From Acidovorax sp. NO-1 (GTDB lineage: Bacteria; Pseudomonadota; Gammaproteobacteria; Burkholderiales; Burkholderiaceae_C), in contig NZ_AGTS01000071.1 in NCBI RefSeq assembly GCF_000238595.1, forward strand, positions 62,001-126,000: a DNA stretch of 64,000 nt, written 5' to 3'. Shown in pieces: positions 1 to 64,000 of this stretch; position 1 is the first letter of the stretch; each line of letters opens with the position of its first letter. The notes beneath the pieces are model-generated. The model had not been told where the DNA came from and searched no databases. It saw nothing but the letters and a program-made list of their open reading frames with translations. The position numbers and the translations under genes are program-made.

Positions 1-54
1 GGTTACGCCACCGGGGCGGATTTCTCGGTCAACGGCGGCCTCCACATGGGCTGA
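1..54 (+). CDS. phaB: 3' end of acetoacetyl-CoA reductase (partial)
   Basis: The first 54 bases read in frame as GYATGADFSVNGGLHMG and then stop. This is the typical C-terminus of the short-chain dehydrogenase PhaB/PhbB, which uses NADPH to reduce acetoacetyl-CoA to (R)-3-hydroxybutyryl-CoA in polyhydroxybutyrate synthesis. The upstream part lies outside the window, so no catalytic residue can be checked. A strong terminator follows about 50 bp downstream, so this is probably the last gene of its unit. A related SDR such as FabG could end similarly, but the NGGLHMG ending favours PhaB. The intracellular PHB depolymerase gene near 11 kb shows that the organism uses this polymer. Confidence 0.75.
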   Translation, partial: GYATGADFSVNGGLHMG

Positions 55-103
55 TGGTCCGCGGATCGGGAAGCGGGTTTTGCAACCTCTTTCCCCGGAC
101 GAC

Positions 104-130
104 AAAAAACCCCGCGATGCGGGGTTTTTT
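104..130 (+). terminator. Rho-independent terminator after phaB
   Basis: A perfect 6-bp stem (CCCCGC at 110-115, GCGGGG at 119-124) with a 3-nt loop is flanked by six A residues and followed by six T residues. The A and T tracts can extend the stem, so it could work in both directions. It sits just after the phaB stop. Confidence 0.85.
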
Positions 131-451
131 GTTGAGAGGATCCGTGATTTGGCGCAAGGGGCTGCTATGGGCAGCCACGCCTTCAGAAGCGGGCGGGAGC
201 GCGCTTGCGGTCGCGTTCGTCTTCGGGCCAAGCGGACAAGATTGCGGTGGTATTCATGCTGGAAAACTCCTGTGATGTACCAACAACGCGGTCCATCAAT
301 GGTCCGTTGACAGCGTTTCGCAAAAAAATGCAACCGTAAGTGCCCGGGGTATTCAGGGTGGCAATCGCTATGAATATTGCAGCTAAAAACCATTGCTGCA
401 TAAGCGAAAGAGCCCAAAAAATCATGTAATCAATTACATGCGATTACATTT
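131..451. other. intergenic stretch without a supported gene
   Basis: This 321-bp stretch lies between the phaB terminator and the 3' end of the convergent ABC-F gene. A minus-strand frame of 80 codons (183-425) runs through it, but it has no recognisable domain and no clear ribosome binding site. The segment is more AT-rich than its surroundings from about 290 onward. I see no RNA gene or repeat here. Confidence 0.4.
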
Positions 452-2491
<2,040 letters not shown>

Positions 2492-2604
2492 CCGGAACTC
2501 AGAAAAAAGCGCACCCGCACTGGGCGGGTGGCGTGAGAAAAAGCAGGGGCCAGGGCTGCCGCAATCCGTGCCACGGATGCAGCAACGCAGTGGCGCGCAA
2601 CCCT

Positions 2605-3540
2605 CTATTGTGCCGTGAGCCGGGTTTGGGCGGCCAGCGCCTGCCGGGTCACCAGCAAAACCTGGTCTTCCCCCGCGCTGGTATACAGCCAGAAAACCGG
2701 CAGTTGGGGGAAGGCAGCTTCAAAGTGTGCGCGCTCGTTGCCGATCTCCAGAATGATCACGGCGTCCTCGCTCATGCAGGCCGGCGCAGCGGCAAACAGC
2801 TGGCGCACAAAGTCCATGCCATCGTTGCCTCCGGCCAGGGCCAGTTCGGGTTCGGCACGGTACTCTGCGGGCAAAACGGCCATGCTGGCCGCGTTCACAT
2901 AGGGCGGATTGCACAGGATCAGGTCCCAGGGGCCGGGCAGGGCACTCAGCCCGTCAGAGATCTGGAGCTCGATGCGGTCTTGCAGGCCGTGTCTGTCCAC
3001 GTTGATGCGGGCCACGGCCAGGGCGTCGGGCGAGATGTCGGCGCCGGTCACTTGCACTTCGGGCCAGGCCATGGCGGCCAGCACGGCCAGGCTGCCGTTG
3101 CCGGTGCACAGGTCCAGCACCCGGTGGGTGTGGTCGCTCAGGTACTCGTCGGCCCCGCCATCCACCAGCAGCTCGGCAATGAAGCTGCGCGGCACGATGG
3201 CGCGTTCATCCACGTAGAACGGCACGCCCTGGAGCCAGGCCTCCTGGGTGAGGTAGGCGGCAGGTTTGCGGGTGCGGATGCGCTCTTCAAAAAGTGTAGC
3301 TACTCGCGCTTGATCGGCGGGCGTTACAGGCTGTTTTTGTATGGAATTTGGAGCATCTGACAGATCGCTGTCCAGCGGTAGCCCCAGGCGCCAGAGCACC
3401 AGCCAGGCGGCTTCGTCGTGGGCATTGGTGGTGCCATGGCCGAACGACACACCGGCCGCCGCAAGGCACTGCGCACCCGATTCGACCAGGGCACCCACGG
3501 TATCGCCCGCGAGCGTGGGTGGGTGTTGCGGTGCGTTCAT
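2605..3540 (-). CDS. prmB: 50S ribosomal protein L3 N5-glutamine methyltransferase
   Basis: A 311-residue protein of the HemK/PrmB family, which methylates a glutamine side chain of ribosomal protein L3 using S-adenosylmethionine. Visible motifs are the SAM-binding DLCTGNGS (residues 143-150), an acidic GADIS after strand 2, and the catalytic NPPY (211-214). The ATG at 3540 overlaps the dapE stop as ATGA, indicating translational coupling, so this start is preferred over the longer open frame that runs back into dapE. Residues of about 63-84 are encoded by a degenerate copy of the dispersed stem-loop repeat (see 3290-3352); this falls in the linker before the methyltransferase fold and leaves the motifs intact. 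Confidence 0.92.
3290..3352 (+). repeat. dispersed stem-loop repeat, copy 1 (inside prmB)
   Basis: This is a degenerate member of the ~65-bp repeat family whose pattern is TAGCTGCT, GCGCTT, a loop, AAGCGC, then AGGCCGTTTTTG. Here the sequence reads TGTAGCTACTCGCGCTTG, a loop, then CGTTACAGGCTGTTTTTG. It lies antisense within prmB and is translated as a linker. Confidence 0.65.
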
Positions 3541-4730
3541 GCCGGTACCCCGCGTGCCGCCAGAGCCTGTGCATGCAGGTTTTCCAGAGTGCGGCGGTAA
3601 ATGTTCTTGAGGGGTTCGATGTCGGCCACGACGATGTGCTCGTCGATCTTGTGGATGCTGGCGTTGGGGGGGCCGAGTTCTATGACCTGGGGGCACACCT
3701 GGGCGATGAAACGGCCGTCGCTCGTGCCGCCCGTGGTGGAGAGTTCGGTGGTCAGCCCGGTCTCTGCAGTGATGGCCTGCTGCACGGCGCCCACCAGTTC
3801 GCCGGGGGTTGTCAGAAACGGTTGGCCGCCCAGCGTCCAGCGCAGGTCGTATTCCAGGCCATGGCGGTCCAGCACGGCATGCACACGCTGCTGCAGGCGT
3901 TCGGCCGTGGATTCCGTCGAGAAGCGGAAGTTGAAGTCGATCACGACCTCGCCCGGAATCACATTGGTGGCACCCGTGCCGCCGTGCACGTTGCTGATTT
4001 GCCAGCTGGTGGGTGGGAAAAACGCATTGCCCTGGTCCCACACGGTGGCAGCCAATTCGGCGAGGGCTGGCAGGGCCTGGTGAATGGGGTTGCGGGCCAG
4101 TTGCGGATAGGCAATGTGCCCCTGGATGCCGCGCACGGTGAGCTTGCCGCTCAGGGTGCCGCGCCGCCCGTTCTTGATCATGTCGCCGGTTTTCTCCACC
4201 GACGTGGGCTCACCGACGATGCAGTAGTCCAGCCTTTCGCCGCGGGCCTTGAGTTGCTCGACCACGACCTTGATGCCATCCACCGAGGGGCCTTCCTCGT
4301 CGCTGGTCAGCAGAAACGCCAGCTCCATCTGTGGATCGGGCGTGGCCGCCAGGAACTCCTCCACCGCCACCACGAAAGCGGCGATGGAGGTTTTCATGTC
4401 GCTGGCGCCACGGCCATAAAGCTTGCCGTCCTTGTGGGTGGGTACAAACGGGTCGCTGCTCCATTGGTTCAACGGGCCCGTAGGCACAACATCGGTGTGG
4501 CCTGCGAATACTATGGTTTTGATAGCTGCTTGCGCTTTACCAGCAAGCGATGCAGGCCTTTTTGCCCATAAATTGCTCACCCGGAAATCCGCAGGCCCGC
4601 TGTCCAGGCGTTCGCACACAAACCCGAGTGGAGCCAGCCGCGCGGCCAGCAGATCCAGACAGCCTGCATCTTCGGGGGTGATGGAAGGCAGGGAGATGAG
4701 CTGTTCAGCCAGGTGCAGGGTGCGGGACAT
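3537..4730 (-). CDS. dapE: Succinyl-diaminopimelate desuccinylase
   Basis: A 397-residue M20-family zinc hydrolase that releases succinate from N-succinyl-LL-2,6-diaminopimelate in lysine and peptidoglycan precursor synthesis. Zinc-site motifs are visible: [11 protein letters not shown] (His78 and Asp80), [15 protein letters not shown] with the catalytic Glu pair, and a C-terminal [13 protein letters not shown]. Residues of about 50-75, just before the first zinc ligand, contain about 15 extra residues ([13 protein letters not shown] and neighbours) compared with E. coli DapE. They coincide with a good copy of the dispersed repeat. Family length is about 375, so the insertion helps explain the extra length. 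The stop overlaps the prmB start. dapD and dapC lie upstream in the same direction. Confidence 0.95.
4508..4582 (+). repeat. dispersed stem-loop repeat, copy 2 (inside dapE)
   Basis: This well-preserved member reads CTATGGTTTTGATAGCTGCT, then TGCGCTT, a short loop, AAGCG and GCAGGCCTTTTTG. It lies antisense within dapE and stays in frame, encoding roughly residues 50-75. Confidence 0.8.
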
Positions 4731-4810
4731 GGGGATTCGGGGGAATGGGGGGTGAGCAATCAGCTGTGATCATCGGGTGATGCGTCTGCACCAGCGCGGC
4801 CTTAGCGAAA

Positions 4811-4886
4811 GACGCCTGGCAAGGGCCGCCCCGCAGCGTGGGCGTCGCACCCAGGGGGGCGGCGCCGCAGGAGGCGGCTCAGGGGC
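4811..4886 (-). repeat. GC-rich dispersed repeat, second family, copy 1
   Basis: Read on the minus strand, this begins CCCCTGAGCCGCC, passes through GC-rich inverted segments, and ends with the core CTGCGGGGCGGCCCTTGC (4819-4836). The same 18-base core is found at 32824-32841 and 53890-53907. It fills most of the gap between pilU and dapE. Confidence 0.75.
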
Positions 4887-4889
4887 ATT

Positions 4890-6053
4890 TCAAGCCGCGG
4901 GTTTCACATCCAGCACGATTTCGGTAAATGAAGGCGCGTCATCTGGGGTGTCGCGCGCTTCCTTCTGGGCCTTGGCTGCGTTGGCGGCCAGGGAGAAGTC
5001 GTTCTGCAGGCGCCACATCAGGTTGGTGGGCGAGTCGGCGTAAGCCATGCCTTCCTTGCGGTCGATCCTGGAGTCCATGATCAGCTTGGCCAGCGCTTCC
5101 TCAAAGGTCTGCGAACCTTCGGCCATGGATTTCTCCATCGCCTCCTTCACGCCGGAGAAGTCGCCTTTTTCGATCAGGTCGGACACCAGCTTGGTGTTGA
5201 GCATGACCTCCACCGCCGGGGCTCGGCTGCCGTCCACGGTGCGCACCAGGCGTTGCGAGATGATGGCCTTCATGGCGGATGCCAGGTCGCCCAGCATGGT
5301 CGGACGCACTTCGACGGGATAGAACGACAAGATGCGATTGAGCGCGTGGTAGCTGTTGTTGCCGTGCAGCGTGGCCAGGCACAGGTGGCCCGACTGGGCG
5401 TAGGCAATGGCAGCCGACATGGTTTCGCGGTCGCGGATTTCGCCGATCAGAATCACGTCTGGCGCTTGGCGCAGCGCGTTTTTCAGGGCGGTTTGCAGCG
5501 ACTGGGTGTCGCTGCCGATCTCGCGCTGGTTGACGATGGACTTCTTGTTCTTGAACTGGTACTCGACCGGGTCTTCAATGGTGAGGATGTGGCCCGTGAG
5601 CGCTTCGTTGCGGGTGTCGATCATCGACGCCAGCGAGGTGCTCTTGCCTGAACCGGTGGCGCCCACCATCAGGATCAGCCCGCGTTTCTCCATGATCAGA
5701 TCACGCATGACCGGGGGCAGGCCCAGCGAGTCAAATTCGGGAATCTGCTGCGAGATGAAACGGATCACCACCGCATAGCTGCCGCGCTGGCGCATGGCAC
5801 TGATACGGAAACGCCCCACACCACTGAGCGGCACGCCCATGTTGAGCTCGCCGGTCTCCTCCAGTTCTTCGATGCGGTCCGGGGGGACCACTTCGGAGAG
5901 CAGGTTGCGCGGCGCGTCGGGTGGCAGTATCTGGTTGTTGATCGGGATGCATTCGCCGTTGATCTTGATCAGCGCCGGGGCATTGGCCGACAGGTAGACG
6001 TCTGATGCCTTCTTTTCGCTCATCAGGCGAAGAATCCGCTCCATCGTGCTCAT
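4890..6053 (-). CDS. pilU: PilT/PilU-family twitching motility ATPase (PilU-like)
   Basis: A 387-residue cytoplasmic hexameric ATPase of the type IV pilus retraction family. It has a Walker A GATGSGKS (131-138), an Asp box TIEDPVEYQF, a Walker B region APDVILIGEIRDRET, and a His box HLCLATLHGNNS. The C-terminal region with GSQTFEEAL resembles PilU more than PilT. The ATG at 6053 is preferred; the open frame runs further upstream only as a shadow of dapD. It is unusual to find it between dapD and dapE with no other pilus gene in view. Co-transcription with the dap genes is likely from spacing (91 bp after dapD) but not proven. The PilT/PilU assignment is less certain than the family. Confidence 0.88.
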   Translation of the reverse strand: MSTMERILRLMSEKKASDVYLSANAPALIKINGECIPINNQILPPDAPRNLLSEVVPPDRIEELEETGELNMGVPLSGVGRFRISAMRQRGSYAVVIRFISQQIPEFDSLGLPPVMRDLIMEKRGLILMVGATGSGKSTSLASMIDTRNEALTGHILTIEDPVEYQFKNKKSIVNQREIGSDTQSLQTALKNALRQAPDVILIGEIRDRETMSAAIAYAQSGHLCLATLHGNNSYHALNRILSFYPVEVRPTMLGDLASAMKAIISQRLVRTVDGSRAPAVEVMLNTKLVSDLIEKGDFSGVKEAMEKSMAEGSQTFEEALAKLIMDSRIDRKEGMAYADSPTNLMWRLQNDFSLAANAAKAQKEARDTPDDAPSFTEIVLDVKPAA

Positions 6054-6144
6054 GGTGTTTCCCTCTTGGTGTCGGTATCTGTCGTCGGTGTCTGTCTGTG
6101 TCTCGACGGGCAGGCGCGGCCGCCCGCCCCCTGCCTGCAAACGA

Positions 6145-6978
6145 TCAGTCGCGCAGCAGGTCGTTGATGCTGGTCTTGGAGCGCGTCTGCGCGTCCACCT
6201 GCTTGACGATGATGGCAGCGTACATGCTGTAGGGCGCGCCATTGGCGGCTGTCTTGGGCAGGTTGCCGCTGACCACCACCGAGCCCGAGGGTACGCGGCC
6301 ATAGCTAATCTCGCCCGTGGCGCGGTTGAAGATGGGGGTGCTCTGGCCCAGGTACACGCCCATGCCCAGCACGGAGTTTTCTTCGACGACCACGCCTTCC
6401 ACCACTTCGGAGCGGGCACCGATGAAGCAGTTGTCTTCAATGATGGTGGGGCCGGCCTGGAGGGGCTCCAGCACGCCGCCGATGCCCACGCCACCAGAGA
6501 GGTGCACGTTGGCCCCGATCTGCGCGCATGAGCCCACGGTGGCCCAGGTGTCCACCATGGTGCCTTCGCCCACATAGGCGCCGATGTTCACGTACGACGG
6601 CATCAGGATCGCGCCCTTGGCGATGAAACTGCCACGGCGGGCCACGGCGGGGGGGACCACGCGCACGCCGGTGGCCTTCATTTCTTCTTCCGTCAGGTGG
6701 GCAAACTTGGTTTGCACCTTGTCGTAAAAGCCCAGGTCACCGGCCTTGACGACTTCGTTGTCCTTGAGGCGGAACGACAGCAGCACGGCCTTCTTGATCC
6801 ACTGGTGCACGGTCCACTGGCCCACGCCTTCGCGCGTGGCCACGCGCAGCGTGCCGTTGTTCAACTCGGCGATCACGTGCTCGACAGCGTCCAGTATCTC
6901 TTTGGGTGCGGCGGCGGGCGAGAGGCTGGCGCGGTTGTCCCAGGCGTTGTCGATGAGGGTTTGCAGTTGTTGGGTCAT
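6145..6978 (-). CDS. dapD: Tetrahydrodipicolinate N-succinyltransferase
   Basis: A 277-residue protein close to the E. coli DapD length of 274. It transfers succinate from succinyl-CoA to tetrahydrodipicolinate, the entry step of the succinylase branch of lysine synthesis. The middle and C-terminal parts show the left-handed beta-helix hexapeptide pattern (repeated V/I-G-A/x turns, for example [14 protein letters not shown] and [12 protein letters not shown]). The N-terminal helical domain contains the [14 protein letters not shown] segment typical of DapD. It is preceded by dapC, 37 bp upstream, in the same direction. Confidence 0.96.
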
Positions 6979-7015
6979 GTTGTTGTCTGTCAGTCTGTGG
7001 ATCAGGAATCGGAAA

Positions 7016-8221
7016 TCAGGGCGTACGGGACTGGATGAATTGCACGATGCGCAAGGCAGCCTCCACGCACTCTTCGGTTTCGGCCACCAGGGCCATGCGC
7101 ACACGCTGGGCGCCGGGGTTGCTGCCCTGGGCCTCGCGCGCCAGGTAGCTGCCAGGGAGCACCGTGACATTGTATTGAGCCAGCAGCGCACGCGCGAACT
7201 CGGCGTCGTCCATGGCGAGCTGCTCTGGAACCTTGGCCCAGAGGTAAAAACCGGCATCCGGCAACGCTACATCCATCACGCCCGCCAGCAGCGGCGTGAC
7301 TTGGGCAAACTTCTTGCGGTACAGCGCGCGGTTTTCCACCACATGCTGCTCATCGTTCCATGCGGCAATGCTGGCGGCCTGCACGATGGGGCTCATGGCG
7401 CTGCCGTGGTACGTGCGGTACAGCAGGAAGGCCTTGATCAAGGCCGCGTCCCCGGCGACAAAGCCGCTGCGCATGCCCGGCACGTTGCTGCGCTTGGAGA
7501 GGCTGGTGAAGGAGATGAGGTTCTTGTAGTCGCTGCGGCCGAGCTGGTGGGCGGCCTGCAGGCCACCCAGCGGTGGTTCGTCGCGGAAGTAGATTTCGCT
7601 GTAGCACTCGTCCGAAGCGATCACGAAACCATGGCGATCGCTCAATTCGAACAGCTTCTCCCATTCGGCCAGCGGCATCACCGCACCCGTGGGGTTGCCG
7701 GGCGAACACACAAACAGCAGCTGTGTGCGTTGCCACACCGCGTCGGGCACCGTGTCCCAGTTCACGGCAAAGTTGCGTGCCGGGTCGCTGGGCGCGTAGT
7801 AGGGCGCGGCGCCTGACAGCAGCGCCGCGCCTTCGTAGATCTGATAGAACGGATTGGGGCACACCACCAGTGGCTGGCCCCCGGATGCGTCGATGACGGT
7901 CTGGGCAAACGCAAAGAGCGCTTCCCGCGACCCATTCACGGGCAGCACCTGCGTTGCCGGGTCCACCGCCACGGCGTAGCGGCGGTGGAGCCAGCCGGTG
8001 AAGGCCTCGCGCAGCCGGGGTTCGCCGGCTGTAGCGGGGTAACTTGCCAATCCGCCGAGGTTGTTACAAAGTGCATCCTTGATGAACTGCGGGGTAGGAT
8101 GGCGGGGCTCGCCCATGCCCAGGCTGACGGGGCTGTACGCCGCCGGCGGGGTAATGCCTGCAAACAGCTGCCGCAGGCGCTCGAACGGGTAAGGCTGGAG
8201 TTGGGAAAGCAGGGGATTCAT
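7016..8221 (-). CDS. dapC: Succinyldiaminopimelate transaminase
   Basis: A 401-residue fold-type I PLP aminotransferase. The family motif [11 protein letters not shown] and the PLP-binding [18 protein letters not shown] (Schiff-base lysine within SLSKR) are present, as is the late Arg motif QRVRMALV. Context supports DapC, the enzyme that uses glutamate to aminate N-succinyl-2-amino-6-ketopimelate between the DapD and DapE steps. It is the first gene of the minus-strand block, so its promoter should lie in the 171-bp gap shared with the divergent chemoreceptor gene. I found no convincing promoter or operator there. Confidence 0.92.
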
Positions 8222-8392
8222 GGGGCGCCATTATGGGTGATGGCCCGCTGCAGAGGGTGGGGCGTGGGGCTGCGCGCATGGGTGGGGATAGAGCGGGACG
8301 TTCGCCAGCCATTGGCTGCGGTTTTCTGTCAATCCGCCGTAAGTGCAGTTGCTTACATTTGGTTATTTGGTAAAACGATAAGAGGAGACACG

Positions 8393-9883
8393 ATGTCAGG
8401 ATTCCTACCGTTGCGTCCGGGATTGTGGTGGATGCGCAGGTTGCATCTGCCCGGAAAGCTGATTTCGCTGGGCCTTGCCATGGTTGCAGCCCTCGCTGCG
8501 GCTGTCCTGGGCGCTCCCTGGTGGGGCGTCGCATTGTGTGCGTTGGCAGTGGCTTACGCGCTGCTGGTGCTGCATCTGAGTCTTTCGGCGGATCTGGCCG
8601 GGTTGGCGCGCACCATCGTGATGACCCAGGGAGGAGACCTGCGCGCGCAACCGCGCAGCGACCTCGGGCACGACGAGGTGGCCGATATGGCGCGGTCGCT
8701 GGACCGCATGGTCATCACGCTTTCCGCGATGGTGGCTGACATCCGCAGCAATGCGGCTTTGGTGGCCCATGCCGGGCAAAGCCTTGCCGAGGGCAACCGC
8801 TCCCTGGCCGACCGTACCGAGCAGCAGGCTGCCAATCTGGAGCAGACCGCAGCGAGCGTGGAGCAGCTGTCGTCGGCCGTGGAGAACAACGCGCAGACCG
8901 CCCAGGGTGCGGATGCCCGGGCCGCGCAGGTACGTGATGCCGCCGAGGTGGGCGCACAGGCCATGGCCCGTGCGGTGCAGTCGGTGGAGGCTATTCAGCA
9001 GGGCGCACGCCGGATGAGTGAAATCATCGGTGTGATCGACAGCATTGCCTTCCAGACCAATATCCTGGCCCTGAATGCCGCCGTCGAGGCTGCCCGGGCG
9101 GGCGAGCAAGGCCGCGGGTTTGCCGTGGTGGCTGCCGAAGTGCGTACATTGGCGAAAAGGTCCAGTGATGCGGCGCACGAAATCCGCGAACTGATCGGAG
9201 CGTCGGTGAGTCAGGTGGAAACCAGCGCCGGCCTCATCCGCTCGGCCGGCCAGGGGATCACCGACATGGCGGGAGGCATCCGGAGCGTTGCTGCCAGCAT
9301 GAGCGAGATCTCGGGCTCGAGTGCAGAGCAGAGCACCGGGCTGCGCGAGATCAGCGCCGCCGTGCAGCAGCTGGACCAGATCACCCAGCACAACGCCCAG
9401 ATGGTGGGGCATGCGGTGCAACAGGCCGAGGCCCTCGAAAGCCGTGCCTCCACACTGTCGCACGCGGTGTCCGCCTTCCGCCTGCAGCAAGGCACGGCCG
9501 AGGAGGCCGTGGCATTGGTGGGCCGGGCCGTAGCGCTCTCAAAGAGCACATCGCGCGATCAGTTCCTGAGAAGCATCACGGACAAAAACCAGCCGTACCA
9601 CGACCGCGACATGTACGTGTTTGTGCTCGACACGGCAGGCACTTACCTGGCGTTCGGCGGCAACCCCGCCAAGGTGGGCACCCGCGTTCAGGATATTCCC
9701 GGCATTGCCGGCGACCGGCTGGTGAGCGACATCGTCGCCCAGGCAGACCGTGAGCCGGGCTGGGTGGAATACGACATCACGAACCCCGCGACGGGGGCGG
9801 TGCAGACCAAGATGTCGTACGTTCACCGCGTGGGTGACCTCTACGCAGGCTGCGGTGTGTATAAGAAGCTCGCCGCAAAGTAA
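8393..9883 (+). CDS. Methyl-accepting chemotaxis protein with C-terminal Cache-like domain
   Basis: A 496-residue chemoreceptor. The ATG at 8393 has AGAGGAG just upstream; a longer open frame exists but runs back over dapC. Residues of about 22-62 form two hydrophobic segments with almost no periplasmic loop, so there is no external sensor domain. A HAMP-like linker follows, then the coiled-coil signalling domain with the conserved tip [20 protein letters not shown] (about 212-232). After the signalling domain, about residues 399-496 resemble a single Cache domain, with features such as [18 protein letters not shown] and [15 protein letters not shown]. This would place the sensor in the cytoplasm. 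No CheR-binding pentapeptide is visible at the C-terminus. Confidence 0.88.
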
Positions 9884-9944
9884 GCGGGACTCGCTGGGGC
9901 TCCCGGGTGGAGCAGCGTTGGCGTTCAGGAACTGATCGGGGCGT

Positions 9945-9973
9945 GCAGGCAGGCCACGCCGCCTGCTTTTTTT
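9945..9973 (+). terminator. Rho-independent terminator after the chemoreceptor gene
   Basis: GCAGGC (9945-9950) and GCCTGC (9961-9966) form a stem around a 10-nt GC-rich loop, followed by seven T residues. It overlaps the last codon of the convergent ferredoxin gene. Confidence 0.75.
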
Positions 9974-10649
9974 AGCGCGGCCCTTCGGCCCGCCGTTGGC
10001 GGGCGCGTTCCAGGGCCGCAGCGATGACGGCCTGCCGGGCAGCGGCGCCGCTGGCGGCCTCCTGCTGTACCCCTTCTGGGGCTGGCAGGTCGTCATCGGA
10101 TTCCTCCACCAGCGTTAGCGGTACGCGTTCCCGGTGGGCCTGATAGCGCTGGCGGGCCTGCAGCGCCAGGGGGCTGGACCATGCCGTCCACCCCGTGGCC
10201 GAGCCGCTGACGTTGTCGAGCTGGATGCAGTCCACGGGGCAGACCGGGATGCACAGCTCGCACCCGGTGCAATAGGGCTCGATGACAGTGTGCATTTGTT
10301 TGTTTGAGCCCACGATCGCATCGGTGGGGCAGGCCTTGATGCACAGCGTGCAGCCAATACACCACGCTTCATCGATCCAGGCGACCGCCCTGGGGCCTTC
10401 TGTCCCGTGTTCAGCGCTCAGTGGCAGCGGCGCCTGCCCCGTGATCGATGCCAGGCGGGCGATGCCCTCGGCGCCACCCGGTGGGCACAGGTTGATGGGC
10501 GCTCCCTCGTCGGCAATCGCGTGGGCGTATGCCGCGCAGTCGGGGTAGCCACACCGCGTGCACTGTGTTTGCGGCAGGGCCGCGTCAATCCGTGCTGCCA
10601 GCTCCGAGAGGGCTGCGCGCGCAGCCATGGTCGGGTCGGGGGGGGTCAA
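9972..10649 (-). CDS. rsxB: RnfB/RsxB-family electron transport ferredoxin
   Basis: A 225-residue iron-sulfur protein. The N-terminal part has a four-Cys cluster motif of the Fer4-type found in RnfB (CTRCGYPDC, then a Cys about 17 residues on). Two ferredoxin-like [4Fe-4S] motifs follow ([12 protein letters not shown] and [12 protein letters not shown]). It lacks the hydrophobic N-terminal anchor of classical RnfB, and no other rnf/rsx gene is nearby. The role as a stand-alone electron carrier is therefore inferred. The frame can start at TTG 10649, which overlaps the upstream stop codon as TTGA, or at ATG 10628; the TTG has a better upstream purine run. The C-terminal ~60 residues are Ala/Arg/Glu-rich and variable. 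Confidence 0.85.
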
Positions 10650-12265
10650 GCCTTGCGGGCCGCAGCGCGGCGGCTGGCGGTGGGCGCTGCCGCGGAGGGC
10701 GAGCCTTTGGGCGTTGGCGCCGGATCCGCAGCGGCGGGCGCAGCCGAATCGACCGCCCCGTTGCTGGCGGGCACAGGCGTCACCCAGCGTGTGGCTACGC
10801 CAGCTGCCGGTTTGGCTGCAAGCTTTGTGTCTGCCTTGGCCGTGTTTTTCGCGACCGGTTTGGCAGCAGGTTTTGCGGCCGGTTTTGCCACCGGCTTTGC
10901 GGCCGCCTTGGCGCCCTGCAGGCGCGCGCTGGGGGCCACAGCACGACGGGGCGGGCTGTCATCGGGTGTTTCGGTGACGGGCAGGGCGGCTCTGGATTGC
11001 GGCTTGTCGTGTTCGAGGATGAAGCTGCGCACCTGGGGATAGACAACTTCGCGCCAACGGCGGCCACTGAAAATGCCATAGTGGCCCGCGCCCTTGACCT
11101 CCAGGTGGCGTTGCTCGCTGTCTGCCAGGCCGCTGCACAGGCCGTGCGCTGCATGGGTCTGGCCGGAGCCAGAGATGTCATCGAGCTCGCCCTCTACCGT
11201 GAATACGGCGGTGGTGCTGATGTCCTGGGGCCGCACGCGCTCCAGCTTGCCGTCGGGGGAACGCACGTCCCAGGTTCCGTTCACCAGTTTGTAGTCCTGG
11301 AACACGGTCTGGATGGTTTCCAGGTAGTAGTCCGCGTCCATGTCGAGCACGGCGTTGTACTCGTCGTAGAACTTGCGGTGGGCCTCGGCGCTGGCATCGT
11401 CGCCCTTGATGAGGTCCTTGAAGTAGTCATAGTGGCTGGTGGCGTGGCGGTCAGGGTTCATGGCCACGAAGCCGGTGTACTGCAGAAAACCGGGATACAC
11501 CCGCCGCCCGGCACCCGGGAAGTTCTCTGGCACGCGATAGATGACGTTGTTCTCGAACCATTCGTAGCTGCGGTTCGTGGCCAGGTTGTTGACGGCGGTG
11601 GGGGAGCGGCGCGCGTCAATGGGGCCGCCCATCATGGTCATGCTCAGGGGCGTGGTCTCGCCCCGGCTGGCCATCAGCGATACGGCCGCCAGCACGGGCA
11701 CGGTGGGCTGACATACGCTGATGACGTGGCAGTTGCCATAGGTGCCCTGCAGGTGGCGGATGAAGTCCTGCACATAGTTCACATAGTCATCAAGGTGGAA
11801 CTCGCCTTCGCTCAATGGCACCAGGCGTGCGTTTTTCCAGTCGGTGATGTAGACCTTGTGGTCCTTGAGCATGGTGCGCACGGTGTCGCGCAGCAGGGTG
11901 GCGTAGTGGCCCGACAAGGGGGCAACGATCAGCACCACCGGCTGCACCTTGAGCTTGCCCAGGGTTGCGGGGTCGTCCGAAAAGCGCTTGAAGCGGCGCA
12001 ATTCGCAAAATGGTTTGTCCACTTCGATGCGCTCATGCACTGCCACGCCGACACCATCCACATCCACCGAGTGGATGCCGAAAGCGGGCTTTTCATAGTC
12101 CTTGCCGAGCCGGTACAGCAGCTCGTAGCCGGCGGACATGCGCTGTGCGAGCGGCGTCTCGCTGAAAGGGGACAGCGGGTTGCTGAACAGCTTGGCAGCA
12201 GCCTGGGCGAAATCGGTGAAGGGCTCCATCAGGGAGCGCTGGGTTTCGTAGATGTGATACAGCAT
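10646..12265 (-). CDS. phaZ: Intracellular polyhydroxybutyrate depolymerase with Lys/Ala/Pro-rich tail
   Basis: A 539-residue protein. Residues 1 to about 420 match the intracellular PHB depolymerases of the PhaZ1 type (alpha/beta hydrolase), including the nucleophile region [11 protein letters not shown] with its Cys near 186 and the C-terminal [18 protein letters not shown] carrying the catalytic His. It mobilises stored PHB in the cytoplasm. About 120 extra residues follow. They include [18 protein letters not shown] near 450-468, a low-complexity basic tract like that of the PhaF granule protein or histone H1-like proteins. The typical PhaZ1 is about 420 residues. The start at ATG 12265 (MLYHIYETQ) fits the family; the open frame continues upstream from a TTG. 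The end overlaps rsxB by 4 bp. Confidence 0.9.
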
Positions 12266-12283
12266 GGGCGAAACTCCGTTATG

Positions 12284-12294
12284 TTGCAGTGCAA
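12284..12294. promoter_or_regulatory. candidate operator upstream of phaZ
   Basis: TTGCAGTGCAA is a perfect 5-1-5 palindrome 19 bp upstream of the phaZ start. PhaR-type regulators of PHB genes bind TGC/GCA-containing palindromes, so PhaR is a possible ligand. This is a guess from spacing and base pattern; the same bases could be chance. Confidence 0.3.
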
Positions 12295-12404
12295 TATAGC
12301 AGCACTTGGTAACAAGCGCATGGAGTACAACCACCAATGTCAAGTCGCATGGGCGACAGGGTCCATGCGCGAGCCTGAGGGTTTGCCTATCGTTTCATCT
12401 TCGA

Positions 12405-12469
12405 AATTTGCTATAAGTAATATAGCTGTTGGCGCTTGTTGGGTAAGCGCCAGAACCGTTTTTGACCAT
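12405..12469 (+). repeat. dispersed stem-loop repeat, copy 3
   Basis: This copy reads TTTGCTATAAGTAATATAGC, then GGCGCTTG, a loop, TAAGCGCC and GAACCGTTTTTGACC. It lies between phaZ and the RelA/SpoT-domain gene and reaches the stop codon of the latter. Confidence 0.85.
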
Positions 12470-13555
12470 TTATTGCGATTTGTGTTCGCCCTGTTCCTGC
12501 AGCCAGGCCTCAAACGATTCGCGTGCCGAGTTTCTCAGGGCCGGTCGGAAGGCTGACTTGTTACTGAGGTACAGGCAGTGCCGGATCACGGTGTACGGGT
12601 TGAAGCTGCCCAGAGGGTTCAGTTCCTCGAAATGCTGCTTGTAGCGCTTGACGACGCCGATGGTTTCGCGCATCAGGCTGTTGAAGCGTGCGCGCGTCAT
12701 GCCCGGCGACCAGACCTGGATATCGTCCACAAAACCGTCCACCTTGCTGGGCTCGAACTCGAAATCCTTGAAGAAATGCGTGGCGATCTTGAGGAACGTG
12801 AAGGCGTTGAGCTCGCTGCTGCCCGAAGTTGCCCGGCTATGGGGGTGGATATCCACCGCTGCATCCGGCAGCGGCTCTGCGGTTTCATCCGGTGCCTGCA
12901 GCAGCTCGGCCGCCGTGGCGTCGCGGATCTGGCGGAATTCGCGGTCGGCCAGTTCAAACAGGGCCGAAAGCACGTTGATGCGCCGCTTGAGCTGCCCTGG
13001 AATGGACTTCTTGTATTTGATTTTGTGGTCCAGAACGCTCCATGAATCCTGAATGATGGTGCGCACCTGCAGCTCGAACGGCCAATGCGCATAGGCGGCG
13101 TGCTGGGGCAGGTCCCGTTCTGCTGCACTGAGCTTGAGGTCCAGGTGCAGGCCCTTGTAGCCAAACGATGCCTCAGTGCTCTCCACGGCGGTCACCTTGT
13201 CGGTGACATCGATCACCGCAAAGCGCGCGCGTACGATCTGGGCCACTTTTTCCAGTTCGTCCTCATACAGGCACACCACCCGCACGCCGATCAGGTCGGT
13301 GATGTAGCTCTGGATGTCGTAGGGCGTGTTGCTTTCTTCCAGCGCAGGACGGTACTTGCGCACAAACTTGCGGATGCACTCGTCCACATCCTTCACGCGG
13401 CCTTCGACCTTTGCCACATCGACGCCCCCCGCCTCGGACACGGCCGCGGCCACCATGGCCGTGATGGCTGTGCAGGCGGCCTCCAGCGATGCAGCGTGCT
13501 GCCCATAGAAAGTGCGAAAGTGGGTGGCTTCCAGGTCAAAGTCAAGCGATGCCAT
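12470..13555 (-). CDS. RelA/SpoT-domain protein (possible stand-alone alarmone synthetase)
   Basis: A 361-residue protein with a nucleotidyltransferase domain of the RelA/SpoT type, which moves pyrophosphate from ATP to GDP or GTP to make (p)ppGpp. Seen motifs are YITDLIGVRVVCLYEDE, a GYKGLHLDLKL segment that lines the GTP site in this family, and PFELQVRTIIQDSWSVLDHK, which holds the ExQxR catalytic pattern. There is no HD hydrolase domain and no TGS or ACT domain, so it is neither a full RelA nor SpoT. It has a C-terminal ~150-residue helical extension. ATG 13555 (MASLDFDLE) is chosen over the upstream open frame, which has no conserved content. Synthetase activity is inferred from the motifs. 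Confidence 0.82.
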   Translation of the reverse strand: MASLDFDLEATHFRTFYGQHAASLEAACTAITAMVAAAVSEAGGVDVAKVEGRVKDVDECIRKFVRKYRPALEESNTPYDIQSYITDLIGVRVVCLYEDELEKVAQIVRARFAVIDVTDKVTAVESTEASFGYKGLHLDLKLSAAERDLPQHAAYAHWPFELQVRTIIQDSWSVLDHKIKYKKSIPGQLKRRINVLSALFELADREFRQIRDATAAELLQAPDETAEPLPDAAVDIHPHSRATSGSSELNAFTFLKIATHFFKDFEFEPSKVDGFVDDIQVWSPGMTRARFNSLMRETIGVVKRYKQHFEELNPLGSFNPYTVIRHCLYLSNKSAFRPALRNSARESFEAWLQEQGEHKSQ

Positions 13556-13791
13556 GCCGGGGTCTTCTGGTGTGGTGCGGAGGGTGGGTTGCGGGTCAGA
13601 GTTCGGCGCCGCTGCAGTCCAGAGCATATACAAGCCAACGGCGGGCGCAAAAATTACCCTTCGCATTCAGACTGCTGGGGTGCGGGCAAGTTCTTCTTCG
13701 GGGAAGGGCAGGGTCGTGCTCATAATGGCCCGGTATTTCCACTGCCAGAGTTTGACCTCGCAGCCGCGAGCGCGACAGCACCCAGCAAACG

Positions 13792-16584
13792 ATGACACCC
13801 TACTCCCGCGAGGGCGCCGAGCACTCCGGCGCGACAGCCCAAGCTACCGTGCACCCGGCCGCCGTTCCGGATGCCGGGCGCCACCGCTGGCTTGCCCGCG
13901 TGCTTCCGCCGCTGATTGCCGTGTTGACCCTGGGGCTGACGTTCCTGTACTGGCAAAGCGAGGAGCGCAACGCGCTCGCCCAGCGCGATCAGAACTTCCA
14001 GACGGCGGCCGACCAGATTGCATACAACCTCAAGGACCGGATGACCACCTACCAGGTGGTGCTGCGGGGCGTCAAGGGGTACTTCGAGGGCTCCGAGCGC
14101 ATTGACCGGGAGGAGTTTCAGGCCTACGTGGAGGCCCTGCAGCTGCGTGAAACCCGGCCGGGCCTGCGAGGCGTGTCGCTCATCCTGCGGCTGCCGGCAT
14201 CTGCCCTTGCAGCGCACACTGAAGACATGCAGCAGCGCGGCTTTGCGGGCTACACGGTGCGGCCTGCAGGCGAGCGGGCGGTGTATGCCCCCATCACCCA
14301 CATCGAGCCGCTGGAGGACGACAACCTCAAGACCCTGGGGTTCGACGTGCTGACCATTCCCGTGGCCAAAGAGGCCCTGGACCGCGCGCGCGATACCGGG
14401 CAGCTGGCCCTTTCGGGGCCAATCACCCTCATGCAGGACGGCAGTCCGGGGCTGGTCATGTACCTCCCGATGTATGACCCTGCGGCCAACACCCAGACCC
14501 TGGAGGGCAGGCGATCGGGCATTGCGGGGTGGGTGTCCGCCCCGTTCAGCATGGCCGATGTGTTGGGCGGCATGTCCGGCGAGTTCGACGCGGACATCGG
14601 CCTGCAGATTCTGGACAGCACGCCCGATCGCAGCGCATCCGATACCCCCATCTTCAGCAAAACCGCCCCCAACGCTGCCGGGCTGGAATCAGGAGGGCTG
14701 CAGGCAACGCGCGTTCTCGATATCGGCGGGCGCCGCTGGACGCTGCAGATGGCGCCCCTGCCCGCTTTTTCGCTGCGCTACCAGGTAGTGGGCCACCACC
14801 CCGTTGCCTTGGCGGGCACCGTATTGAGCCTGGTTCTTGCCTGGTTTGCCTGGCTGCTGGCGACCGGGCGCGAGCGGGCTGTGGCGCTTGCCCGCAGCAT
14901 GACGGCAGAGCTGCGGGCCACGCGCGACGACCTGGAGAGTACGCTCAACGCCATCCCCGACCTGCTCTTCGAGCTGGACGTGCATGGACGCATTCACCAC
15001 TGCCGTACGGCACGCATGGACATGCTCACCATGCCCCCCGAGATGTTTCTGGGCCGTTTGATCACCGAGGTGGTGCCCCCGGAAGCGGCAGCGGGTTGCC
15101 ATGCGGCGCTGGAGGCTGCCCACCACACGGGCTACTCGGCAGGTCACCAGTACCGGCTGGAGGTCGGTGGCGTGGCGCACTGGTTTGAGTTGTCCATTGC
15201 CCGCAAGCAAAGCGCCCAGCCGGATGGTGAACCCCGGTTCATTGCGCTCTCGCGCGACATTACCGAACGCAAGCAGGCCGAGGCGCGCACGCACCAGCTG
15301 GCGTACTTCGACGCCCTTACCGGGCTGCCCAACCGGCGCATGCTGCTCGACCGCATGGAGCACGCGCTCCAGAGCGCGCTGAAGGCCGCCCATGTGGGTG
15401 CGGTGCTGTACATCGACCTCGACAACTTCAAGCAGATCAACGATGCCCGCGGGCATACCTTGGGCGATGCGCTGCTGATGCAGGTGGCGCAGCGCCTGAC
15501 ACGACAGATGCGCCCCGGCGACACGGTGGCACGCCTGGGCGGCGACGAGTTTGTGGTCCTGGTGAACAACGTGGCATCCGATATGGAATCGGCAGGGCGC
15601 GCGGCGTTGCTGGTGGCAGAGGAAATCCGCGTGTCGCTGGAGGCTCCGTACACCATTGACACGCACGTGTACAGCACCACGGGCAGTATCGGCATCACGC
15701 TGTTTCCCGAGCGGGGCGAAAACGCCGAGGATCTGCTGCGTGAGGCCGACACCGCCATGTACCGCGCCAAGGACCTGGGCCGCAACCGTATCCGCTTTTA
15801 CGAAGCGGCCATGCAGGCCGACGTGCAGGAGCGGCTGGCCCTGGAGCAGGACCTGAAAAATGCGCACGCCGAAGGCCAGCTGGCGGTGTTCGTGCAAAAC
15901 CAGGTGGACGCAGCCGCAAACGTGGTGGGCGGCGAATTGCTGATGCGGTGGAACCACCCGGTGCGGGGCAATGTACCGCCCAACCGGTTTATTCCCATCG
16001 CCGAGGCCTCGGGGCTCATCCTGCGCATGGGCGACTGGATGATCCAGCAGGCCTGCGAAACCCTGGCCCGCCTGCAGGCCAGCGGGCGCACGCTGTCGCT
16101 GTCTGTCAACGTGAGCGAGCGGCAGTTCCGCCAGGACGACTTTGTGGACCGCGTTCGGCACATCCTGGCCCACACCGGCGCCAACCCCGCCCACCTGATC
16201 CTGGAGGTGACGGAAAGCCTGCTCATCGAGAATCTGGACGACACCATCGCCCGAATGACCGAGATCGTGAATCTGGGCGTGCGGTTTTCCATTGACGACT
16301 TTGGCACGGGCTATTCCAGCCTGGCCTATCTCAAGCGGCTGCCGCTGTACGAGCTCAAGATCGACAAGAGCTTTGTGAACGACACCCCGGACGATCCCAA
16401 CGACACCGCCATCGTGCAATCCATCCTGTCGGTGGCCCGTCACCTGAAACTGCGGGTGGTGGCTGAGGGGGTCGAGACCCGCGCGCAGGCGGATTTCCTG
16501 ATCAACAGCCAGTGCGACTGCCTGCAGGGCTATCTCTTCGGTCGGCCAGAGCCGCTGGCCGCGTGGCTGGACCGGCTCAACTAA
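13792..16584 (+). CDS. CHASE-PAS-GGDEF-EAL membrane c-di-GMP signalling protein
   Basis: A 930-residue membrane protein. One TM segment near residues 40-58 and another near 340-360 bracket a periplasmic CHASE domain. A PAS domain follows, then GGDEF and EAL domains. The cyclase site is intact (RLGGDEF, near 582) with an upstream RPGD that fits the RxxD inhibitory site five residues before GGDEF. In the EAL domain the signature reads ELLMRW (near 713) rather than EALLRW; the catalytic Glu is kept, as are EVTES, DDFGTGYSS, KIDKSF and AEGVE. Either or both activities are possible. It is convergent with dusA, 10 bp away. Confidence 0.93.
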   Translation: MTPYSREGAEHSGATAQATVHPAAVPDAGRHRWLARVLPPLIAVLTLGLTFLYWQSEERNALAQRDQNFQTAADQIAYNLKDRMTTYQVVLRGVKGYFEGSERIDREEFQAYVEALQLRETRPGLRGVSLILRLPASALAAHTEDMQQRGFAGYTVRPAGERAVYAPITHIEPLEDDNLKTLGFDVLTIPVAKEALDRARDTGQLALSGPITLMQDGSPGLVMYLPMYDPAANTQTLEGRRSGIAGWVSAPFSMADVLGGMSGEFDADIGLQILDSTPDRSASDTPIFSKTAPNAAGLESGGLQATRVLDIGGRRWTLQMAPLPAFSLRYQVVGHHPVALAGTVLSLVLAWFAWLLATGRERAVALARSMTAELRATRDDLESTLNAIPDLLFELDVHGRIHHCRTARMDMLTMPPEMFLGRLITEVVPPEAAAGCHAALEAAHHTGYSAGHQYRLEVGGVAHWFELSIARKQSAQPDGEPRFIALSRDITERKQAEARTHQLAYFDALTGLPNRRMLLDRMEHALQSALKAAHVGAVLYIDLDNFKQINDARGHTLGDALLMQVAQRLTRQMRPGDTVARLGGDEFVVLVNNVASDMESAGRAALLVAEEIRVSLEAPYTIDTHVYSTTGSIGITLFPERGENAEDLLREADTAMYRAKDLGRNRIRFYEAAMQADVQERLALEQDLKNAHAEGQLAVFVQNQVDAAANVVGGELLMRWNHPVRGNVPPNRFIPIAEASGLILRMGDWMIQQACETLARLQASGRTLSLSVNVSERQFRQDDFVDRVRHILAHTGANPAHLILEVTESLLIENLDDTIARMTEIVNLGVRFSIDDFGTGYSSLAYLKRLPLYELKIDKSFVNDTPDDPNDTAIVQSILSVARHLKLRVVAEGVETRAQADFLINSQCDCLQGYLFGRPEPLAAWLDRLN

Positions 16585-16594
16585 CCGCTGCAGC

Positions 16595-17620
16595 CTAGGG
16601 GCTGGGCCCGGCCTGCAGTTCGGGTACGTCGCGGGCATACGACTGCACCGCCAGCGCATGCACCTCCCGCGCGGGGCGGTCCTTGAGCAGATGGTTGCTC
16701 CACACCTGGCGCCAGATGCGGGCGCCGGGCAGGCTGTGGCGCAGGCCCAGCATGTGGCGGGCAATATGGGGCCAGGGCGTGCCGTACTGGGCGGCTTCGC
16801 GTTCCATGTATTCGACCATGGCCAGCTCCACCTCTTCGCGGGTCAGGGGGCAGGGGGCGCCGCCGTAGTAGAGCTGGTCCCAGCGGGCCAGCCACCAGGG
16901 GTTGTGGTAGGCCTCGCGGCCAATCATCACGCCGTCCAGGTGTGTGAGCTGTTCCTGCACCACTGCATCCGTGGTGATGCCGCCGTTGATCGCAATGGTG
17001 AACTGGGGAAACTCGGCCTTCAGGCGGTGCACCACCTCGTAGCGCAGAGGCGGCACGTCGCGGTTCTCCTTGGGCGAGAGACCCTGCAGCCAGGCGTTGC
17101 GCGCATGCACGATGAACACGGAGCACCCGGCGTCGGCCACGGTGCCGATGAAGTCGCGCACAAAACCATAGTCCTCCACCTTGTCGATGCCAATGCGGTG
17201 CTTGACGGTGACGGGCACATCCACCACGTCCTTCATGGCCTTCACGCAGTCGGCCACCAGCTGGGGCGACTTCATCAGGCTGGCGCCGAACGCGCCGCGC
17301 TGCACGCGGTCACTGGGGCAGCCGCAATTGAGGTTGATTTCGCCATAGCCCCACTGCGCGCCCAGGCGCGCGGCTTCGGCCAGCTTGTCGGGCTCATTGC
17401 CGCCCAGCTGCAGCGCCACGGGGTGCTCTTCAGCGTTGAAGCGCAGGTGGCGCTCGGTGCCGCCGTGAATGATGGCGCCCGCGTTCACCATCTCGGTGTA
17501 CAGCAGGGTCTGGCGGGTCAGCAGCCGGTGAAAGTAGCGGCAGTGGCGGTCCGTCCAGTCCATCATCGGCGCAACGGACATGCGCCAGGGGCTGTACGGT
17601 TGCTGCGAAAGGGTAGTGTC
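16595..17620 (-). CDS. dusA: tRNA-dihydrouridine(20/20a) synthase
   Basis: A flavoenzyme that reduces uridine in the tRNA D-loop. The conserved start region is MSVAPMMDWTDRHCR; the catalytic Cys lies in INLNCGCPSDRVQRGAFGA; and the FMN-binding barrel elements (TVKHRIGID, FIVHARNA, INGGI, GVMIGREAY) are visible. The family length of 330-345 fits. The true start is uncertain: TTG 17620, ATG 17581 and GTG 17701 are all in frame. The segment upstream of 17620 shows no conserved content, so TTG 17620 is given here. Confidence 0.92.
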   Translation of the reverse strand, partial: DTTLSQQPYSPWRMSVAPMMDWTDRHCRYFHRLLTRQTLLYTEMVNAGAIIHGGTERHLRFNAEEHPVALQLGGNEPDKLAEAARLGAQWGYGEINLNCGCPSDRVQRGAFGASLMKSPQLVADCVKAMKDVVDVPVTVKHRIGIDKVEDYGFVRDFIGTVADAGCSVFIVHARNAWLQGLSPKENRDVPPLRYEVVHRLKAEFPQFTIAINGGITTDAVVQEQLTHLDGVMIGREAYHNPWWLARWDQLYYGGAPCPLTREEVELAMVEYMEREAAQYGTPWPHIARHMLGLRHSLPGARIWRQVWSNHLLKDRPAREVHALAVQSYARDVPELQAGPSP

Positions 17621-17873
17621 CAAGGTAAAAATCCGGTTCAGCGAGGTCGCCGCTGCCTGTCTCGGCAACCCGGCCAGCGGGTGAGCGGGCCAGGTGTGCA
17701 CTCCATCGGGTACGCCGCAGTGGCGTGCGCGGCCCGGGGGCGAAGTTTACCCAGCCGGGCCCGGCCCGCGCTGGCCACGGGGCATCCGGGGGCGCAGGCG
17801 GCGCTGCTTTCTGAAATGGTGGCACAGGCCTTGCTCTCCGGGAGGGCAGAACCTGCCAAGGCACAATACCGCC

Positions 17874-18881
17874 ATGAATATCGTGATTCTCGATGACTAC
17901 CAGGATGCAGTGCGCAAGCTTCACTGCGCCTCCAGGCTCGATGCCTACACGGCCAAGGTGTACACCAACACGGTCAAGGGGCTGGGCCAGCTTTCAGTGC
18001 GTCTGAAGGACGCCGACATCATCGTGCTGGTGCGTGAACGCACCCACATCACCCGCCAGCTGGTAGAAAAGCTGCCCCGCCTGAAGCTCATTGCCCAGAC
18101 CGGAAAAGTGGGAAGCCACATTGATGTGGCTGCCTGCACAGAGCGCGGCATCGCGGTGGCGGAAGGCGTTGGATCGCCCGTGGCGCCTGCCGAATTGACG
18201 TGGGCGCTGGTCATGGCGGCTATGCGCAGGCTGCCCCAGTACATCTCCAACCTCAAGCACGGCGCGTGGCAGCAGTCGGGCCTCAAGACGGCGTCCATGC
18301 CCCCCAATTTCGGTTTGGGCACGGTATTGCGTGGCAAGACACTGGGCATCTGGGGCTATGGCCGGATCGGCCAGCTGGTGGCCGGATACGGGCGCGCTTT
18401 TGGCATGAACGTGCGCGTGTGGGGGCGCGAAGCCTCGCGGGCGCAAGCGTTGACCGATGGTTTCCAGGCGGCCACCACCCGGGAAGAGTTTTTCTCGCAG
18501 TGCGACGTGATTTCGCTGCACCTGCGCCTGACCGAGGAAACGCGTGGCGTCGTGTCGCTGGAGGACCTCTCGTGCATGAAGCCCACCGCCTTGCTCGTCA
18601 ATACGTCGCGGGCGGAGCTGATTGAGCCCGACGCCCTGATTGCGGCGCTCAACCGGGGTCGGCCGGGCATGGCGGCGGTTGACGTTTTCGAGAGCGAGCC
18701 CATTCTTCAGGGTCACGCCCTGCTGCGGCTGGAGAACTGCATCTGCACGCCGCACATCGGGTATGTGGAGCAAGACAGCTACGAGCTGTATTTCGGGGCC
18801 GCGTTTGACAACGTGGTGAATTTCATCAAGGGCACGCCGTCCAATATCGTCAACCCTGGCGCGCTGCAGGTGCGGCGATAG
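17874..18881 (+). CDS. D-2-hydroxyacid dehydrogenase family protein
   Basis: A 335-residue NAD(P)-dependent dehydrogenase related to phosphoglycerate dehydrogenase. The nucleotide-binding turn is GIWGYGRIG. Catalytic Arg, Glu and His positions are visible in NTSRAELIEPDAL, VDVFESEPI and CTPHIGYVEQDSYELYF. The substrate cannot be read from sequence. It is followed 67 bp later by an MFS gene on the same strand, which may be co-transcribed. Confidence 0.88.
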   Translation: MNIVILDDYQDAVRKLHCASRLDAYTAKVYTNTVKGLGQLSVRLKDADIIVLVRERTHITRQLVEKLPRLKLIAQTGKVGSHIDVAACTERGIAVAEGVGSPVAPAELTWALVMAAMRRLPQYISNLKHGAWQQSGLKTASMPPNFGLGTVLRGKTLGIWGYGRIGQLVAGYGRAFGMNVRVWGREASRAQALTDGFQAATTREEFFSQCDVISLHLRLTEETRGVVSLEDLSCMKPTALLVNTSRAELIEPDALIAALNRGRPGMAAVDVFESEPILQGHALLRLENCICTPHIGYVEQDSYELYFGAAFDNVVNFIKGTPSNIVNPGALQVRR

Positions 18882-18948
18882 CCATCAGGGCGACACGGCG
18901 CGCAGCGCTGCGTCCGCTCCGTCACCCCCTGGCGCCCTGGTGCCCGCC

Positions 18949-20154
18949 ATGACCCCCGCTCATTCCATGATGCTGCGCCTCGTCGGCCTGGCTGCTTTTT
19001 GCAGCATGGCGTCGATGCGGGTGTGCGACCCGATGCTGGTGGAGCTGTCGCGGGAGTTCCAGGTCACCACGGGGGATGCCTCGGCTGTCATCGCGGCCTT
19101 TGCCGTAGCCTATGGCGTGCTGCAACTGGTGTATGGCCCCTTGGGCGATATGCTGGGCAAGGTGCGCGTCATCATTGCAGCCACCGCAGCCTGTGCCTTG
19201 TTCAGTGCGCTGACGGCACTGGCCCCCACGTTCACGGTGCTGGTGGTGTCACGCGCGGCCATGGGGGCGGCGGCTGCCGGGATCATTCCGCTGTCGATGG
19301 CCTGGATCGGTGACCAGGTGGCATATGAGCAGCGGCAGGAGACGCTGGCCCGCCTGATGGGCGCGACGGTGACGGGCATGATGGCGGGCCAGTGGTTCGG
19401 GGGCTTCGCCACCGAGACGCTGGGCTGGCGCACTGCGTTCGGGGTGCTGGCGGTGATGTTCTTTGCCGCCGCAGCGCTGCTGCTGCGCCATGCCCGAACG
19501 GGCGACACGCACCGCGACGGCCCCTCGCCCAGTACCGCCGCTGCCGCTGCGTTTTCCATGGCGGCCTACATGGCCAGCACTGCGGCGCTGCTGCGCATGC
19601 CGCGCGTGCGCTGGGTGCTCACGGTGGTGGCCCTGGAAGGGGCGCTGGCCTTTGGCACCCTGGCCTTTGTGCCGGCCCGCATGGTCGATGGCTTCGGGCT
19701 GTCGGCTTCGGCGGCGGGCGGCGTGATGGTGCTGTATGGCGTGGGTGGCCTGGTGTACAGCGTGTTTGCACGGCGCTGGCTGGCGCTGCTGGGCGAGCGG
19801 GGCCTGGCGCTGGCAGGGGCTTCGCAGATTGCGCTGGGTTTGCTGCTGCTCGCCTGGGCGCCCGACGTGGCGTGGGCGGTGCTCGGCAGTTTTCTGGCGG
19901 GGCTGGGCTTTTACATGCTGCACAACACGCTGCAGGTGCAGGCCACGCAGATGGCGCCGCAGGCACGGGGCACGGCAGTCACGCTGTTTGCAAGCCTGCT
20001 CTTTCTGGGGCAGTCCACGGGCGTACTGGTGGTGGCCTTCAGCGTGGACCGTGGCTGGCTGCCCCCGGTGTTTTCCGCGGCCGCGCTGGGCATGCTGGTG
20101 CTGGGCTACATGGTTTCGCGCCAGGTGCATGCGCGGGCCCCCGTGGCGGGCTGA
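18949..20154 (+). CDS. MFS transporter
   Basis: A 401-residue protein with about 12 hydrophobic segments. The loop after the second one reads YGPLGDMLGKVRV, the major facilitator signature between TM2 and TM3. It resembles drug- or sugar-efflux MFS proteins, but I cannot name the substrate. A GTG 9 bp upstream (18940) is an alternative start. Confidence 0.85.
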   Translation: MTPAHSMMLRLVGLAAFCSMASMRVCDPMLVELSREFQVTTGDASAVIAAFAVAYGVLQLVYGPLGDMLGKVRVIIAATAACALFSALTALAPTFTVLVVSRAAMGAAAAGIIPLSMAWIGDQVAYEQRQETLARLMGATVTGMMAGQWFGGFATETLGWRTAFGVLAVMFFAAAALLLRHARTGDTHRDGPSPSTAAAAAFSMAAYMASTAALLRMPRVRWVLTVVALEGALAFGTLAFVPARMVDGFGLSASAAGGVMVLYGVGGLVYSVFARRWLALLGERGLALAGASQIALGLLLLAWAPDVAWAVLGSFLAGLGFYMLHNTLQVQATQMAPQARGTAVTLFASLLFLGQSTGVLVVAFSVDRGWLPPVFSAAALGMLVLGYMVSRQVHARAPVAG

Positions 20155-20252
20155 TCGGCCCGCATGCTGGCCGCGCCACGGCGTGGGGCGCCGCCCGGGG
20201 CCTTGCTGCCTGCGCCTGTAGACTCGGCGTTCACCTTGCGGGACCCACTGCC

Positions 20253-22310
20253 ATGACCGACCCATCGCCCGCCGTGCTGGCGTTTCCCCATGTTCAAAGC
20301 GCCATGAGTGCAAGGGTGCGGGCCTTCGACTGGTCGAGCACCCCGCTGGGGCCCATTGCGCAGTGGCCCTTCGTGCTGAGGTTTGCGGTGGAGACCATGC
20401 TGTCCTCGCGTTTCCCGGCCTGTCTGGCGTGGGGGCCAGAGCGCACCCTGTTCTACAACGACGCCTACCTCCCGATCATGGGCAGCAAACCCGAAGGGCT
20501 GGGCCGCCCGATCTCCGAAGTGTGGAGCGAGGCATGGCCGTCCATCCAGCCTCTGGTGGACAAGGCTTTCGCTGGCGAGGCCACGTTCATTGAAGATTTT
20601 GAGCTGGAAATCAACCGCTTCGGCCAACCGGAAATCGCCTACTTCACCTTTTGCTACAGCCCCGTGCGTGACGACACTGGCGTGGTCGTGGGTATGCTGG
20701 ACACGGTGGTCGAGACCACCAGCAAGTTCCACGCGCTGCGCCAGTGGCGGGACGTGGCGGCATCGCTGGAAGAGCAGGTGGCGCTGCGCACCGCCGACCG
20801 CAACCGGCTGTGGCAGTTGTCCGAAGATGTTTTGCTCGTGGCCCGGTTCGATGGCGCCATCACCGCAGTCAACCCCGCCTGGACGGCGACCCTGGGCTGG
20901 TCGGAGGAAGAGACGGTAGGCCATCCCCTGGCCGCGTTCGCCTGCGCCGACGACATGCACATGGTGGCCAGCGCCATGGCCCGGCTGGCCGGCGAGCCCG
21001 AACGCCGACAGATGGTGGCGCGCTACCGTCACCGCGACGGGGGCGAGCGATGGATCGCCTGGACGGCCGTGCCCAGCGAAGGCTTCATCCAGGCCGTGGG
21101 CCGTGACACCACCGAGGAACACCTGCGCGAGGAGGCCTTGCGCAACGCCGAAGAGCGCCTGCGCCAGAGCCAGAAGATGGAGGCTGTGGGCCAGCTCACC
21201 GGTGGCATCGCCCATGATTTCAACAACATGCTGCAGGGCATCGTGCTGCCGCTGCAGATCATCCGCCAGCGCATGGCCCAGGGGCGGCACGACGAAGTGG
21301 GGCGCTATATCGACTCGGGGCTTGCCGCGGCCAAGCGGGCGGCGGGGCTCACGCAGCGGCTGCTGGCGTTTTCGCGCAGGCAACCGCTGGACTCCAGACC
21401 GGTGGATCTCGGTGCATCGCTGCGCGGGCTGGAGTCCATGCTCAAGACCACCTGCGGCGAGAACATCGCCCTGCATCTGTCACTGCCACAAGCACTGTGG
21501 CCTGCCCTGACGGATGCCGGCCAGTTCGAGAGCGCTGTAGTCAACCTGGCCATCAACGCCCGCGATGCCATGCCCGGTGGTGGCGCGCTGCACATCAGCG
21601 CCGACAACGTGCAGGCTGACGCCGCACTGGTGGCGGCCATCCCCGGGCTGGACCCGGGTGACTATGTGCGCATCACTGTGCGCGACTCCGGCATCGGCAT
21701 GACAGGCGACGTGATCGCGCGGGCGTTCGACCCGTTTTTCACCACCAAGCCGCTGGGGCAGGGCACTGGGCTCGGGCTGTCGATGATTTACGGCTTCATG
21801 CGCCAGTCGGGCGGCATTGCAGTCCTGGACAGCGCGGAGGGCAAGGGCACCGCGGTGGCGCTGTACTTCGTGCGGTCGCAGGTGCAGGAGGCCGAGCCCG
21901 CGCCTGCGCAGCCGATCACACCGCTCTCGGGTGCGCGCCGCCCCGATTCGATCCTGGTGGTGGAGGACGATGACACGGTGCGCGCGTTGACTGTCGAATT
22001 GCTGCGCGACATGGGGTTCCAGGTGATGGAGGCTGCCAATGGCAGTGCCGCGATGGCCCTGCTGTCGGGCGCCGTGCACTTTGACCTGCTGGTGTCCGAC
22101 GTGGGCCTGCCCGGCCCCAACGGGCGCCAGGTGGCCGACTACGCGCGTGAGAAGTTTCCCGCCATCAAGATCATCCTGATGACCGGTTATGCCGAGCAGG
22201 CCGCCATGACCCCGCAGTTTCTGGGGGCGCAGATGGAACTGCTGGTGAAGCCTTTTGATGCGCAGGCGCTGGTGGCCAAGGTGCATGCAGCGATGGGGCA
22301 GGGGCGCTGA
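20253..22310 (+). CDS. Hybrid sensor histidine kinase with PAS domains and receiver
   Basis: A 685-residue soluble protein without TM segments. An N-terminal PAS-like sensor (around residues 25-150) and a second PAS (around 185-290) precede the histidine kinase core. The phospho-acceptor His lies in [12 protein letters not shown] near residue 320. The ATPase domain has the N box [26 protein letters not shown] and [14 protein letters not shown]-terminal receiver domain has its phospho-Asp in [13 protein letters not shown] near 616 and a conserved LVKPF. No separate response regulator is adjacent, so the output partner is unknown. The ATG at 20253 is used; the frame is open for a long way upstream as a shadow of the MFS gene. 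Confidence 0.9.
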
Positions 22311-22365
22311 CGCTCCCGTGGGCTGTACCTTTCGCCCGCGGGACGGGCGCAGCTTGATGACAGCA

Positions 22366-22440
22366 TAAATACAAGCCAAATCGGCCTCCAGCGCTTGATG
22401 GAAAAGCGTTGGCAGCTATTGATTTGGAAGTTGTTTTGCG
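22366..22440 (-). repeat. dispersed stem-loop repeat, copy 4
   Basis: Read on the minus strand: CCAAATCAATAGCTGCC, AACGCTTT, a loop, AAGCGC, TGGAGGCCGATTTGGC. It lies in the 283-bp gap before metN. The rest of that gap is AT-rich and presumably holds the metNI promoter, which I could not assign. Confidence 0.85.
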
Positions 22441-22593
22441 TAGCTATCACGTTTTAAATAACTTCGATGTCTAAACACCCGATTTTTTGATCGTTTGTGT
22501 TCTTATTAATCGCCGATACAGTCCGGCATCCCAATCCACAGACACTGCGCGCCGCAGCCAGGCTTCTGCCCTGGGCGGCGCTGTTGCATTTTC

Positions 22594-23640
22594 ATGATCG
22601 ACTTACGGGGTATCACCCAAACCTATCGGGGCGCACAAGGCCCGGTCGAGGCCCTGCGCGGCATCGACCTCAACATCCAGCCAGGCGAAGTGTTCGGCAT
22701 CATCGGCAAGAGCGGCGCGGGCAAGAGCTCGCTGGTGCGGGTGATCAACCTACTCAACCGGCCCACCACGGGCCAGGTGATCGTGGGTGGGCAGGACCTG
22801 ACCCAGCTGAACGACGCCCAACTGCGCGAGGCGCGCCGCGAGATCGGCATGGTCTTCCAGCACTTCAACCTGCTGTCGTCGCGCACCGTGTTTGACAACG
22901 CCGCGCTGCCGCTGGAGCTGGCGGGCATGGACAAGGCCGCCATCCGTGCGCGGGTGAACCCGCTGCTGGAGCTGGTGGGCCTGTCTGCCCTGGCCGACCG
23001 CTATCCGGCGCAGATCAGCGGTGGGCAAAAGCAGCGTGTGGGCATTGCGCGTGCGCTGGCCAGCCGCCCCAAGGTGCTGCTGAGCGACGAGGCCACCTCG
23101 GCGCTGGACCCGGAGACCACGCGCTCCATCCTCGACCTGCTGCGCCAGGTCAACCGCGAGCTGGGGTTGACGGTGGTGCTCATCACGCACCAGATGCAGG
23201 TCATCAAGCAGGTGGCCGACCGCGTGGCCGTGATTGAAGCGGGCCGCATCGTGGAGCAGGGCCGTGTGCTGGACGTGTTCACCCGCCCGCAGCAGGCCAT
23301 CACCAAAAGCCTGATCGACGAGATCCTGCCGCAGGAGCTGCCCGCCAGCGTGCTCGGCCATGTGCGCAAGCTCGCAGGCCAACTGAGCACAGGCCGCACC
23401 GGCCAGCTGCTGCGCCTGTCGTACGCGGGTGACAGCGCCTACCAGCCCATCCTGTCGCAGCTGATCCGCGAGTTTGGTGTGGACATGAGCATCCTGCACG
23501 GCCAGGTGGACGAGATCCAGGACGAAACCTTTGGCTCGCTGGCGGTGTATGCCAGTGGCGAGGCCCAGAGCGTGCGGGGCGCCGTGGCGCACCTGCGTGC
23601 CGGGGGTGTCGAGGTGCAAGAAGTGGCCGTGGCAGGCTGA
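22594..23640 (+). CDS. metN: Methionine ABC transporter ATP-binding protein
   Basis: A 348-residue ATPase of the D- and L-methionine importer. The ABC core has GKSGAGKSS (Walker A), the signature [15 protein letters not shown] and [14 protein letters not shown]. The C-terminal ~75 residues form the NIL (ACT-like) regulatory domain found in MetN, which binds methionine and inhibits transport in this family. metI follows 16 bp downstream. The matching substrate-binding gene metQ lies 8.7 kb further on rather than next in line. Confidence 0.95.
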
Positions 23641-23656
23641 AAGGGAGACTTCAATC

Positions 23657-24322
23657 ATGTTGGACAACTTCACGCCAGCCATGCTGGATCTGTTTGCCTC
23701 GTCGCTGTGGGAAACGCTGGTCATGGTTGGCATTTCGGGCATCGTGGGTGGCCTCATCGGCGTGCCGCTGGGCGTCTTTTTGCGGCTCACCGATCACGGC
23801 GGGGTGCTGGAAAACGGCCCCCTCAACAAGCTGGTGGGCTGGCTGGTGAATGCCGTGCGCTCCACGCCTTTCATCATCCTGCTGGTGGCCATCATCCCGC
23901 TCACGCGCTTCATCACGGGCTCGTCCATCGGCACGGCCGCTGCCGTGGTGCCCCTGACGATTGCCGCCGCCCCGTTTGTGGCGCGGCTGGTTGAATCGGC
24001 ATTGCGCGAGGTGGACCAAGGCCTGATCGAAGCCGCCCAGGCCATGGGCGCCACCACCGGCCAGATCGTGTGGAAGGTGCTGCTGCCCGAGGCGCTGCCC
24101 AGCATCGTGGCGGGGCTGACCATCACGTTCGTGAGCCTGACCGGCTACTCGGCCATGGCCGGTGCCATTGGCGGCGGCGGCCTGGGCGACCTGGGCATCC
24201 GCTACGGCTACCAGCGTTTTCTGCCAGAAATCATGCTGGCCGTGGTGCTGGTGCTGATCTTCTTTGTGCAGGCCGTGCAGAGCCTGGGCGACTGGGCGGT
24301 GCGCAGGCTGAGCCACCGGTGA
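23657..24322 (+). CDS. metI: Methionine ABC transporter permease
   Basis: A 221-residue inner-membrane protein with about five hydrophobic segments. The coupling-helix EAA motif is seen as EAAQAMGATTGQIVWKVLLPEALPS. The later MAGAIGGGGLGDLGIRYGYQRF is typical of MetI. An AAGGGAG Shine-Dalgarno sits before ATG 23657. It pairs with MetN. Confidence 0.95.
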   Translation: MLDNFTPAMLDLFASSLWETLVMVGISGIVGGLIGVPLGVFLRLTDHGGVLENGPLNKLVGWLVNAVRSTPFIILLVAIIPLTRFITGSSIGTAAAVVPLTIAAAPFVARLVESALREVDQGLIEAAQAMGATTGQIVWKVLLPEALPSIVAGLTITFVSLTGYSAMAGAIGGGGLGDLGIRYGYQRFLPEIMLAVVLVLIFFVQAVQSLGDWAVRRLSHR

Positions 24323-24328
24323 ATGGCA

Positions 24329-24397
24329 CTCCGTTTGCTATTGTTTTGATAGCTTGTGGCGCATGCTGGATAAGAGCTGGAGGCCGATTTTAATCAC
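24329..24397 (+). repeat. dispersed stem-loop repeat, copy 5
   Basis: TTTGCTATTGTTTTGATAGC is followed by GTGGCGC, a loop, AAGAGCT and GGAGGCCGATTTTAATC. The central stem is degenerate. It fills the convergent gap between metI and the GNAT gene and touches the stop codon of the latter. Confidence 0.85.
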
Positions 24398-25152
24398 ATT
24401 GGCACCCGGTAGTGGTAGCCGTACGCCTCCTTGAATCCCAGCCCCTCGTACAGCCGCAGCGCCGGCGCATTTTGCGTGCGCACCTGCAGGTAGGCCGATG
24501 TGGCGCCTGCCTGGGCGGCCCAGTGCAGCAGGGCCTGCACCAGGGCCTGGCCGCGGCCACAGCCACGGTGCTCGGGCGCCACCGCCAGGTCATACAGGCC
24601 CACAGCGCCGCGTTCCAGCACGGCCAGCCCAAAGCCTACGGCCAGGCCCTGTGCGTGCAGCAGCGCAAACGCGGTGGGGTGGGCAATGGCGTCCAGCATG
24701 CTGCGGTGCAGCGCCCGGTGGTGGGGCGCCACGCCATTGGCGGCCGCAAAGCCGTTCAGCCACGCATCGGGGGGCGTGGTGGTCACCACCACGCTGTCGT
24801 CGGGCCTGCCCAGTTGCGCAAGGGCCAGGGGGCGGTGCAGCACCAGCGAGGGGTCGAAGTGCCGGTACCCGGCGCCGGCCAGTTCCTCGTCAGCCTCGGG
24901 CGGGGCCAGGGGCGACAGGCGAAACACGGTGGGCAGCCCGTGCCGCGCATACAGCGCCGCAGCTGCTTCGCGCACCCCGTCAAACGGCGCGCCGGGCACC
25001 AGCGCATTCACCGAGTTGGCGCGCTTGGTGTAACCCCCTGACATGCGCAGCAGCCACCCCCGGTGAAACACGTTCTGCCGCGCGGGCCAGGCGTTGAAGG
25101 CGCGCTCTTCCAGGGCGCGGACCAGCGAGATGGGTGCGGCGGGGGTGCTCAT
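24394..25152 (-). CDS. GNAT family N-acetyltransferase
   Basis: A 252-residue protein. The C-terminal half holds the GNAT acetyl-CoA motif, seen as DLAVAPEHRGCGRGQALVQA followed by YLQVRTQNAPALRLYEGLGF. The N-terminal half (with RALEERAFNAWPA) resembles the extended GNAT proteins in which that region forms a second, degenerate GNAT fold. The acceptor substrate is unknown. Confidence 0.85.
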   Translation of the reverse strand: MSTPAAPISLVRALEERAFNAWPARQNVFHRGWLLRMSGGYTKRANSVNALVPGAPFDGVREAAAALYARHGLPTVFRLSPLAPPEADEELAGAGYRHFDPSLVLHRPLALAQLGRPDDSVVVTTTPPDAWLNGFAAANGVAPHHRALHRSMLDAIAHPTAFALLHAQGLAVGFGLAVLERGAVGLYDLAVAPEHRGCGRGQALVQALLHWAAQAGATSAYLQVRTQNAPALRLYEGLGFKEAYGYHYRVPM

Positions 25153-25248
25153 GCGGGGGTTATACCAACCGCCGCAGGGCCCCGGGCTTGATCTGCCGTG
25201 GTGGCGCGTTGCGCTAGACGGGTTTAGGCTCTGGGGCTTGTTCCTGGC

Positions 25249-25923
25249 ATGTTCTTTCTCCGCACCCCCATGGCCTCTGCATCCCTTTGTTCCGCTTCGC
25301 CCGCCCGCATGGCACTGTTGAAATACCGGCCCCGGCTTCGCCGGGCGCGTTCTCTGGCTGCGGTCGTGGGCGGCCTGTGGGTTTTGTCGGCGGTTGCCTC
25401 ACCACAGCAGCAAGGCAGCGCCGACTGGCGTGTGTCGGACGATGGCGCCTACGTGATCGACGTGCGGGCACAACTGGCGTGGCCCCGCTGTGTGGAAGGC
25501 ATGCAGTGGAACGGCACCACCTGCACCGGCAAACCCCTGTTGCTGGACCGTGCCGAAGCCACGGCGCTGGCCACCGCCCGCTGGCAGGCCGAGGGCGTGG
25601 CCTGGCGGTTGCCGCGCGCGGCAGAGCTGCAGCGGCTGGTGGGCAAGGCTGCCCACAACGCGGCGGGCGCAGACGCCCGGCTGTTCCCGGCGGCGCCTGA
25701 CCTGTGGTACTGGTCATCCACCGCCAACGTCAGCGGCGTGCGCGGCAACCAGTACAACTACAACACCATTCGCCAGAGCCGTGAGGGTGACAGCGCCGGC
25801 CAGATGGCCCTGCTCAATGGCTGGGCCGTCAACATGGCCACCGGCGAGGCGCGGGGCGACGTGGCGCGCGCCAGCAAGCTGCCCGTGCGGCTGGTGCGCC
25901 CGCAGATGGAGCCCGCGCGGTAG
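25249..25923 (+). CDS. Secreted DUF1566-like (Lcl C-terminal) protein
   Basis: A 224-residue protein with an N-terminal hydrophobic stretch (SLAAVVGGLWVLSAVA) that looks like a signal peptide. The mature part resembles DUF1566: an RAEATALATARWQAEG segment, WRLPRAAELQRLV, then WYWSST and a C-terminal LPVRLVRP. The Cys pair in the first part (PRCVEGMQWNGTTCTG) is also typical. The function of this family is unknown. ATG 25309 is a plausible later start that places the signal peptide nearer the N-terminus. It is convergent with acr3, 13 bp away. Confidence 0.75.
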   Translation: MFFLRTPMASASLCSASPARMALLKYRPRLRRARSLAAVVGGLWVLSAVASPQQQGSADWRVSDDGAYVIDVRAQLAWPRCVEGMQWNGTTCTGKPLLLDRAEATALATARWQAEGVAWRLPRAAELQRLVGKAAHNAAGADARLFPAAPDLWYWSSTANVSGVRGNQYNYNTIRQSREGDSAGQMALLNGWAVNMATGEARGDVARASKLPVRLVRPQMEPAR

Positions 25924-25936
25924 GCGGGGCGCACCA

Positions 25937-26953
25937 TCAGCCCTGGGTGCGGGGCCGCCATGCGTTCACGATGGCCACCAGCGACAGCATCACCGGCACC
26001 TCCACCAGCACGCCCACCACCGTGGCCAGCGCAGCGCCGGAGTTCAGGCCAAACAGCGATATCGCCACGGCCACCGCCAGCTCGAAGAAGTTGGACGTGC
26101 CGATCAGGCACGCGGGCCCGGCCACGTTGTGCGGCAGCTTGAGCCAGCGCGCGCCCACCCAGGTGATGAAGAAGATGCCGTAGCTCTGCAGGATGAGCGG
26201 GATGGCAATGAGCCCGATCACCAGGGGCTTGTCCACAATGGTGCCCGCCTGAAAGCCGAACAGCAGCACCACCGTGGCGATGAGCCCGACGATGGACCAC
26301 GGTTTGAGCGCCGCAACGAACTGCGCCAGGGATTCGCGTGATCGCCCAAGCAGCAGGTGGCGGGTGGCCATGCCGGCCAGCAGGGGCAGCACCACGTAGA
26401 GCACGGTGGACAGCAGCAGCGTCTGCCACGGCACGGTGACGTTGGTCACGCCCAATAAAAACGCGGCTATGGGCGCAAACGCAAACACCATGATGATGTC
26501 GTTGACCGACACCTGCACCAGCGTGTAGTTGGCGTCGCCTTTGACGAGCTGGCTCCACACAAAAACCATGGCGGTGCAGGGCGCCACACCCAGCAGGATC
26601 ATGCCCGCGATGTACTCGCTGGCCGATTGCGCATCCACCCAGGGCGCAAACAGGTACTGAAAGAACAACACACCCAGCGCCGCCATGGTGAAGGGCTTGA
26701 TCAGCCAGTTGACCACCAGCGTCAGCATGAGCCCCTGGGGCTTCTTGCCCACGTCCCTGATGGCGGTCCAGTCGATCTGGATCATCATCGGGTAGATCAT
26801 CACCCAGATGAACACCGCCACCACCAGGTTGACGTGCGCAACCTCCAGCGCGGCCACGGCCTGGAACAGACCCGGCGCCGCCAGGCCCAGGCCCACCCCG
26901 GCGCCTATGCCCAGGGCCACCCAGAGGCTCAGAAAACGTTCAAACAATCCCAT
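25937..26953 (-). CDS. acr3: Arsenite efflux permease, Acr3 family
   Basis: A 338-residue membrane protein with about ten hydrophobic segments. It carries the conserved Cys of Acr3 transporters in [15 protein letters not shown], and [12 protein letters not shown] and [13 protein letters not shown] as further family segments. It exports arsenite using the proton motive force. It is the last gene of the minus-strand arsenic cluster, following arsC by 111 bp. Acr3 and ArsB are unrelated; the sequence is clearly Acr3. Confidence 0.93.
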
Positions 26954-27064
26954 GGTGAATCCTTGTTGTTGTGTGGTCGATGGGTGGGGCGGGTCTGAAA
27001 GGTCAGAAGGCCCGACAGCATGACGCAGCCAGGCCCCGGAGGTTGCGCGATCGCGCCGGGCCTG

Positions 27065-27565
27065 TCAGCCCTTTTCGGTACCGATGCGGCGCAGCTCACT
27101 TTGCAGCGACAACCTGTCGAGCTTGTCAAACGGCAGGCTCAGAAAGATGGTGATGCGGCGGTTGAGCGTGATGAAGGCTTCGCTGAAGGCGCGCTGCCTG
27201 TCTTCTTCGCTGCCCTGTACGGCGGCGGGGTCGGGCACCCCCCAGTGGGCAGACAAGGGCTGGCCGGGCCACACGGGGCAGACCTCACCGGCGGCGTTGT
27301 CGCACACCGTGAGCACAAAGTCCATGGCGGGTGCGCCCGGCCGGGCGAACTCGTCCCAGTGCTTGCTGCGCAGGCCGTCGGTGTGAAAGCGGTTGCGCTG
27401 CAGCAGTTCCACAGCATAGGGGTTCACCTGCCCGGCAGGCTGGCTGCCCGCGCTGTAGGCCCGGTAGCGCCCGGCGCCCAGCTGGTTCAGGATGGTCTCG
27501 GCCATGATGCTGCGCGCCGAGTTGGCCGTGCAGATGAAGAGAACATTGAAGACGCGATACGACAT
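27065..27565 (-). CDS. arsC: Arsenate reductase, low-molecular-weight phosphatase type
   Basis: A 166-residue protein with the P-loop CTANSAR (Cys12 to Arg18) of low-molecular-weight tyrosine phosphatase-like arsenate reductases. The Asp general acid lies in WGVPDPAA. Another Cys occurs in LTVCDNAAGEVCPVWPG, matching the second and third catalytic Cys region of thioredoxin-coupled ArsC. It reduces arsenate to arsenite for export by Acr3. Confidence 0.92.
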   Translation of the reverse strand: MSYRVFNVLFICTANSARSIMAETILNQLGAGRYRAYSAGSQPAGQVNPYAVELLQRNRFHTDGLRSKHWDEFARPGAPAMDFVLTVCDNAAGEVCPVWPGQPLSAHWGVPDPAAVQGSEEDRQRAFSEAFITLNRRITIFLSLPFDKLDRLSLQSELRRIGTEKG

Positions 27566-27605
27566 GGAAGGCCTCTTTTGAAATGGGTGGTCGGTGTTGG
27601 GCAGG

Positions 27606-27938
27606 TCAGCAGGCGGTGCACTGCACTGCTGTGGTTGGGTCGTCCAGGCAGGGCTCACCCTGGCAGCAGTTGGCGGTCAGAAAACCCAGCAGCTGGTTCA
27701 TCGCGTCGATGCGGGGGCGGTAGACGAGGTTGCGGCCGTCGCGTTCTTGCGTGATCAGCCCGGCGTGTGTGAGCTCTTTGAGGTGAAACGACAGCGAGGT
27801 GGGCGATATGCAGAGCCCCTGCGCCATCTGGCCGGGTGTGGCGCCCTGCGGGCCTGCCACCACCAGCATGCGAAACGCCCGCAGGCGAGACTCCTGCGCC
27901 AGTGCGGCCAGGGCTTTGACGGCTTCCAGGTCGGTCAT
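27606..27938 (-). CDS. arsR: ArsR-family arsenic-responsive repressor (copy 1)
   Basis: A 110-residue winged-helix repressor. The DNA-recognition region reads ISPTSLSFHLKELTHAGL. Cys residues are clustered at the C-terminus (NCCQGEPC and a final CTAC), like the A. ferrooxidans type of ArsR that senses arsenite through C-terminal Cys residues. The classic ELCVCDL motif is absent. Its ATG overlaps the arsJ stop as ATGA. Confidence 0.93.
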   Translation of the reverse strand: MTDLEAVKALAALAQESRLRAFRMLVVAGPQGATPGQMAQGLCISPTSLSFHLKELTHAGLITQERDGRNLVYRPRIDAMNQLLGFLTANCCQGEPCLDDPTTAVQCTAC

Positions 27939-29242
27939 GCGGTGTCTCCTTGAAGTGAAGCCGGGGCTGCTGCAGGGCGCACCAGCGTGCAGGGTAGCGC
28001 CAGGGTCACCAGCCAGCAGATGATCAGCATCACCGCAGACCCGATCAGCGCGTAGAGCAGGCCCCCCCATTGGTACAGCAACCCTGAAAGCAGCGTGCCC
28101 ATGAACCGGCCGGCCGCATTGGCCGCATAGTAAAAGCCCACGTCTTCGGCCGCTTTCTCGCTGCCCGCATAGGCCAGGATGAGGTACGAGTGCACCGACG
28201 AGTTGACGGCAAACGCAAAGCCGAACACCGTGAGCCCTGCCACCACCACCCATTGCAGGTGGGGCACTTGCAGGTAGACGACGATGGCCAGCGCCACCGG
28301 CACCATGGCCAGCGCGGCAGACCACCAGCGCGCGGCGGGCACCTCGGCGCTCAGGCCATCGGGGCTGCGCTTGACGATGTGGGGCGCCAGGGCCTGCACC
28401 AGGCCGTAGCCGATGGTCCACGCGGCCAGAAAGCCGCCCACCATGGTGAAAGTCCAGCCAGAGGCGTACAAAAACACCGGCACGCCCACCACAAACCACA
28501 CATCCCGCGCGCCAAACAGCGCCACGCGCGCGGCTGCCAGCAGGTTGATGGCGGGGCTTTTGGCAAACAGCTCCCTGGCGGATCTGGAGGCCTTGGCCTT
28601 GCCCATGAGGGGCGGCACAAAGAGCACCACGCCCACCAGCACCAGCGCCAACAGCACTGCCATGGCCCACAGTGCGCCGCGAAAACCCAGCAGGTCCAGC
28701 AGCAGCCCGCCCAGGAAAAAGCCCACGCCCTTCATGGCGTTCTTGCTGCCCGTAAACCATGCCACCCATTTGAAGAGCTGGCCAGATCCCTGGTCCTTGG
28801 CCTGACTGGCGGTGATCTTGATGGCCGACTTGCTGGCCGTTTTGGTCAGGTCCTTGGCCACGCCGCAGATGCCCTGCGCCACTACCACCCACGCCACCGA
28901 CATCGCGGCAGTCCACTCGGGGTTGAGCGCGGACAGCAGCGCAAAACCGATGATCTGCGTGGTCAGGCCCACGGCCAGCATGCGGGCAATGCCGTAGCGC
29001 GTGGCCAGCCAGCCACCGATCAGGTTGGCGGCAATGCCTGCGGCCTCGTACAGCAAGAACAGAAACGCCAGCGTGAACGACGAATAGCCCAGGCGGTAAA
29101 AGTGCAGCAACACCAGCATGCGCAGCGCGCCGTCGGTGAGCGTAAAGCCCCAGTACGCGGCCGTGACGATGGCGTAGTTGCGGGCGGCGGCGTTGCCTGC
29201 GGGCGCGGGGGCTTGCGGGCCGGGCGTCAAGGTGCTGGTCAT
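27935..29242 (-). CDS. arsJ: ArsJ, MFS exporter of 1-arseno-3-phosphoglycerate
   Basis: A 435-residue protein with about 12 TM segments. The sequence resembles ArsJ, with RNYAIVTAAYWGFTLTDGAL near the N-terminus and DLTKTASKSAIK further in. ArsJ exports the unstable 1-arseno-3-phosphoglycerate made by the neighbouring GAPDH. The gap gene lies 5 bp upstream and arsR overlaps downstream, which is the typical partnership. Confidence 0.92.
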   Translation of the reverse strand: MTSTLTPGPQAPAPAGNAAARNYAIVTAAYWGFTLTDGALRMLVLLHFYRLGYSSFTLAFLFLLYEAAGIAANLIGGWLATRYGIARMLAVGLTTQIIGFALLSALNPEWTAAMSVAWVVVAQGICGVAKDLTKTASKSAIKITASQAKDQGSGQLFKWVAWFTGSKNAMKGVGFFLGGLLLDLLGFRGALWAMAVLLALVLVGVVLFVPPLMGKAKASRSARELFAKSPAINLLAAARVALFGARDVWFVVGVPVFLYASGWTFTMVGGFLAAWTIGYGLVQALAPHIVKRSPDGLSAEVPAARWWSAALAMVPVALAIVVYLQVPHLQWVVVAGLTVFGFAFAVNSSVHSYLILAYAGSEKAAEDVGFYYAANAAGRFMGTLLSGLLYQWGGLLYALIGSAVMLIICWLVTLALPCTLVRPAAAPASLQGDTA

Positions 29243-29247
29243 GGTAG

Positions 29248-30294
29248 TCAGATGCCCACGTCCTGCATGTGGCAGGCCAGGTCCACCATGCGGCAGGCGT
29301 AGCCCATTTCGTTGTCGTACCAGGCGTACACCTTCAGCAGCGTGCCATCGGTGACCATGGTGGACAGCGCATCGACGATGGAGCTGCGCGTGTCGCCCGC
29401 GTAATCGGCGCTGACCAGGGGGCGCTCGTCATAGCCCAGGATGCCTGCCAGTGGGCCTTGCGCTGCCGCAGCTGCAAACAGGGCGTTTACGGCCTCGGCG
29501 GTGGTGGGTTGGCTCAGCTCGAAAACGCAGTCGGTGAGCGACGCGTTGAGCACCGGTGCCCGCACGGCGTGGCCGTTGAGCTTGCCCTTGAGTTCCGGGT
29601 AGATGAGTGCAATGGCCGTGGCGCTGCCCGTGGTGGTGGGGGCCAGGCTCATCATGGCGCTGCGGGCGCGGCGCAGGTCTTTGTGGGGTGCGTCCACCAC
29701 CAGGTTGGTGTTGGTGGGGTTGTGGATGGTGGTGATCTGCCCGTGGCGGATGCCCAGGTTTTCATGCACCACCTTCACCACCGGCGCCAGGCAGTTGGTG
29801 GTGCACGATGCGGCCGTCACGATGTGGTCGCGGGCCGGGTTGTAGAGGTGGTGGTTGACGCCCACCACGATGTTGAGCACGTTCCCGGTCTTCACGGGCG
29901 CTGCCACGATCACACGCTTGGCGCCGCGGTCGAGGTGGCCTTGCAGGGTTTCGGGGGCGAGGAATTTGCCCGTGCATTCCAGTACAACGTCCACGCCCAG
30001 TTCGCCCCAGGGGATGTCGCCCGGGGTGGCGTAGCTGCTGAAGGACAGCTGTTGTTCGTCGATGCGGATGATGTCGTCGCCCGTTGTGCCAATGGCTGCG
30101 CGCCAGGGGCCTTGCACCGTGTCAAATGCCAGTAGATGGGCCGTGGCACCCGCACCGCCCTTGATTTCGTTCAGGTGCACCACCTGCAGACGGTTGTCGA
30201 TCCGTGGGTCGCTGCCGGGGCGGTGGGCTGCGCCCAGGGCGGCGCGCAGCGCCAGGCGGCCAATGCGGCCCATGCCGTTGATGCCTACTTTCAT
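29248..30294 (-). CDS. gap: ArsJ-associated glyceraldehyde-3-phosphate dehydrogenase
   Basis: A 348-residue GAPDH with the NAD-binding start [18 protein letters not shown], the catalytic [10 protein letters not shown], and the C-terminal [15 protein letters not shown]. Here it is expected to use arsenate in place of phosphate, making 1-arseno-3-phosphoglycerate for ArsJ. That role follows from gene order, not from any residue I can see. The start ATG 30294 has the standard GAPDH N-terminus; the open frame runs further upstream without conserved content. Confidence 0.93.
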
Positions 30295-30326
30295 TGGGGT
30301 GTTCCTGAGGGCTGAGGGATGAATTG

Positions 30327-30344
30327 ATTCGATGATCGTTGAAT
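30327..30344 (-). promoter_or_regulatory. candidate ArsR operator upstream of gap-arsJ
   Basis: ATTCG (30327-30331) and TTGAAT (30339-30344) form an imperfect inverted repeat 33 bp upstream of gap. On the minus strand it shares ATCGAATCA with the operator in front of the second arsR at 31340-31358. This suggests that both transcription units answer to ArsR. Confidence 0.45.
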
Positions 30345-30470
30345 TATTGATGTATTGCGTGACGGTTCGGTGACACAGCCGCACACCCTCGCCCCAAGGC
30401 CGATGCAGCACGGACCTGCAGGGAAGTGCAACCCTGGAGATCCGTGTCTCTGCAAGTTTTGCGGCGCCCG

Positions 30471-30977
30471 TCAGCAGCAGCGGGTGGAAGGGGTGGCCTC
30501 AGGGGCGCAGCATGCGGCCTTGTGAGCGGGGGTGGCTTCAATGTTGGTGGTAGCTGCGCCGGTAGCGCAGCAGGCGGCTGCCGCATCCTTGGGTGCTGCA
30601 GCCTCATTGAACAAGGGGATGTCTCCCAGCGTGTGAAAGTGCTCCCAGGCCACGCCTTCGGGGTCGGTCACCCAGTGTTTTTCGCTTCGCGCGTAGCAGC
30701 AGGTGGTGGCGCCTTCGTCCAGCAGAGCCATGTCGGCCGACTGGGCGCGGGCCCGGAGTTCGGCCAGTTCATCGGCGTCGTCCACCTGAAAGCCGAGGTG
30801 GTCGAGCCCGGTCTTTGCGCCCCGGGTGGAGATGGCGAAGTTCACGCGGGGGTCGTTCAGCATCCACTTGGCGTAATCGGTTTCGACGCGGGTGGGCGGG
30901 GCGGCGAACAGGCGGGAGTAGAACGCGATGCTCTGGCTGAGATCGCTCACGTGCATATGGACATGGAATCGCTTCAT
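30471..30977 (-). CDS. arsI: ArsI/CadI-family dioxygenase (C-As lyase)
   Basis: A 168-residue vicinal-oxygen-chelate protein. ArsI enzymes use Fe(II) and oxygen to cleave the C-As bond of methylarsenite and aromatic arsenicals. Conserved features are N-terminal His ([10 protein letters not shown]), His60 in GLDHLGFQ and Glu112 in AWEHFH as the likely metal ligands, and the adjacent Cys93-Cys94 in TTCCYA that binds the arsenical. The C-terminal ~35 residues are an extension with three further Cys pairs, ending STRCC. No arsM is in view, so external methylated arsenicals would be the likely substrate. Confidence 0.9.
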
Positions 30978-31011
30978 GGTGGCTTCTTCCTTTCGGTGGG
31001 GGGAGGGGTGT

Positions 31012-31338
31012 TCAGCAGCTGCAGGATGCGTCGTCGTCCGCCAGGCATGCGGTGGTGCCCTGGCAGCAGTTCTCGGTCAGGTAGGCCAGCAGACCGTTCA
31101 TGGCGGGGTAGGCGGCGCGGTAGACCAGGTTGCGGCCCTGGCGCTCCTGGGTCACCAGATCGGCGTTGGCCAGTTCCTTGAGGTGAAAAGACAGGGTGTT
31201 GGAGGCAATGCCCAGTTGTTCGGACAGGGCCCCAGGTGTGAGGCCCGCCTCGCCTGCGACCACGAGGGCGCGGAAGACACGCAGGCGCAGTTCATGCGCC
31301 AGTGCGGCGAGGGCGCGGATGACATCGGTTTCATTCAT
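31012..31338 (-). CDS. arsR: ArsR-family arsenic-responsive repressor (copy 2)
   Basis: A 108-residue winged-helix repressor with the recognition region IASNTLSFHLKELANADL and a Cys-containing C-terminus (NCCQGTTAC, then CSC). It is similar to the first copy at 27606-27938 but diverged, so it is a paralogue and not a recent duplicate. It is the first gene of the arsenic cluster and precedes arsI by 34 bp. Confidence 0.93.
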   Translation of the reverse strand: MNETDVIRALAALAHELRLRVFRALVVAGEAGLTPGALSEQLGIASNTLSFHLKELANADLVTQERQGRNLVYRAAYPAMNGLLAYLTENCCQGTTACLADDDASCSC

Positions 31339-31376
31339 GATTCGATATTACAACGAATGTAGAAATATTATCAATG
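31336..31376 (-). promoter_or_regulatory. arsR2-arsI promoter with overlapping operator
   Basis: On the minus strand TTGATA (31367-31372) and TAATAT lie 18 bp apart, a plausible sigma-70 promoter. The inverted repeat ATTCG-N9-CGAAT (31340-31358) covers the -10 box, consistent with ArsR repression. The -10 box is only about 6 bp from the ATG, so transcription may begin at or near the start codon. The remaining upstream gap to 31650 holds a dispersed repeat and no other gene. Confidence 0.55.
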
Positions 31377-31463
31377 GGCGCGCAGAAGCGGGTGGGAAGC
31401 GCCTGATGTTGGTGGCGCTCCCTGGTGACACGGCCCATGGGCCGAGATCCCACGTGACAGAAA

Positions 31464-31528
31464 ATGCTACTAAAAGTATAGCTATCTGCGCAAGATGGTT
31501 ATGTCCTGGAGTCGATTTTCATTCAGAT
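31464..31528 (+). repeat. dispersed stem-loop repeat, copy 6
   Basis: AATGCTACTAAAAGTATAGC is followed by a degenerate core and CTGGAGTCGATTTTCATTC. Both outer arms are clear, while the GCGC stem is poorly kept. Confidence 0.7.
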
Positions 31529-31650
31529 TCTGGAATGCCGATACCACACCCGCAGCAGCGGAACGGGGCAAGCCACGATACTTGCACGCATGCGGGCCTC
31601 TGCACACGCTCCGGCCCGCGCACCCCATAGCAAAACCGGAGACGATTTTC

Positions 31651-32739
31651 ATGAGCCTGCCCCTGCACCCCCTGGATACCGAACTGTTTGCCCGCGCACT
31701 GCCGCTGCTGGACGACGATTGGCTCGCCCGCGACGCTGAACTGGCCCCCGTGCTGCCCATGGTGCTGGCGCGCAATGTGGGCCAGGACTGGCACAAGGCG
31801 GGCACGTTCCGCCACCACCTGGTGGGCGTGACACGCACCCTGACGGTGTGGCAGCAACCGCGTGATGTGCGCCTGCTGGGCCTGCTGCACAGCGTGTACG
31901 GCAATGCCTTTGTGGACCTGGTGAAGTTCGACCCCGCCAAGGAACGCGCCCGGGTGCGCGAGATTGCGGGCGAGTCGGCCGAGCACCTGGTCTACCTGTT
32001 CTGCACCCAGTCGCGCACGCAGTTTGTGCAGAAGGTGCTGGCCCACGCGCTGGAGGCTGATGGCAGCCTGGTGCTGCAAAAGGATGGGCAGCACCACGTG
32101 CTCACGCCCTGCGAGGTGGCGGCCTTCATCATCGTGAGCATGGCTGACACCATCGAGCAGTGGTTCAGCTGGCAGGACGACATCTTCTCGCGTTTCCCCG
32201 AGGTGCAGCACCGCCACCAGAAGGCGCACTGGGCCGCATCGCTCTGGCCCGGGCCCATGCGGCCGTCGGGGCGCATGGTGCACCAGATCAACGGGCTGGC
32301 CAAGGCGCTGCAGCACCCGGGGCTGAAGGGGCTGCTGCCCATGCCGCCCGTGTTTGACAACTGCACGCAGCACCTGTCTGCCGCCAACGAGGCGGCGGCC
32401 ACGTCGCTGTACTGGTCCGTCATCCAGCAGGACCAGCCCCTGGTGGACCTGGACGTGGCCACCGGCGTGCTGGAAAGCGCCGTGCGCCACAACCCCTGGG
32501 TGGGCGAGCCGCAGATGGTGCTGGCCCAGCTGTATCTGTCCGCTGGCCGCAAGGACGACGCCAAGGCCGCCGCCGAGAGCGCGCTGCACCTGTTCAGCGC
32601 CTGGGGCAATGCGTGGGACAAGCGCGTGCAGTGGGACGCCTGGGTGGCCTGGACGCGCATCCTGCTGCAGGGCGCGACGGTGGAGGGCACCTGGCCCGAG
32701 CGGCTGGACAAGCTCAACAACGTGGCGCTGCGGGGGTGA
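31651..32739 (+). CDS. DUF6817-like protein of unknown function
   Basis: A 362-residue soluble protein. The region around RHHLVGVTRTLTVWQQPRDV and LLGLLHSVYGNAF resembles DUF6817, an HD-like fold found scattered in bacteria and plants. The family assignment is from memory of the pattern. The C-terminal part has a helical-repeat look (QMVLAQLYLSAGRKDDAKAA), like a TPR. ATG 31651 has GGAG nearby and starts the conserved part. It is followed on the same strand by metQ, 268 bp on; whether it relates to methionine transport is unknown. Confidence 0.65.
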   Translation: MSLPLHPLDTELFARALPLLDDDWLARDAELAPVLPMVLARNVGQDWHKAGTFRHHLVGVTRTLTVWQQPRDVRLLGLLHSVYGNAFVDLVKFDPAKERARVREIAGESAEHLVYLFCTQSRTQFVQKVLAHALEADGSLVLQKDGQHHVLTPCEVAAFIIVSMADTIEQWFSWQDDIFSRFPEVQHRHQKAHWAASLWPGPMRPSGRMVHQINGLAKALQHPGLKGLLPMPPVFDNCTQHLSAANEAAATSLYWSVIQQDQPLVDLDVATGVLESAVRHNPWVGEPQMVLAQLYLSAGRKDDAKAAAESALHLFSAWGNAWDKRVQWDAWVAWTRILLQGATVEGTWPERLDKLNNVALRG

Positions 32740-32744
32740 CTTGG

Positions 32745-32872
32745 AACATCCCCCTGAGTGGCTGCGCCACTTCCCCCTTCTCTCGAATCGCTGCGCGATT
32801 CGGGAAGGGGGACGCAGCCCTCGCTGCGGGGCGGCCCTTGCTCGGCTGCCCTCGCCGGGCGCGCGCCAGTCT
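32745..32872 (+). repeat. GC-rich dispersed repeat, second family, copy 2
   Basis: This copy starts CCCCCTGAGTGGCTGCGCCA, continues with a strong hairpin (CCCCCTTC and CGAATCGC against GCGATTCG and GAAGGGGG, 32774-32811), and then has the shared core CTGCGGGGCGGCCCTTGC (32824-32841). The hairpin could act as a terminator for the DUF6817-like gene. Confidence 0.75.
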
Positions 32873-33007
32873 CATGAGCTGGGGGGTGAGGTGCACGGGT
32901 CTTGTCTTCTTATTCGAATGAGTTGTAATGAAATGAAAACTTAGTTGTTCCAGTTTTATCGGGAAAACCCTAGGATGCGAGCCATCTCTCAACGAAAGGG
33001 TTTCCCT

Positions 33008-33087
33008 GTGAACAACAACAAGCGCCTTCTCCTGCAATCCGCCCTGGCCCTGGCGGCTGCTGCCACTTTCTCGTCGGGGGCCATGGC
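33008..33087 (+). pseudogene. metQ: metQ 5' fragment (signal peptide), cut by IS
   Basis: From GTG 33008, preceded by AAAGGG, the frame encodes 26 complete codons: a basic N-terminus (MNNNKRLLL), a hydrophobic core (ALALAAAA) and a signal peptidase-like end (SSGAMA). The IS21-family element then interrupts it inside codon 27. Joining to base 35890 restores the frame exactly and gives AMAQDKPIKVGVTGG, a normal MetQ-type junction of signal peptide and mature protein. Confidence 0.9.
33081..33087. repeat. 7-bp target site duplication, left
   Basis: CCATGGC directly precedes the left IS end and is repeated exactly at 35883-35889. The duplicated site lies within metQ. Confidence 0.9.
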
Positions 33088-33090
33088 TGG

Positions 33091-33235
33091 GTATTTCGGA
33101 CCAACGTGACCGCTGGTTTCGGTATCGTGACCGAGGATTTCGGCCCATCGTGACCGACTCCGTTGTCGGTTCATCGTGACCGGCCGTTTCGGCAACGTGA
33201 CCGATCATTTCGGTCATCGTGACCGCCGTTTCAGC
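33091..33235 (+). repeat. multiple terminal repeats, left end of the IS
   Basis: About six imperfect units each end in CGTGACCG, most with an inner TTTCGG. These are likely binding sites for the IstA transposase. One unit is degenerate (TTGTCGG). Confidence 0.75.
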
Positions 33236-33328
33236 CCACGTTTTTGTGGGATCTGAAGCCAGGCGGTGCTGCGTAGAGAACTCAACCCGGGCGTCCTAAC
33301 CTCGACGGCTTTTGCCTTCAGGAGCCGG

Positions 33329-34852
33329 ATGCCCAAACCTCGAATTTCTCTACGCATGATCAAAGACGTTATCCGCCTGAAGTGGCAGGCCGACCTCTCT
33401 CACGAGCAAGTCGCCGCCACCCTCAACATCTCCAAAGGGGCCGTGGCCAAGTACGTTGGCCTGGCCCATGCTGCTGGCCTGGATTGGGAGACTGTCCAGG
33501 ATTGGAGCGAGCAGCGACTGACCTCCGCCCTGCTGCCCAAGGCCACCACCTCCCAGCCCTACATCACCCCCGACTGGGGCCGCATCCACCGCGAACTCGA
33601 CCGCAAGGGCGTGACACTCATGCTGCTGTGGCAGGAGTACGTGGAGGCCCATCCCCATGGTCGTACCTGGCGCTACACCCAGTTCTGCGGTCACTACAAG
33701 GACTTCGCCCAAACCCTCAAGCGCTCGATGCGCCAGCACCGGCGCGCCGGCGAGAAGCTGTTCATCGACTTCGCTGGCTCCACGGTGCCCTTGCGCGATG
33801 GCGCCCGTGCCCAGGTCTTCGTCTCGGCCATGGCCGCCTCCAGTTGCGTCTTTGCCTGCGCCACGCCCGCGCAGCGCCTGGATGACTGGGTCGAGGGCAT
33901 GGTGCGCGCTCTGCACTTCTACGGGGGTGTGCCGCAGCTCATCGTGCCTGACAACGCCCGTGCCGTGATCGCCTCGCCAGACCGTTACGAGCCACGTGCC
34001 AACGAGACGGTGCAGGACCTGGCCCGCTACTACGGCACCTCGGTGCTGCCTGCGCGCCCACGCACGCCGCGCGACAAGGCCACGGCTGAGAGCTCGGTTC
34101 AGGTCGTCACACGCTGGATCCTGGCCAGGCTGCGCCACCAGCGATTTGAGAGCGTCGCTCAGGTTGACGCGGCCATTGCGCAGCTGCTCCCCAGCCTGAA
34201 CGAGCGGCCGTTTCAGAAGCTGGCGGGCAGTCGCGCCAGTGTGTTCGCCGAGCTGGACGCCCCAGCCCTGATGCCGCTGCCGCAGCAACCCTATGAACTC
34301 GCGCGCTTCAAGACCGTGAAGGTCCATATCGACTACCACGTCGAGATCGACGGTCATCGTTACAGCGCACCGCACCCGCTGGTCGGTCAGACGCTGGAGG
34401 CTCGCATGACCGGGCGCGGCATCGAGTTGCTCTTGCGCGGCCAGCGCGTGGCCGCCCACGCGCGCAGCGACAAGCGTGGGGGTTTCTCTACCGTGGAGGC
34501 ACACATGCCCGCGGCCCACCGCGCCCACATGGAGTGGACGCCACAGCGCCTGATCGAATGGGGGCAGCGCATCGGTGTGGCCTGCGGTGAGTTGATCACC
34601 CGTTTGCTGCAGACCTACAAGCATCCCGAGCATGGCTACCGGTCTTGCCTGGGTTTGCTGAGCCTGTCCAAGAGGTACGGCCCGGTGCGACTGGAGGCCG
34701 CCTGCGAGCGGGCGTTGGCCCTGGGCACATTGCGCTACAGCCATGTGCGTGACTTGCTGGCCAACAACTGTGACCAGATCACGCCCCAGTCCGAGTCGGA
34801 CTGGACCAGCCCGGCGCACGCCAATCTGCGCGGCCCGGGCTACTACCAGTGA
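33329..34852 (+). CDS. istA: IS21 transposase IstA
   Basis: A 507-residue transposase with an N-terminal helix-turn-helix (SHEQVAATLNISKGAVAKYV) and a DDE integrase core. The acidic residues are seen in FIDFAGSTVPL (about 147), IVPDNARAVI (about 208) and the Glu of TAESSVQVV (about 253). ATG 33329 is preceded by AGGAG at a proper distance. A GTG at 33266 would lengthen it. A short (CCG)n-like tract lies between istA and istB (34865-34882). Confidence 0.93.
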   Translation: MPKPRISLRMIKDVIRLKWQADLSHEQVAATLNISKGAVAKYVGLAHAAGLDWETVQDWSEQRLTSALLPKATTSQPYITPDWGRIHRELDRKGVTLMLLWQEYVEAHPHGRTWRYTQFCGHYKDFAQTLKRSMRQHRRAGEKLFIDFAGSTVPLRDGARAQVFVSAMAASSCVFACATPAQRLDDWVEGMVRALHFYGGVPQLIVPDNARAVIASPDRYEPRANETVQDLARYYGTSVLPARPRTPRDKATAESSVQVVTRWILARLRHQRFESVAQVDAAIAQLLPSLNERPFQKLAGSRASVFAELDAPALMPLPQQPYELARFKTVKVHIDYHVEIDGHRYSAPHPLVGQTLEARMTGRGIELLLRGQRVAAHARSDKRGGFSTVEAHMPAAHRAHMEWTPQRLIEWGQRIGVACGELITRLLQTYKHPEHGYRSCLGLLSLSKRYGPVRLEAACERALALGTLRYSHVRDLLANNCDQITPQSESDWTSPAHANLRGPGYYQ

Positions 34853-34930
34853 GGTGGCGCCACCGCCGCCGCCGCCGCCACTGCCACCATTGTTTCTATC
34901 TCCAATCCACGGCTTCAGGACATCATCACC

Positions 34931-35734
34931 ATGCTCAACAACACCACCATCGCCCAGCTGCGCTCACTCAAACTCGTGGGCTTCGCCGATGCCTTGCAAC
35001 AGCAACACGAACAGGCCGACTGCCTGAATCTGTCCTTTGATGAGCGCCTGGCCTTGCTGGTCGAGCGCGAGGTCTACGCCCGCAGTGACCGCAAGCGAGC
35101 GCGTCTGCTGCAACAGGCGCAGCTCAAGTACCCCTCGGCCACCTTGGAGGACGCCAGCTTCGAGGGCATCCGGGGAATGGACCGTCCGGCCCTCATGGGC
35201 CTTGCGCTGTCCACCTGGATCGATCGCGGCGAGACGGTGACCCTGGCCGGTGCCACAGGCTTGGGCAAGACTTGGCTGGCGTGTGCGCTGGCCCAATACG
35301 CGTGCCGGCAAGGTCGCTCCGCGCTGTACTTGCGCGTGCCTCGACTGGCAGAAGAGCTGCGCATCTTGCATGGGGCCGGCAGCTTCCGACGCTGGCTACA
35401 GCAACTCGCCAAGATCGACGTGCTGGTGCTGGACGACTGGGGCATCGGACACCTGGACGCCGCCACGCGTGCCGATTTGCTGGAGGTCATCGATGACCGG
35501 GTGGGGCAGCGCGCCACCATCATCGCCCACCAATTGCCCATCGAGCATTGGCACGCCTGGCTGGGCGACCCCACCGTTGCCGACGCCATTCTGGACCGGT
35601 TGCTGCAGAGTTGCCGGCGCTTCAGCCTGGACGGCGAGTCGCGACGAACGGGCCGCACGGCGCGCACTGCAACCGTTTCAAAAACGACCATCAAGGACCC
35701 CCATGAAGACCTGACAGCCTCTCCAAAACCGTAA
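34931..35734 (+). CDS. istB: IS21 helper ATPase IstB
   Basis: A 267-residue AAA+ ATPase related to DnaC. Walker A is GATGLGKT (near 106) and Walker B lies in DVLVLDDWGIG. Sensor motifs such as RATIIAHQLPIEHW follow. IstB assembles on target DNA and stimulates IstA. It lies 78 bp after istA. Confidence 0.93.
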   Translation: MLNNTTIAQLRSLKLVGFADALQQQHEQADCLNLSFDERLALLVEREVYARSDRKRARLLQQAQLKYPSATLEDASFEGIRGMDRPALMGLALSTWIDRGETVTLAGATGLGKTWLACALAQYACRQGRSALYLRVPRLAEELRILHGAGSFRRWLQQLAKIDVLVLDDWGIGHLDAATRADLLEVIDDRVGQRATIIAHQLPIEHWHAWLGDPTVADAILDRLLQSCRRFSLDGESRRTGRTARTATVSKTTIKDPHEDLTASPKP

Positions 35735-35766
35735 ACTCAACCCCCTACGCAGCACCGCCAGCATCA

Positions 35767-35880
35767 CGGCGGTCACGATCGCCGAAACGGGCGGTCACGT
35801 TACCGAAACGGCGCTGAGAACATCGCTCAGCCCACCGGTCACGATGCGCCGAAATGACCGGTCACATTCGCCGAAATACG
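35767..35880 (-). repeat. multiple terminal repeats, right end of the IS
   Basis: About four copies of the CGGTCAC...CCGAAA unit lie in inverse orientation to those at the left end. The outermost one ends in CGAAATACGCA. Confidence 0.75.
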
Positions 35881-35882
35881 CA

Positions 35883-35889
35883 CCATGGC
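35883..35889. repeat. 7-bp target site duplication, right
   Basis: CCATGGC is identical to 33081-33087. It supplies an ATG (35885) in frame with the mature part of metQ. Confidence 0.9.
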
Positions 35890-36613
35890 CCAGGACAAGC
35901 CCATCAAGGTGGGCGTGACGGGCGGCCCCCACGCGCAGATCTTCGAGCAGGTGAAGAAGGTGGCCGAGAAAGACGGCCTCAAGATCCAGGTCATCGAGTT
36001 CAGCGACTACGTGCAGCCCAACGCCGCGCTGGCCGCGGGCGACCTGGACGCCAACAGCTACCAGCACAAGCCCTACCTCGACGCACAGGTCAAAGACCGT
36101 GGCTACAAGCTGGTGTCGGTGGGCTACACCGTCAACTTCCCCATCGGCCTGTATTCGAAGAAGGTCAAGAAGCTCGAAGACCTGAAGGAAGGCGCCAAGT
36201 TCGGCATCCCCAACGACCCCACCAACGGCGGCCGCGTGCTGCTGGTGCTGCAAGACCAGGGCCTGATCAAGCTGCGCGACGGCGCGGGCCTGAAAGCCAC
36301 GCCGCTCGATGTGGTGAGCAACCCCAAGAAACTCAAGTTTGTGGAGCTGGATGCCGCGCAGCTCCCGCGTTCGCTCGATGACCTGGACGCCTCGGCCATC
36401 AACACCAACTTCGCGCTGTCGGCGGGCCTGAACCCCGGCAAGGACGCGATTGCGCAGGAAAACGCCAAGGGGCCGTATGTCAACCTGATCGCCGTGCGCG
36501 AGGCCGACAAGGATAAGCCCTGGGTGGCCAAGCTGCTCAAGGCCTACCAGTCGGAAGAGGTGAAGAAGTTCATCCAGACCGAGTTCAAGGGCTCGGTGCT
36601 GCCGGGGTTCTGA
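35885..36613 (+). pseudogene. metQ: metQ 3' fragment (mature methionine-binding protein)
   Basis: This 242-residue frame starts at the ATG inside the target duplication. It encodes a full mature NlpA/MetQ-type protein: KVGVTGGPHAQIFEQVKKVA near the N-terminus, FSDYVQPNAALAAGDLDANS, and TNFALSAG. MetQ delivers methionine to MetNI in the periplasm. The signal peptide lies on the other side of the IS, so any product made from this ATG would stay in the cytoplasm. An outward IS promoter could drive it, but I cannot show one. The original gene was 268 codons by joining at the duplication. Confidence 0.93.
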
Positions 36614-36673
36614 GCCTACGGGCAGGCGCACCCGGCAAGGGCGCAAGCCTGAACAGTGCCGCCAATAAACGCA

Positions 36674-36742
36674 GTTTTAAACAAATCGGCCCCGGGCGCT
36701 TATGCAATAAGCGCCAATAGCTATTAATTTTATAGCGATGGG
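36674..36742 (-). repeat. dispersed stem-loop repeat, copy 7
   Basis: On the minus strand: TCGCTATAAAATTAATAGC, TATTGGCGCTTATTGCATAAGCGCC, then CGGGGCCGATTTG. The central stem GGCGCTTAT/ATAAGCGCC is perfect with a TGC loop. It lies in the gap after metQ. Confidence 0.9.
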
Positions 36743-36858
36743 GCAGCGCAGTGCCCCGTGCCGGGGCCGGGTGATGCAGCGGGCTGCGCTTGCAGACACA
36801 ATGGGAGTGTTAACGTTCTGTAGCATTTCGCACAGTACATCCCACCCCACGGCGCCCC

Positions 36859-39195
36859 ATGTCCCTTGCGGAACGAATCCTCTCAGTGGTCTGGCTGGGC
36901 GCAGCCACGCTGATGTTTGCCGCGTCGCTGGGAATGCCGGATGCCAGCGTGCGGGTGTTTCTGGACAACGCCTCCTGGAGCCTGGCGTTCTGGCTGTCGG
37001 CCTACTGGGCCTGGCGTGGCTGGGTGAAGGCGCCCCCTGGCCAGCGCACGGTGCACACCGGCCTGCTGTTGTTTGCCCTGCTGGTGGCGGTGGGGCAAAT
37101 GGTGTGGAACCTGCAGGTGGCCCTGGACTGGAATCCGTTTCCAGCCCCTGCGGACGCATTCTTCCTGCTTGGGGGGCCCCTGCTGGCGGCCACCGTGATC
37201 CGCGCCACGTTCACCCGCCTGTCCCGCGACCGCGCTTACCCTGCGGCGCTGGACTTTGGCGGCGCGGTGCTGGCGGCGCTGGCCTTCACGCTGGTGGTCT
37301 ACCTGCCGGCCGAGGGCGTGCGGTCGCTGGCGGTGGGGGCTGTGCTGGTGCTGTATCCGGCCGGGTTCCTCACGGCTGCGGGTGTCACGGCGCTGGCCAT
37401 ACCCACCGTGGGGGTGCGCGTCACGCGCTCGCACCTGCTGGTGCTGGCGGGCCTGCTGGGCTACGGCCTGAGCTGGATGCACTGGAACCTCATGGTGATC
37501 GGCGGCCAGCTGCAGTCCGGGATGTGGTTCAACGCCAGCTTCAGCCTGTCGGCCGTGGCGCTGGGCTGGGGCGCGCGCTGGCTGGGTTTTGACACCGCCG
37601 AAGATGCGGACTTCCGCCGCCGCTGTGACCGGGTCATGAACTACGTGCCGCTGGTGTCCATGACCCTGGCGGCCATCACGCTGGTGCTGCTGTTTCTGGC
37701 GCCCGAGGGGCGGGCCGGGGTCCAGGCGCTGGTCCTTGCCTGTTGCCTGCTGGTGCTGCTGCTGGCTGCACTGCGCCAGACCATTGTGGTGAGCCTGCTC
37801 AACCGCCTGCGCACGGCCGAGGCCGCCGTGCTGCGCAACGAGGAAGAGCTGTACCGCGTGGCGCATTTTGATGCCCTCACCGGGCTGCCCAACCGCCGCT
37901 ACTTTGAAGATGCGCTGGAGCGCGCCGTGGCCGAGGCAGCGCGCGATACGCAGGGCGCCAACCGCCGCGTGGCGCTGCTGCTGATCGACCTGGACCACTT
38001 CAAGAGCGTGAACGAAACCTACGGCCACCGGGTGGGCGACGCGCTGCTCAGCGAGGTGGGCCAGCGCATCACCCAGCTGCTGGCGGGGCAGGGCCTGGTG
38101 TCGCGGCTGGCCAATGACCAGTTCACCGTGATGCTGCTGCGCCCTGCGTCGCGCACCGATCTGGCGCAGCTGGCGGCCACGCTGCTGGAAGGCCTGGCGC
38201 AGCCCTGGGAGCTGTCGGAAGTGGGCGCGCAGTACATGGGCGCGAGCCTGGGCATCAGCCTGTTCCCGGATGATTCGGCCAACAGCGTGGAGCTGGTGCG
38301 CCATGCGCATTCGGCACTGCATGCCGCCAAGAGCGCGGCGCGGGGCTCGTACCGCTTTTACATCGAGGAGTTCACGGAGGTCACGCGCAGCCGGCTGGAG
38401 CTGCGCCGCCGCCTGCACAGCGCGCTGGAGCGGGGCGAGTTCACGCTGGTGTACCAGCCCCAGCTTGACCAGCAGCGCCACACGGTGGGCGCCGAGGCGC
38501 TGCTGCGCTGGTCGGTGGACGGCAAGGCGGTGCCGCCCGACGAGTTCATCCCGCTGGCCGAAGAAGGGGGGCTCATCGTGCCCATCGGTCTGTGGGTGTT
38601 CGAGGCTGCCTGCCAGCAGGTGGCGCAGTGGCGCGCCGGGGGCTGGCAGGTGCCGGTGATTTCGGTCAACGTGTCCACGATCCAGATGCGCGAGCCCGGG
38701 TTTGCGCAGGCGCTGCTCGCGCTGACCGCACGCCACGGCGTGCCACCCGCCGGCCTGGTGCTGGAGATTACCGAATCGCAGTTGCTCGACGAATCGCTCT
38801 ACGGCATTGCGCTTGACCTCAAAAACGCGGGGTTTGGCTTGTCGATTGACGACTTTGGCACCGGCCACTCGTCCCTCATCAAGCTGCGCCGCCTGCCCGT
38901 GGGCGAGCTCAAGATCGACAAGATCTTCGTGCGTGACATCGTTCACGACGTGAACGACCGCGAGATTTGCGCCACCGTCAACGCGCTGGCCCGCACGCTG
39001 GGCCTGGAGGTGGTGGCAGAAGGGGTGGAAACCCAGGAGCAGTTCGAACTGCTGGTCAGGATGGGCTGCCAGCGGTTTCAGGGCTGGCTGTTTGCCCCTG
39101 CGCTCACGCCGGCATTGCTGGCCGAACGCTGGCTGCAGCGGGCCGAGGCAGGCGAGGCCGCAACGGCCGGTTCAGTGGCGCCGGATGGCGCCTGA
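36859..39195 (+). CDS. Membrane protein with degenerate GGDEF and intact EAL domains
   Basis: A 778-residue protein. The first ~310 residues have about eight to nine hydrophobic segments forming a membrane sensor that I cannot name. The GGDEF domain follows; its site reads RLANDQF (near 418) in place of GGDEF and lacks an RxxD motif, so diguanylate cyclase activity is unlikely. The EAL domain is intact: GAEALLRW (near 545), EITES, DDFGTGHSS, KIDKIF and AEGVE. It is probably a c-di-GMP phosphodiesterase, possibly with a GTP-binding regulatory GGDEF domain. Its 3' end overlaps the convergent agcS gene by 24 bp. Confidence 0.92.
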   Translation: MSLAERILSVVWLGAATLMFAASLGMPDASVRVFLDNASWSLAFWLSAYWAWRGWVKAPPGQRTVHTGLLLFALLVAVGQMVWNLQVALDWNPFPAPADAFFLLGGPLLAATVIRATFTRLSRDRAYPAALDFGGAVLAALAFTLVVYLPAEGVRSLAVGAVLVLYPAGFLTAAGVTALAIPTVGVRVTRSHLLVLAGLLGYGLSWMHWNLMVIGGQLQSGMWFNASFSLSAVALGWGARWLGFDTAEDADFRRRCDRVMNYVPLVSMTLAAITLVLLFLAPEGRAGVQALVLACCLLVLLLAALRQTIVVSLLNRLRTAEAAVLRNEEELYRVAHFDALTGLPNRRYFEDALERAVAEAARDTQGANRRVALLLIDLDHFKSVNETYGHRVGDALLSEVGQRITQLLAGQGLVSRLANDQFTVMLLRPASRTDLAQLAATLLEGLAQPWELSEVGAQYMGASLGISLFPDDSANSVELVRHAHSALHAAKSAARGSYRFYIEEFTEVTRSRLELRRRLHSALERGEFTLVYQPQLDQQRHTVGAEALLRWSVDGKAVPPDEFIPLAEEGGLIVPIGLWVFEAACQQVAQWRAGGWQVPVISVNVSTIQMREPGFAQALLALTARHGVPPAGLVLEITESQLLDESLYGIALDLKNAGFGLSIDDFGTGHSSLIKLRRLPVGELKIDKIFVRDIVHDVNDREICATVNALARTLGLEVVAEGVETQEQFELLVRMGCQRFQGWLFAPALTPALLAERWLQRAEAGEAATAGSVAPDGA

Positions 39196-40656
39196 CGCCA
39201 CCCCGGCCTCGTAGCGCCGCACCTCGTCGCGCACCACGGGCAGCAGGAAGTACAGCCCCACCACATTGGCCAGCGCCATGGCAAAAATCATGGCATCCGA
39301 AAAATCGATCACCGGGCCCAGGCCCATGCTGGCCCCGGCCACCACGCAGGCCAGAAAAAGCAGCTTGAACACCAGCCCCGTGATGGCATGGTCGCCCAGC
39401 AGGTAGGCCCAGGCCTGCAGGCCGTAGTACGACCAGGTGACCATGGTGGAGAACGCAAACAGCACCACGGCCAGCGCCAGCACATATGGAAACCACCACA
39501 CGGCGCTGGCAAACGCAGCGGATGTCAGGGCCACGCCCCGCGCATCGCCCGCCGCCACCGTCAGCCCTCCGGCGTCCACATGGCCCGTGACAATCACCAC
39601 AAGCGCCGTTACGGTGCAGATCACCACCGTGTCGATGAAGGGCTCGAGCAGTGCGGCATACCCCTGGGATACCGGCTGGTCGGTCTGCACCGCCGAATGT
39701 GCGATGGCCGCCGAACCCACCCCCGCTTCGTTGGAGAACGCCGCGCGCTTGAAGCCCTGCACCATGGCACCCAGCACGCCACCGGCCACGCCCTCGGCTG
39801 AAAACGCGCCCTGCAGAATTTGCGCCGCCGCCCACACCAGTTGATCGGCATGCAGCGCCAGCACCACCAGCCCCGCGCCCACATAGGTGAGCGCCATGAA
39901 GGGCACCACCGCCTCGGTCACCCGTGCAATGGAGCGGATGCCGCCCAGAATCACCAGCCCCACCAGAGCCGCCAGCCCCAGCCCGAACACCTAGCCGCGG
40001 CCGGCCAGCACGCTGTCTGCGCCGCCCGTCACGCCCAGCACCTGCTGAAAACTCTGGTTGGCCTGGAACATGTTGCCCCCGCCCAGGGCGCCGCCCACGC
40101 AGCACACGGCAAAGAACACGGCCAGCACCCTGCCCAGCACCGGGCGCCCGCGTTCGGCCAGGCCTTTGGAGAGGTAGCGCATGGGCCCGCCCGAAATGGC
40201 GCCGGTGGCGGGGTCTACGCTGCGGTACTTCACCCCCAGCGTCACCTCGGTGAACTTGGAGGCCATGCCCAGCAGCCCGGCCACGATCATCCAGAACGTG
40301 GCGCCCGCGCCGCCCAGGCTGACCGCCACGGCCACGCCCGCAATGTTGCCCAGCCCCACGGTGCCTGAGACGGCGGTGGTCAGCGCCTGGAAGGGCGTCA
40401 CCTCGCCCGCCATGGCCGGGTTGGAATAGCGCCCGCGCACCACGGCAATGGCGTGGCCAAAACCGCGCAGCTGGATGAAGCGAAACGCCAGGGTGAACAC
40501 CCCGGCGGCCACGATGAGCCAGCCCACGATGAGCGGAAACTCGGTGCCGCCCACCGGCACGGCATAAAAAATGGCGCCCGACACGACATCGGCATAGGGA
40601 GCGATGGCGGCGCTGATGCGCTCGTCCACGCTGAGAGCCTGGGATGCAGGCGTCAT
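39172..40656 (-). pseudogene. agcS: Sodium/alanine symporter AgcS interrupted by an amber codon
   Basis: The reading frame encodes a 494-residue alanine or glycine:cation symporter (AGCS family), with [29 protein letters not shown] and FSNEAGVGSAAIAHSA as family segments. At 39991-39993 a TAG codon interrupts it, within the context AGRG-stop-VFGLGLAALVGL. AGCS relatives usually have an aromatic residue, often Trp, at this point, so a TGG-to-TAG change is likely. No shift of frame occurs and both halves are otherwise intact. Without suppression, only the first 221 residues would be made. ATG 40656 is the likely start. A sequencing error is possible. Confidence 0.85.
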
Positions 40657-40752
40657 GGCGGGGTTCTCCGTGGATGATGACCACGGCATCATCCCCCATC
40701 AACACTGGCGTCTGCCGTTGCAGCCCCGCGCTGCAGTCGGGGATGGTGTCTG

Positions 40753-40826
40753 CAGTTGCTATGCTTGTAATAGCTGCTGGCGCTTTATGGATAAGCGCTG
40801 GAGGCTGTTTTTACCTGAATTTTCGT
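40753..40826 (+). repeat. dispersed stem-loop repeat, copy 8
   Basis: GTTGCTATGCTTGTAATAGC is followed by TGGCGCTTTATGGATAAGCGC and TGGAGGCTGTTTTTACC. It sits between the agcS start and the azoR terminator. Confidence 0.9.
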
Positions 40827-40831
40827 CGTTC

Positions 40832-40860
40832 AAAAGCAAAACCCGGCGCAGGGCCGGGTC
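40832..40860 (-). terminator. Rho-independent terminator after azoR
   Basis: On the minus strand ACCCGGC and GCCGGGT form a 7-bp stem with a 5-nt loop, followed by TTTTGCTTTTG. It is 45 bp downstream of the azoR stop. Confidence 0.75.
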
Positions 40861-40904
40861 GGGTGATGGCGCGCGAGCGCGCCGTCGTCAGGCTTGGCCA
40901 GAGA

Positions 40905-41552
40905 TCAGGCGGCCTGCGACACGCTGGCCTGGTTGGCGGCCACGCTGGTGTGGGTGGTGATGTCCACATGGGCCGAGGCCAGGGCGGCGGCCTTGGCATC
41001 GGGGCCCATGGCTACGCCCTCGGCGCGCACAAAACGCACGTCGGTGATGCCGAAGAAACCGAACACCACCTTCAGGTAGCTCTCCTGGTGCTCCATGGCC
41101 TGGCCGCCTTCGCTGGTCGAATACACACCGCCCCGGGTGGAGGCGACGATGACCGTCTTGCCCTTGGCCAGCCCTTCCGGGCCGTTGGCGGTGTACTGGA
41201 ACGTGCGGCCAGGCTGGGCGAGGCGGTCGATCCAGGCCTTGAGCTGCGAGGGGATGCTGAAGTTGTAGAACGGCGCGCCGATCACCACCACGTCAGCCGC
41301 CAGGAACTGGCTGACCAGCTGTTCAGACACGGCGTTCTCACGCTTTTGCGCGTCGCTCAGGCCGTCGGTCTGGCCCGTGCGGGGCGCCATGGCGTCCATG
41401 GTGAAGTGGGCGGGCGCATTGGCTACAAGATCAAGGTAGCTCACCTGGGTGTCGGGGTGGCTGGCCTTGTAGGCGGCCACGATCTGTGCCGTGAGCTGGC
41501 GGGAAACGGATTGGTCACCGGTGATGGCAGAGTCGATGTGAAGCAGTTGCAT
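40905..41552 (-). CDS. azoR: FMN-dependent NADH-azoreductase
   Basis: A 215-residue flavodoxin-fold quinone/azo reductase. Typical segments are the N-terminal [18 protein letters not shown] for phosphate binding, [20 protein letters not shown], and STRGGVY near the flavin site. Such enzymes reduce quinones and azo compounds with NADH. It is divergent from a LysR gene, with a clean palindrome between them. ATG 41552 gives the standard AzoR N-terminus. Confidence 0.93.
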
Positions 41553-41651
41553 GAAGTTCTCCGAGGTCTGTGTAAGGCCACCGTATGTGGCCATGGGTTG
41601 ATTGTGCTCAGGCATGGTTTTGTTGATAAGCCGGCAAAATTGCGATAGATT

Positions 41652-41667
41652 GTTCTACCCATAGAAC
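41652..41667. promoter_or_regulatory. palindromic operator between azoR and the LysR gene
   Basis: GTTCTA-CCCA-TAGAAC is a perfect 6-4-6 inverted repeat 10 bp upstream of the LysR start and 99 bp upstream of azoR. It fits a T-N11-A-type LysR site and probably serves autoregulation and azoR control. Confidence 0.65.
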
Positions 41668-41677
41668 AGTGATCGCC

Positions 41678-42625
41678 ATGCAAGACCTCAACGACATGCT
41701 GTATTTCGCCGAAGTGGTGGAGCGGGGCGGTTTTGCCGCTGCCGGACGCGCCCTGGGCATCCCCAAGTCCCGGCTGTCCCGCCGGGTGTCCGATCTGGAG
41801 ACCCAGCTGGGCGTGCGCCTGCTGCAGCGCACCACCCGCAAGCTCTCGCTGACCGAAGTGGGCGAGGCCTACTTGCGCCACTGCCAGGCCATGCGCGAGT
41901 CGGCCCAGGCCGCGGCGGACACGGTGGCCCAGGTGCAGACCAAGCCGCGCGGCACCATCCGCGTGAGTTGCCCGGTCACACTGGCGCAGACCGTAGTGGC
42001 CGAGCTGATACCCCGGTTTCTGGCCCAGTACCCCGAGGTGCGCATCGACATGCTGGTGAGCAACCGTGCCGTGAACCTGGTGGAGGAGGGCATCGATGTT
42101 GCGCTGCGAGTGCGCGCCTCGGTGGACGACAGCGGCAGCATGGTGGTCAAGCGGCTGGACACCACCACCCAGATCCTGGTGGCAAGCCCCGAGCTGCTCA
42201 TCCGCCAGGGCACTCCAGAGACTCTGGACGACCTGGCCAAGCTCGACAGCATCGCCATGTCGGCCCCCGACGGCCGCTCCACCTGGCACTTGATAGGCCC
42301 GGGCGGCGTGCAACAGGTGGTGCACCACACGCCGCGCTATGTGGCCGACGACCTGCTCACGCTCAAGTTCGCCGCCGTGGCGGGCACGGGCGTGTGCTGG
42401 ATGCCCGACTACATGTGCCATGAAGAAATGCGCGCGCGCAAGCTGGTGCGCGTGTTGCCCGACTGGGGCCCTGCCACCGCCATCGTGCACGCGGTGTTTC
42501 CGTCGCGCCGGGGGCTGTCGCCCGCCGTGCGGCGTTTTCTGGACTTTCTGGGCGAGGCAACGCCGGGGCGCAGCAGCCTCAGCACGCGCCAGGCCCTGCA
42601 AGGGCTGGACGGCGCGGACATCTGA
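41678..42625 (+). CDS. LysR-family transcriptional regulator, divergent from azoR
   Basis: A 315-residue regulator. The N-terminal helix-turn-helix is FAAAGRALGIPKSRLSRRVSDLE. The effector domain begins with GTIRVSCPVTLAQTV and has typical LysR segments (VDVALR-like IDVALRVRAS). Most likely it controls the adjacent azoreductase gene. The inducing compound is unknown. ATG 41678 is chosen over a GTG at 41669. Confidence 0.92.
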   Translation: MQDLNDMLYFAEVVERGGFAAAGRALGIPKSRLSRRVSDLETQLGVRLLQRTTRKLSLTEVGEAYLRHCQAMRESAQAAADTVAQVQTKPRGTIRVSCPVTLAQTVVAELIPRFLAQYPEVRIDMLVSNRAVNLVEEGIDVALRVRASVDDSGSMVVKRLDTTTQILVASPELLIRQGTPETLDDLAKLDSIAMSAPDGRSTWHLIGPGGVQQVVHHTPRYVADDLLTLKFAAVAGTGVCWMPDYMCHEEMRARKLVRVLPDWGPATAIVHAVFPSRRGLSPAVRRFLDFLGEATPGRSSLSTRQALQGLDGADI

Positions 42626-42812
42626 GCGGCGGTGGACTGAGCGGCCGTTTGCGGCTTACCGGGTAGCAAGAGCTCTCGCGGCCCGCACGTGCAAAGTCCG
42701 CTGCCGGGCGCGGGTACCACCAGCCCCGCGCTTTTTGCCGCCACAATGCAACCAATTGCAACTGTGCGGGCAGTCCGGGTGTTCACCACAGCGGGTCGTC
42801 CGGAAATTCCTT

Positions 42813-43682
42813 GTGACCGCTCCACACCCCGTTGACGCCGATATCCGTCAAGCCCGCATCCACCCCGCCGTGCGGGCGATCGTGGTCCCGCCGTGCCCCG
42901 AGTCGCTGCTGCGTCTGCAGCAGATCGTGGCGGCACCCGAGCTGGATGCGGCCGCGCTGGAGCAGCTGGCCTCTTCGGACGTGGCGCTGGCCGCCGCGGT
43001 GATACGGCTGGCCAACAGCCCGCTCTATGGCCTCACCCAGCCCGTGCAGACGGTAGGCATGGCGCTCACGGTGCTGGGGCTGCAGCCGTCGGTGGAGCTG
43101 CTGTCGGCCTTCATCACGCGCAACGCATTGCAGGTGCGGTCGCCGCTGCTCGAGCATTTCTGGGAGAGCTCGCAACGCAGGGCCATTGCGTGCGAACACA
43201 TCGGTCACCAGCTCTACAGCTTTGACCCCGGCCTGGGCTACAGCTTCGGGCTGTTCTGCCACGTGGGCATGCCGGTGCTGGTGAAGGCCGTGCGCGGCTA
43301 TGCGGGCACGGTGACCGAGGCCCTGGCCCGCAAGGACCGCACCTTCACCCAGACCGAGAACGCCAGCCACCGCACCGACCACGCAGTAATGGGCGCCATC
43401 GTGGCCCGCACCTGGCATCTGCCGGGCGACGTGGCCCAGGCCATCTGGCTGCACCACGATTTTGCGTGCCTGGGCGATGAGCGCTTTGCGCCCGCAGTGC
43501 GCCACCTGGTGGCCGTGGGCCTGCTGGCCGAGTTCCTGGTTAACCACCACGACAACCTGCCGCCCACGCGCGAATGGCAGGAACACGGCCATGCCTGCAT
43601 GGACCACCTGGATGTGACGCAGGATGAGCTGGACCACTGGATCGACGCGTTGCACCCCGCGTTCGAGGCTGTGCGGTTCTGA
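42813..43682 (+). CDS. HDOD domain protein
   Basis: A 289-residue protein consisting mainly of an HDOD domain (CPESLLRLQQIVA, then SDVALAAAVIRLANSPLYG). HDOD proteins resemble HD phosphohydrolases but usually lack the metal-binding residues, and act in signalling and regulation. A His-Asp pair (TDHAVMGAIVARTWHLP) lies in the second half. The start is GTG 42813; the longer open frame upstream shadows the LysR gene. The role in this organism cannot be told. Confidence 0.82.
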   Translation: MTAPHPVDADIRQARIHPAVRAIVVPPCPESLLRLQQIVAAPELDAAALEQLASSDVALAAAVIRLANSPLYGLTQPVQTVGMALTVLGLQPSVELLSAFITRNALQVRSPLLEHFWESSQRRAIACEHIGHQLYSFDPGLGYSFGLFCHVGMPVLVKAVRGYAGTVTEALARKDRTFTQTENASHRTDHAVMGAIVARTWHLPGDVAQAIWLHHDFACLGDERFAPAVRHLVAVGLLAEFLVNHHDNLPPTREWQEHGHACMDHLDVTQDELDHWIDALHPAFEAVRF

Positions 43683-43694
43683 GACTTCACCCGA

Positions 43695-44641
43695 TCACCG
43701 CGCCCCGTCCAGCAGGTCTGCAATGGCTGCGTGGCCCCGCAGCCGGGCTTGCTCGGCCGCGTTCAGGCCTTCCGCATCCACCAGCGCGGGGTTGGCGCCG
43801 AGCGCCAGGAGTTGCCCAACGGTGGTGGTCTGGCCATGCATGGCTGCCAGCATCAGCGGTGTTCTGCCCGCGCTGTCGCGCGTATCCACCGCCGCGCCCT
43901 GGCGCACCAGGTTGTGCACCTGGGGGGCGTTGCCCGCGCGCGCCGCGTCGTGCAAACCGCGCGACAGCGGTGCGCGGGATGCCATGTTGGCGGTGGGCGC
44001 AGGCGCTGCTGCACGGGCGGTTTCGGCCAGGGCAGCGTCCGCAGCCGGTGCCGCCGATTCCTTGGACAGCGGGGCCCGCCTCTCGGCAGGGTCCTCTTCA
44101 CCGGTCGAACGCCTGTGCGACTGGGCGAAAGGCTCTTGAGCGAGGGCTGGCGCACCAGCTGGCGCTGGAGAAGGCGCAGGAGCCGGCCTGGCAGCCATGG
44201 CTGGGGCCGAAGGCTTGGCGGGTGCGGGGGCGGTGCCCGGCTGCGCACTCGCGGCTGGCGGTTCGGCGCGCCGCTTCGCCGCCGTGTCGGTCGTCGGCGC
44301 GGGGGAGGGGGTGGCACGCGCGCAGGCGCCGGCATCTCAGCCCGGCGCGGGCCGTGGGTGATTTCTTTTTCTTCGGGCGTTCCGCGCTCGAACTGGAGCA
44401 TCAGCAGCCCGGCAAGGCCCAGCACGGCCACCGTGGCCAGGGCCGAGAGCTTCCAGCGCGACTGGTTGGCGGCGGCGCGTCCTGGGGCCGGGGGCGGGGC
44501 GGCGGTGGCGGCGGCAGTGGCGGCTGACAGCATCTGCGCGTGCGCGCGCACGGCATCGCGCACATGCGCACCCGGGCGGGCGGCTTCGGTTGCACTGGCC
44601 TCGTGGTAGCGGCGTACCAGTTCGTCGTCTGGCGCACTCAT
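43695..44641 (-). pseudogene. Membrane-anchored ankyrin-repeat protein next to ECF sigma factor, frameshifted
   Basis: The start ATG 44641 overlaps the sigma factor stop (ATGA). The first ~110 residues are in one frame: a short cytoplasmic part (DDELVRRYHEASATEAARPG), a TM segment (SALATVAVLGLAGLLML), then a Pro-rich stretch. The remainder is in another frame: an Ala/Pro-rich linker and two or so ankyrin repeats (GRTPLMLAAMHGQTTTVGQL, GLNAAEQARLRGHAAIADLL). Switching frames inside the C-rich tract 44301-44313 (minus strand CCACCCCCTCCCCC) gives one continuous sensible protein. The position next to the sigma gene suggests an anti-sigma role, though no zinc-binding ZAS motif is seen. The shift may be real, a sequencing error or slippage. 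Confidence 0.75.
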
Positions 44642-45258
44642 GGTGCAAATTCCTTGAGCTGGAGCCGCAAGCTGGCCCGCGCGTAACGCAGGCGGCTCTT
44701 GGCGGTTTCGAACTGGACGCCGGTGGCCTCGGCAATCTCCTGCACGCTCAGATCGCCTTCCGCCTGCAGCAAAAAGGCTTCGCGCTGTTCCAGGGGCAGG
44801 TTCTCCACTGCCGTGATCAACGCCACCGCCTGTTCGCGCGACTGCAACTGCCGCACGGGGCCGAAGCCCGAGTCGGCCATCAGCGTGTCCGCCAGGCTGT
44901 GCACGTCGTCGTCGCCACTTGCGTCCAGGCTGGTGTGGTGCCTGGCGGTGCGCAGGTGGTCTACCAGCCGGTGGTGGGCCAGCGTGAACAGCCAGGTGCG
45001 GAACTTCGCCTTGGCTTCATAGGTTCGTGCATGGCGCGCCACCGCAAACCACACATCCTGAAGCAGGTCGTCCGCCACCGCCTGCACTTTCACGCTGCGG
45101 TACACAAACCGCCATACCGCCAGTTCGTGCCGGGCGTACAGCGTGTCAAACGCAGCCATGTCTCCCCGGGCGTAGCGCAGCATCAGCGTTTCGTCGCCAT
45201 CGTCTGCGGGTGCGGTGGAGCTGGGGGGCGGCACCCGCGCATTATGCGAGGCCCTCAT
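44638..45258 (-). CDS. ECF-type RNA polymerase sigma factor
   Basis: A 206-residue sigma-70 family protein with only regions 2 and 4. Region 2 contains FDTLYARHELAVWRFVYRSV, DDLLQDVWFAVARHA and FRTWLFTLAHHRLVDHLR. Region 4 contains LPLEQREAFLLQAEGDLSVQEIAEATG followed by ETAKSRLRYARASLR. It is translationally coupled to the downstream TM/ankyrin gene, its likely regulator, and follows the gene for a secreted protein. Confidence 0.93.
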   Translation of the reverse strand: MRASHNARVPPPSSTAPADDGDETLMLRYARGDMAAFDTLYARHELAVWRFVYRSVKVQAVADDLLQDVWFAVARHARTYEAKAKFRTWLFTLAHHRLVDHLRTARHHTSLDASGDDDVHSLADTLMADSGFGPVRQLQSREQAVALITAVENLPLEQREAFLLQAEGDLSVQEIAEATGVQFETAKSRLRYARASLRLQLKEFAP

Positions 45259-45296
45259 GCACCGGCAGGCGCAGGTGTTGCAGGCGCTTGCACGGG

Positions 45297-46196
45297 CTAC
45301 CTCGGGTCGGGGACATACGAAAACTGGTCCGACAGCGGAAACGCGCGGGGCACATGCAGCCGGGCGACGGGTTCGCGGATCACGCCGCTGGCAATCAGGT
45401 TTTCGCGACTGTCGTAACGGATGCTGATCACTTCATTGGGGTGGCTGTGCAGTCGCGCAAAGGTGGTGTGCGTGACCACGGATGTCTCACGCTGGCCGTG
45501 TGCCGTGCCCAGCCGGGCGGATGGCAGGGGCGCTGCATTGGCTGCGCTCTCGGCAGACTGCGATCGCGCTGAAGATTCGGCCCGGGACAACGGGGCGGGC
45601 GCTGCCTGCGCCGGTTCCTCGCGCAGGCGGTCCAGTGCATTGGCGCCATCGTCTCCGTCCGCGCCGCTGTCACCGCGCCCCCGCTGGCTGTACGGTGCAG
45701 GCGCGACGGACGGCGGTGGCAGCGGCGGCTGTTCACGGAACAGCGCGACCCCGATCACCCCCACGTGCGCAGGGCGTCCCGTGCGCGCTGCGTACGAGTG
45801 GGCAATGGGGGCAAACTCAAACGCTGCCACCTCGCTGGCGCTTTTGCGCCAGCCCGTGATCTGGTAGCGCTCATGGGGCGCAAACACATAGCCGCGCTGG
45901 TCCCACGCGGCGGTTTCGCCACTGAGAACGTTCACGCCATCCACCGAAGGCACCGCCAGCACGCGCTCACCCAGCCGGTTGCGCACGGTAATGGCATAGC
46001 GTGCGCCCGGGCGGCCTGCCACCCAGTACTCGCCACGGGCGTAGTGCACCGGCAGCGTGGCCCCGGTGTCGCGGTCAACAACGGTGACATCCGCCAGGTG
46101 GCCCACGGCGTGGGCGGGCAGGCAGGCCAGAGCCAGCAACGCGGCCAGCCCTGTGATGGTTGTCTGGACGGTGATGGTGAGCGAACGGTGTTTCAT
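45297..46196 (-). CDS. Secreted protein of unknown function upstream of the ECF sigma gene
   Basis: A 299-residue protein with a clear Sec signal peptide (ITGLAALLALACLPAHA). The mature N-terminal half is beta-rich (DVTVVDRDTGATLPVHYARG, AGRPGARYAITVRNRLGERV, VFAPHERYQITGWRKSAS). The middle is Pro/Ala/Glu-rich and low in complexity. I recognise no named family with confidence. It lies 38 bp before the ECF sigma gene on the same strand, so it is likely part of that regulatory unit, either as a sensor or as a target. Confidence 0.65.
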   Translation of the reverse strand: MKHRSLTITVQTTITGLAALLALACLPAHAVGHLADVTVVDRDTGATLPVHYARGEYWVAGRPGARYAITVRNRLGERVLAVPSVDGVNVLSGETAAWDQRGYVFAPHERYQITGWRKSASEVAAFEFAPIAHSYAARTGRPAHVGVIGVALFREQPPLPPPSVAPAPYSQRGRGDSGADGDDGANALDRLREEPAQAAPAPLSRAESSARSQSAESAANAAPLPSARLGTAHGQRETSVVTHTTFARLHSHPNEVISIRYDSRENLIASGVIREPVARLHVPRAFPLSDQFSYVPDPR

Positions 46197-46331
46197 GGGG
46201 GCTCCAGTCAGGCAATGGGTGTTGGTGCTGGGTGAAACGAACGGGGCGGGCCAACGGGGTTAAAAGGCCGCGAAAAAAGTTGCCGGTGCCGGAGCTGAAC
46301 GCCGGGAGCCGATCCCTTGGCGCCCGTTAGC

Positions 46332-47102
46332 ATGCAGTCCATGCTTGCCGCCAAACCCTATCTGCAGAGCGTCCGCATCCGCCCTGATGCCGAGGTGGAC
46401 TACGACGCCTATCCCTACAGCATCCCTGCCGTGCGGGAGCTGGGGCTGCTGGAGTTCCATCCGGACGTGACGTTCTTTGTGGGAGAAAACGGCTCTGGCA
46501 AATCCACCCTGCTCGAAGGCATTGCCCTGGCGCTGGGCTACAGCCCTGAAGGTGGTACCCGCAACTTCCAGCTGGCGACGACGCAATCGGTGTCGCCGCT
46601 GCACGAGGTGCTGCGGCTGGCGCGCAGCTTCCGCAAACCGCGCGATGGCTACTTTCTGCGGGCCGAGAGCTTTTTCAATGTGGCGACGTTCATGGACGAG
46701 GTGGGCTACCTGGAGAGCTATGGAGGCAGGTCACTGCATGCGCGTTCGCACGGCGAAGCCTTTATGGCGCTGCTCATCCACAAGTTCAGGGGCCAGGGCC
46801 TGTACCTTCTGGACGAGCCGGAGGCGGCTCTCTCGCCCCAACGGCAGCTGGCCGCGCTCTCGGCCATCCACCAGCTGGTGCAGGACAAGTCGCAGTTCAT
46901 CATCGCCACGCATTCGCCCATCCTGCTGTCCTATCCCCACGCCCGGATCATCCGGTTTGGCAGCACGGGGTTGGCGCAAGTGGCGTTTGAAGACACCGAG
47001 CACTTTGCGGTGACCCGGGACTTTCTGAACAACTACCCCCGGCGGCTGGAGCAACTGCTGCAAGACGCACCGGGTGATGGGCCTGCCGGGTCGCACACCT
47101 GA
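46332..47102 (+). CDS. AAA family ATPase (ABC-like, SMC/RecF-type fold)
   Basis: A 256-residue protein with Walker A GENGSGKST near residue 50 and a combined Walker B/D-loop region LYLLDEPEAALSPQRQLAAL. The His switch lies in FIIATHSPILLSYPHARI. It has no membrane or long coiled-coil part. Such proteins are widespread and often uncharacterised, and this one has no partner gene that would suggest a defence role. ATG 46332 is used; a TTG 15 bp upstream is possible. Confidence 0.85.
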   Translation: MQSMLAAKPYLQSVRIRPDAEVDYDAYPYSIPAVRELGLLEFHPDVTFFVGENGSGKSTLLEGIALALGYSPEGGTRNFQLATTQSVSPLHEVLRLARSFRKPRDGYFLRAESFFNVATFMDEVGYLESYGGRSLHARSHGEAFMALLIHKFRGQGLYLLDEPEAALSPQRQLAALSAIHQLVQDKSQFIIATHSPILLSYPHARIIRFGSTGLAQVAFEDTEHFAVTRDFLNNYPRRLEQLLQDAPGDGPAGSHT

Positions 47103-47151
47103 ACATTGCGCTGCGGGCGGGCTCATCGCGCCCGGGCCCGGGCATTCACAT

Positions 47152-48813
47152 TCAGTGCGCCAGGCGCCGGGTGCGCGGCACCGGCAGGGCAGTGCCTGTG
47201 CCCTGGCGTGCAGCACGCGGTGCCGTTTGGGCCTGGCCTGCAGCCGTACCGCCGGCGACATGGAACACCGCCACCAGGTCTGCCAGGCTTTGCGCCTGCT
47301 GGCGCAGGTTTTCGGCGGCCATCGAGCTATCGCCCACCAGCGCGCCGTTTTGCTGCGTCATCTGGTCCAGCTGCGTGACGGCGACGTTGACCTGCGAGAT
47401 GCCGTCACTTTGCTCGGCTGCTGCAGTGCTGATCTCGCCAATGATGCCCGTCACCCGCTGAACGCCCTGCACGATCTCGTTCATCGTCACACCGGCATCG
47501 GCCACCAGCTGGGTGCCAGAGTCCACCTTCTCCACGCTGGACTGGATGAGCGCCTTGATCTCCTTGGCGGCCTCGGCACTGCGCTGCGCCAGGCTGCGCA
47601 CTTCGGTGGCCACCACGGCAAAGCCGCGCCCCTGCTCGCCCGCGCGGGCAGCCTCCACCGCCGCGTTGAGGGCCAGGATATTGGTCTGGAACGCAATGCC
47701 ATCGATCACGCCAATGATGTCCGCAATTTTCTGGCTGCTGTGGTGGATGTCCTGCATGGTCGTCACGACCTGTTGCATCACCTCGCCACCCTTGGCGGCG
47801 GTGCCCGCTGCCGTGGTGGCCAGCTGGTTGGCCTGGCGGGCGGAGTCGGCGCTCTGGCGCACGGTGGCGGTCAGCTCTTCCATGCTGGCGGCGGTCTGCT
47901 CCAGGCTGCTGGCGGCCTGTTCGGTGCGGTGGCCCAGGTTCTGGTTGCCGCTGCTGATGTCGTCGCTGGTAGCGCGCAGCTGCCCAATGTTGTCCCGCAC
48001 GGCGGAGACCAGTTCATGAAAACGCTGTTGCATGTCGCGCACCGCCACCATCACGCTGCCGGTGTCGCCCGCCTTGACCTGCACAGGCACCGTGAGGTCA
48101 CCCTGCTCAATGGCCTGCACCACGGCGCGCACCTCGCTGGGCTCTGCGCCCAGTTCGCGGCCGATGCTGCGCGAAACCATCACCGTGGCGCCCACGCTGA
48201 TCAGCACGGCCAGCAAGGTGATGGCCAGCATCACGCCGGTGAACTGGTTAGCGTCCTGGTTGGCCGTCTGGCTGTTTTTGATGATGCGGCCTTCTTCATA
48301 GTCGATCAGCTTGTTGGCGGCGGCCAGCCATTGTTCGTACTGGGGCTTGGCTTCAGACCAGAGCAGGGCTTCGGCGCCCGTCCGGTCGCCTGCCTGCATC
48401 AGGGCCACGACCTTGTTGGTGGTGGCCACCGTGCGCGTTTCGATGTCTTTGAGGGCCTGCACCATCGGGCCCACCTCGGGCGGGACGTCTTTGGCGGTTT
48501 GCAGCACCGCTTCAAGCTGCGTGGCCGACTTGGCGTAAAAGTCCGCCAGCCTGGCGATGTCTTCAACTTCGGCCCGGCGTGCGTCTTCGCTGGGCGCCAG
48601 CACCACGTCGCGCACCGCGATGGACCGGTCGTGTGCAGAGCCGCGGAAGTTGATGGCTGCGCGCTGGATGACGGCGTTTTGCGTGGCGTTGGCCGTGAGT
48701 GCCCGGTCGATCCCCCGTGCTATGAGCATGCTGTAGATCGACATGCCGAGCAAAGCCACGATGACCAGGCCGAAGGCCGCCATGAGGCGATGGCTGATTT
48801 TCCAGGTGTTCAT
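47152..48813 (-). CDS. Methyl-accepting chemotaxis protein with periplasmic four-helix sensor
   Basis: A 553-residue chemoreceptor. TM1 ([20 protein letters not shown], about 10-29) and TM2 (near 190-210) enclose a mostly helical periplasmic domain of about 150 residues, of the four-helix-bundle type. HAMP follows, then the signalling domain with tip [20 protein letters not shown]. The C-terminus is a short Ala/Arg-rich tail without a CheR-binding pentapeptide. A promoter candidate lies about 100 bp upstream. Confidence 0.93.
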
Positions 48814-48910
48814 AGGTGTGCCTTGAATAGATGTCTCGAACAGAAGTCGCTTGCAGACACCGCGCCAGAGAGCCCATTGCTCACCACGAATGTTTGCATT
48901 TGGTTACGAA

Positions 48911-48939
48911 ATTGTACTGTCTGGTCGCAAAATCGACAA
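48911..48939 (-). promoter_or_regulatory. candidate sigma-70 promoter of the second chemoreceptor gene
   Basis: On the minus strand TTGTCG (48934-48939) and TACAAT (48911-48916) are separated by 17 bp. The -10 is strong and the -35 is four of six. It is 98 bp upstream of the ATG. Confidence 0.5.
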
Positions 48940-49013
48940 CAAAGTTTTTTGTTCATTGAAGAGTCGCATTTTTTCCGCAGACGGCTTGGCGGCGTGCGTT
49001 TAGATGATTTGGC

Positions 49014-49050
49014 GATTAAATAAAAAGAATTAAGTCGTTTGGGTTTTAAA
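49014..49050 (+). promoter_or_regulatory. upstream module A (matches module B at 49814)
   Basis: A 37-base AT-rich segment begins GATTAAATAAAAAGAAT and ends TTTGGGTTTTAAA, 25 bp before the hydrolase gene. It is about three-quarters identical to 49814-49850 upstream of sbp without gaps. A shared regulator site, such as CysB for sulfur limitation, is a likely reading. Confidence 0.6.
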
Positions 49051-49075
49051 GGCGGGCTCCCAGAATGCTGAGCCT

Positions 49076-49663
49076 GTGACTACTGCATCCATCATCATCG
49101 TCCCCGGCTGGCGCGACTCGGGCCCTGGACACTGGCAAAGCCTGTGGGCCGAACGGCTGCCCCGCACAACACGCGTGGTGCAGGATGACTGGATCACCCC
49201 CAAGCGCACCGCCTGGGTGGGGCAACTTGAAAAAACCGTGCTCGCTGCGCCGCACCCCGTGGTGGTCGTGGCCCACAGCCTGGGCTGCATCACCACCACC
49301 CACCTCGGGCCTGCAGCGGCAGCCCGGGTGTGCGGTGCACTGCTGGTAGCCCCGGCCGACCCGGAGCGCCGGGCCGTCCTGAGCGACTTTGCGCCGGTGC
49401 CCTATGCGCCGCTGCCGTACCGCAGCATCGTGGTGGCCAGCAGCAACGACCCGTACTGCCCCATTCGCCTGGCGGGCGCCTATGCCCGCGCCTGGGGCAG
49501 CGAGTTCGTGCGCATGCAGAACGCCGGGCATATCAACATCGACTCCGGCCATGGCGAATGGCCGCTGGGCTGGGCATTGCTGCAGTCGCTGGAGGGCGAG
49601 CAGCCTGCAGGCGCAGCGGGCGTGTCGCCCTCTGCCGTACACGCATCGCCAGTGGCGTTGTAG
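49076..49663 (+). CDS. RBBP9/YdeN-family alpha/beta hydrolase
   Basis: A 195-residue small serine hydrolase of the RBBP9 family. The N-terminal signature VPGWRDSGPGHWQSLW, the nucleophile elbow VVAHSLGC, and the C-terminal NAGHINIDSGHGEWP with the catalytic His are present. The start is GTG 49076. No substrate is known. It lies upstream of the sulfate transporter genes and shares their upstream sequence module, so a role in sulfur supply is possible. Confidence 0.85.
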   Translation: MTTASIIIVPGWRDSGPGHWQSLWAERLPRTTRVVQDDWITPKRTAWVGQLEKTVLAAPHPVVVVAHSLGCITTTHLGPAAAARVCGALLVAPADPERRAVLSDFAPVPYAPLPYRSIVVASSNDPYCPIRLAGAYARAWGSEFVRMQNAGHINIDSGHGEWPLGWALLQSLEGEQPAGAAGVSPSAVHASPVAL

Positions 49664-49686
49664 CCCGGTTGCACCTCGATCGGTCC

Positions 49687-49745
49687 TAAATTGATAGCTG
49701 CTAGCGCAATACAGATAGGCGCTAGAGGCCATTTTTGCTTGAAAT
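49687..49745 (+). repeat. dispersed stem-loop repeat, copy 9
   Basis: AAATTGATAGCTGCTAGCGC is followed by a loop and GGCGCTAGAGGCCATTTTTGC. It is downstream of the hydrolase gene and upstream of module B. Confidence 0.85.
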
Positions 49746-49813
49746 ATCGAGCTCCGCAGATCCTCCGGGGCGGTGGTGAATGCGTCTGGTGTACGGTCTA
49801 TATTCGAAATTTC

Positions 49814-49850
49814 GATTAATTAACAAGAATATATTCTTTTGAGTTTTAAG
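49814..49850 (+). promoter_or_regulatory. upstream module B, before the sulfate transporter operon
   Basis: A 37-base segment matches module A, beginning GATTAATTAACAAGAAT and ending TTTTGAGTTTTAAG. It contains the perfect 14-bp palindrome AAGAATATATTCTT (49825-49838). It lies about 50 bp before the sbp start, the right place for an activator site and promoter. Confidence 0.6.
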
Positions 49851-49900
49851 AAGCGCTCTGCACAATCCGCCATCTCCAGCTTTTCATCAGGCGACGCACC

Positions 49901-50902
49901 ATGACGACTTCCCTCAAACTCAAGACCCTTCTGGCCACCGTGGCCCTGGCCACCAGTGGTTTGGCAGCGGCGCAGAACACGCTGCTCAATGTGTCGTACG
50001 ACGTGGCGCGCGAGTTCTACAAGGACTACAACGCTGCTTTCGCGGCGCACTACAAGAAGACCACGGGCCAGGATGTGAAGATTGACCAGTCTCACGCAGG
50101 CTCCAGCGCGCAGGCACGCGCCGTGCGTGACGGGCTGGACGCCGATGTGGTCACCATGAACACCACCACCGATGTGCAGTTTCTGGCCGACAGCGGCGTG
50201 GTCGCCAAGGACTGGGCCAAGAAGTTTCCGCACGACGCATCGCCCACCACCTCCACCATGCTCTTTCTGGTGCGCAACGGCAACCCCAAGGGCATCAAGG
50301 ACTGGGACGACCTCATCAAGCCCGGCGTGCAGGTGATCGTGGTGAACCCCAAGACGGGCGGCAACGGCCGCTATGCCTATCTGGCCGCCTGGGGCGCCGT
50401 GCGCGAAAAGGGCGGCACCGACGAGCAGGCCGCCGAGTTTGTGGCCAAGCTGTACAAGAACGTGCCGGTGCTGGCCAAGGGCGGGCGCGACGCCACCGCC
50501 ACCTTCTTGCAGCGCAACATTGGCGACGTGCTCATCACGTTTGAATCCGAGGTGGTGTCGATCGACCGCGAATTCGGCGCGGGCAAGGTGGACTCCGTGT
50601 ACCCCTCAGTGAGCGTGGTGGCCGAGAACCCCGTGGCGATTGTCGAACGCACCACGGCAAAGAAGAACTCCGGCGCGCTGGCCAAGGCTTATCTTGACTA
50701 CCTGTATTCCGACGAAGCCCAGGAGATCGCCGCCAAGCACGCCATCCGCCCGCGTTCGGAAGCCGTGCTCAAGAAGCACGCCGCCACGTTCAAGCCGCTC
50801 AAGCAGTTCACGGTGTCCAAATATTTTGGTTCGCTGACCGAAGCGCAGAAGGTGCACTTCAATGACGGCGGCCAGTTCGACAAGATCTACAGCACCAAGT
50901 AA
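49901..50902 (+). CDS. sbp: Periplasmic sulfate-binding protein
   Basis: A 333-residue protein with a Sec signal peptide (LLATVALATSGLAAAQ). The mature start LLNVSYDVAREFYKDYN and the segments KIDQSHAGSSAQARAV and PGVQVIVVNPKTGGNGRY match Sbp/CysP closely. It captures sulfate (perhaps also thiosulfate) for CysTWA. It is the first gene of the operon; cysT follows 6 bp after the stop. Confidence 0.95.
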   Translation: MTTSLKLKTLLATVALATSGLAAAQNTLLNVSYDVAREFYKDYNAAFAAHYKKTTGQDVKIDQSHAGSSAQARAVRDGLDADVVTMNTTTDVQFLADSGVVAKDWAKKFPHDASPTTSTMLFLVRNGNPKGIKDWDDLIKPGVQVIVVNPKTGGNGRYAYLAAWGAVREKGGTDEQAAEFVAKLYKNVPVLAKGGRDATATFLQRNIGDVLITFESEVVSIDREFGAGKVDSVYPSVSVVAENPVAIVERTTAKKNSGALAKAYLDYLYSDEAQEIAAKHAIRPRSEAVLKKHAATFKPLKQFTVSKYFGSLTEAQKVHFNDGGQFDKIYSTK

Positions 50903-50908
50903 GCCGAC

Positions 50909-51799
50909 ATGACTGCTGCGACCTCTGCGGCCGGGCAGGGGGCCTTGCGGGCCTCTGCCCAGGTCGGCCGGCGTGCGCCCAAGCGCGTGCTGCCAGGCTT
51001 TGGCATCACGCTGGGCTACACACTTTTCTATCTCAGCATCATCGTGCTGATCCCGCTGTCGGCGCTGATCTTCAAGACCTTTACGCTCACGTGGGACGAG
51101 TTCTGGGCGGCCGTCAGCTCACCCCGGGTGGTGGCGTCCTACAAGCTCACGTTTGGCGCTTCGTTCATTGCTGCGCTGGTCAACCTGGTCTTTGGCCTGC
51201 TGATCGCGTGGGTGCTGGTGCGCTACAAGTTTCCGGGCAAGAAGATCGTGGATGCCCTGGTGGACCTGCCTTTTGCATTGCCCACCGCGGTGGCCGGCAT
51301 CTCGCTGACTGCGCTGCTGGCTGGCAACGGCTGGATCGGCCAGATTCTGGAGCCCATGGGCATTCAGCTGGCGTTCAAGCCCGCCGGTATCGTCATCGCA
51401 CTCATCTTCATCGGCCTGCCCTTTGTGGTGCGCACCGTGCAACCGGTGCTGGAAGACGCAGAAAAAGAACTCGAAGAAGCTGCCACCTGCCTGGGCGCCA
51501 CGCGCTTTCAGACCTTCACCAAGGTCATCCTGCCGTCCATCACGCCGGCGTTGCTGACCGGCTTTGCCATGGCCTTTGCGCGGGCGGTGGGCGAATACGG
51601 CTCGGTCATTTTTATCGCAGGCAACGTTCCCATGGTGTCTGAAATCACCCCGCTCATCATCATCGGCAAGCTGGAGCAATATGACTACGCGGGCGCCACG
51701 GCGGTGGCCACGGTGATGCTGGTCATCTCGTTTGTCTTGCTGCTCATCATCAACGCACTGCAGGCCTGGCAGCGCCGCCACGCGGGGGCACCAGCATGA
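50909..51799 (+). CDS. cysT: Sulfate ABC transporter permease CysT
   Basis: A 296-residue inner-membrane permease with about six TM segments. The region [18 protein letters not shown] is diagnostic of CysT/CysU, and the EAA loop reads [20 protein letters not shown]. It ends with an ATGA overlap into cysW. Confidence 0.95.
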
Positions 51800-52698
51800 G
51801 CGGGGCTGCTACAAGAACCGTGCGCCGCACACAGGCGGGAACGACCGAGTCGCCATGGGTGCGCTACACCCTGATCGGGATCGCGCTGGCCTTCATGCTG
51901 CTGTTTCTGGTGTTGCCGCTCGCCGCGGTGTTTGCCGAAGCGCTGCGCAAGGGTTTTGGCGCGTACCTCGAAGGTCTGCGCGAGCCCGATGCCTGGTCGG
52001 CCATCAAGCTCACGCTGATCACTGCCGCCATAGCCGTGCCGCTGAACCTGGTGTTCGGCGTGGCAGCGGCCTGGTGCATTGCCAAATATGAGTTCCGGGG
52101 CAAGGCGTTTTTGACCACGCTGGTGGACTTGCCGTTTTCGGTGTCGCCGGTGGTTGCTGGCCTTGTCTACGTGCTGATGTTCGGCGCGCAGGGCTGGTTT
52201 GGCCCCTGGCTGCAGGCGCATGACATCAAGATCATCTTTGCCGTTCCCGGCATCGTGCTGGCCACCGTGTTTGTGACCTTCCCCTTCATCGCGCGCGAGC
52301 TGATCCCGCTGATGCAGGCGCAGGGCAACGACGAGGAGCAGGCTGCCATCGTGCTGGGAGCCAGCGGCTGGCAGACCTTCTGGTACGTGACCTTGCCCAA
52401 CATCAAGTGGGGGCTGCTGTACGGCGTGATTCTGTGTAACGCCCGCGCCATGGGCGAGTTTGGTGCGGTGTCGGTGGTGTCAGGCCACATCCGGGGCCAG
52501 ACCAACACCATCCCGCTGCACGTTGAAATTCTGTACAACGAATACCAGTCGGTCGCCGCGTTCGCCGCAGCATCGCTGCTGGCCCTGCTGGCGCTGGTCA
52601 CCCTGGTCATCAAGACCATTGCCGAACACCGCAACGAGCAGGCACTGAAAGCCGCTGCCGAATTGCCCCCCGAGCGCCCCGCGCCCGCTGGCGTTTGA
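51796..52698 (+). CDS. cysW: Sulfate ABC transporter permease CysW
   Basis: A 300-residue inner-membrane permease with about six TM segments. [20 protein letters not shown] and the EAA-type loop [19 protein letters not shown] are typical of CysW. The later [20 protein letters not shown] is a strongly conserved CysW segment. It forms the channel with CysT. Confidence 0.95.
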
Positions 52699-52713
52699 AG
52701 GAAGAAGAACACC

Positions 52714-53838
52714 ATGAGCATTGAAATCCGTAACGTCAGCAAGCAGTTTGGCGACTTCCATGCGCTGCGGGACGTGAGCCTGGACATTGCGTCGGGCGAA
52801 CTCATCGCGTTGCTCGGTCCTTCGGGCTGCGGCAAGACCACGCTCTTGCGCATCATCGCGGGGCTGGAGACGGCCGACGTGGGCACCATCCACTTCAGCG
52901 GCGAAGACACCACCGACGTGCATGTGCGCGAGCGCAACGTGGGCTTTGTGTTCCAGCACTACGCGTTGTTCCGCCACATGACCGTGTTCGAGAACGTGGC
53001 CTTTGGTCTGCGCGTGAAACCCCGCAAGGAGCGGCCGAGCGAGGCGCAGATCAAGCAGAAGGTGATGGACCTGCTCAAGCTTGTACAGCTGGACTGGCTG
53101 GCCGAGCGGTTCCCGTCGCAACTGTCTGGCGGCCAGCGCCAGCGCATTGCCCTGGCCCGCGCGCTGGCCGTGGAGCCCAAGGTGCTGCTGCTCGATGAGC
53201 CCTTTGGTGCGCTCGATGCCAAGGTGCGCAAAGAACTGCGCCGCTGGCTGCGCCGCCTGCACGACGAGCTGCATGTCACCTCGATCTTCGTGACGCACGA
53301 CCAGGAAGAAGCGCTGGAAGTGGCCGACCGCGTGGTGGTGATCAACCAGGGGCGTATCGAGCAAAGCGGCTCGCCCCAGCAGGTGTGGGACCAGCCCGCC
53401 AGCCCGTTTGTGTACGGCTTTCTGGGCGACGTGAACCTGTTCCATGGTCGCGCGCATGAGGGGCTGGTGCATCTGGATGGCATGCAGATCGACTCGCCCG
53501 AGCATGCCACCACGCAGGACACCAAGGCGTTTGCCTATGTGCGCCCGCACGATCTGGACGTGGAGCGCTACTCACCCGGCGCCGGGCTCGACGCCGAAGG
53601 CCGTCCGCGCGGCATCGTTGCGCAACTGAGCCGCGCTATCGTGGTGGGCCCGATTGCACGGCTGGAACTTATTCCCGAAGGCGACCACAAACCAGCGGAC
53701 AATGCGTCCCCTGAACACTTGATCGAAGCGCAGATCCCTGCGCAGCAGTTCAAGGAAATGGGTTTCAAAGAGGGTGAAACGCTGGTGGTCACACCGCGCC
53801 GCGCCCGAGTGTTCTTGGATCACGCCGCTGGGATTTGA
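52714..53838 (+). CDS. cysA: Sulfate/thiosulfate ABC transporter ATP-binding protein
   Basis: A 374-residue ATPase with Walker A GPSGCGKT, the signature [15 protein letters not shown] and [11 protein letters not shown]. The C-terminal ~120 residues are a TOBE-like domain ([14 protein letters not shown]). It is the last gene of the operon, 15 bp after cysW, and energises the transporter. Confidence 0.95.
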
Positions 53839-53839
53839 C

Positions 53840-53925
53840 TCCCCCTGAGCCGCTTTGTGTCTTCCCCCTGAGGGCGACGACGGCCTTTGCTGCGGGGCGG
53901 CCCTTGCTGGCCGTCCGCGCGTTTG
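53840..53925 (+). repeat. GC-rich dispersed repeat, second family, copy 3
   Basis: This copy starts CCCCCTGAGCCGCTT just after the cysA stop and contains the core CTGCGGGGCGGCCCTTGC (53890-53907). It separates cysA from dsbB. Confidence 0.75.
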
Positions 53926-53983
53926 GGCTGTGACGGTTTCAGAGGCAATGCCCTGGGCGGCTACTGTTGGATGAGGGAGAGGA

Positions 53984-54523
53984 ATGATGGTGTTGAACTG
54001 GATCGATCAGGCCCCGCGCCGCGTGCTGGCGCTGATCAGTGTGGCCTGCGTGGGCATGCTGGCGTTTGGCATGTATTTGCAGCACGTGGTGGGCCTGGAG
54101 CCCTGCCCGATGTGCATCGTGCAGCGTTATGCTCTCATCGGTGTAGCAATCTTTACAGCCCTGGCAAGCGCCAGGGGCCAAAAAGGCTGGTGGATAACGA
54201 TGGCCGGACTCGCGTTGCTGTCTTCCGGCTTCGGCGCCTTTGTGGCGGCCCGCCAGAGCTGGCTGCAGTGGTACCCGCCCGAAATCGCCACCTGCGGTCG
54301 TGACTTTTACGGAATGATCGAAAACTACCCCATCAGCCGCGCCATTCCCATGATTTTCCGGGGCTCTGGCGACTGTGCAGCGATTGACTGGACCTTCCTG
54401 GGCGGCTCCATTGCCAACTGGTCGTTCCTCTGCTTTGTGGCGTTTGCCGTGGTGCTGCTGGCGCTGGTGGTGCGTGGCGCCAGGGGCGGGCGGGCCAGCG
54501 GTTCCGGGTATTCGATGGCTTGA
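53984..54523 (+). CDS. dsbB: Disulfide bond formation protein DsbB
   Basis: A 179-residue inner-membrane protein with four TM segments. It reoxidises DsbA and passes electrons to quinone. The first redox pair is in EPCPMCIVQR, with the neighbouring Arg that interacts with quinone. The second pair comprises Cys in EIATCGRDFYG and in GSGDCAAIDW. The first cytoplasmic loop (ASARGQKGW) may derive from the dispersed repeat. Two ATGs (53984, 53987) are adjacent, with AGGGAGAGG upstream. Confidence 0.94.
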   Translation: MMVLNWIDQAPRRVLALISVACVGMLAFGMYLQHVVGLEPCPMCIVQRYALIGVAIFTALASARGQKGWWITMAGLALLSSGFGAFVAARQSWLQWYPPEIATCGRDFYGMIENYPISRAIPMIFRGSGDCAAIDWTFLGGSIANWSFLCFVAFAVVLLALVVRGARGGRASGSGYSMA

Positions 54524-54561
54524 TGCCGGTGGTGCCGCTGGCGCCACGAATCTGCTGAACA

Positions 54562-54589
54562 GGGCGCTCTGCGGAGCGCCCTTTGTTTT
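54562..54589 (+). terminator. Rho-independent terminator after dsbB
   Basis: GGGCGCTC (54562-54569), loop TGCG and GAGCGCCC (54574-54581) form a perfect 8-bp stem, followed by TTTGTTTT. Confidence 0.9.
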
Positions 54590-54605
54590 GCCTGACCGGT
54601 CCCGG

Positions 54606-54824
54606 TCAGCCCAATACCAGGTCGCCTGCATCCAGCGAGGGCGGGCGCATCAGGTCTTCGTGGATGCCCATGGTCTGGCTGGCCCGCTCCACGGCCTGCC
54701 ACAGGAGCGCCGGCATCTGCAATATCTCTTCGGGCGATGAAGAGCGGGCAATCCATGCGCTGATCTGCAGGTGCTGATCGGGGGTGAGCAGATCCAGGTT
54801 CAGCATCTCGTCGATGGTTTTCAT
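54606..54824 (-). CDS. Conserved small protein of unknown function
   Basis: A 72-residue acidic, mostly helical protein (KTIDEMLNLDLLTPDQHLQI, then WIARSSSPEEILQMP). It has no membrane segment or Cys. It follows the glutathione transferase gene by 6 bp on the same strand, so it is likely translated from the same message. I do not recognise a named family. Confidence 0.6.
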   Translation of the reverse strand: MKTIDEMLNLDLLTPDQHLQISAWIARSSSPEEILQMPALLWQAVERASQTMGIHEDLMRPPSLDAGDLVLG

Positions 54825-54830
54825 TGTGGG

Positions 54831-55499
54831 TCAGTCCGTGGTCGGCGGGTGCGGAAACGGCACACCTGCGGTGCCATCGATCCAGGCGGGCAGTTTGTGC
54901 ATCACGCTCTCAAAGAGGTGGCTGGACTGCCACTGTGCCAGCCAGGCCTGCAGGTGCGGCCAAGGCTGTGCCTGCCACCAGCTGGCATCGATGCCGGCAA
55001 ACTGCCGCACGAAAGGTGCAATCGCCATGTCGGCCAGCGCCGCATGGCGGCCAAACAGGAAGTTGTGCCGAACCAGCCGCGCCTGCAGGCCCTGCAGCCA
55101 CTCCACAGCCTGTACTCGCGCAACAGCAGCATCTGATGCGGGATAGCGGGCAGGGTACTTGCAGCGGTCAAGCGCCTGCTTGAACCGGCTGTCGCATTCT
55201 TCAATCAGCGCCAGCATGTCGGCCTCGGTGCCTTCGCTGGGGGCCAGCCAGTGCGCAGGATCGCGCTGCGCCAGCGCCCATTGCATGATGTTCAGGCTCT
55301 GGTCCAGCACCGTGCCATCTGCCAGCACCAGTACGGGCACGGTGGCCTTGGGCGACGCCAGCAGCAAGCCCTGGGGTTTGTTGCGCAACACCACCTCGCG
55401 CAGCTCGCAGGCCTGCCCGCTGACAGCCAGCGCCAGCCGGGCGCGCATCGCATACGGGCAGCGGCGAAAGGAGTACAGAACGGGCAGGGCAGCGTTCAC
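54831..55499 (-). CDS. Glutathione S-transferase family protein
   Basis: A 222-residue protein with the N-terminal thioredoxin-like GST domain ([16 protein letters not shown], ending with [20 protein letters not shown]) and a helical C-terminal domain. The Cys in RRCPY suggests a Cys-type GST of the omega or glutaredoxin-like kind. The substrate is unknown. Its start overlaps the stop of trhO. Confidence 0.9.
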
Positions 55500-56494
55500 G
55501 CGGGCTCGCCCTCACACCCGCCCACATCGCTGGCGGCGGCCCGCGCGGGTGCGCCGGGTTGCCGTGCGCCCAAGTGCGCTTGCCCGCGTTGCTCCGCCAG
55601 GTCCATCTGGCGCTGGCGTTCGGCCAGTGCGCGTTCCTGTTCGGGCGTGCGGGTGCCGTGGCAGTAGGGGCAGCTTACGCCGCGCACGTAGTGGGGTGAT
55701 GCGAGCTCGGCTTCGCCCAGCGGCATGCGGCAGGACCGGCACAACTGGTGGTGCCCCGGCGCCAGGCCGTGGCCCACGGACACGCGCTCGTCAAACACAA
55801 AACAGTCGCCCTGCCAGCGACTGTTTTCTTCCGGCACCGTTTCCAGGTATTTCAGGATGCCGCCTTCCAGGTGGAACACCTCGTCGAACCCCTGCGACCT
55901 GAGCAGCGCGGTGGATTTCTCGCAGCGGATGCCGCCAGTGCAGAACATGGCGACCCGGGGTTTGCCCGCCAGCACGCCGCCGGGTTGTTTCTCGCGTTCC
56001 ACCCAGGCCGGAAACTCCGCGAAGCTCTTGGTGTGCGGGTTGATGGCGCGCGCGAACGTGCCGATGCCCACCTCGTAGTCGTTGCGCGTGTCCACCACCA
56101 CCACGCCGGGGTCGTCGATGAGCGCATTCCAGTCTTCAGGCTTCACATAGGTGCCGGCGTTGCGCGCGGGGTTCAGGCCCGGCACGCCCAGGGTCACGAT
56201 CTCGCGCTTGAGCCGCACGCGCATGCGGTAGAACGGCTGGCGGTCGGTGGGGGCCTCTTTGTGCTGCAGCTTCGCAAAGCGGGTATCGCTGCGCAGCCAG
56301 GCCAGCACGGCCAAGACATCATCGGGTGCGCCCGCAATGGTGCCGTTGATGCCCTCGGGCGCCAGCAGCAGCATGCCGCGCACGCCGCGCTCGTCGCACA
56401 GGGCCTGCAGCGGCGCGCGCAGCGTAGCGCAGTCGGGCAGGTCGACAAACTGGTAAAGCGCAACAGTGAGGTAGCGGGGTGTGACCGAGTCCAC
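55496..56494 (-). CDS. trhO: tRNA uridine(34) hydroxylase, rhodanese family
   Basis: A 332-residue protein of the YceA/TrhO family, which hydroxylates uridine-34 of tRNA as a step towards 5-carboxymethoxyuridine. It has an N-terminal ferredoxin-like part ([13 protein letters not shown]), a rhodanese domain ([20 protein letters not shown]) with the active Cys in [12 protein letters not shown] (about 182), and a C-terminal Cys-rich zinc-binding-like segment (CRSCRMP, CPYCHG). The last ~45 residues are variable. It is divergent from the HD-GYP gene. Confidence 0.93.
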
Positions 56495-56586
56495 GAAATG
56501 GGGGCGAAGAGCAGCAAAGAAGGGTGATGATAGCGGTCACTTTTCGTTACGATGCCGGAGTCCCCAACCCGCACCCAAGGTGTCTT

Positions 56587-58233
56587 ATGGCCCAGGAACC
56601 CTCCCTCAACCTGTTTCGCCGCCTGGAGCAGCTCAATGGCATCGGGGCCGCGCTCTCGCGCGAGCGCAACATCGACCGCCTGCTGGAGAACATTCTGGAG
56701 GCTGCCAAGGCCATCACCGGCGCGGATGGCGGCACGCTCTACAGCGTGACGGAGGACGGCCAGTCGCTCAAGTTCGAGATCCTGCGCACCGACTCGCTGG
56801 ACATTCGCCTGGGTGGCACCACGGGCAAGCCGATTGATTTTCCGCACCTGCCGCTGCGCAACGCCGATGGCAGCCCCAACGATTCGCTGGTGGCCGCATA
56901 TGCCGCCATCCACGACCGCACGGTGAACATTGCCGACGCCTACTGCGCCGAGGGCTTTGATTTTTCAGGCACGCGCAGTTTCGATGCGCGCACGGGGTAC
57001 CGCTCGCAATCGTTTCTGACCGTGCCGATGAAGAACCACGACCACGAACTGATCGGCGTGCTGCAGCTCATCAACGCGCGGCACTGGGAGACCGGCGAGG
57101 TCACCACGTTCTCCGAGGCCGACCAGGGCCTGGCCGAGTCGCTGGCCTCGCAGGCTGCGATTGCGCTCACCAACCGGCTGCTCATCACGCAGCTCGAACG
57201 CCTGTTCGAGTCGTTTGTGAACCTGATCAACCTGGCCATTGACGAAAAGTCGCCCTACACCGGTGGCCATTGCCAGCGTGTGCCCGCCCTCACCATGATG
57301 CTGGCCGAGGCGGTGAATGCCACCAACCAGGGGCCGCTGGCGGGCTTTCGCATGAGTGACCGCGACCGCTACGAGCTCAAGATGGCCGGCCTGCTGCACG
57401 ACTGCGGCAAGATCACCACGCCGGTGCATGTGGTGGACAAGGCGACCAAGCTGCAAACACTGTACGACCGCATCGGCCTGGTGGACACGCGCTTTGAAGT
57501 CTTGAAGCGCGACGCCGAACTGGCCGCCCTGCGCCGCCAGCTGGCGCTGCGCCCGGTGGTGGATGCCCGTGCCGAGGGGCAGGAGCTGCAGGCCCTGCAG
57601 CACGAGATCCATGCGCTGGAGGAAGACCGCGAATTTCTGCGCCGCAGCAACGCGGGCACCGAGGCCATGCGCCCCGAAGACCAGCAGCGCGTGCGCGACA
57701 TTGCCGCCATGCGCCACTGGCGCAACCCGCAGGGCGTGCAGACCAGTTTCCTCTCTGCCGAGGAGGTGGAGAACCTCACCATCCGCTCGGGCACGCTGAA
57801 CCAGGCCGAGCGCGACACCATCAATTACCACATCGTCGCCACCATCAAGATGCTGGAGACGCTCCCCTGGCCGCGGCATCTGAAAAACGTGCCCGAATAC
57901 GCAGGCGGCCACCACGAACGCATGGACGGAAAGGGCTACCCGCGCGGCCTCACCCGCGACCAGATGTCGCTGCAGGCCCGGATGATGGGCATTGCCGACA
58001 TCTTTGAGGCCCTCACGGCCGCAGACCGGCCGTACAAGAGCGGCATGACCCTGTCGCAGGCCATCGCCATCATGTGCCGGATGCGTGACAACGGGCATAT
58101 CGACCCGGACCTGTTCGAAGTGTTCGTGCGGGAGCGTGTGTACGAACGGTACGGGCGCGAGTTCCTGGAGCCTGCCCAGGTGGACGAGGTGCCGCCGGAT
58201 ACCCTGGCGCTGGCGCTGGCGGTGCGGGGCTGA
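56587..58233 (+). CDS. GAF/HD-GYP c-di-GMP phosphodiesterase
   Basis: A 548-residue cytoplasmic protein. A GAF domain covers about residues 30-200. The HD-GYP domain contains GGHCQRVPALT, the metal-binding LLHDCGK (about 270) and HHERMDGKGYPRGL (about 442), all intact. Between HDCGK and HHE there are about 170 residues, far more than in standard HD-GYP domains; the extra part includes a charged helical insertion (about 310-390). Hydrolysis of c-di-GMP to GMP is the expected activity. ATG 56587 starts the conserved part; the frame is open upstream. Confidence 0.9.
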   Translation: MAQEPSLNLFRRLEQLNGIGAALSRERNIDRLLENILEAAKAITGADGGTLYSVTEDGQSLKFEILRTDSLDIRLGGTTGKPIDFPHLPLRNADGSPNDSLVAAYAAIHDRTVNIADAYCAEGFDFSGTRSFDARTGYRSQSFLTVPMKNHDHELIGVLQLINARHWETGEVTTFSEADQGLAESLASQAAIALTNRLLITQLERLFESFVNLINLAIDEKSPYTGGHCQRVPALTMMLAEAVNATNQGPLAGFRMSDRDRYELKMAGLLHDCGKITTPVHVVDKATKLQTLYDRIGLVDTRFEVLKRDAELAALRRQLALRPVVDARAEGQELQALQHEIHALEEDREFLRRSNAGTEAMRPEDQQRVRDIAAMRHWRNPQGVQTSFLSAEEVENLTIRSGTLNQAERDTINYHIVATIKMLETLPWPRHLKNVPEYAGGHHERMDGKGYPRGLTRDQMSLQARMMGIADIFEALTAADRPYKSGMTLSQAIAIMCRMRDNGHIDPDLFEVFVRERVYERYGREFLEPAQVDEVPPDTLALALAVRG

Positions 58234-58247
58234 AACCGGTTTGCCGC

Positions 58248-58318
58248 TGATTTGCTATTGAATAAATAGCTGCTTGCGCTTTACCAGTAAGCGTTCAAGG
58301 CCAATTTCTATGATATTT
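58248..58318 (+). repeat. dispersed stem-loop repeat, copy 10
   Basis: TTTGCTATTGAATAAATAGC is followed by TTGCGCTTTACCAGTAAGCG and TCAAGGCCAATTTC. It lies between the HD-GYP gene and the convergent LysR gene and overlaps the last codons of the latter. Confidence 0.85.
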
Positions 58319-59186
58319 TTGCGGCTGTTTTCGCCTGCTGCGCTTGCAGCCACGCACTGAACGCCGCCATGGCCCCCGTGACGGGGCGCGACTGCAGGTG
58401 CGTGAGCCAGTAGGCACCGCGGTGCAGCTCCAGTGCAAAGGGCTGCACCAGCCGACCCTGCTGCAGCTCGCGTGTGAACATCGCCACCGGCAGCAGCGCC
58501 ATGCCCGCGCCTTGCGCCGCCGCCTCGGCCAGCGTGAGGGATGAGTCGAACACCGCGCCACGCAGCACCGGGCAGGGCGTGCCTGCGGCCTCGAACCATG
58601 CAGCCCATTCATCCGTGCGGTAGCTGCGCAGCAGCGGTTGCCGTGCCAGGTCGGCGGCGGTGCGCAGGCCGTGGGCCAGGGCCGGGGTGCACATCACGGA
58701 CATCGGCGCGTCCATGATGCGTTCGGCATGTGTGCCGTGCCAGGCGCCGTCGCCAAAGCGGATCGCATAGTCCAGGCCTTCGCCCGCCATGTCCACCCGG
58801 TTGTTGTGCGTGAGCAAGCGCAGGTCCACAAACGGGCAGGCCTCTTGAAAGTCGCGCAGCCGGGGCAGCAGCCAGCCCACGGCAAAGGTGCCCACGGCGC
58901 CCACGGTCAGCACCTCGCGCGGGCGGGTGTCGCCCAGTTTTTCCAGGGCGCGCGCCAGGTTGGAGAACGATTCCGCCACCACTGGCAGCAGCGCCTGGCC
59001 TTCGTCCGTCAACGCCAGGCCACGCGGCAGGCGGCGAAACAGTGGCTTGCCCAGGCGGCCTTCGAGCTTGCGGATGTGCTGGCTGACCGCTGTCTGCGTG
59101 ACGTGCAACTCCTGGGCCGCCCGCGTGAGGTTGAGGTGGCGCGCCGAGGCTTCGAACGCGCGCAAGGCATTGAGCGGAAGATGCAT
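58308..59186 (-). CDS. ampR: AmpR-like LysR regulator divergent from a beta-lactamase gene
   Basis: A 292-residue LysR-type regulator. The helix-turn-helix is LTRAAQELHVTQTAVSQHIRKLE, and the effector domain has VGTFAVGWLLPRL and DYAIRFGDGAWHGT segments like those of AmpR and GcvA. The divergent class A beta-lactamase gene 97 bp away supports AmpR, which senses muropeptides and controls the lactamase. The gap contains TCCG-N7-CGGA (59241-59255), a possible half of a regulator site. The C-terminal codons overlap the dispersed repeat. Confidence 0.85.
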   Translation of the reverse strand: MHLPLNALRAFEASARHLNLTRAAQELHVTQTAVSQHIRKLEGRLGKPLFRRLPRGLALTDEGQALLPVVAESFSNLARALEKLGDTRPREVLTVGAVGTFAVGWLLPRLRDFQEACPFVDLRLLTHNNRVDMAGEGLDYAIRFGDGAWHGTHAERIMDAPMSVMCTPALAHGLRTAADLARQPLLRSYRTDEWAAWFEAAGTPCPVLRGAVFDSSLTLAEAAAQGAGMALLPVAMFTRELQQGRLVQPFALELHRGAYWLTHLQSRPVTGAMAAFSAWLQAQQAKTAAKIS

Positions 59187-59283
59187 AAGTTTTTCTGGGG
59201 GCTGGCGGCAATTATTGTCGATGGTGCTGGGGGCTTGATCTCCGTATCGTTCGGACCTTGTCTCAACTCACCTCCAGTTTCTT

Positions 59284-60201
59284 ATGCAAAGACGACAGTT
59301 TTCCTTGGGTTTGATGGCCGCTACCACCATGCCTCTTTGGGGTTGCGCGGCTACCAGCAACGCAGCGGGCCGCAACAAGACCACCCGCGAATGGAACGAG
59401 ACGCTCGCCCACATCGAACGCACCGCCCAGGGCCGTTTGGGCGTGGCCATGCTGGACATGGGCTCGGGCCTGCAGTTGGGCTGGCGCCAGGACGAGCGCT
59501 TTGCCATGGCCAGCACCTTCAAGGCGGTGCTGGCGGGCTGGATGCTGGCGCTGGTGGACCAGGGCAGGGAGCGGCTGGATGCCCGCGTGCACTACGCGGT
59601 GGCCGATGTGGTGGCGTATTCGCCCGTCAGCGGCCCCCGCGCGGGCGATGGGGGCGGGTTGACGGTGGGCGAGCTGTGCGCCGCCACCGTGAGCCTGAGC
59701 GACAACACCGCCGCCAATGTCTTGCTGGCGCGCCATGGCGGGCCGGCTGGGTTCACGGCCTTTGTGAGATCACTGGGCGACAGCATCACGCGGCTGGACC
59801 GCACCGAGCCAACGCTGAACGAGGCCGCTGTGGGCGACCCGCGCGACACGACCACGCCGCTGGCCATGTTGCAGACCCTGCAAAAGCTGGTGCTGGGCGA
59901 TGTGCTTACGCCACCGTCGCGCGCGTGGCTGCAGCGCTGGCTGGTAGAGACGAGCACGGGCGACAAGCGCCTGCGCGCGGGAGTGCCGGGCTGGAAGGTG
60001 GGGGACAAGACGGGAACGGCGGGAGACAGCGGCACGGCCAACGACATCGGGGTCATGTGGCCTCCCGGCGGAGGCGCCCCAGTGCTGGTGACCTGTTACC
60101 TCACGCGGTCCACCGCCAAGCCGGAGCAGCGCGATGCGGCGATCGCCGAGGTGGCACGGGCCGTGGCGGCGGCGCGGGAGATGTTCAGTAGGGGTGAATG
60201 A
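59284..60201 (+). CDS. bla: Class A beta-lactamase
   Basis: A 305-residue serine beta-lactamase. All class A motifs are seen: S77-T-F-K80 in MASTFKAVL, the SDN loop (S139-D140-N141), the omega-loop EPTLNEAAVGDPRDTTTP with its catalytic Glu, and KTG in GDKTGTAGDSG. The residue before the active Ser is Ala and not Cys, so the carbapenemase-type disulfide is absent. The N-terminus RRQFSLGLM looks like a twin-arginine signal, followed by LWGC, which weakly resembles a lipobox. Export by Tat is therefore possible. It lies divergent from an AmpR-like regulator. Confidence 0.93.
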   Translation: MQRRQFSLGLMAATTMPLWGCAATSNAAGRNKTTREWNETLAHIERTAQGRLGVAMLDMGSGLQLGWRQDERFAMASTFKAVLAGWMLALVDQGRERLDARVHYAVADVVAYSPVSGPRAGDGGGLTVGELCAATVSLSDNTAANVLLARHGGPAGFTAFVRSLGDSITRLDRTEPTLNEAAVGDPRDTTTPLAMLQTLQKLVLGDVLTPPSRAWLQRWLVETSTGDKRLRAGVPGWKVGDKTGTAGDSGTANDIGVMWPPGGGAPVLVTCYLTRSTAKPEQRDAAIAEVARAVAAAREMFSRGE

Positions 60202-60270
60202 ATCCGGCGTGGCCGAGGAGGGGGTGTGTTTTTACCGGACGAGCGGGCATGGCGGGTTGGTTCCCCCTTC

Positions 60271-61617
60271 TCAGAGCTTTTTCACGAGCACCTGGCTGCG
60301 CCGGTCCCAGTTGTACTTGCGCTTGCGCGCATCGGGCAGCCAGTCCGGGTCCACGGGCTGGAATCCGCGCTTGATGAACCAGTGCATGGTGCGGGTGGTG
60401 AGCACAAAGATGCTGTCCAGCCCCTGCAGGCGCGCGCGTTGCTCGATGCGCTTGAGCAGCTTTTCGCCGTCGCCCGTGCCCTGGCTTTGCGGTGACACCG
60501 TCACGGCGGCCATCTCGGCCGTCTTGGCCTCGGGGTAGGGGTAGAGCGCCGCGCAGCCAAAGATCACGCCATCGTGTTCAATGATGGTGTAGCTGGCGAT
60601 GTCGCGTTCGATCTCGGTGCGGTCGCGCTTGACCAGCGTGCCGTCTTTCTCGAACGGCTCGATTAGCTGCAGGATGCCACCCACGTCGTCAATCGTGGCC
60701 TCGCGCAGCTCTTCAAGCTTTTCGTCGATCACCATGGTGCCAATGCCGTCGTGCACATACACCTCCAGCAGCAGCGATCCGTCGAGCGCGAATGGGATGA
60801 TGTGGCTGCGCTCCACGCCGGCCTTGCAGGCCTTCACGCAGTGCTGCAGGTAAAAACCCGTGTCGGTGGGATGCTGCGCAATGGGCAGCTTGGCCAGCAG
60901 GGCCTGGGCAGCGGCCAGCGGTAGTTCGGTGTCAATGGGGTTGTCTTCACTCGCCGGTTCGCCGGGCTGCATGCGGATACCGGGCACCTCGGTCATGAAA
61001 ATCAGCTTGTCGGCGCGCAGCTCGATGGCCACGCTGGTGGCCACTTCTTCCATCGCCAGGTTGAAGGCCTCGCCGGTGGGCGAAAAGCCGAACGGCGACA
61101 GCAGCACCAGCGCACCCATGTCCAGCGTGCGCTGGATGCCCCCCACATCCACCTTGCGCACCACGCCCGAATGCTGGAAGTCCACGCCATCCACAATGCC
61201 CACGGGCCGCGCCGTGAGGAAGTTGCCCGAGATCACCCGCACCGTGGCGCCCGCCATGGGCGTGTTGGGCAGGCCCTGGCTAAAGGCGGCCTCGATCTCG
61301 TAGCGCAACTGGCCGGCCGCCTCCTGGGCGCAATCGAGCGCCACCGAGTCGGTGATGCGGATGCCGTGCGAATACTTGGCAGCATGGCCCTTGGCCGCCA
61401 GCTGCTCGTTCACCTGCGGGCGAAAACCGTGCACCAGCACGATGCGCACGCCCATGGCCTGGATCAGCGCCAGATCCTGCGCAATGTTGTGCAGCTTGCC
61501 CGCCGCAATGCCTTCGCCCGTGAGCCCGATCACAAAGGTCTGGTTGCGGAACTTGTGGATATAGGGCGCGACCGACCGGAACCAGGGGACGAAGGTAAAG
61601 TTGAAAACGGCAGACAT
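60271..61617 (-). CDS. argA: N-acetylglutamate synthase
   Basis: A 448-residue enzyme with an N-terminal amino acid kinase-like domain (IVLVHGFRPQVNEQLAAKG, LLSPFGFSPTGEAFNL) and a C-terminal GNAT domain (AAVTVSPQSQGTGDGEKLLKRI). It acetylates glutamate with acetyl-CoA in the first step of arginine synthesis, and the kinase-like domain carries the arginine feedback site in this family. The order of domains and length match classical ArgA. ATG 61617 begins at MSAVFNFTFVPWFRSVAPYI, a conserved start. It is divergent from hrpA. Confidence 0.95.
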   Translation of the reverse strand: MSAVFNFTFVPWFRSVAPYIHKFRNQTFVIGLTGEGIAAGKLHNIAQDLALIQAMGVRIVLVHGFRPQVNEQLAAKGHAAKYSHGIRITDSVALDCAQEAAGQLRYEIEAAFSQGLPNTPMAGATVRVISGNFLTARPVGIVDGVDFQHSGVVRKVDVGGIQRTLDMGALVLLSPFGFSPTGEAFNLAMEEVATSVAIELRADKLIFMTEVPGIRMQPGEPASEDNPIDTELPLAAAQALLAKLPIAQHPTDTGFYLQHCVKACKAGVERSHIIPFALDGSLLLEVYVHDGIGTMVIDEKLEELREATIDDVGGILQLIEPFEKDGTLVKRDRTEIERDIASYTIIEHDGVIFGCAALYPYPEAKTAEMAAVTVSPQSQGTGDGEKLLKRIEQRARLQGLDSIFVLTTRTMHWFIKRGFQPVDPDWLPDARKRKYNWDRRSQVLVKKL

Positions 61618-61691
61618 GGTGGGGGGTGGCGGTCGGGAAACGGTAGGCAGCAGGACTGGGATAATCCGCGATTGTCTATGAAGTTGCTGCC

Positions 61692-64000
61692 TTGACTGCG
61701 TCCACAGTTCCCACCCCCCTGCACATCGAGTTCCCGGAATCCCTGCCCGTCTCTGCACGGCGCGACGAGATCATGGAGGCCATTGCCCGGCACCAGGTTG
61801 TCATCGTGTGCGGCGAAACCGGCTCGGGCAAGACCACGCAGCTGCCCAAGATTGCGCTGGCGCTGGGCCGGGGCAAGTGCAACGCGAAGCCGGGTCAAAA
61901 AGGCCAGCTTATCGGCCACACCCAGCCGCGCCGCATTGCCGCCAGCAGCGTGGCCAAGCGCATTGCCGAAGAATTGAAGACCCCGCTGGGTGACGTGGTG
62001 GGCTTCAAGGTGCGCTTCCAGGACCGCTTGAGCGGCGATGCCTCCGTCAAGCTGATGACCGACGGCATCCTGCTGGCCGAGACGCAGACCGACCCGCTGC
62101 TCAAGGCCTACGACACCATCATCATCGACGAGGCGCACGAACGCAGCCTGAATATCGACTTTCTGCTGGGCTACATCCGCCAGATCCTGCCGCGCCGGCC
62201 GGACCTCAAGGTCATCGTCACGTCGGCCACCATCGATGCCGACCGGTTTGCCAAGCATTTCGAATCCGCCAAAGGTCCGGCGCCCATCATTTATGTGTCG
62301 GGCCGCACCTTTCCGGTGGAGCAGCGCTACCGCGCGTTTGAAGAAAGCCGCGACTACGGCCTGAACGAAGCCATTGCCGATGGCGTGGACGAGCTTTGGC
62401 AGGGTAATGCGGCGGGTGACATCCTGGTGTTTTTGCCCGGCGAGCGCGAGATCCGCGAAGCGGCCGACCACCTGCGCAAGCACCTGTCGCACCAGCCCGT
62501 GATGCGCAATGCCGAGGTGCTGCCGCTGTTCGCCCGGCTGAGTCAGGCCGAGCAGGACCGCATTTTTGACGGCCACACGGGCCGCCGCATCGTGCTGGCG
62601 ACCAACGTGGCCGAGACCTCGCTCACCGTGCCCGGCATTCGTTATGTGATTGACGCAGGTACGGCGCGCGTCAAGCGCTACTCTTTCCGTAGCAAGGTGG
62701 AGCAGCTGCTGGTCGAGCCCGTCAGCCAGGCCGCCGCCAACCAGCGTGCGGGCCGCTGCGGGCGCGTGGCCAACGGCATCTGCATTCGCCTGTATGACGA
62801 GGCCGGTTTCAATGGCCGCCCCCGTTTTACCGACCCCGAAATCCTGCGCTCATCGCTGGCAGGCGTCATCCTGCGCATGAAGTCGCTGCACCTGGGCGAT
62901 GTGACGCAGTTCCCCTTCATCGAGGCACCCTCGGGCCGCGCGATTGCCGACGGCTACCAGCTGCTGGCCGAGCTGGGCGCGGTGGATGACGCCAACGAGC
63001 TGACCCCCATGGGCGTGGAACTGTCGCGCCTGCCGCTGGACCCCCGCGTGGGCCGCATGATCATCGAGGCGCGCGACCGTAAGGCGCTGGACGAGGTGCT
63101 CATCATCGCCAGCGCACTGAGCGTGCAGGACGTGCGCGACCGGCCCATGGAGGCGCAACAGCAGGCCGACCAGGCGCACGCCAAGTTTGACGACGACAAG
63201 AGCGAGTTCAGCGGGTATCTGAAGCTGTGGAAGTGGATCAACGAGGCCCGGGGCGGAGCGCCCAGCCTGCCATCGGCCCGTGCGCAAAAGGCCATGGCCG
63301 CGCAGAAAGCGCCTTCGCAGGCCTACTTGCCGGTGGCGCAGCGCAGTGGCGGGGGCAGTCCTGCCGCAGCGCCTGCTGTACCCGTCGCCGTCCCCGCTGC
63401 GACTCACAAACTCAGCAACCGCCAGTACGAGCAGCTGTTGCGCCAGAACTTCATCAGCATCCGCCGCCTGCGCGAGTGGCGCGACATCCACACCCAGCTG
63501 CTTACGGTGGTCACCGAGCACAAGTGGCAGATCAACACCCAGCCCGCCAGCTACGAGCAGCTGCACCTGTCGATGCTGGCTGGGCTGCTGGGCAACGTGG
63601 GCGCCAAGAGCGACGAGGAAGACTGGTACCTGGGCGCGCGCGGCATCAAGTTCTACAAACACCCGGGCGCGCACCTGAACAAGAAGCCCGGCCGCTGGAT
63701 CGTGGCGTCGGAACTGGTGGAAACCACGCGTCTGTTTGGCCGGGGCATCGCGGCCATCGAGCCGCAGTGGCTGGAGCAGATTGGCGGGCATGTGCTGAAG
63801 AAGCAGCTGCTGGACCCGCACTGGGAGAAAAAGTCTGCCGAGGTGGTGGCTCTGGAGCGCGCCACGCTCTACGGCATCGTGGTCTACAACAACCGCCGCG
63901 TGAACTTCGGCAAGGTAGACCCGCACGCCGCGCGCGAGGTGTTCATCCGAGAAGCGCTGGTGGGCGGCAACTGGGAGACCAAGCTGCCGTTTCTGGCCGC
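61692..64000 (+). CDS. hrpA: ATP-dependent RNA helicase HrpA (5' part)
   Basis: The frame is open from TTG 61692 to the end of the window (at least 769 residues; HrpA is about 1300). It is a DEAH-box helicase: GETGSGKTTQLPK, TQPRRIAA, IIIDEAHERSLN, VTSATIDADRF, LATNVAETSLTVPG and NQRAGRCGR are all visible. The helicase-associated winged-helix and ratchet domains follow, then the HrpA-specific region. HrpA rescues stalled ribosomes by acting on mRNA. A stop codon at 61662-61664 precedes the frame and no ATG lies between, so TTG or a downstream ATG (61771) must be the start. The region near residues 535-575 is Ala/Pro-rich. Confidence 0.93.
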   Translation, partial: MTASTVPTPLHIEFPESLPVSARRDEIMEAIARHQVVIVCGETGSGKTTQLPKIALALGRGKCNAKPGQKGQLIGHTQPRRIAASSVAKRIAEELKTPLGDVVGFKVRFQDRLSGDASVKLMTDGILLAETQTDPLLKAYDTIIIDEAHERSLNIDFLLGYIRQILPRRPDLKVIVTSATIDADRFAKHFESAKGPAPIIYVSGRTFPVEQRYRAFEESRDYGLNEAIADGVDELWQGNAAGDILVFLPGEREIREAADHLRKHLSHQPVMRNAEVLPLFARLSQAEQDRIFDGHTGRRIVLATNVAETSLTVPGIRYVIDAGTARVKRYSFRSKVEQLLVEPVSQAAANQRAGRCGRVANGICIRLYDEAGFNGRPRFTDPEILRSSLAGVILRMKSLHLGDVTQFPFIEAPSGRAIADGYQLLAELGAVDDANELTPMGVELSRLPLDPRVGRMIIEARDRKALDEVLIIASALSVQDVRDRPMEAQQQADQAHAKFDDDKSEFSGYLKLWKWINEARGGAPSLPSARAQKAMAAQKAPSQAYLPVAQRSGGGSPAAAPAVPVAVPAATHKLSNRQYEQLLRQNFISIRRLREWRDIHTQLLTVVTEHKWQINTQPASYEQLHLSMLAGLLGNVGAKSDEEDWYLGARGIKFYKHPGAHLNKKPGRWIVASELVETTRLFGRGIAAIEPQWLEQIGGHVLKKQLLDPHWEKKSAEVVALERATLYGIVVYNNRRVNFGKVDPHAAREVFIREALVGGNWETKLPFLA

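Follow-up and report, generated by a model that had tools for sequence, protein, structure and literature searches.

Inactivation of transporter genes by insertion sequences is commonplace, and the case described here, in a strain of Acidovorax, is an ordinary one of its kind: an IS21-family element lies inside metQ. IS21 elements, in two published accounts, insert without strong target specificity and with some clustering near promoters (PMC10122671, PMC11208146), and the second gives the catalytic residues of IstA as D124, D187, and E233, spaced 63 and 46. On the importer side, published work describes MetQ of Neisseria meningitidis as lipidated (PMC8416018), methionine synthesis and transport in Salmonella as backing each other up (PMC6005444), and, for E. 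coli, a proposed entry of pyrithione via the methionine importer, with a metQ knockout growing comparatively better (PMC8510280).

We analysed a window of 64,000 nucleotides lying in contig C91 of a draft genome (5.01 Mb, 161 contigs). Its genus is most probably Acidovorax, to which all of the eight closest named matches of mature MetQ (L006-L013) are assigned. We consider it very probable that an IS21-family element inserted into metQ after this strain split from its sister strain, genome G015, separating the signal peptide from mature MetQ, and that import through MetNI is lost or strongly reduced as a consequence.

An IS21-family element inside metQ

The features that bear on this reading are as follows, in window coordinates.

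22594 to 23640, plus strand: metN, intact frame for the ATP-binding subunit of 348 aa (TIGR02314 the best match, below the strict cut-off; NIL domain above cut-off)
23657 to 24322, plus strand: metI, intact frame for the permease of 221 aa (above the cut-off of NF008049)
33008 to 33087, plus strand: 5′ part of metQ with its GTG initiation codon and the signal peptide (from the sequence; uninterrupted in G015)
33081 to 33087, no strand: left copy of the target duplication, 7 bp, CCATGGC (from the sequence)
33088 to 35882, plus strand: complete IS21-family element, 2795 bp (istA and istB content, flanking duplication, family models; no counterpart in G015)
33105 to 33226, plus strand: left-end motif array, six GTGACC copies, the first at 33106, spacing 21-26 bp (motif scan)
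33329 to 34852, plus strand: istA, IS21-family transposase, 507 aa, ATG at 33329, frame intact (NF033546)
34931 to 35734, plus strand: istB, AAA+ helper ATPase, 267 aa, frame intact (PF01695)
35771 to 35865, minus strand: right-end motif array, four GTGACC copies on the opposite strand (motif scan)
35883 to 35889, no strand: right copy of the target duplication, 7 bp, CCATGGC (from the sequence)
35885 to 36613, plus strand: mature part of metQ, a leaderless frame of 242 codons counted from an internal ATG (sequence, family models)

A sequence-only reading had placed the element and its two flanking CCATGGC copies at these very positions, which are exact, and had assigned it to IS21, an assignment that profile searches bear out. 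IstA scores 256.6 bits against NF033546 (transpos_IS21; cut-off 160), and IstB, with a Walker A motif (GATGLGKT) at residue 107, scores 223.4 bits against PF01695 (E 4e-66; cut-off 24.1). With the Pfam profiles, IstA lies above the cut-off of Mu-transpos_C_2 and below that of rve. Its candidate catalytic residues, chosen from the motif rather than from an alignment, are D147, D208, and E254, spaced 61 and 46. The element has terminal inverted repeats that carry repeated motifs and end in CA; its termini read TGGGTATTTCGG on the left and, on the reverse strand, TGCGTATTTCGG on the right. The GTGACC copies, about 22 bp apart, span 33106-33219 (six, left) and 35771-35860 (four, right). Insertion produced a 7-bp duplication, for which an empty site is available for comparison; the target, GCCATGGC, is perfectly palindromic. 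Taken together, these features support a complete IS21-family element with both frames intact.

Motif clusters of this type also occur at related loci: 11 of the 25 scanned (L087, L111-L119, and L121) have a cluster of at least four GTGACC-type motifs, and in L113, L115, L117, L118, and L119 six copies are spaced exactly 23 bp.

The element is present once in its own genome. A whole-genome search found no further copies or stray ends beyond the full copy, the cross-matching of its ends, and one 29-base match. Of the genus, 47 genomes were searched; matches occur in 17 of them, mostly short or at 64-76% identity, and near-identical ends were found only in G013, a second species. There, at contig ends, lie two left ends (0/95 mismatches each) and two right ends (2/95 each) whose flanks pair as duplications of ACCAG (5 bp) and GTTGGT (6 bp); the inner part of these copies is missing from the assembly, so their identity as the whole element is extrapolated from the ends. 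The same genome additionally carries a distant relative at 65-69%. In a family-level sample, some match was present in 193 of 399 genomes (two candidates scored per genome), the longest other one among the matches listed being 70% over positions 1-2521. Matches were also found in 349 plasmid records, 15 of them at 80-90% in their best place and none higher, with a single record, at 68%, covering at least 80% of the element. Sixteen phage records hold IstA relatives, the best at 49.7%.

One IS21-type element appears to yield duplications of 5, 6, and 7 bp across two Acidovorax species. Because the two insertions in G013 have different target sequences, the exact fall of the metQ insertion at the signal/mature border looks like chance. 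Targeting of signal-peptide borders is not supported, with three insertion sites in all. At 80 bp into the gene, the metQ site would be compatible with the clustering near promoters.

The broken gene and its empty site in relatives

The earlier claim that metQ is split exactly between signal peptide and mature protein holds for the border, with the refinement that the insertion splits the codon for the final residue of the signal (GC before the element, C after it); the cleavage site itself is placed by the AMA motif. Joining the flanks with a single copy of CCATGGC restores an 804-bp frame with the junction GAMA-QDKP. Frame and junction are as the sequence-only reading gave them, but its count of 268 codons includes the stop, the protein having 267 residues. 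In the interrupted gene, the 5′ frame continues into the element and ends after 33 residues at a stop at 33107-33109.

If the allele is not null, then transcription from the element or read-through should lead to translation from the internal ATG and give a cytoplasmic or partly active MetQ. We regard this as quite unlikely. In its favour, the mature part is an unbroken frame opening with the ATG at 35885, from which a leaderless protein could arise, and istB is read in the same direction about 150 bp before it. Against this, an in-frame stop at 35855-35857 lies 27 bp before that ATG, no further ATG, GTG, or TTG occurs in between, and the sequence ahead of the ATG contains no Shine-Dalgarno-like element. 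The mature part had been credited with a start codon of its own; the ATG and the lack of a signal are as described, but the codon is an ordinary internal Met codon. It is ATG in G015 too and in 23 of 80 relatives, which rules out a conserved alternative start. Because the codon is ordinary, is ATG in so few relatives, and lacks a preceding Shine-Dalgarno-like sequence, a useful new start at the duplication is doubtful. No sigma-70-like promoter was found in 32700-36800, which counts against an outward promoter from the element, weakly, as metQ's own promoter was equally unfound. Moreover, from established ABC-importer biology, a leaderless protein would be unable to serve MetNI from the periplasm. 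We therefore retain the reading in which the insertion disables metQ.

The one same-species genome compared, G015, is assembled in one contig and carries the uninterrupted site: the joined flanks are identical at 893 of 911 bases, with no gaps. Because G015 has exactly this empty site, chance is excluded as the origin of what we observe. Identity to G015 is 98.7% over 33,087 bases on the left and 98.5% over 24.3 kb on the right, and the element is the sole large insertion in the aligned stretch. The element had no match in G015 with six candidates scored, nor with 40 in a second search. As clean loss from G015 would also have to delete one copy of the duplication, insertion in the line of this strain is much the simpler account.

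G015 has one metQ gene, with 99% DNA identity across the mature part, and all eight codons that differ there are synonymous. Since long drift after insertion is expected to leave amino-acid changes, this pattern points to a recent event, as support rather than proof; it would also be compatible with a gene on which selection still acts. In the signal peptide, the two strains do show amino-acid differences (AAAATFSSGAM in this strain, AAAAAVSTGAM in G015), which we read as ordinary, similar variation being present among relatives.

The remainder of the window holds other features. Between metNI and metQ lies an arsenic-resistance cluster (25937-31338), comprising acr3, an arsC-like gene, arsJ and its GAPDH partner, an arsI-like gene, and, assigned by eye, ArsR-like genes; it is collinear in G015, and its arsC-like match is below that model's cut-offs. 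Two stretches, 27658-27914 and 31058-31314, cross-match in the G015 alignment at about 70%, both within ArsR-like frames, and may be a duplicated regulator. At 60181-60269, 89 bases here and 132 in G015 are unaligned amid collinear DNA. The 64,000-nt window contains no tRNAs and no match to RNA families at gathering score.

We extended the comparison to 80 named relatives' loci (4.9 to 10.7 kb), which were chosen by their match to mature MetQ, represent metQ-bearing genomes of other species, and reach a best flank identity of 86.9%. None of the 80 has any match to the element, and in every one the frame ahead of the mature part is open for 20 codons or more. Together with the empty site in G015 and the all-synonymous differences, these loci support a strain-specific, recent IS21-family insertion, as the sequence-only reading had surmised, and supply the uninterrupted metQ that it proposed to look for.

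Across the genus, PF03180 is above its cut-off in 42 of 47 genomes, the exceptions being G001, G007, G008 (where the match is weak), G023, and G032. A NIL domain, present in G014 and G015, is likewise missing from all five. Three of them are fragmentary (listed completeness 90% for G001, 75% for G007, and 72% for G032); G008 and G023, with a listed completeness of 100%, lack both a NIL-domain metN and a metQ above the family cut-off. In these two the predicted importer is lost as a whole. Because two essentially complete Acidovorax genomes are without both metN and metQ, loss is evidently tolerated, and the predicted MetNIQ importer is widely kept yet dispensable in the genus.

Probable consequences for methionine import

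The mature protein covers positions 1-236 of 236 of PF03180, the full-length NlpA/MetQ domain, and scores 279.4 bits against TIGR00363 (cut-off 228.85); against the stricter MetQ model NF008285 it scores 292.1, below the cut-off of 374. A profile search of the whole genome found this one PF03180 match, which excludes a second metQ rescuing the function. Although the family models label MetQ a lipoprotein, its signal contains no cysteine; among the 80 relatives, the 22 residues that directly precede the mature part include a cysteine in three and none in 77.

We propose the following sequence of events. After divergence from G015, the element transposed into metQ through a staggered 7-bp cut at CCATGGC that was then duplicated, as the empty site shows. 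In the sequence, a Sec-type signal, its cleavage site placed by the AMA motif, is thereby cut apart from the methionine-binding protein. What is left of the 5′ part is a 33-residue stub, and the mature frame lies behind a stop codon with a poor translation start, so that any product should stay in the cytoplasm. Because a leaderless product would remain there, MetNI should lack its periplasmic binding protein, as expected from ABC-importer biology, and high-affinity methionine import would be lost or strongly reduced. Since metQ is the sole PF03180 gene in the genome, loss or reduction of MetNI-dependent uptake is likely, in agreement with the earlier prediction from the sequence.

The loss is probably bearable. 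A domain search found methionine-synthase domains on two contigs, C87 and C116, and split metH genes are usual in this order; PF01053 enzymes give 13 matches, nine of them above cut-off. Because these domains and enzymes are present, the cell probably makes its own methionine.

If the insertion was itself selected, then loss of MetQ may exclude a toxic methionine-like or metal-chelating compound present where this strain lives, and metQ would be an occasional loss-of-function target in Acidovorax. The better growth of the E. coli metQ knockout with pyrithione fits this idea, as does the absence of both metN and metQ from two essentially complete Acidovorax genomes. The insertion is a single event, however, and the 80 loci, which were chosen for an intact mature part and could miss others, contain no second metQ disruption; we consider selection unlikelier still than a functional allele. 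A draft assembly (161 contigs) that misjoined element and gene is extremely improbable, as the duplication is perfect at both junctions and the single-copy element is internal to a contig at least 126 kb long, where the sequence on either side of it is collinear with G015. In G013, by contrast, contigs end at the element.

Inactivation of metQ by a recent insertion remains our preferred reading. Because a methionine-importer gene present only once is cleanly interrupted in this strain and the sister keeps the empty site, the two could form a natural test pair; judged from titles, no paper naming this insertion was found.

Comparison with described elements and importers

The element resembles IS21 and IS5376 in having istA followed by istB, TG...CA ends, repeated binding-type motifs at the ends, a short target duplication, and an IstA with a DDE-like spacing of 61 and 46, compared with 63 and 46 in IS5376. 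It departs from them in several respects. A gap of 78 bp separates istA from istB. The usual IS21 arrangement, according to PMC10122671, is two repeats per end, whereas this element has six on the left and four on the right; and the duplication given for IS5376 in PMC10122671 and PMC11208146 is 5 bp, as against the 7 bp of the metQ insertion and the 5 and 6 bp of those in G013. The closest plasmid match, an element annotated with istA and istB on the Cupriavidus oxalaticus plasmid NZ_CP032520.1, reaches 68.0% over 91%, an identity well under that expected for one and the same element.

Family models assign metN, metI, and metQ of this strain to a MetNIQ system, in which metQ lies about 9 kb from metNI, within the same window, and is interrupted. 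Unlike the lipidated MetQ of N. meningitidis, the cysteine-free MetQ of this strain looks like a secreted protein.
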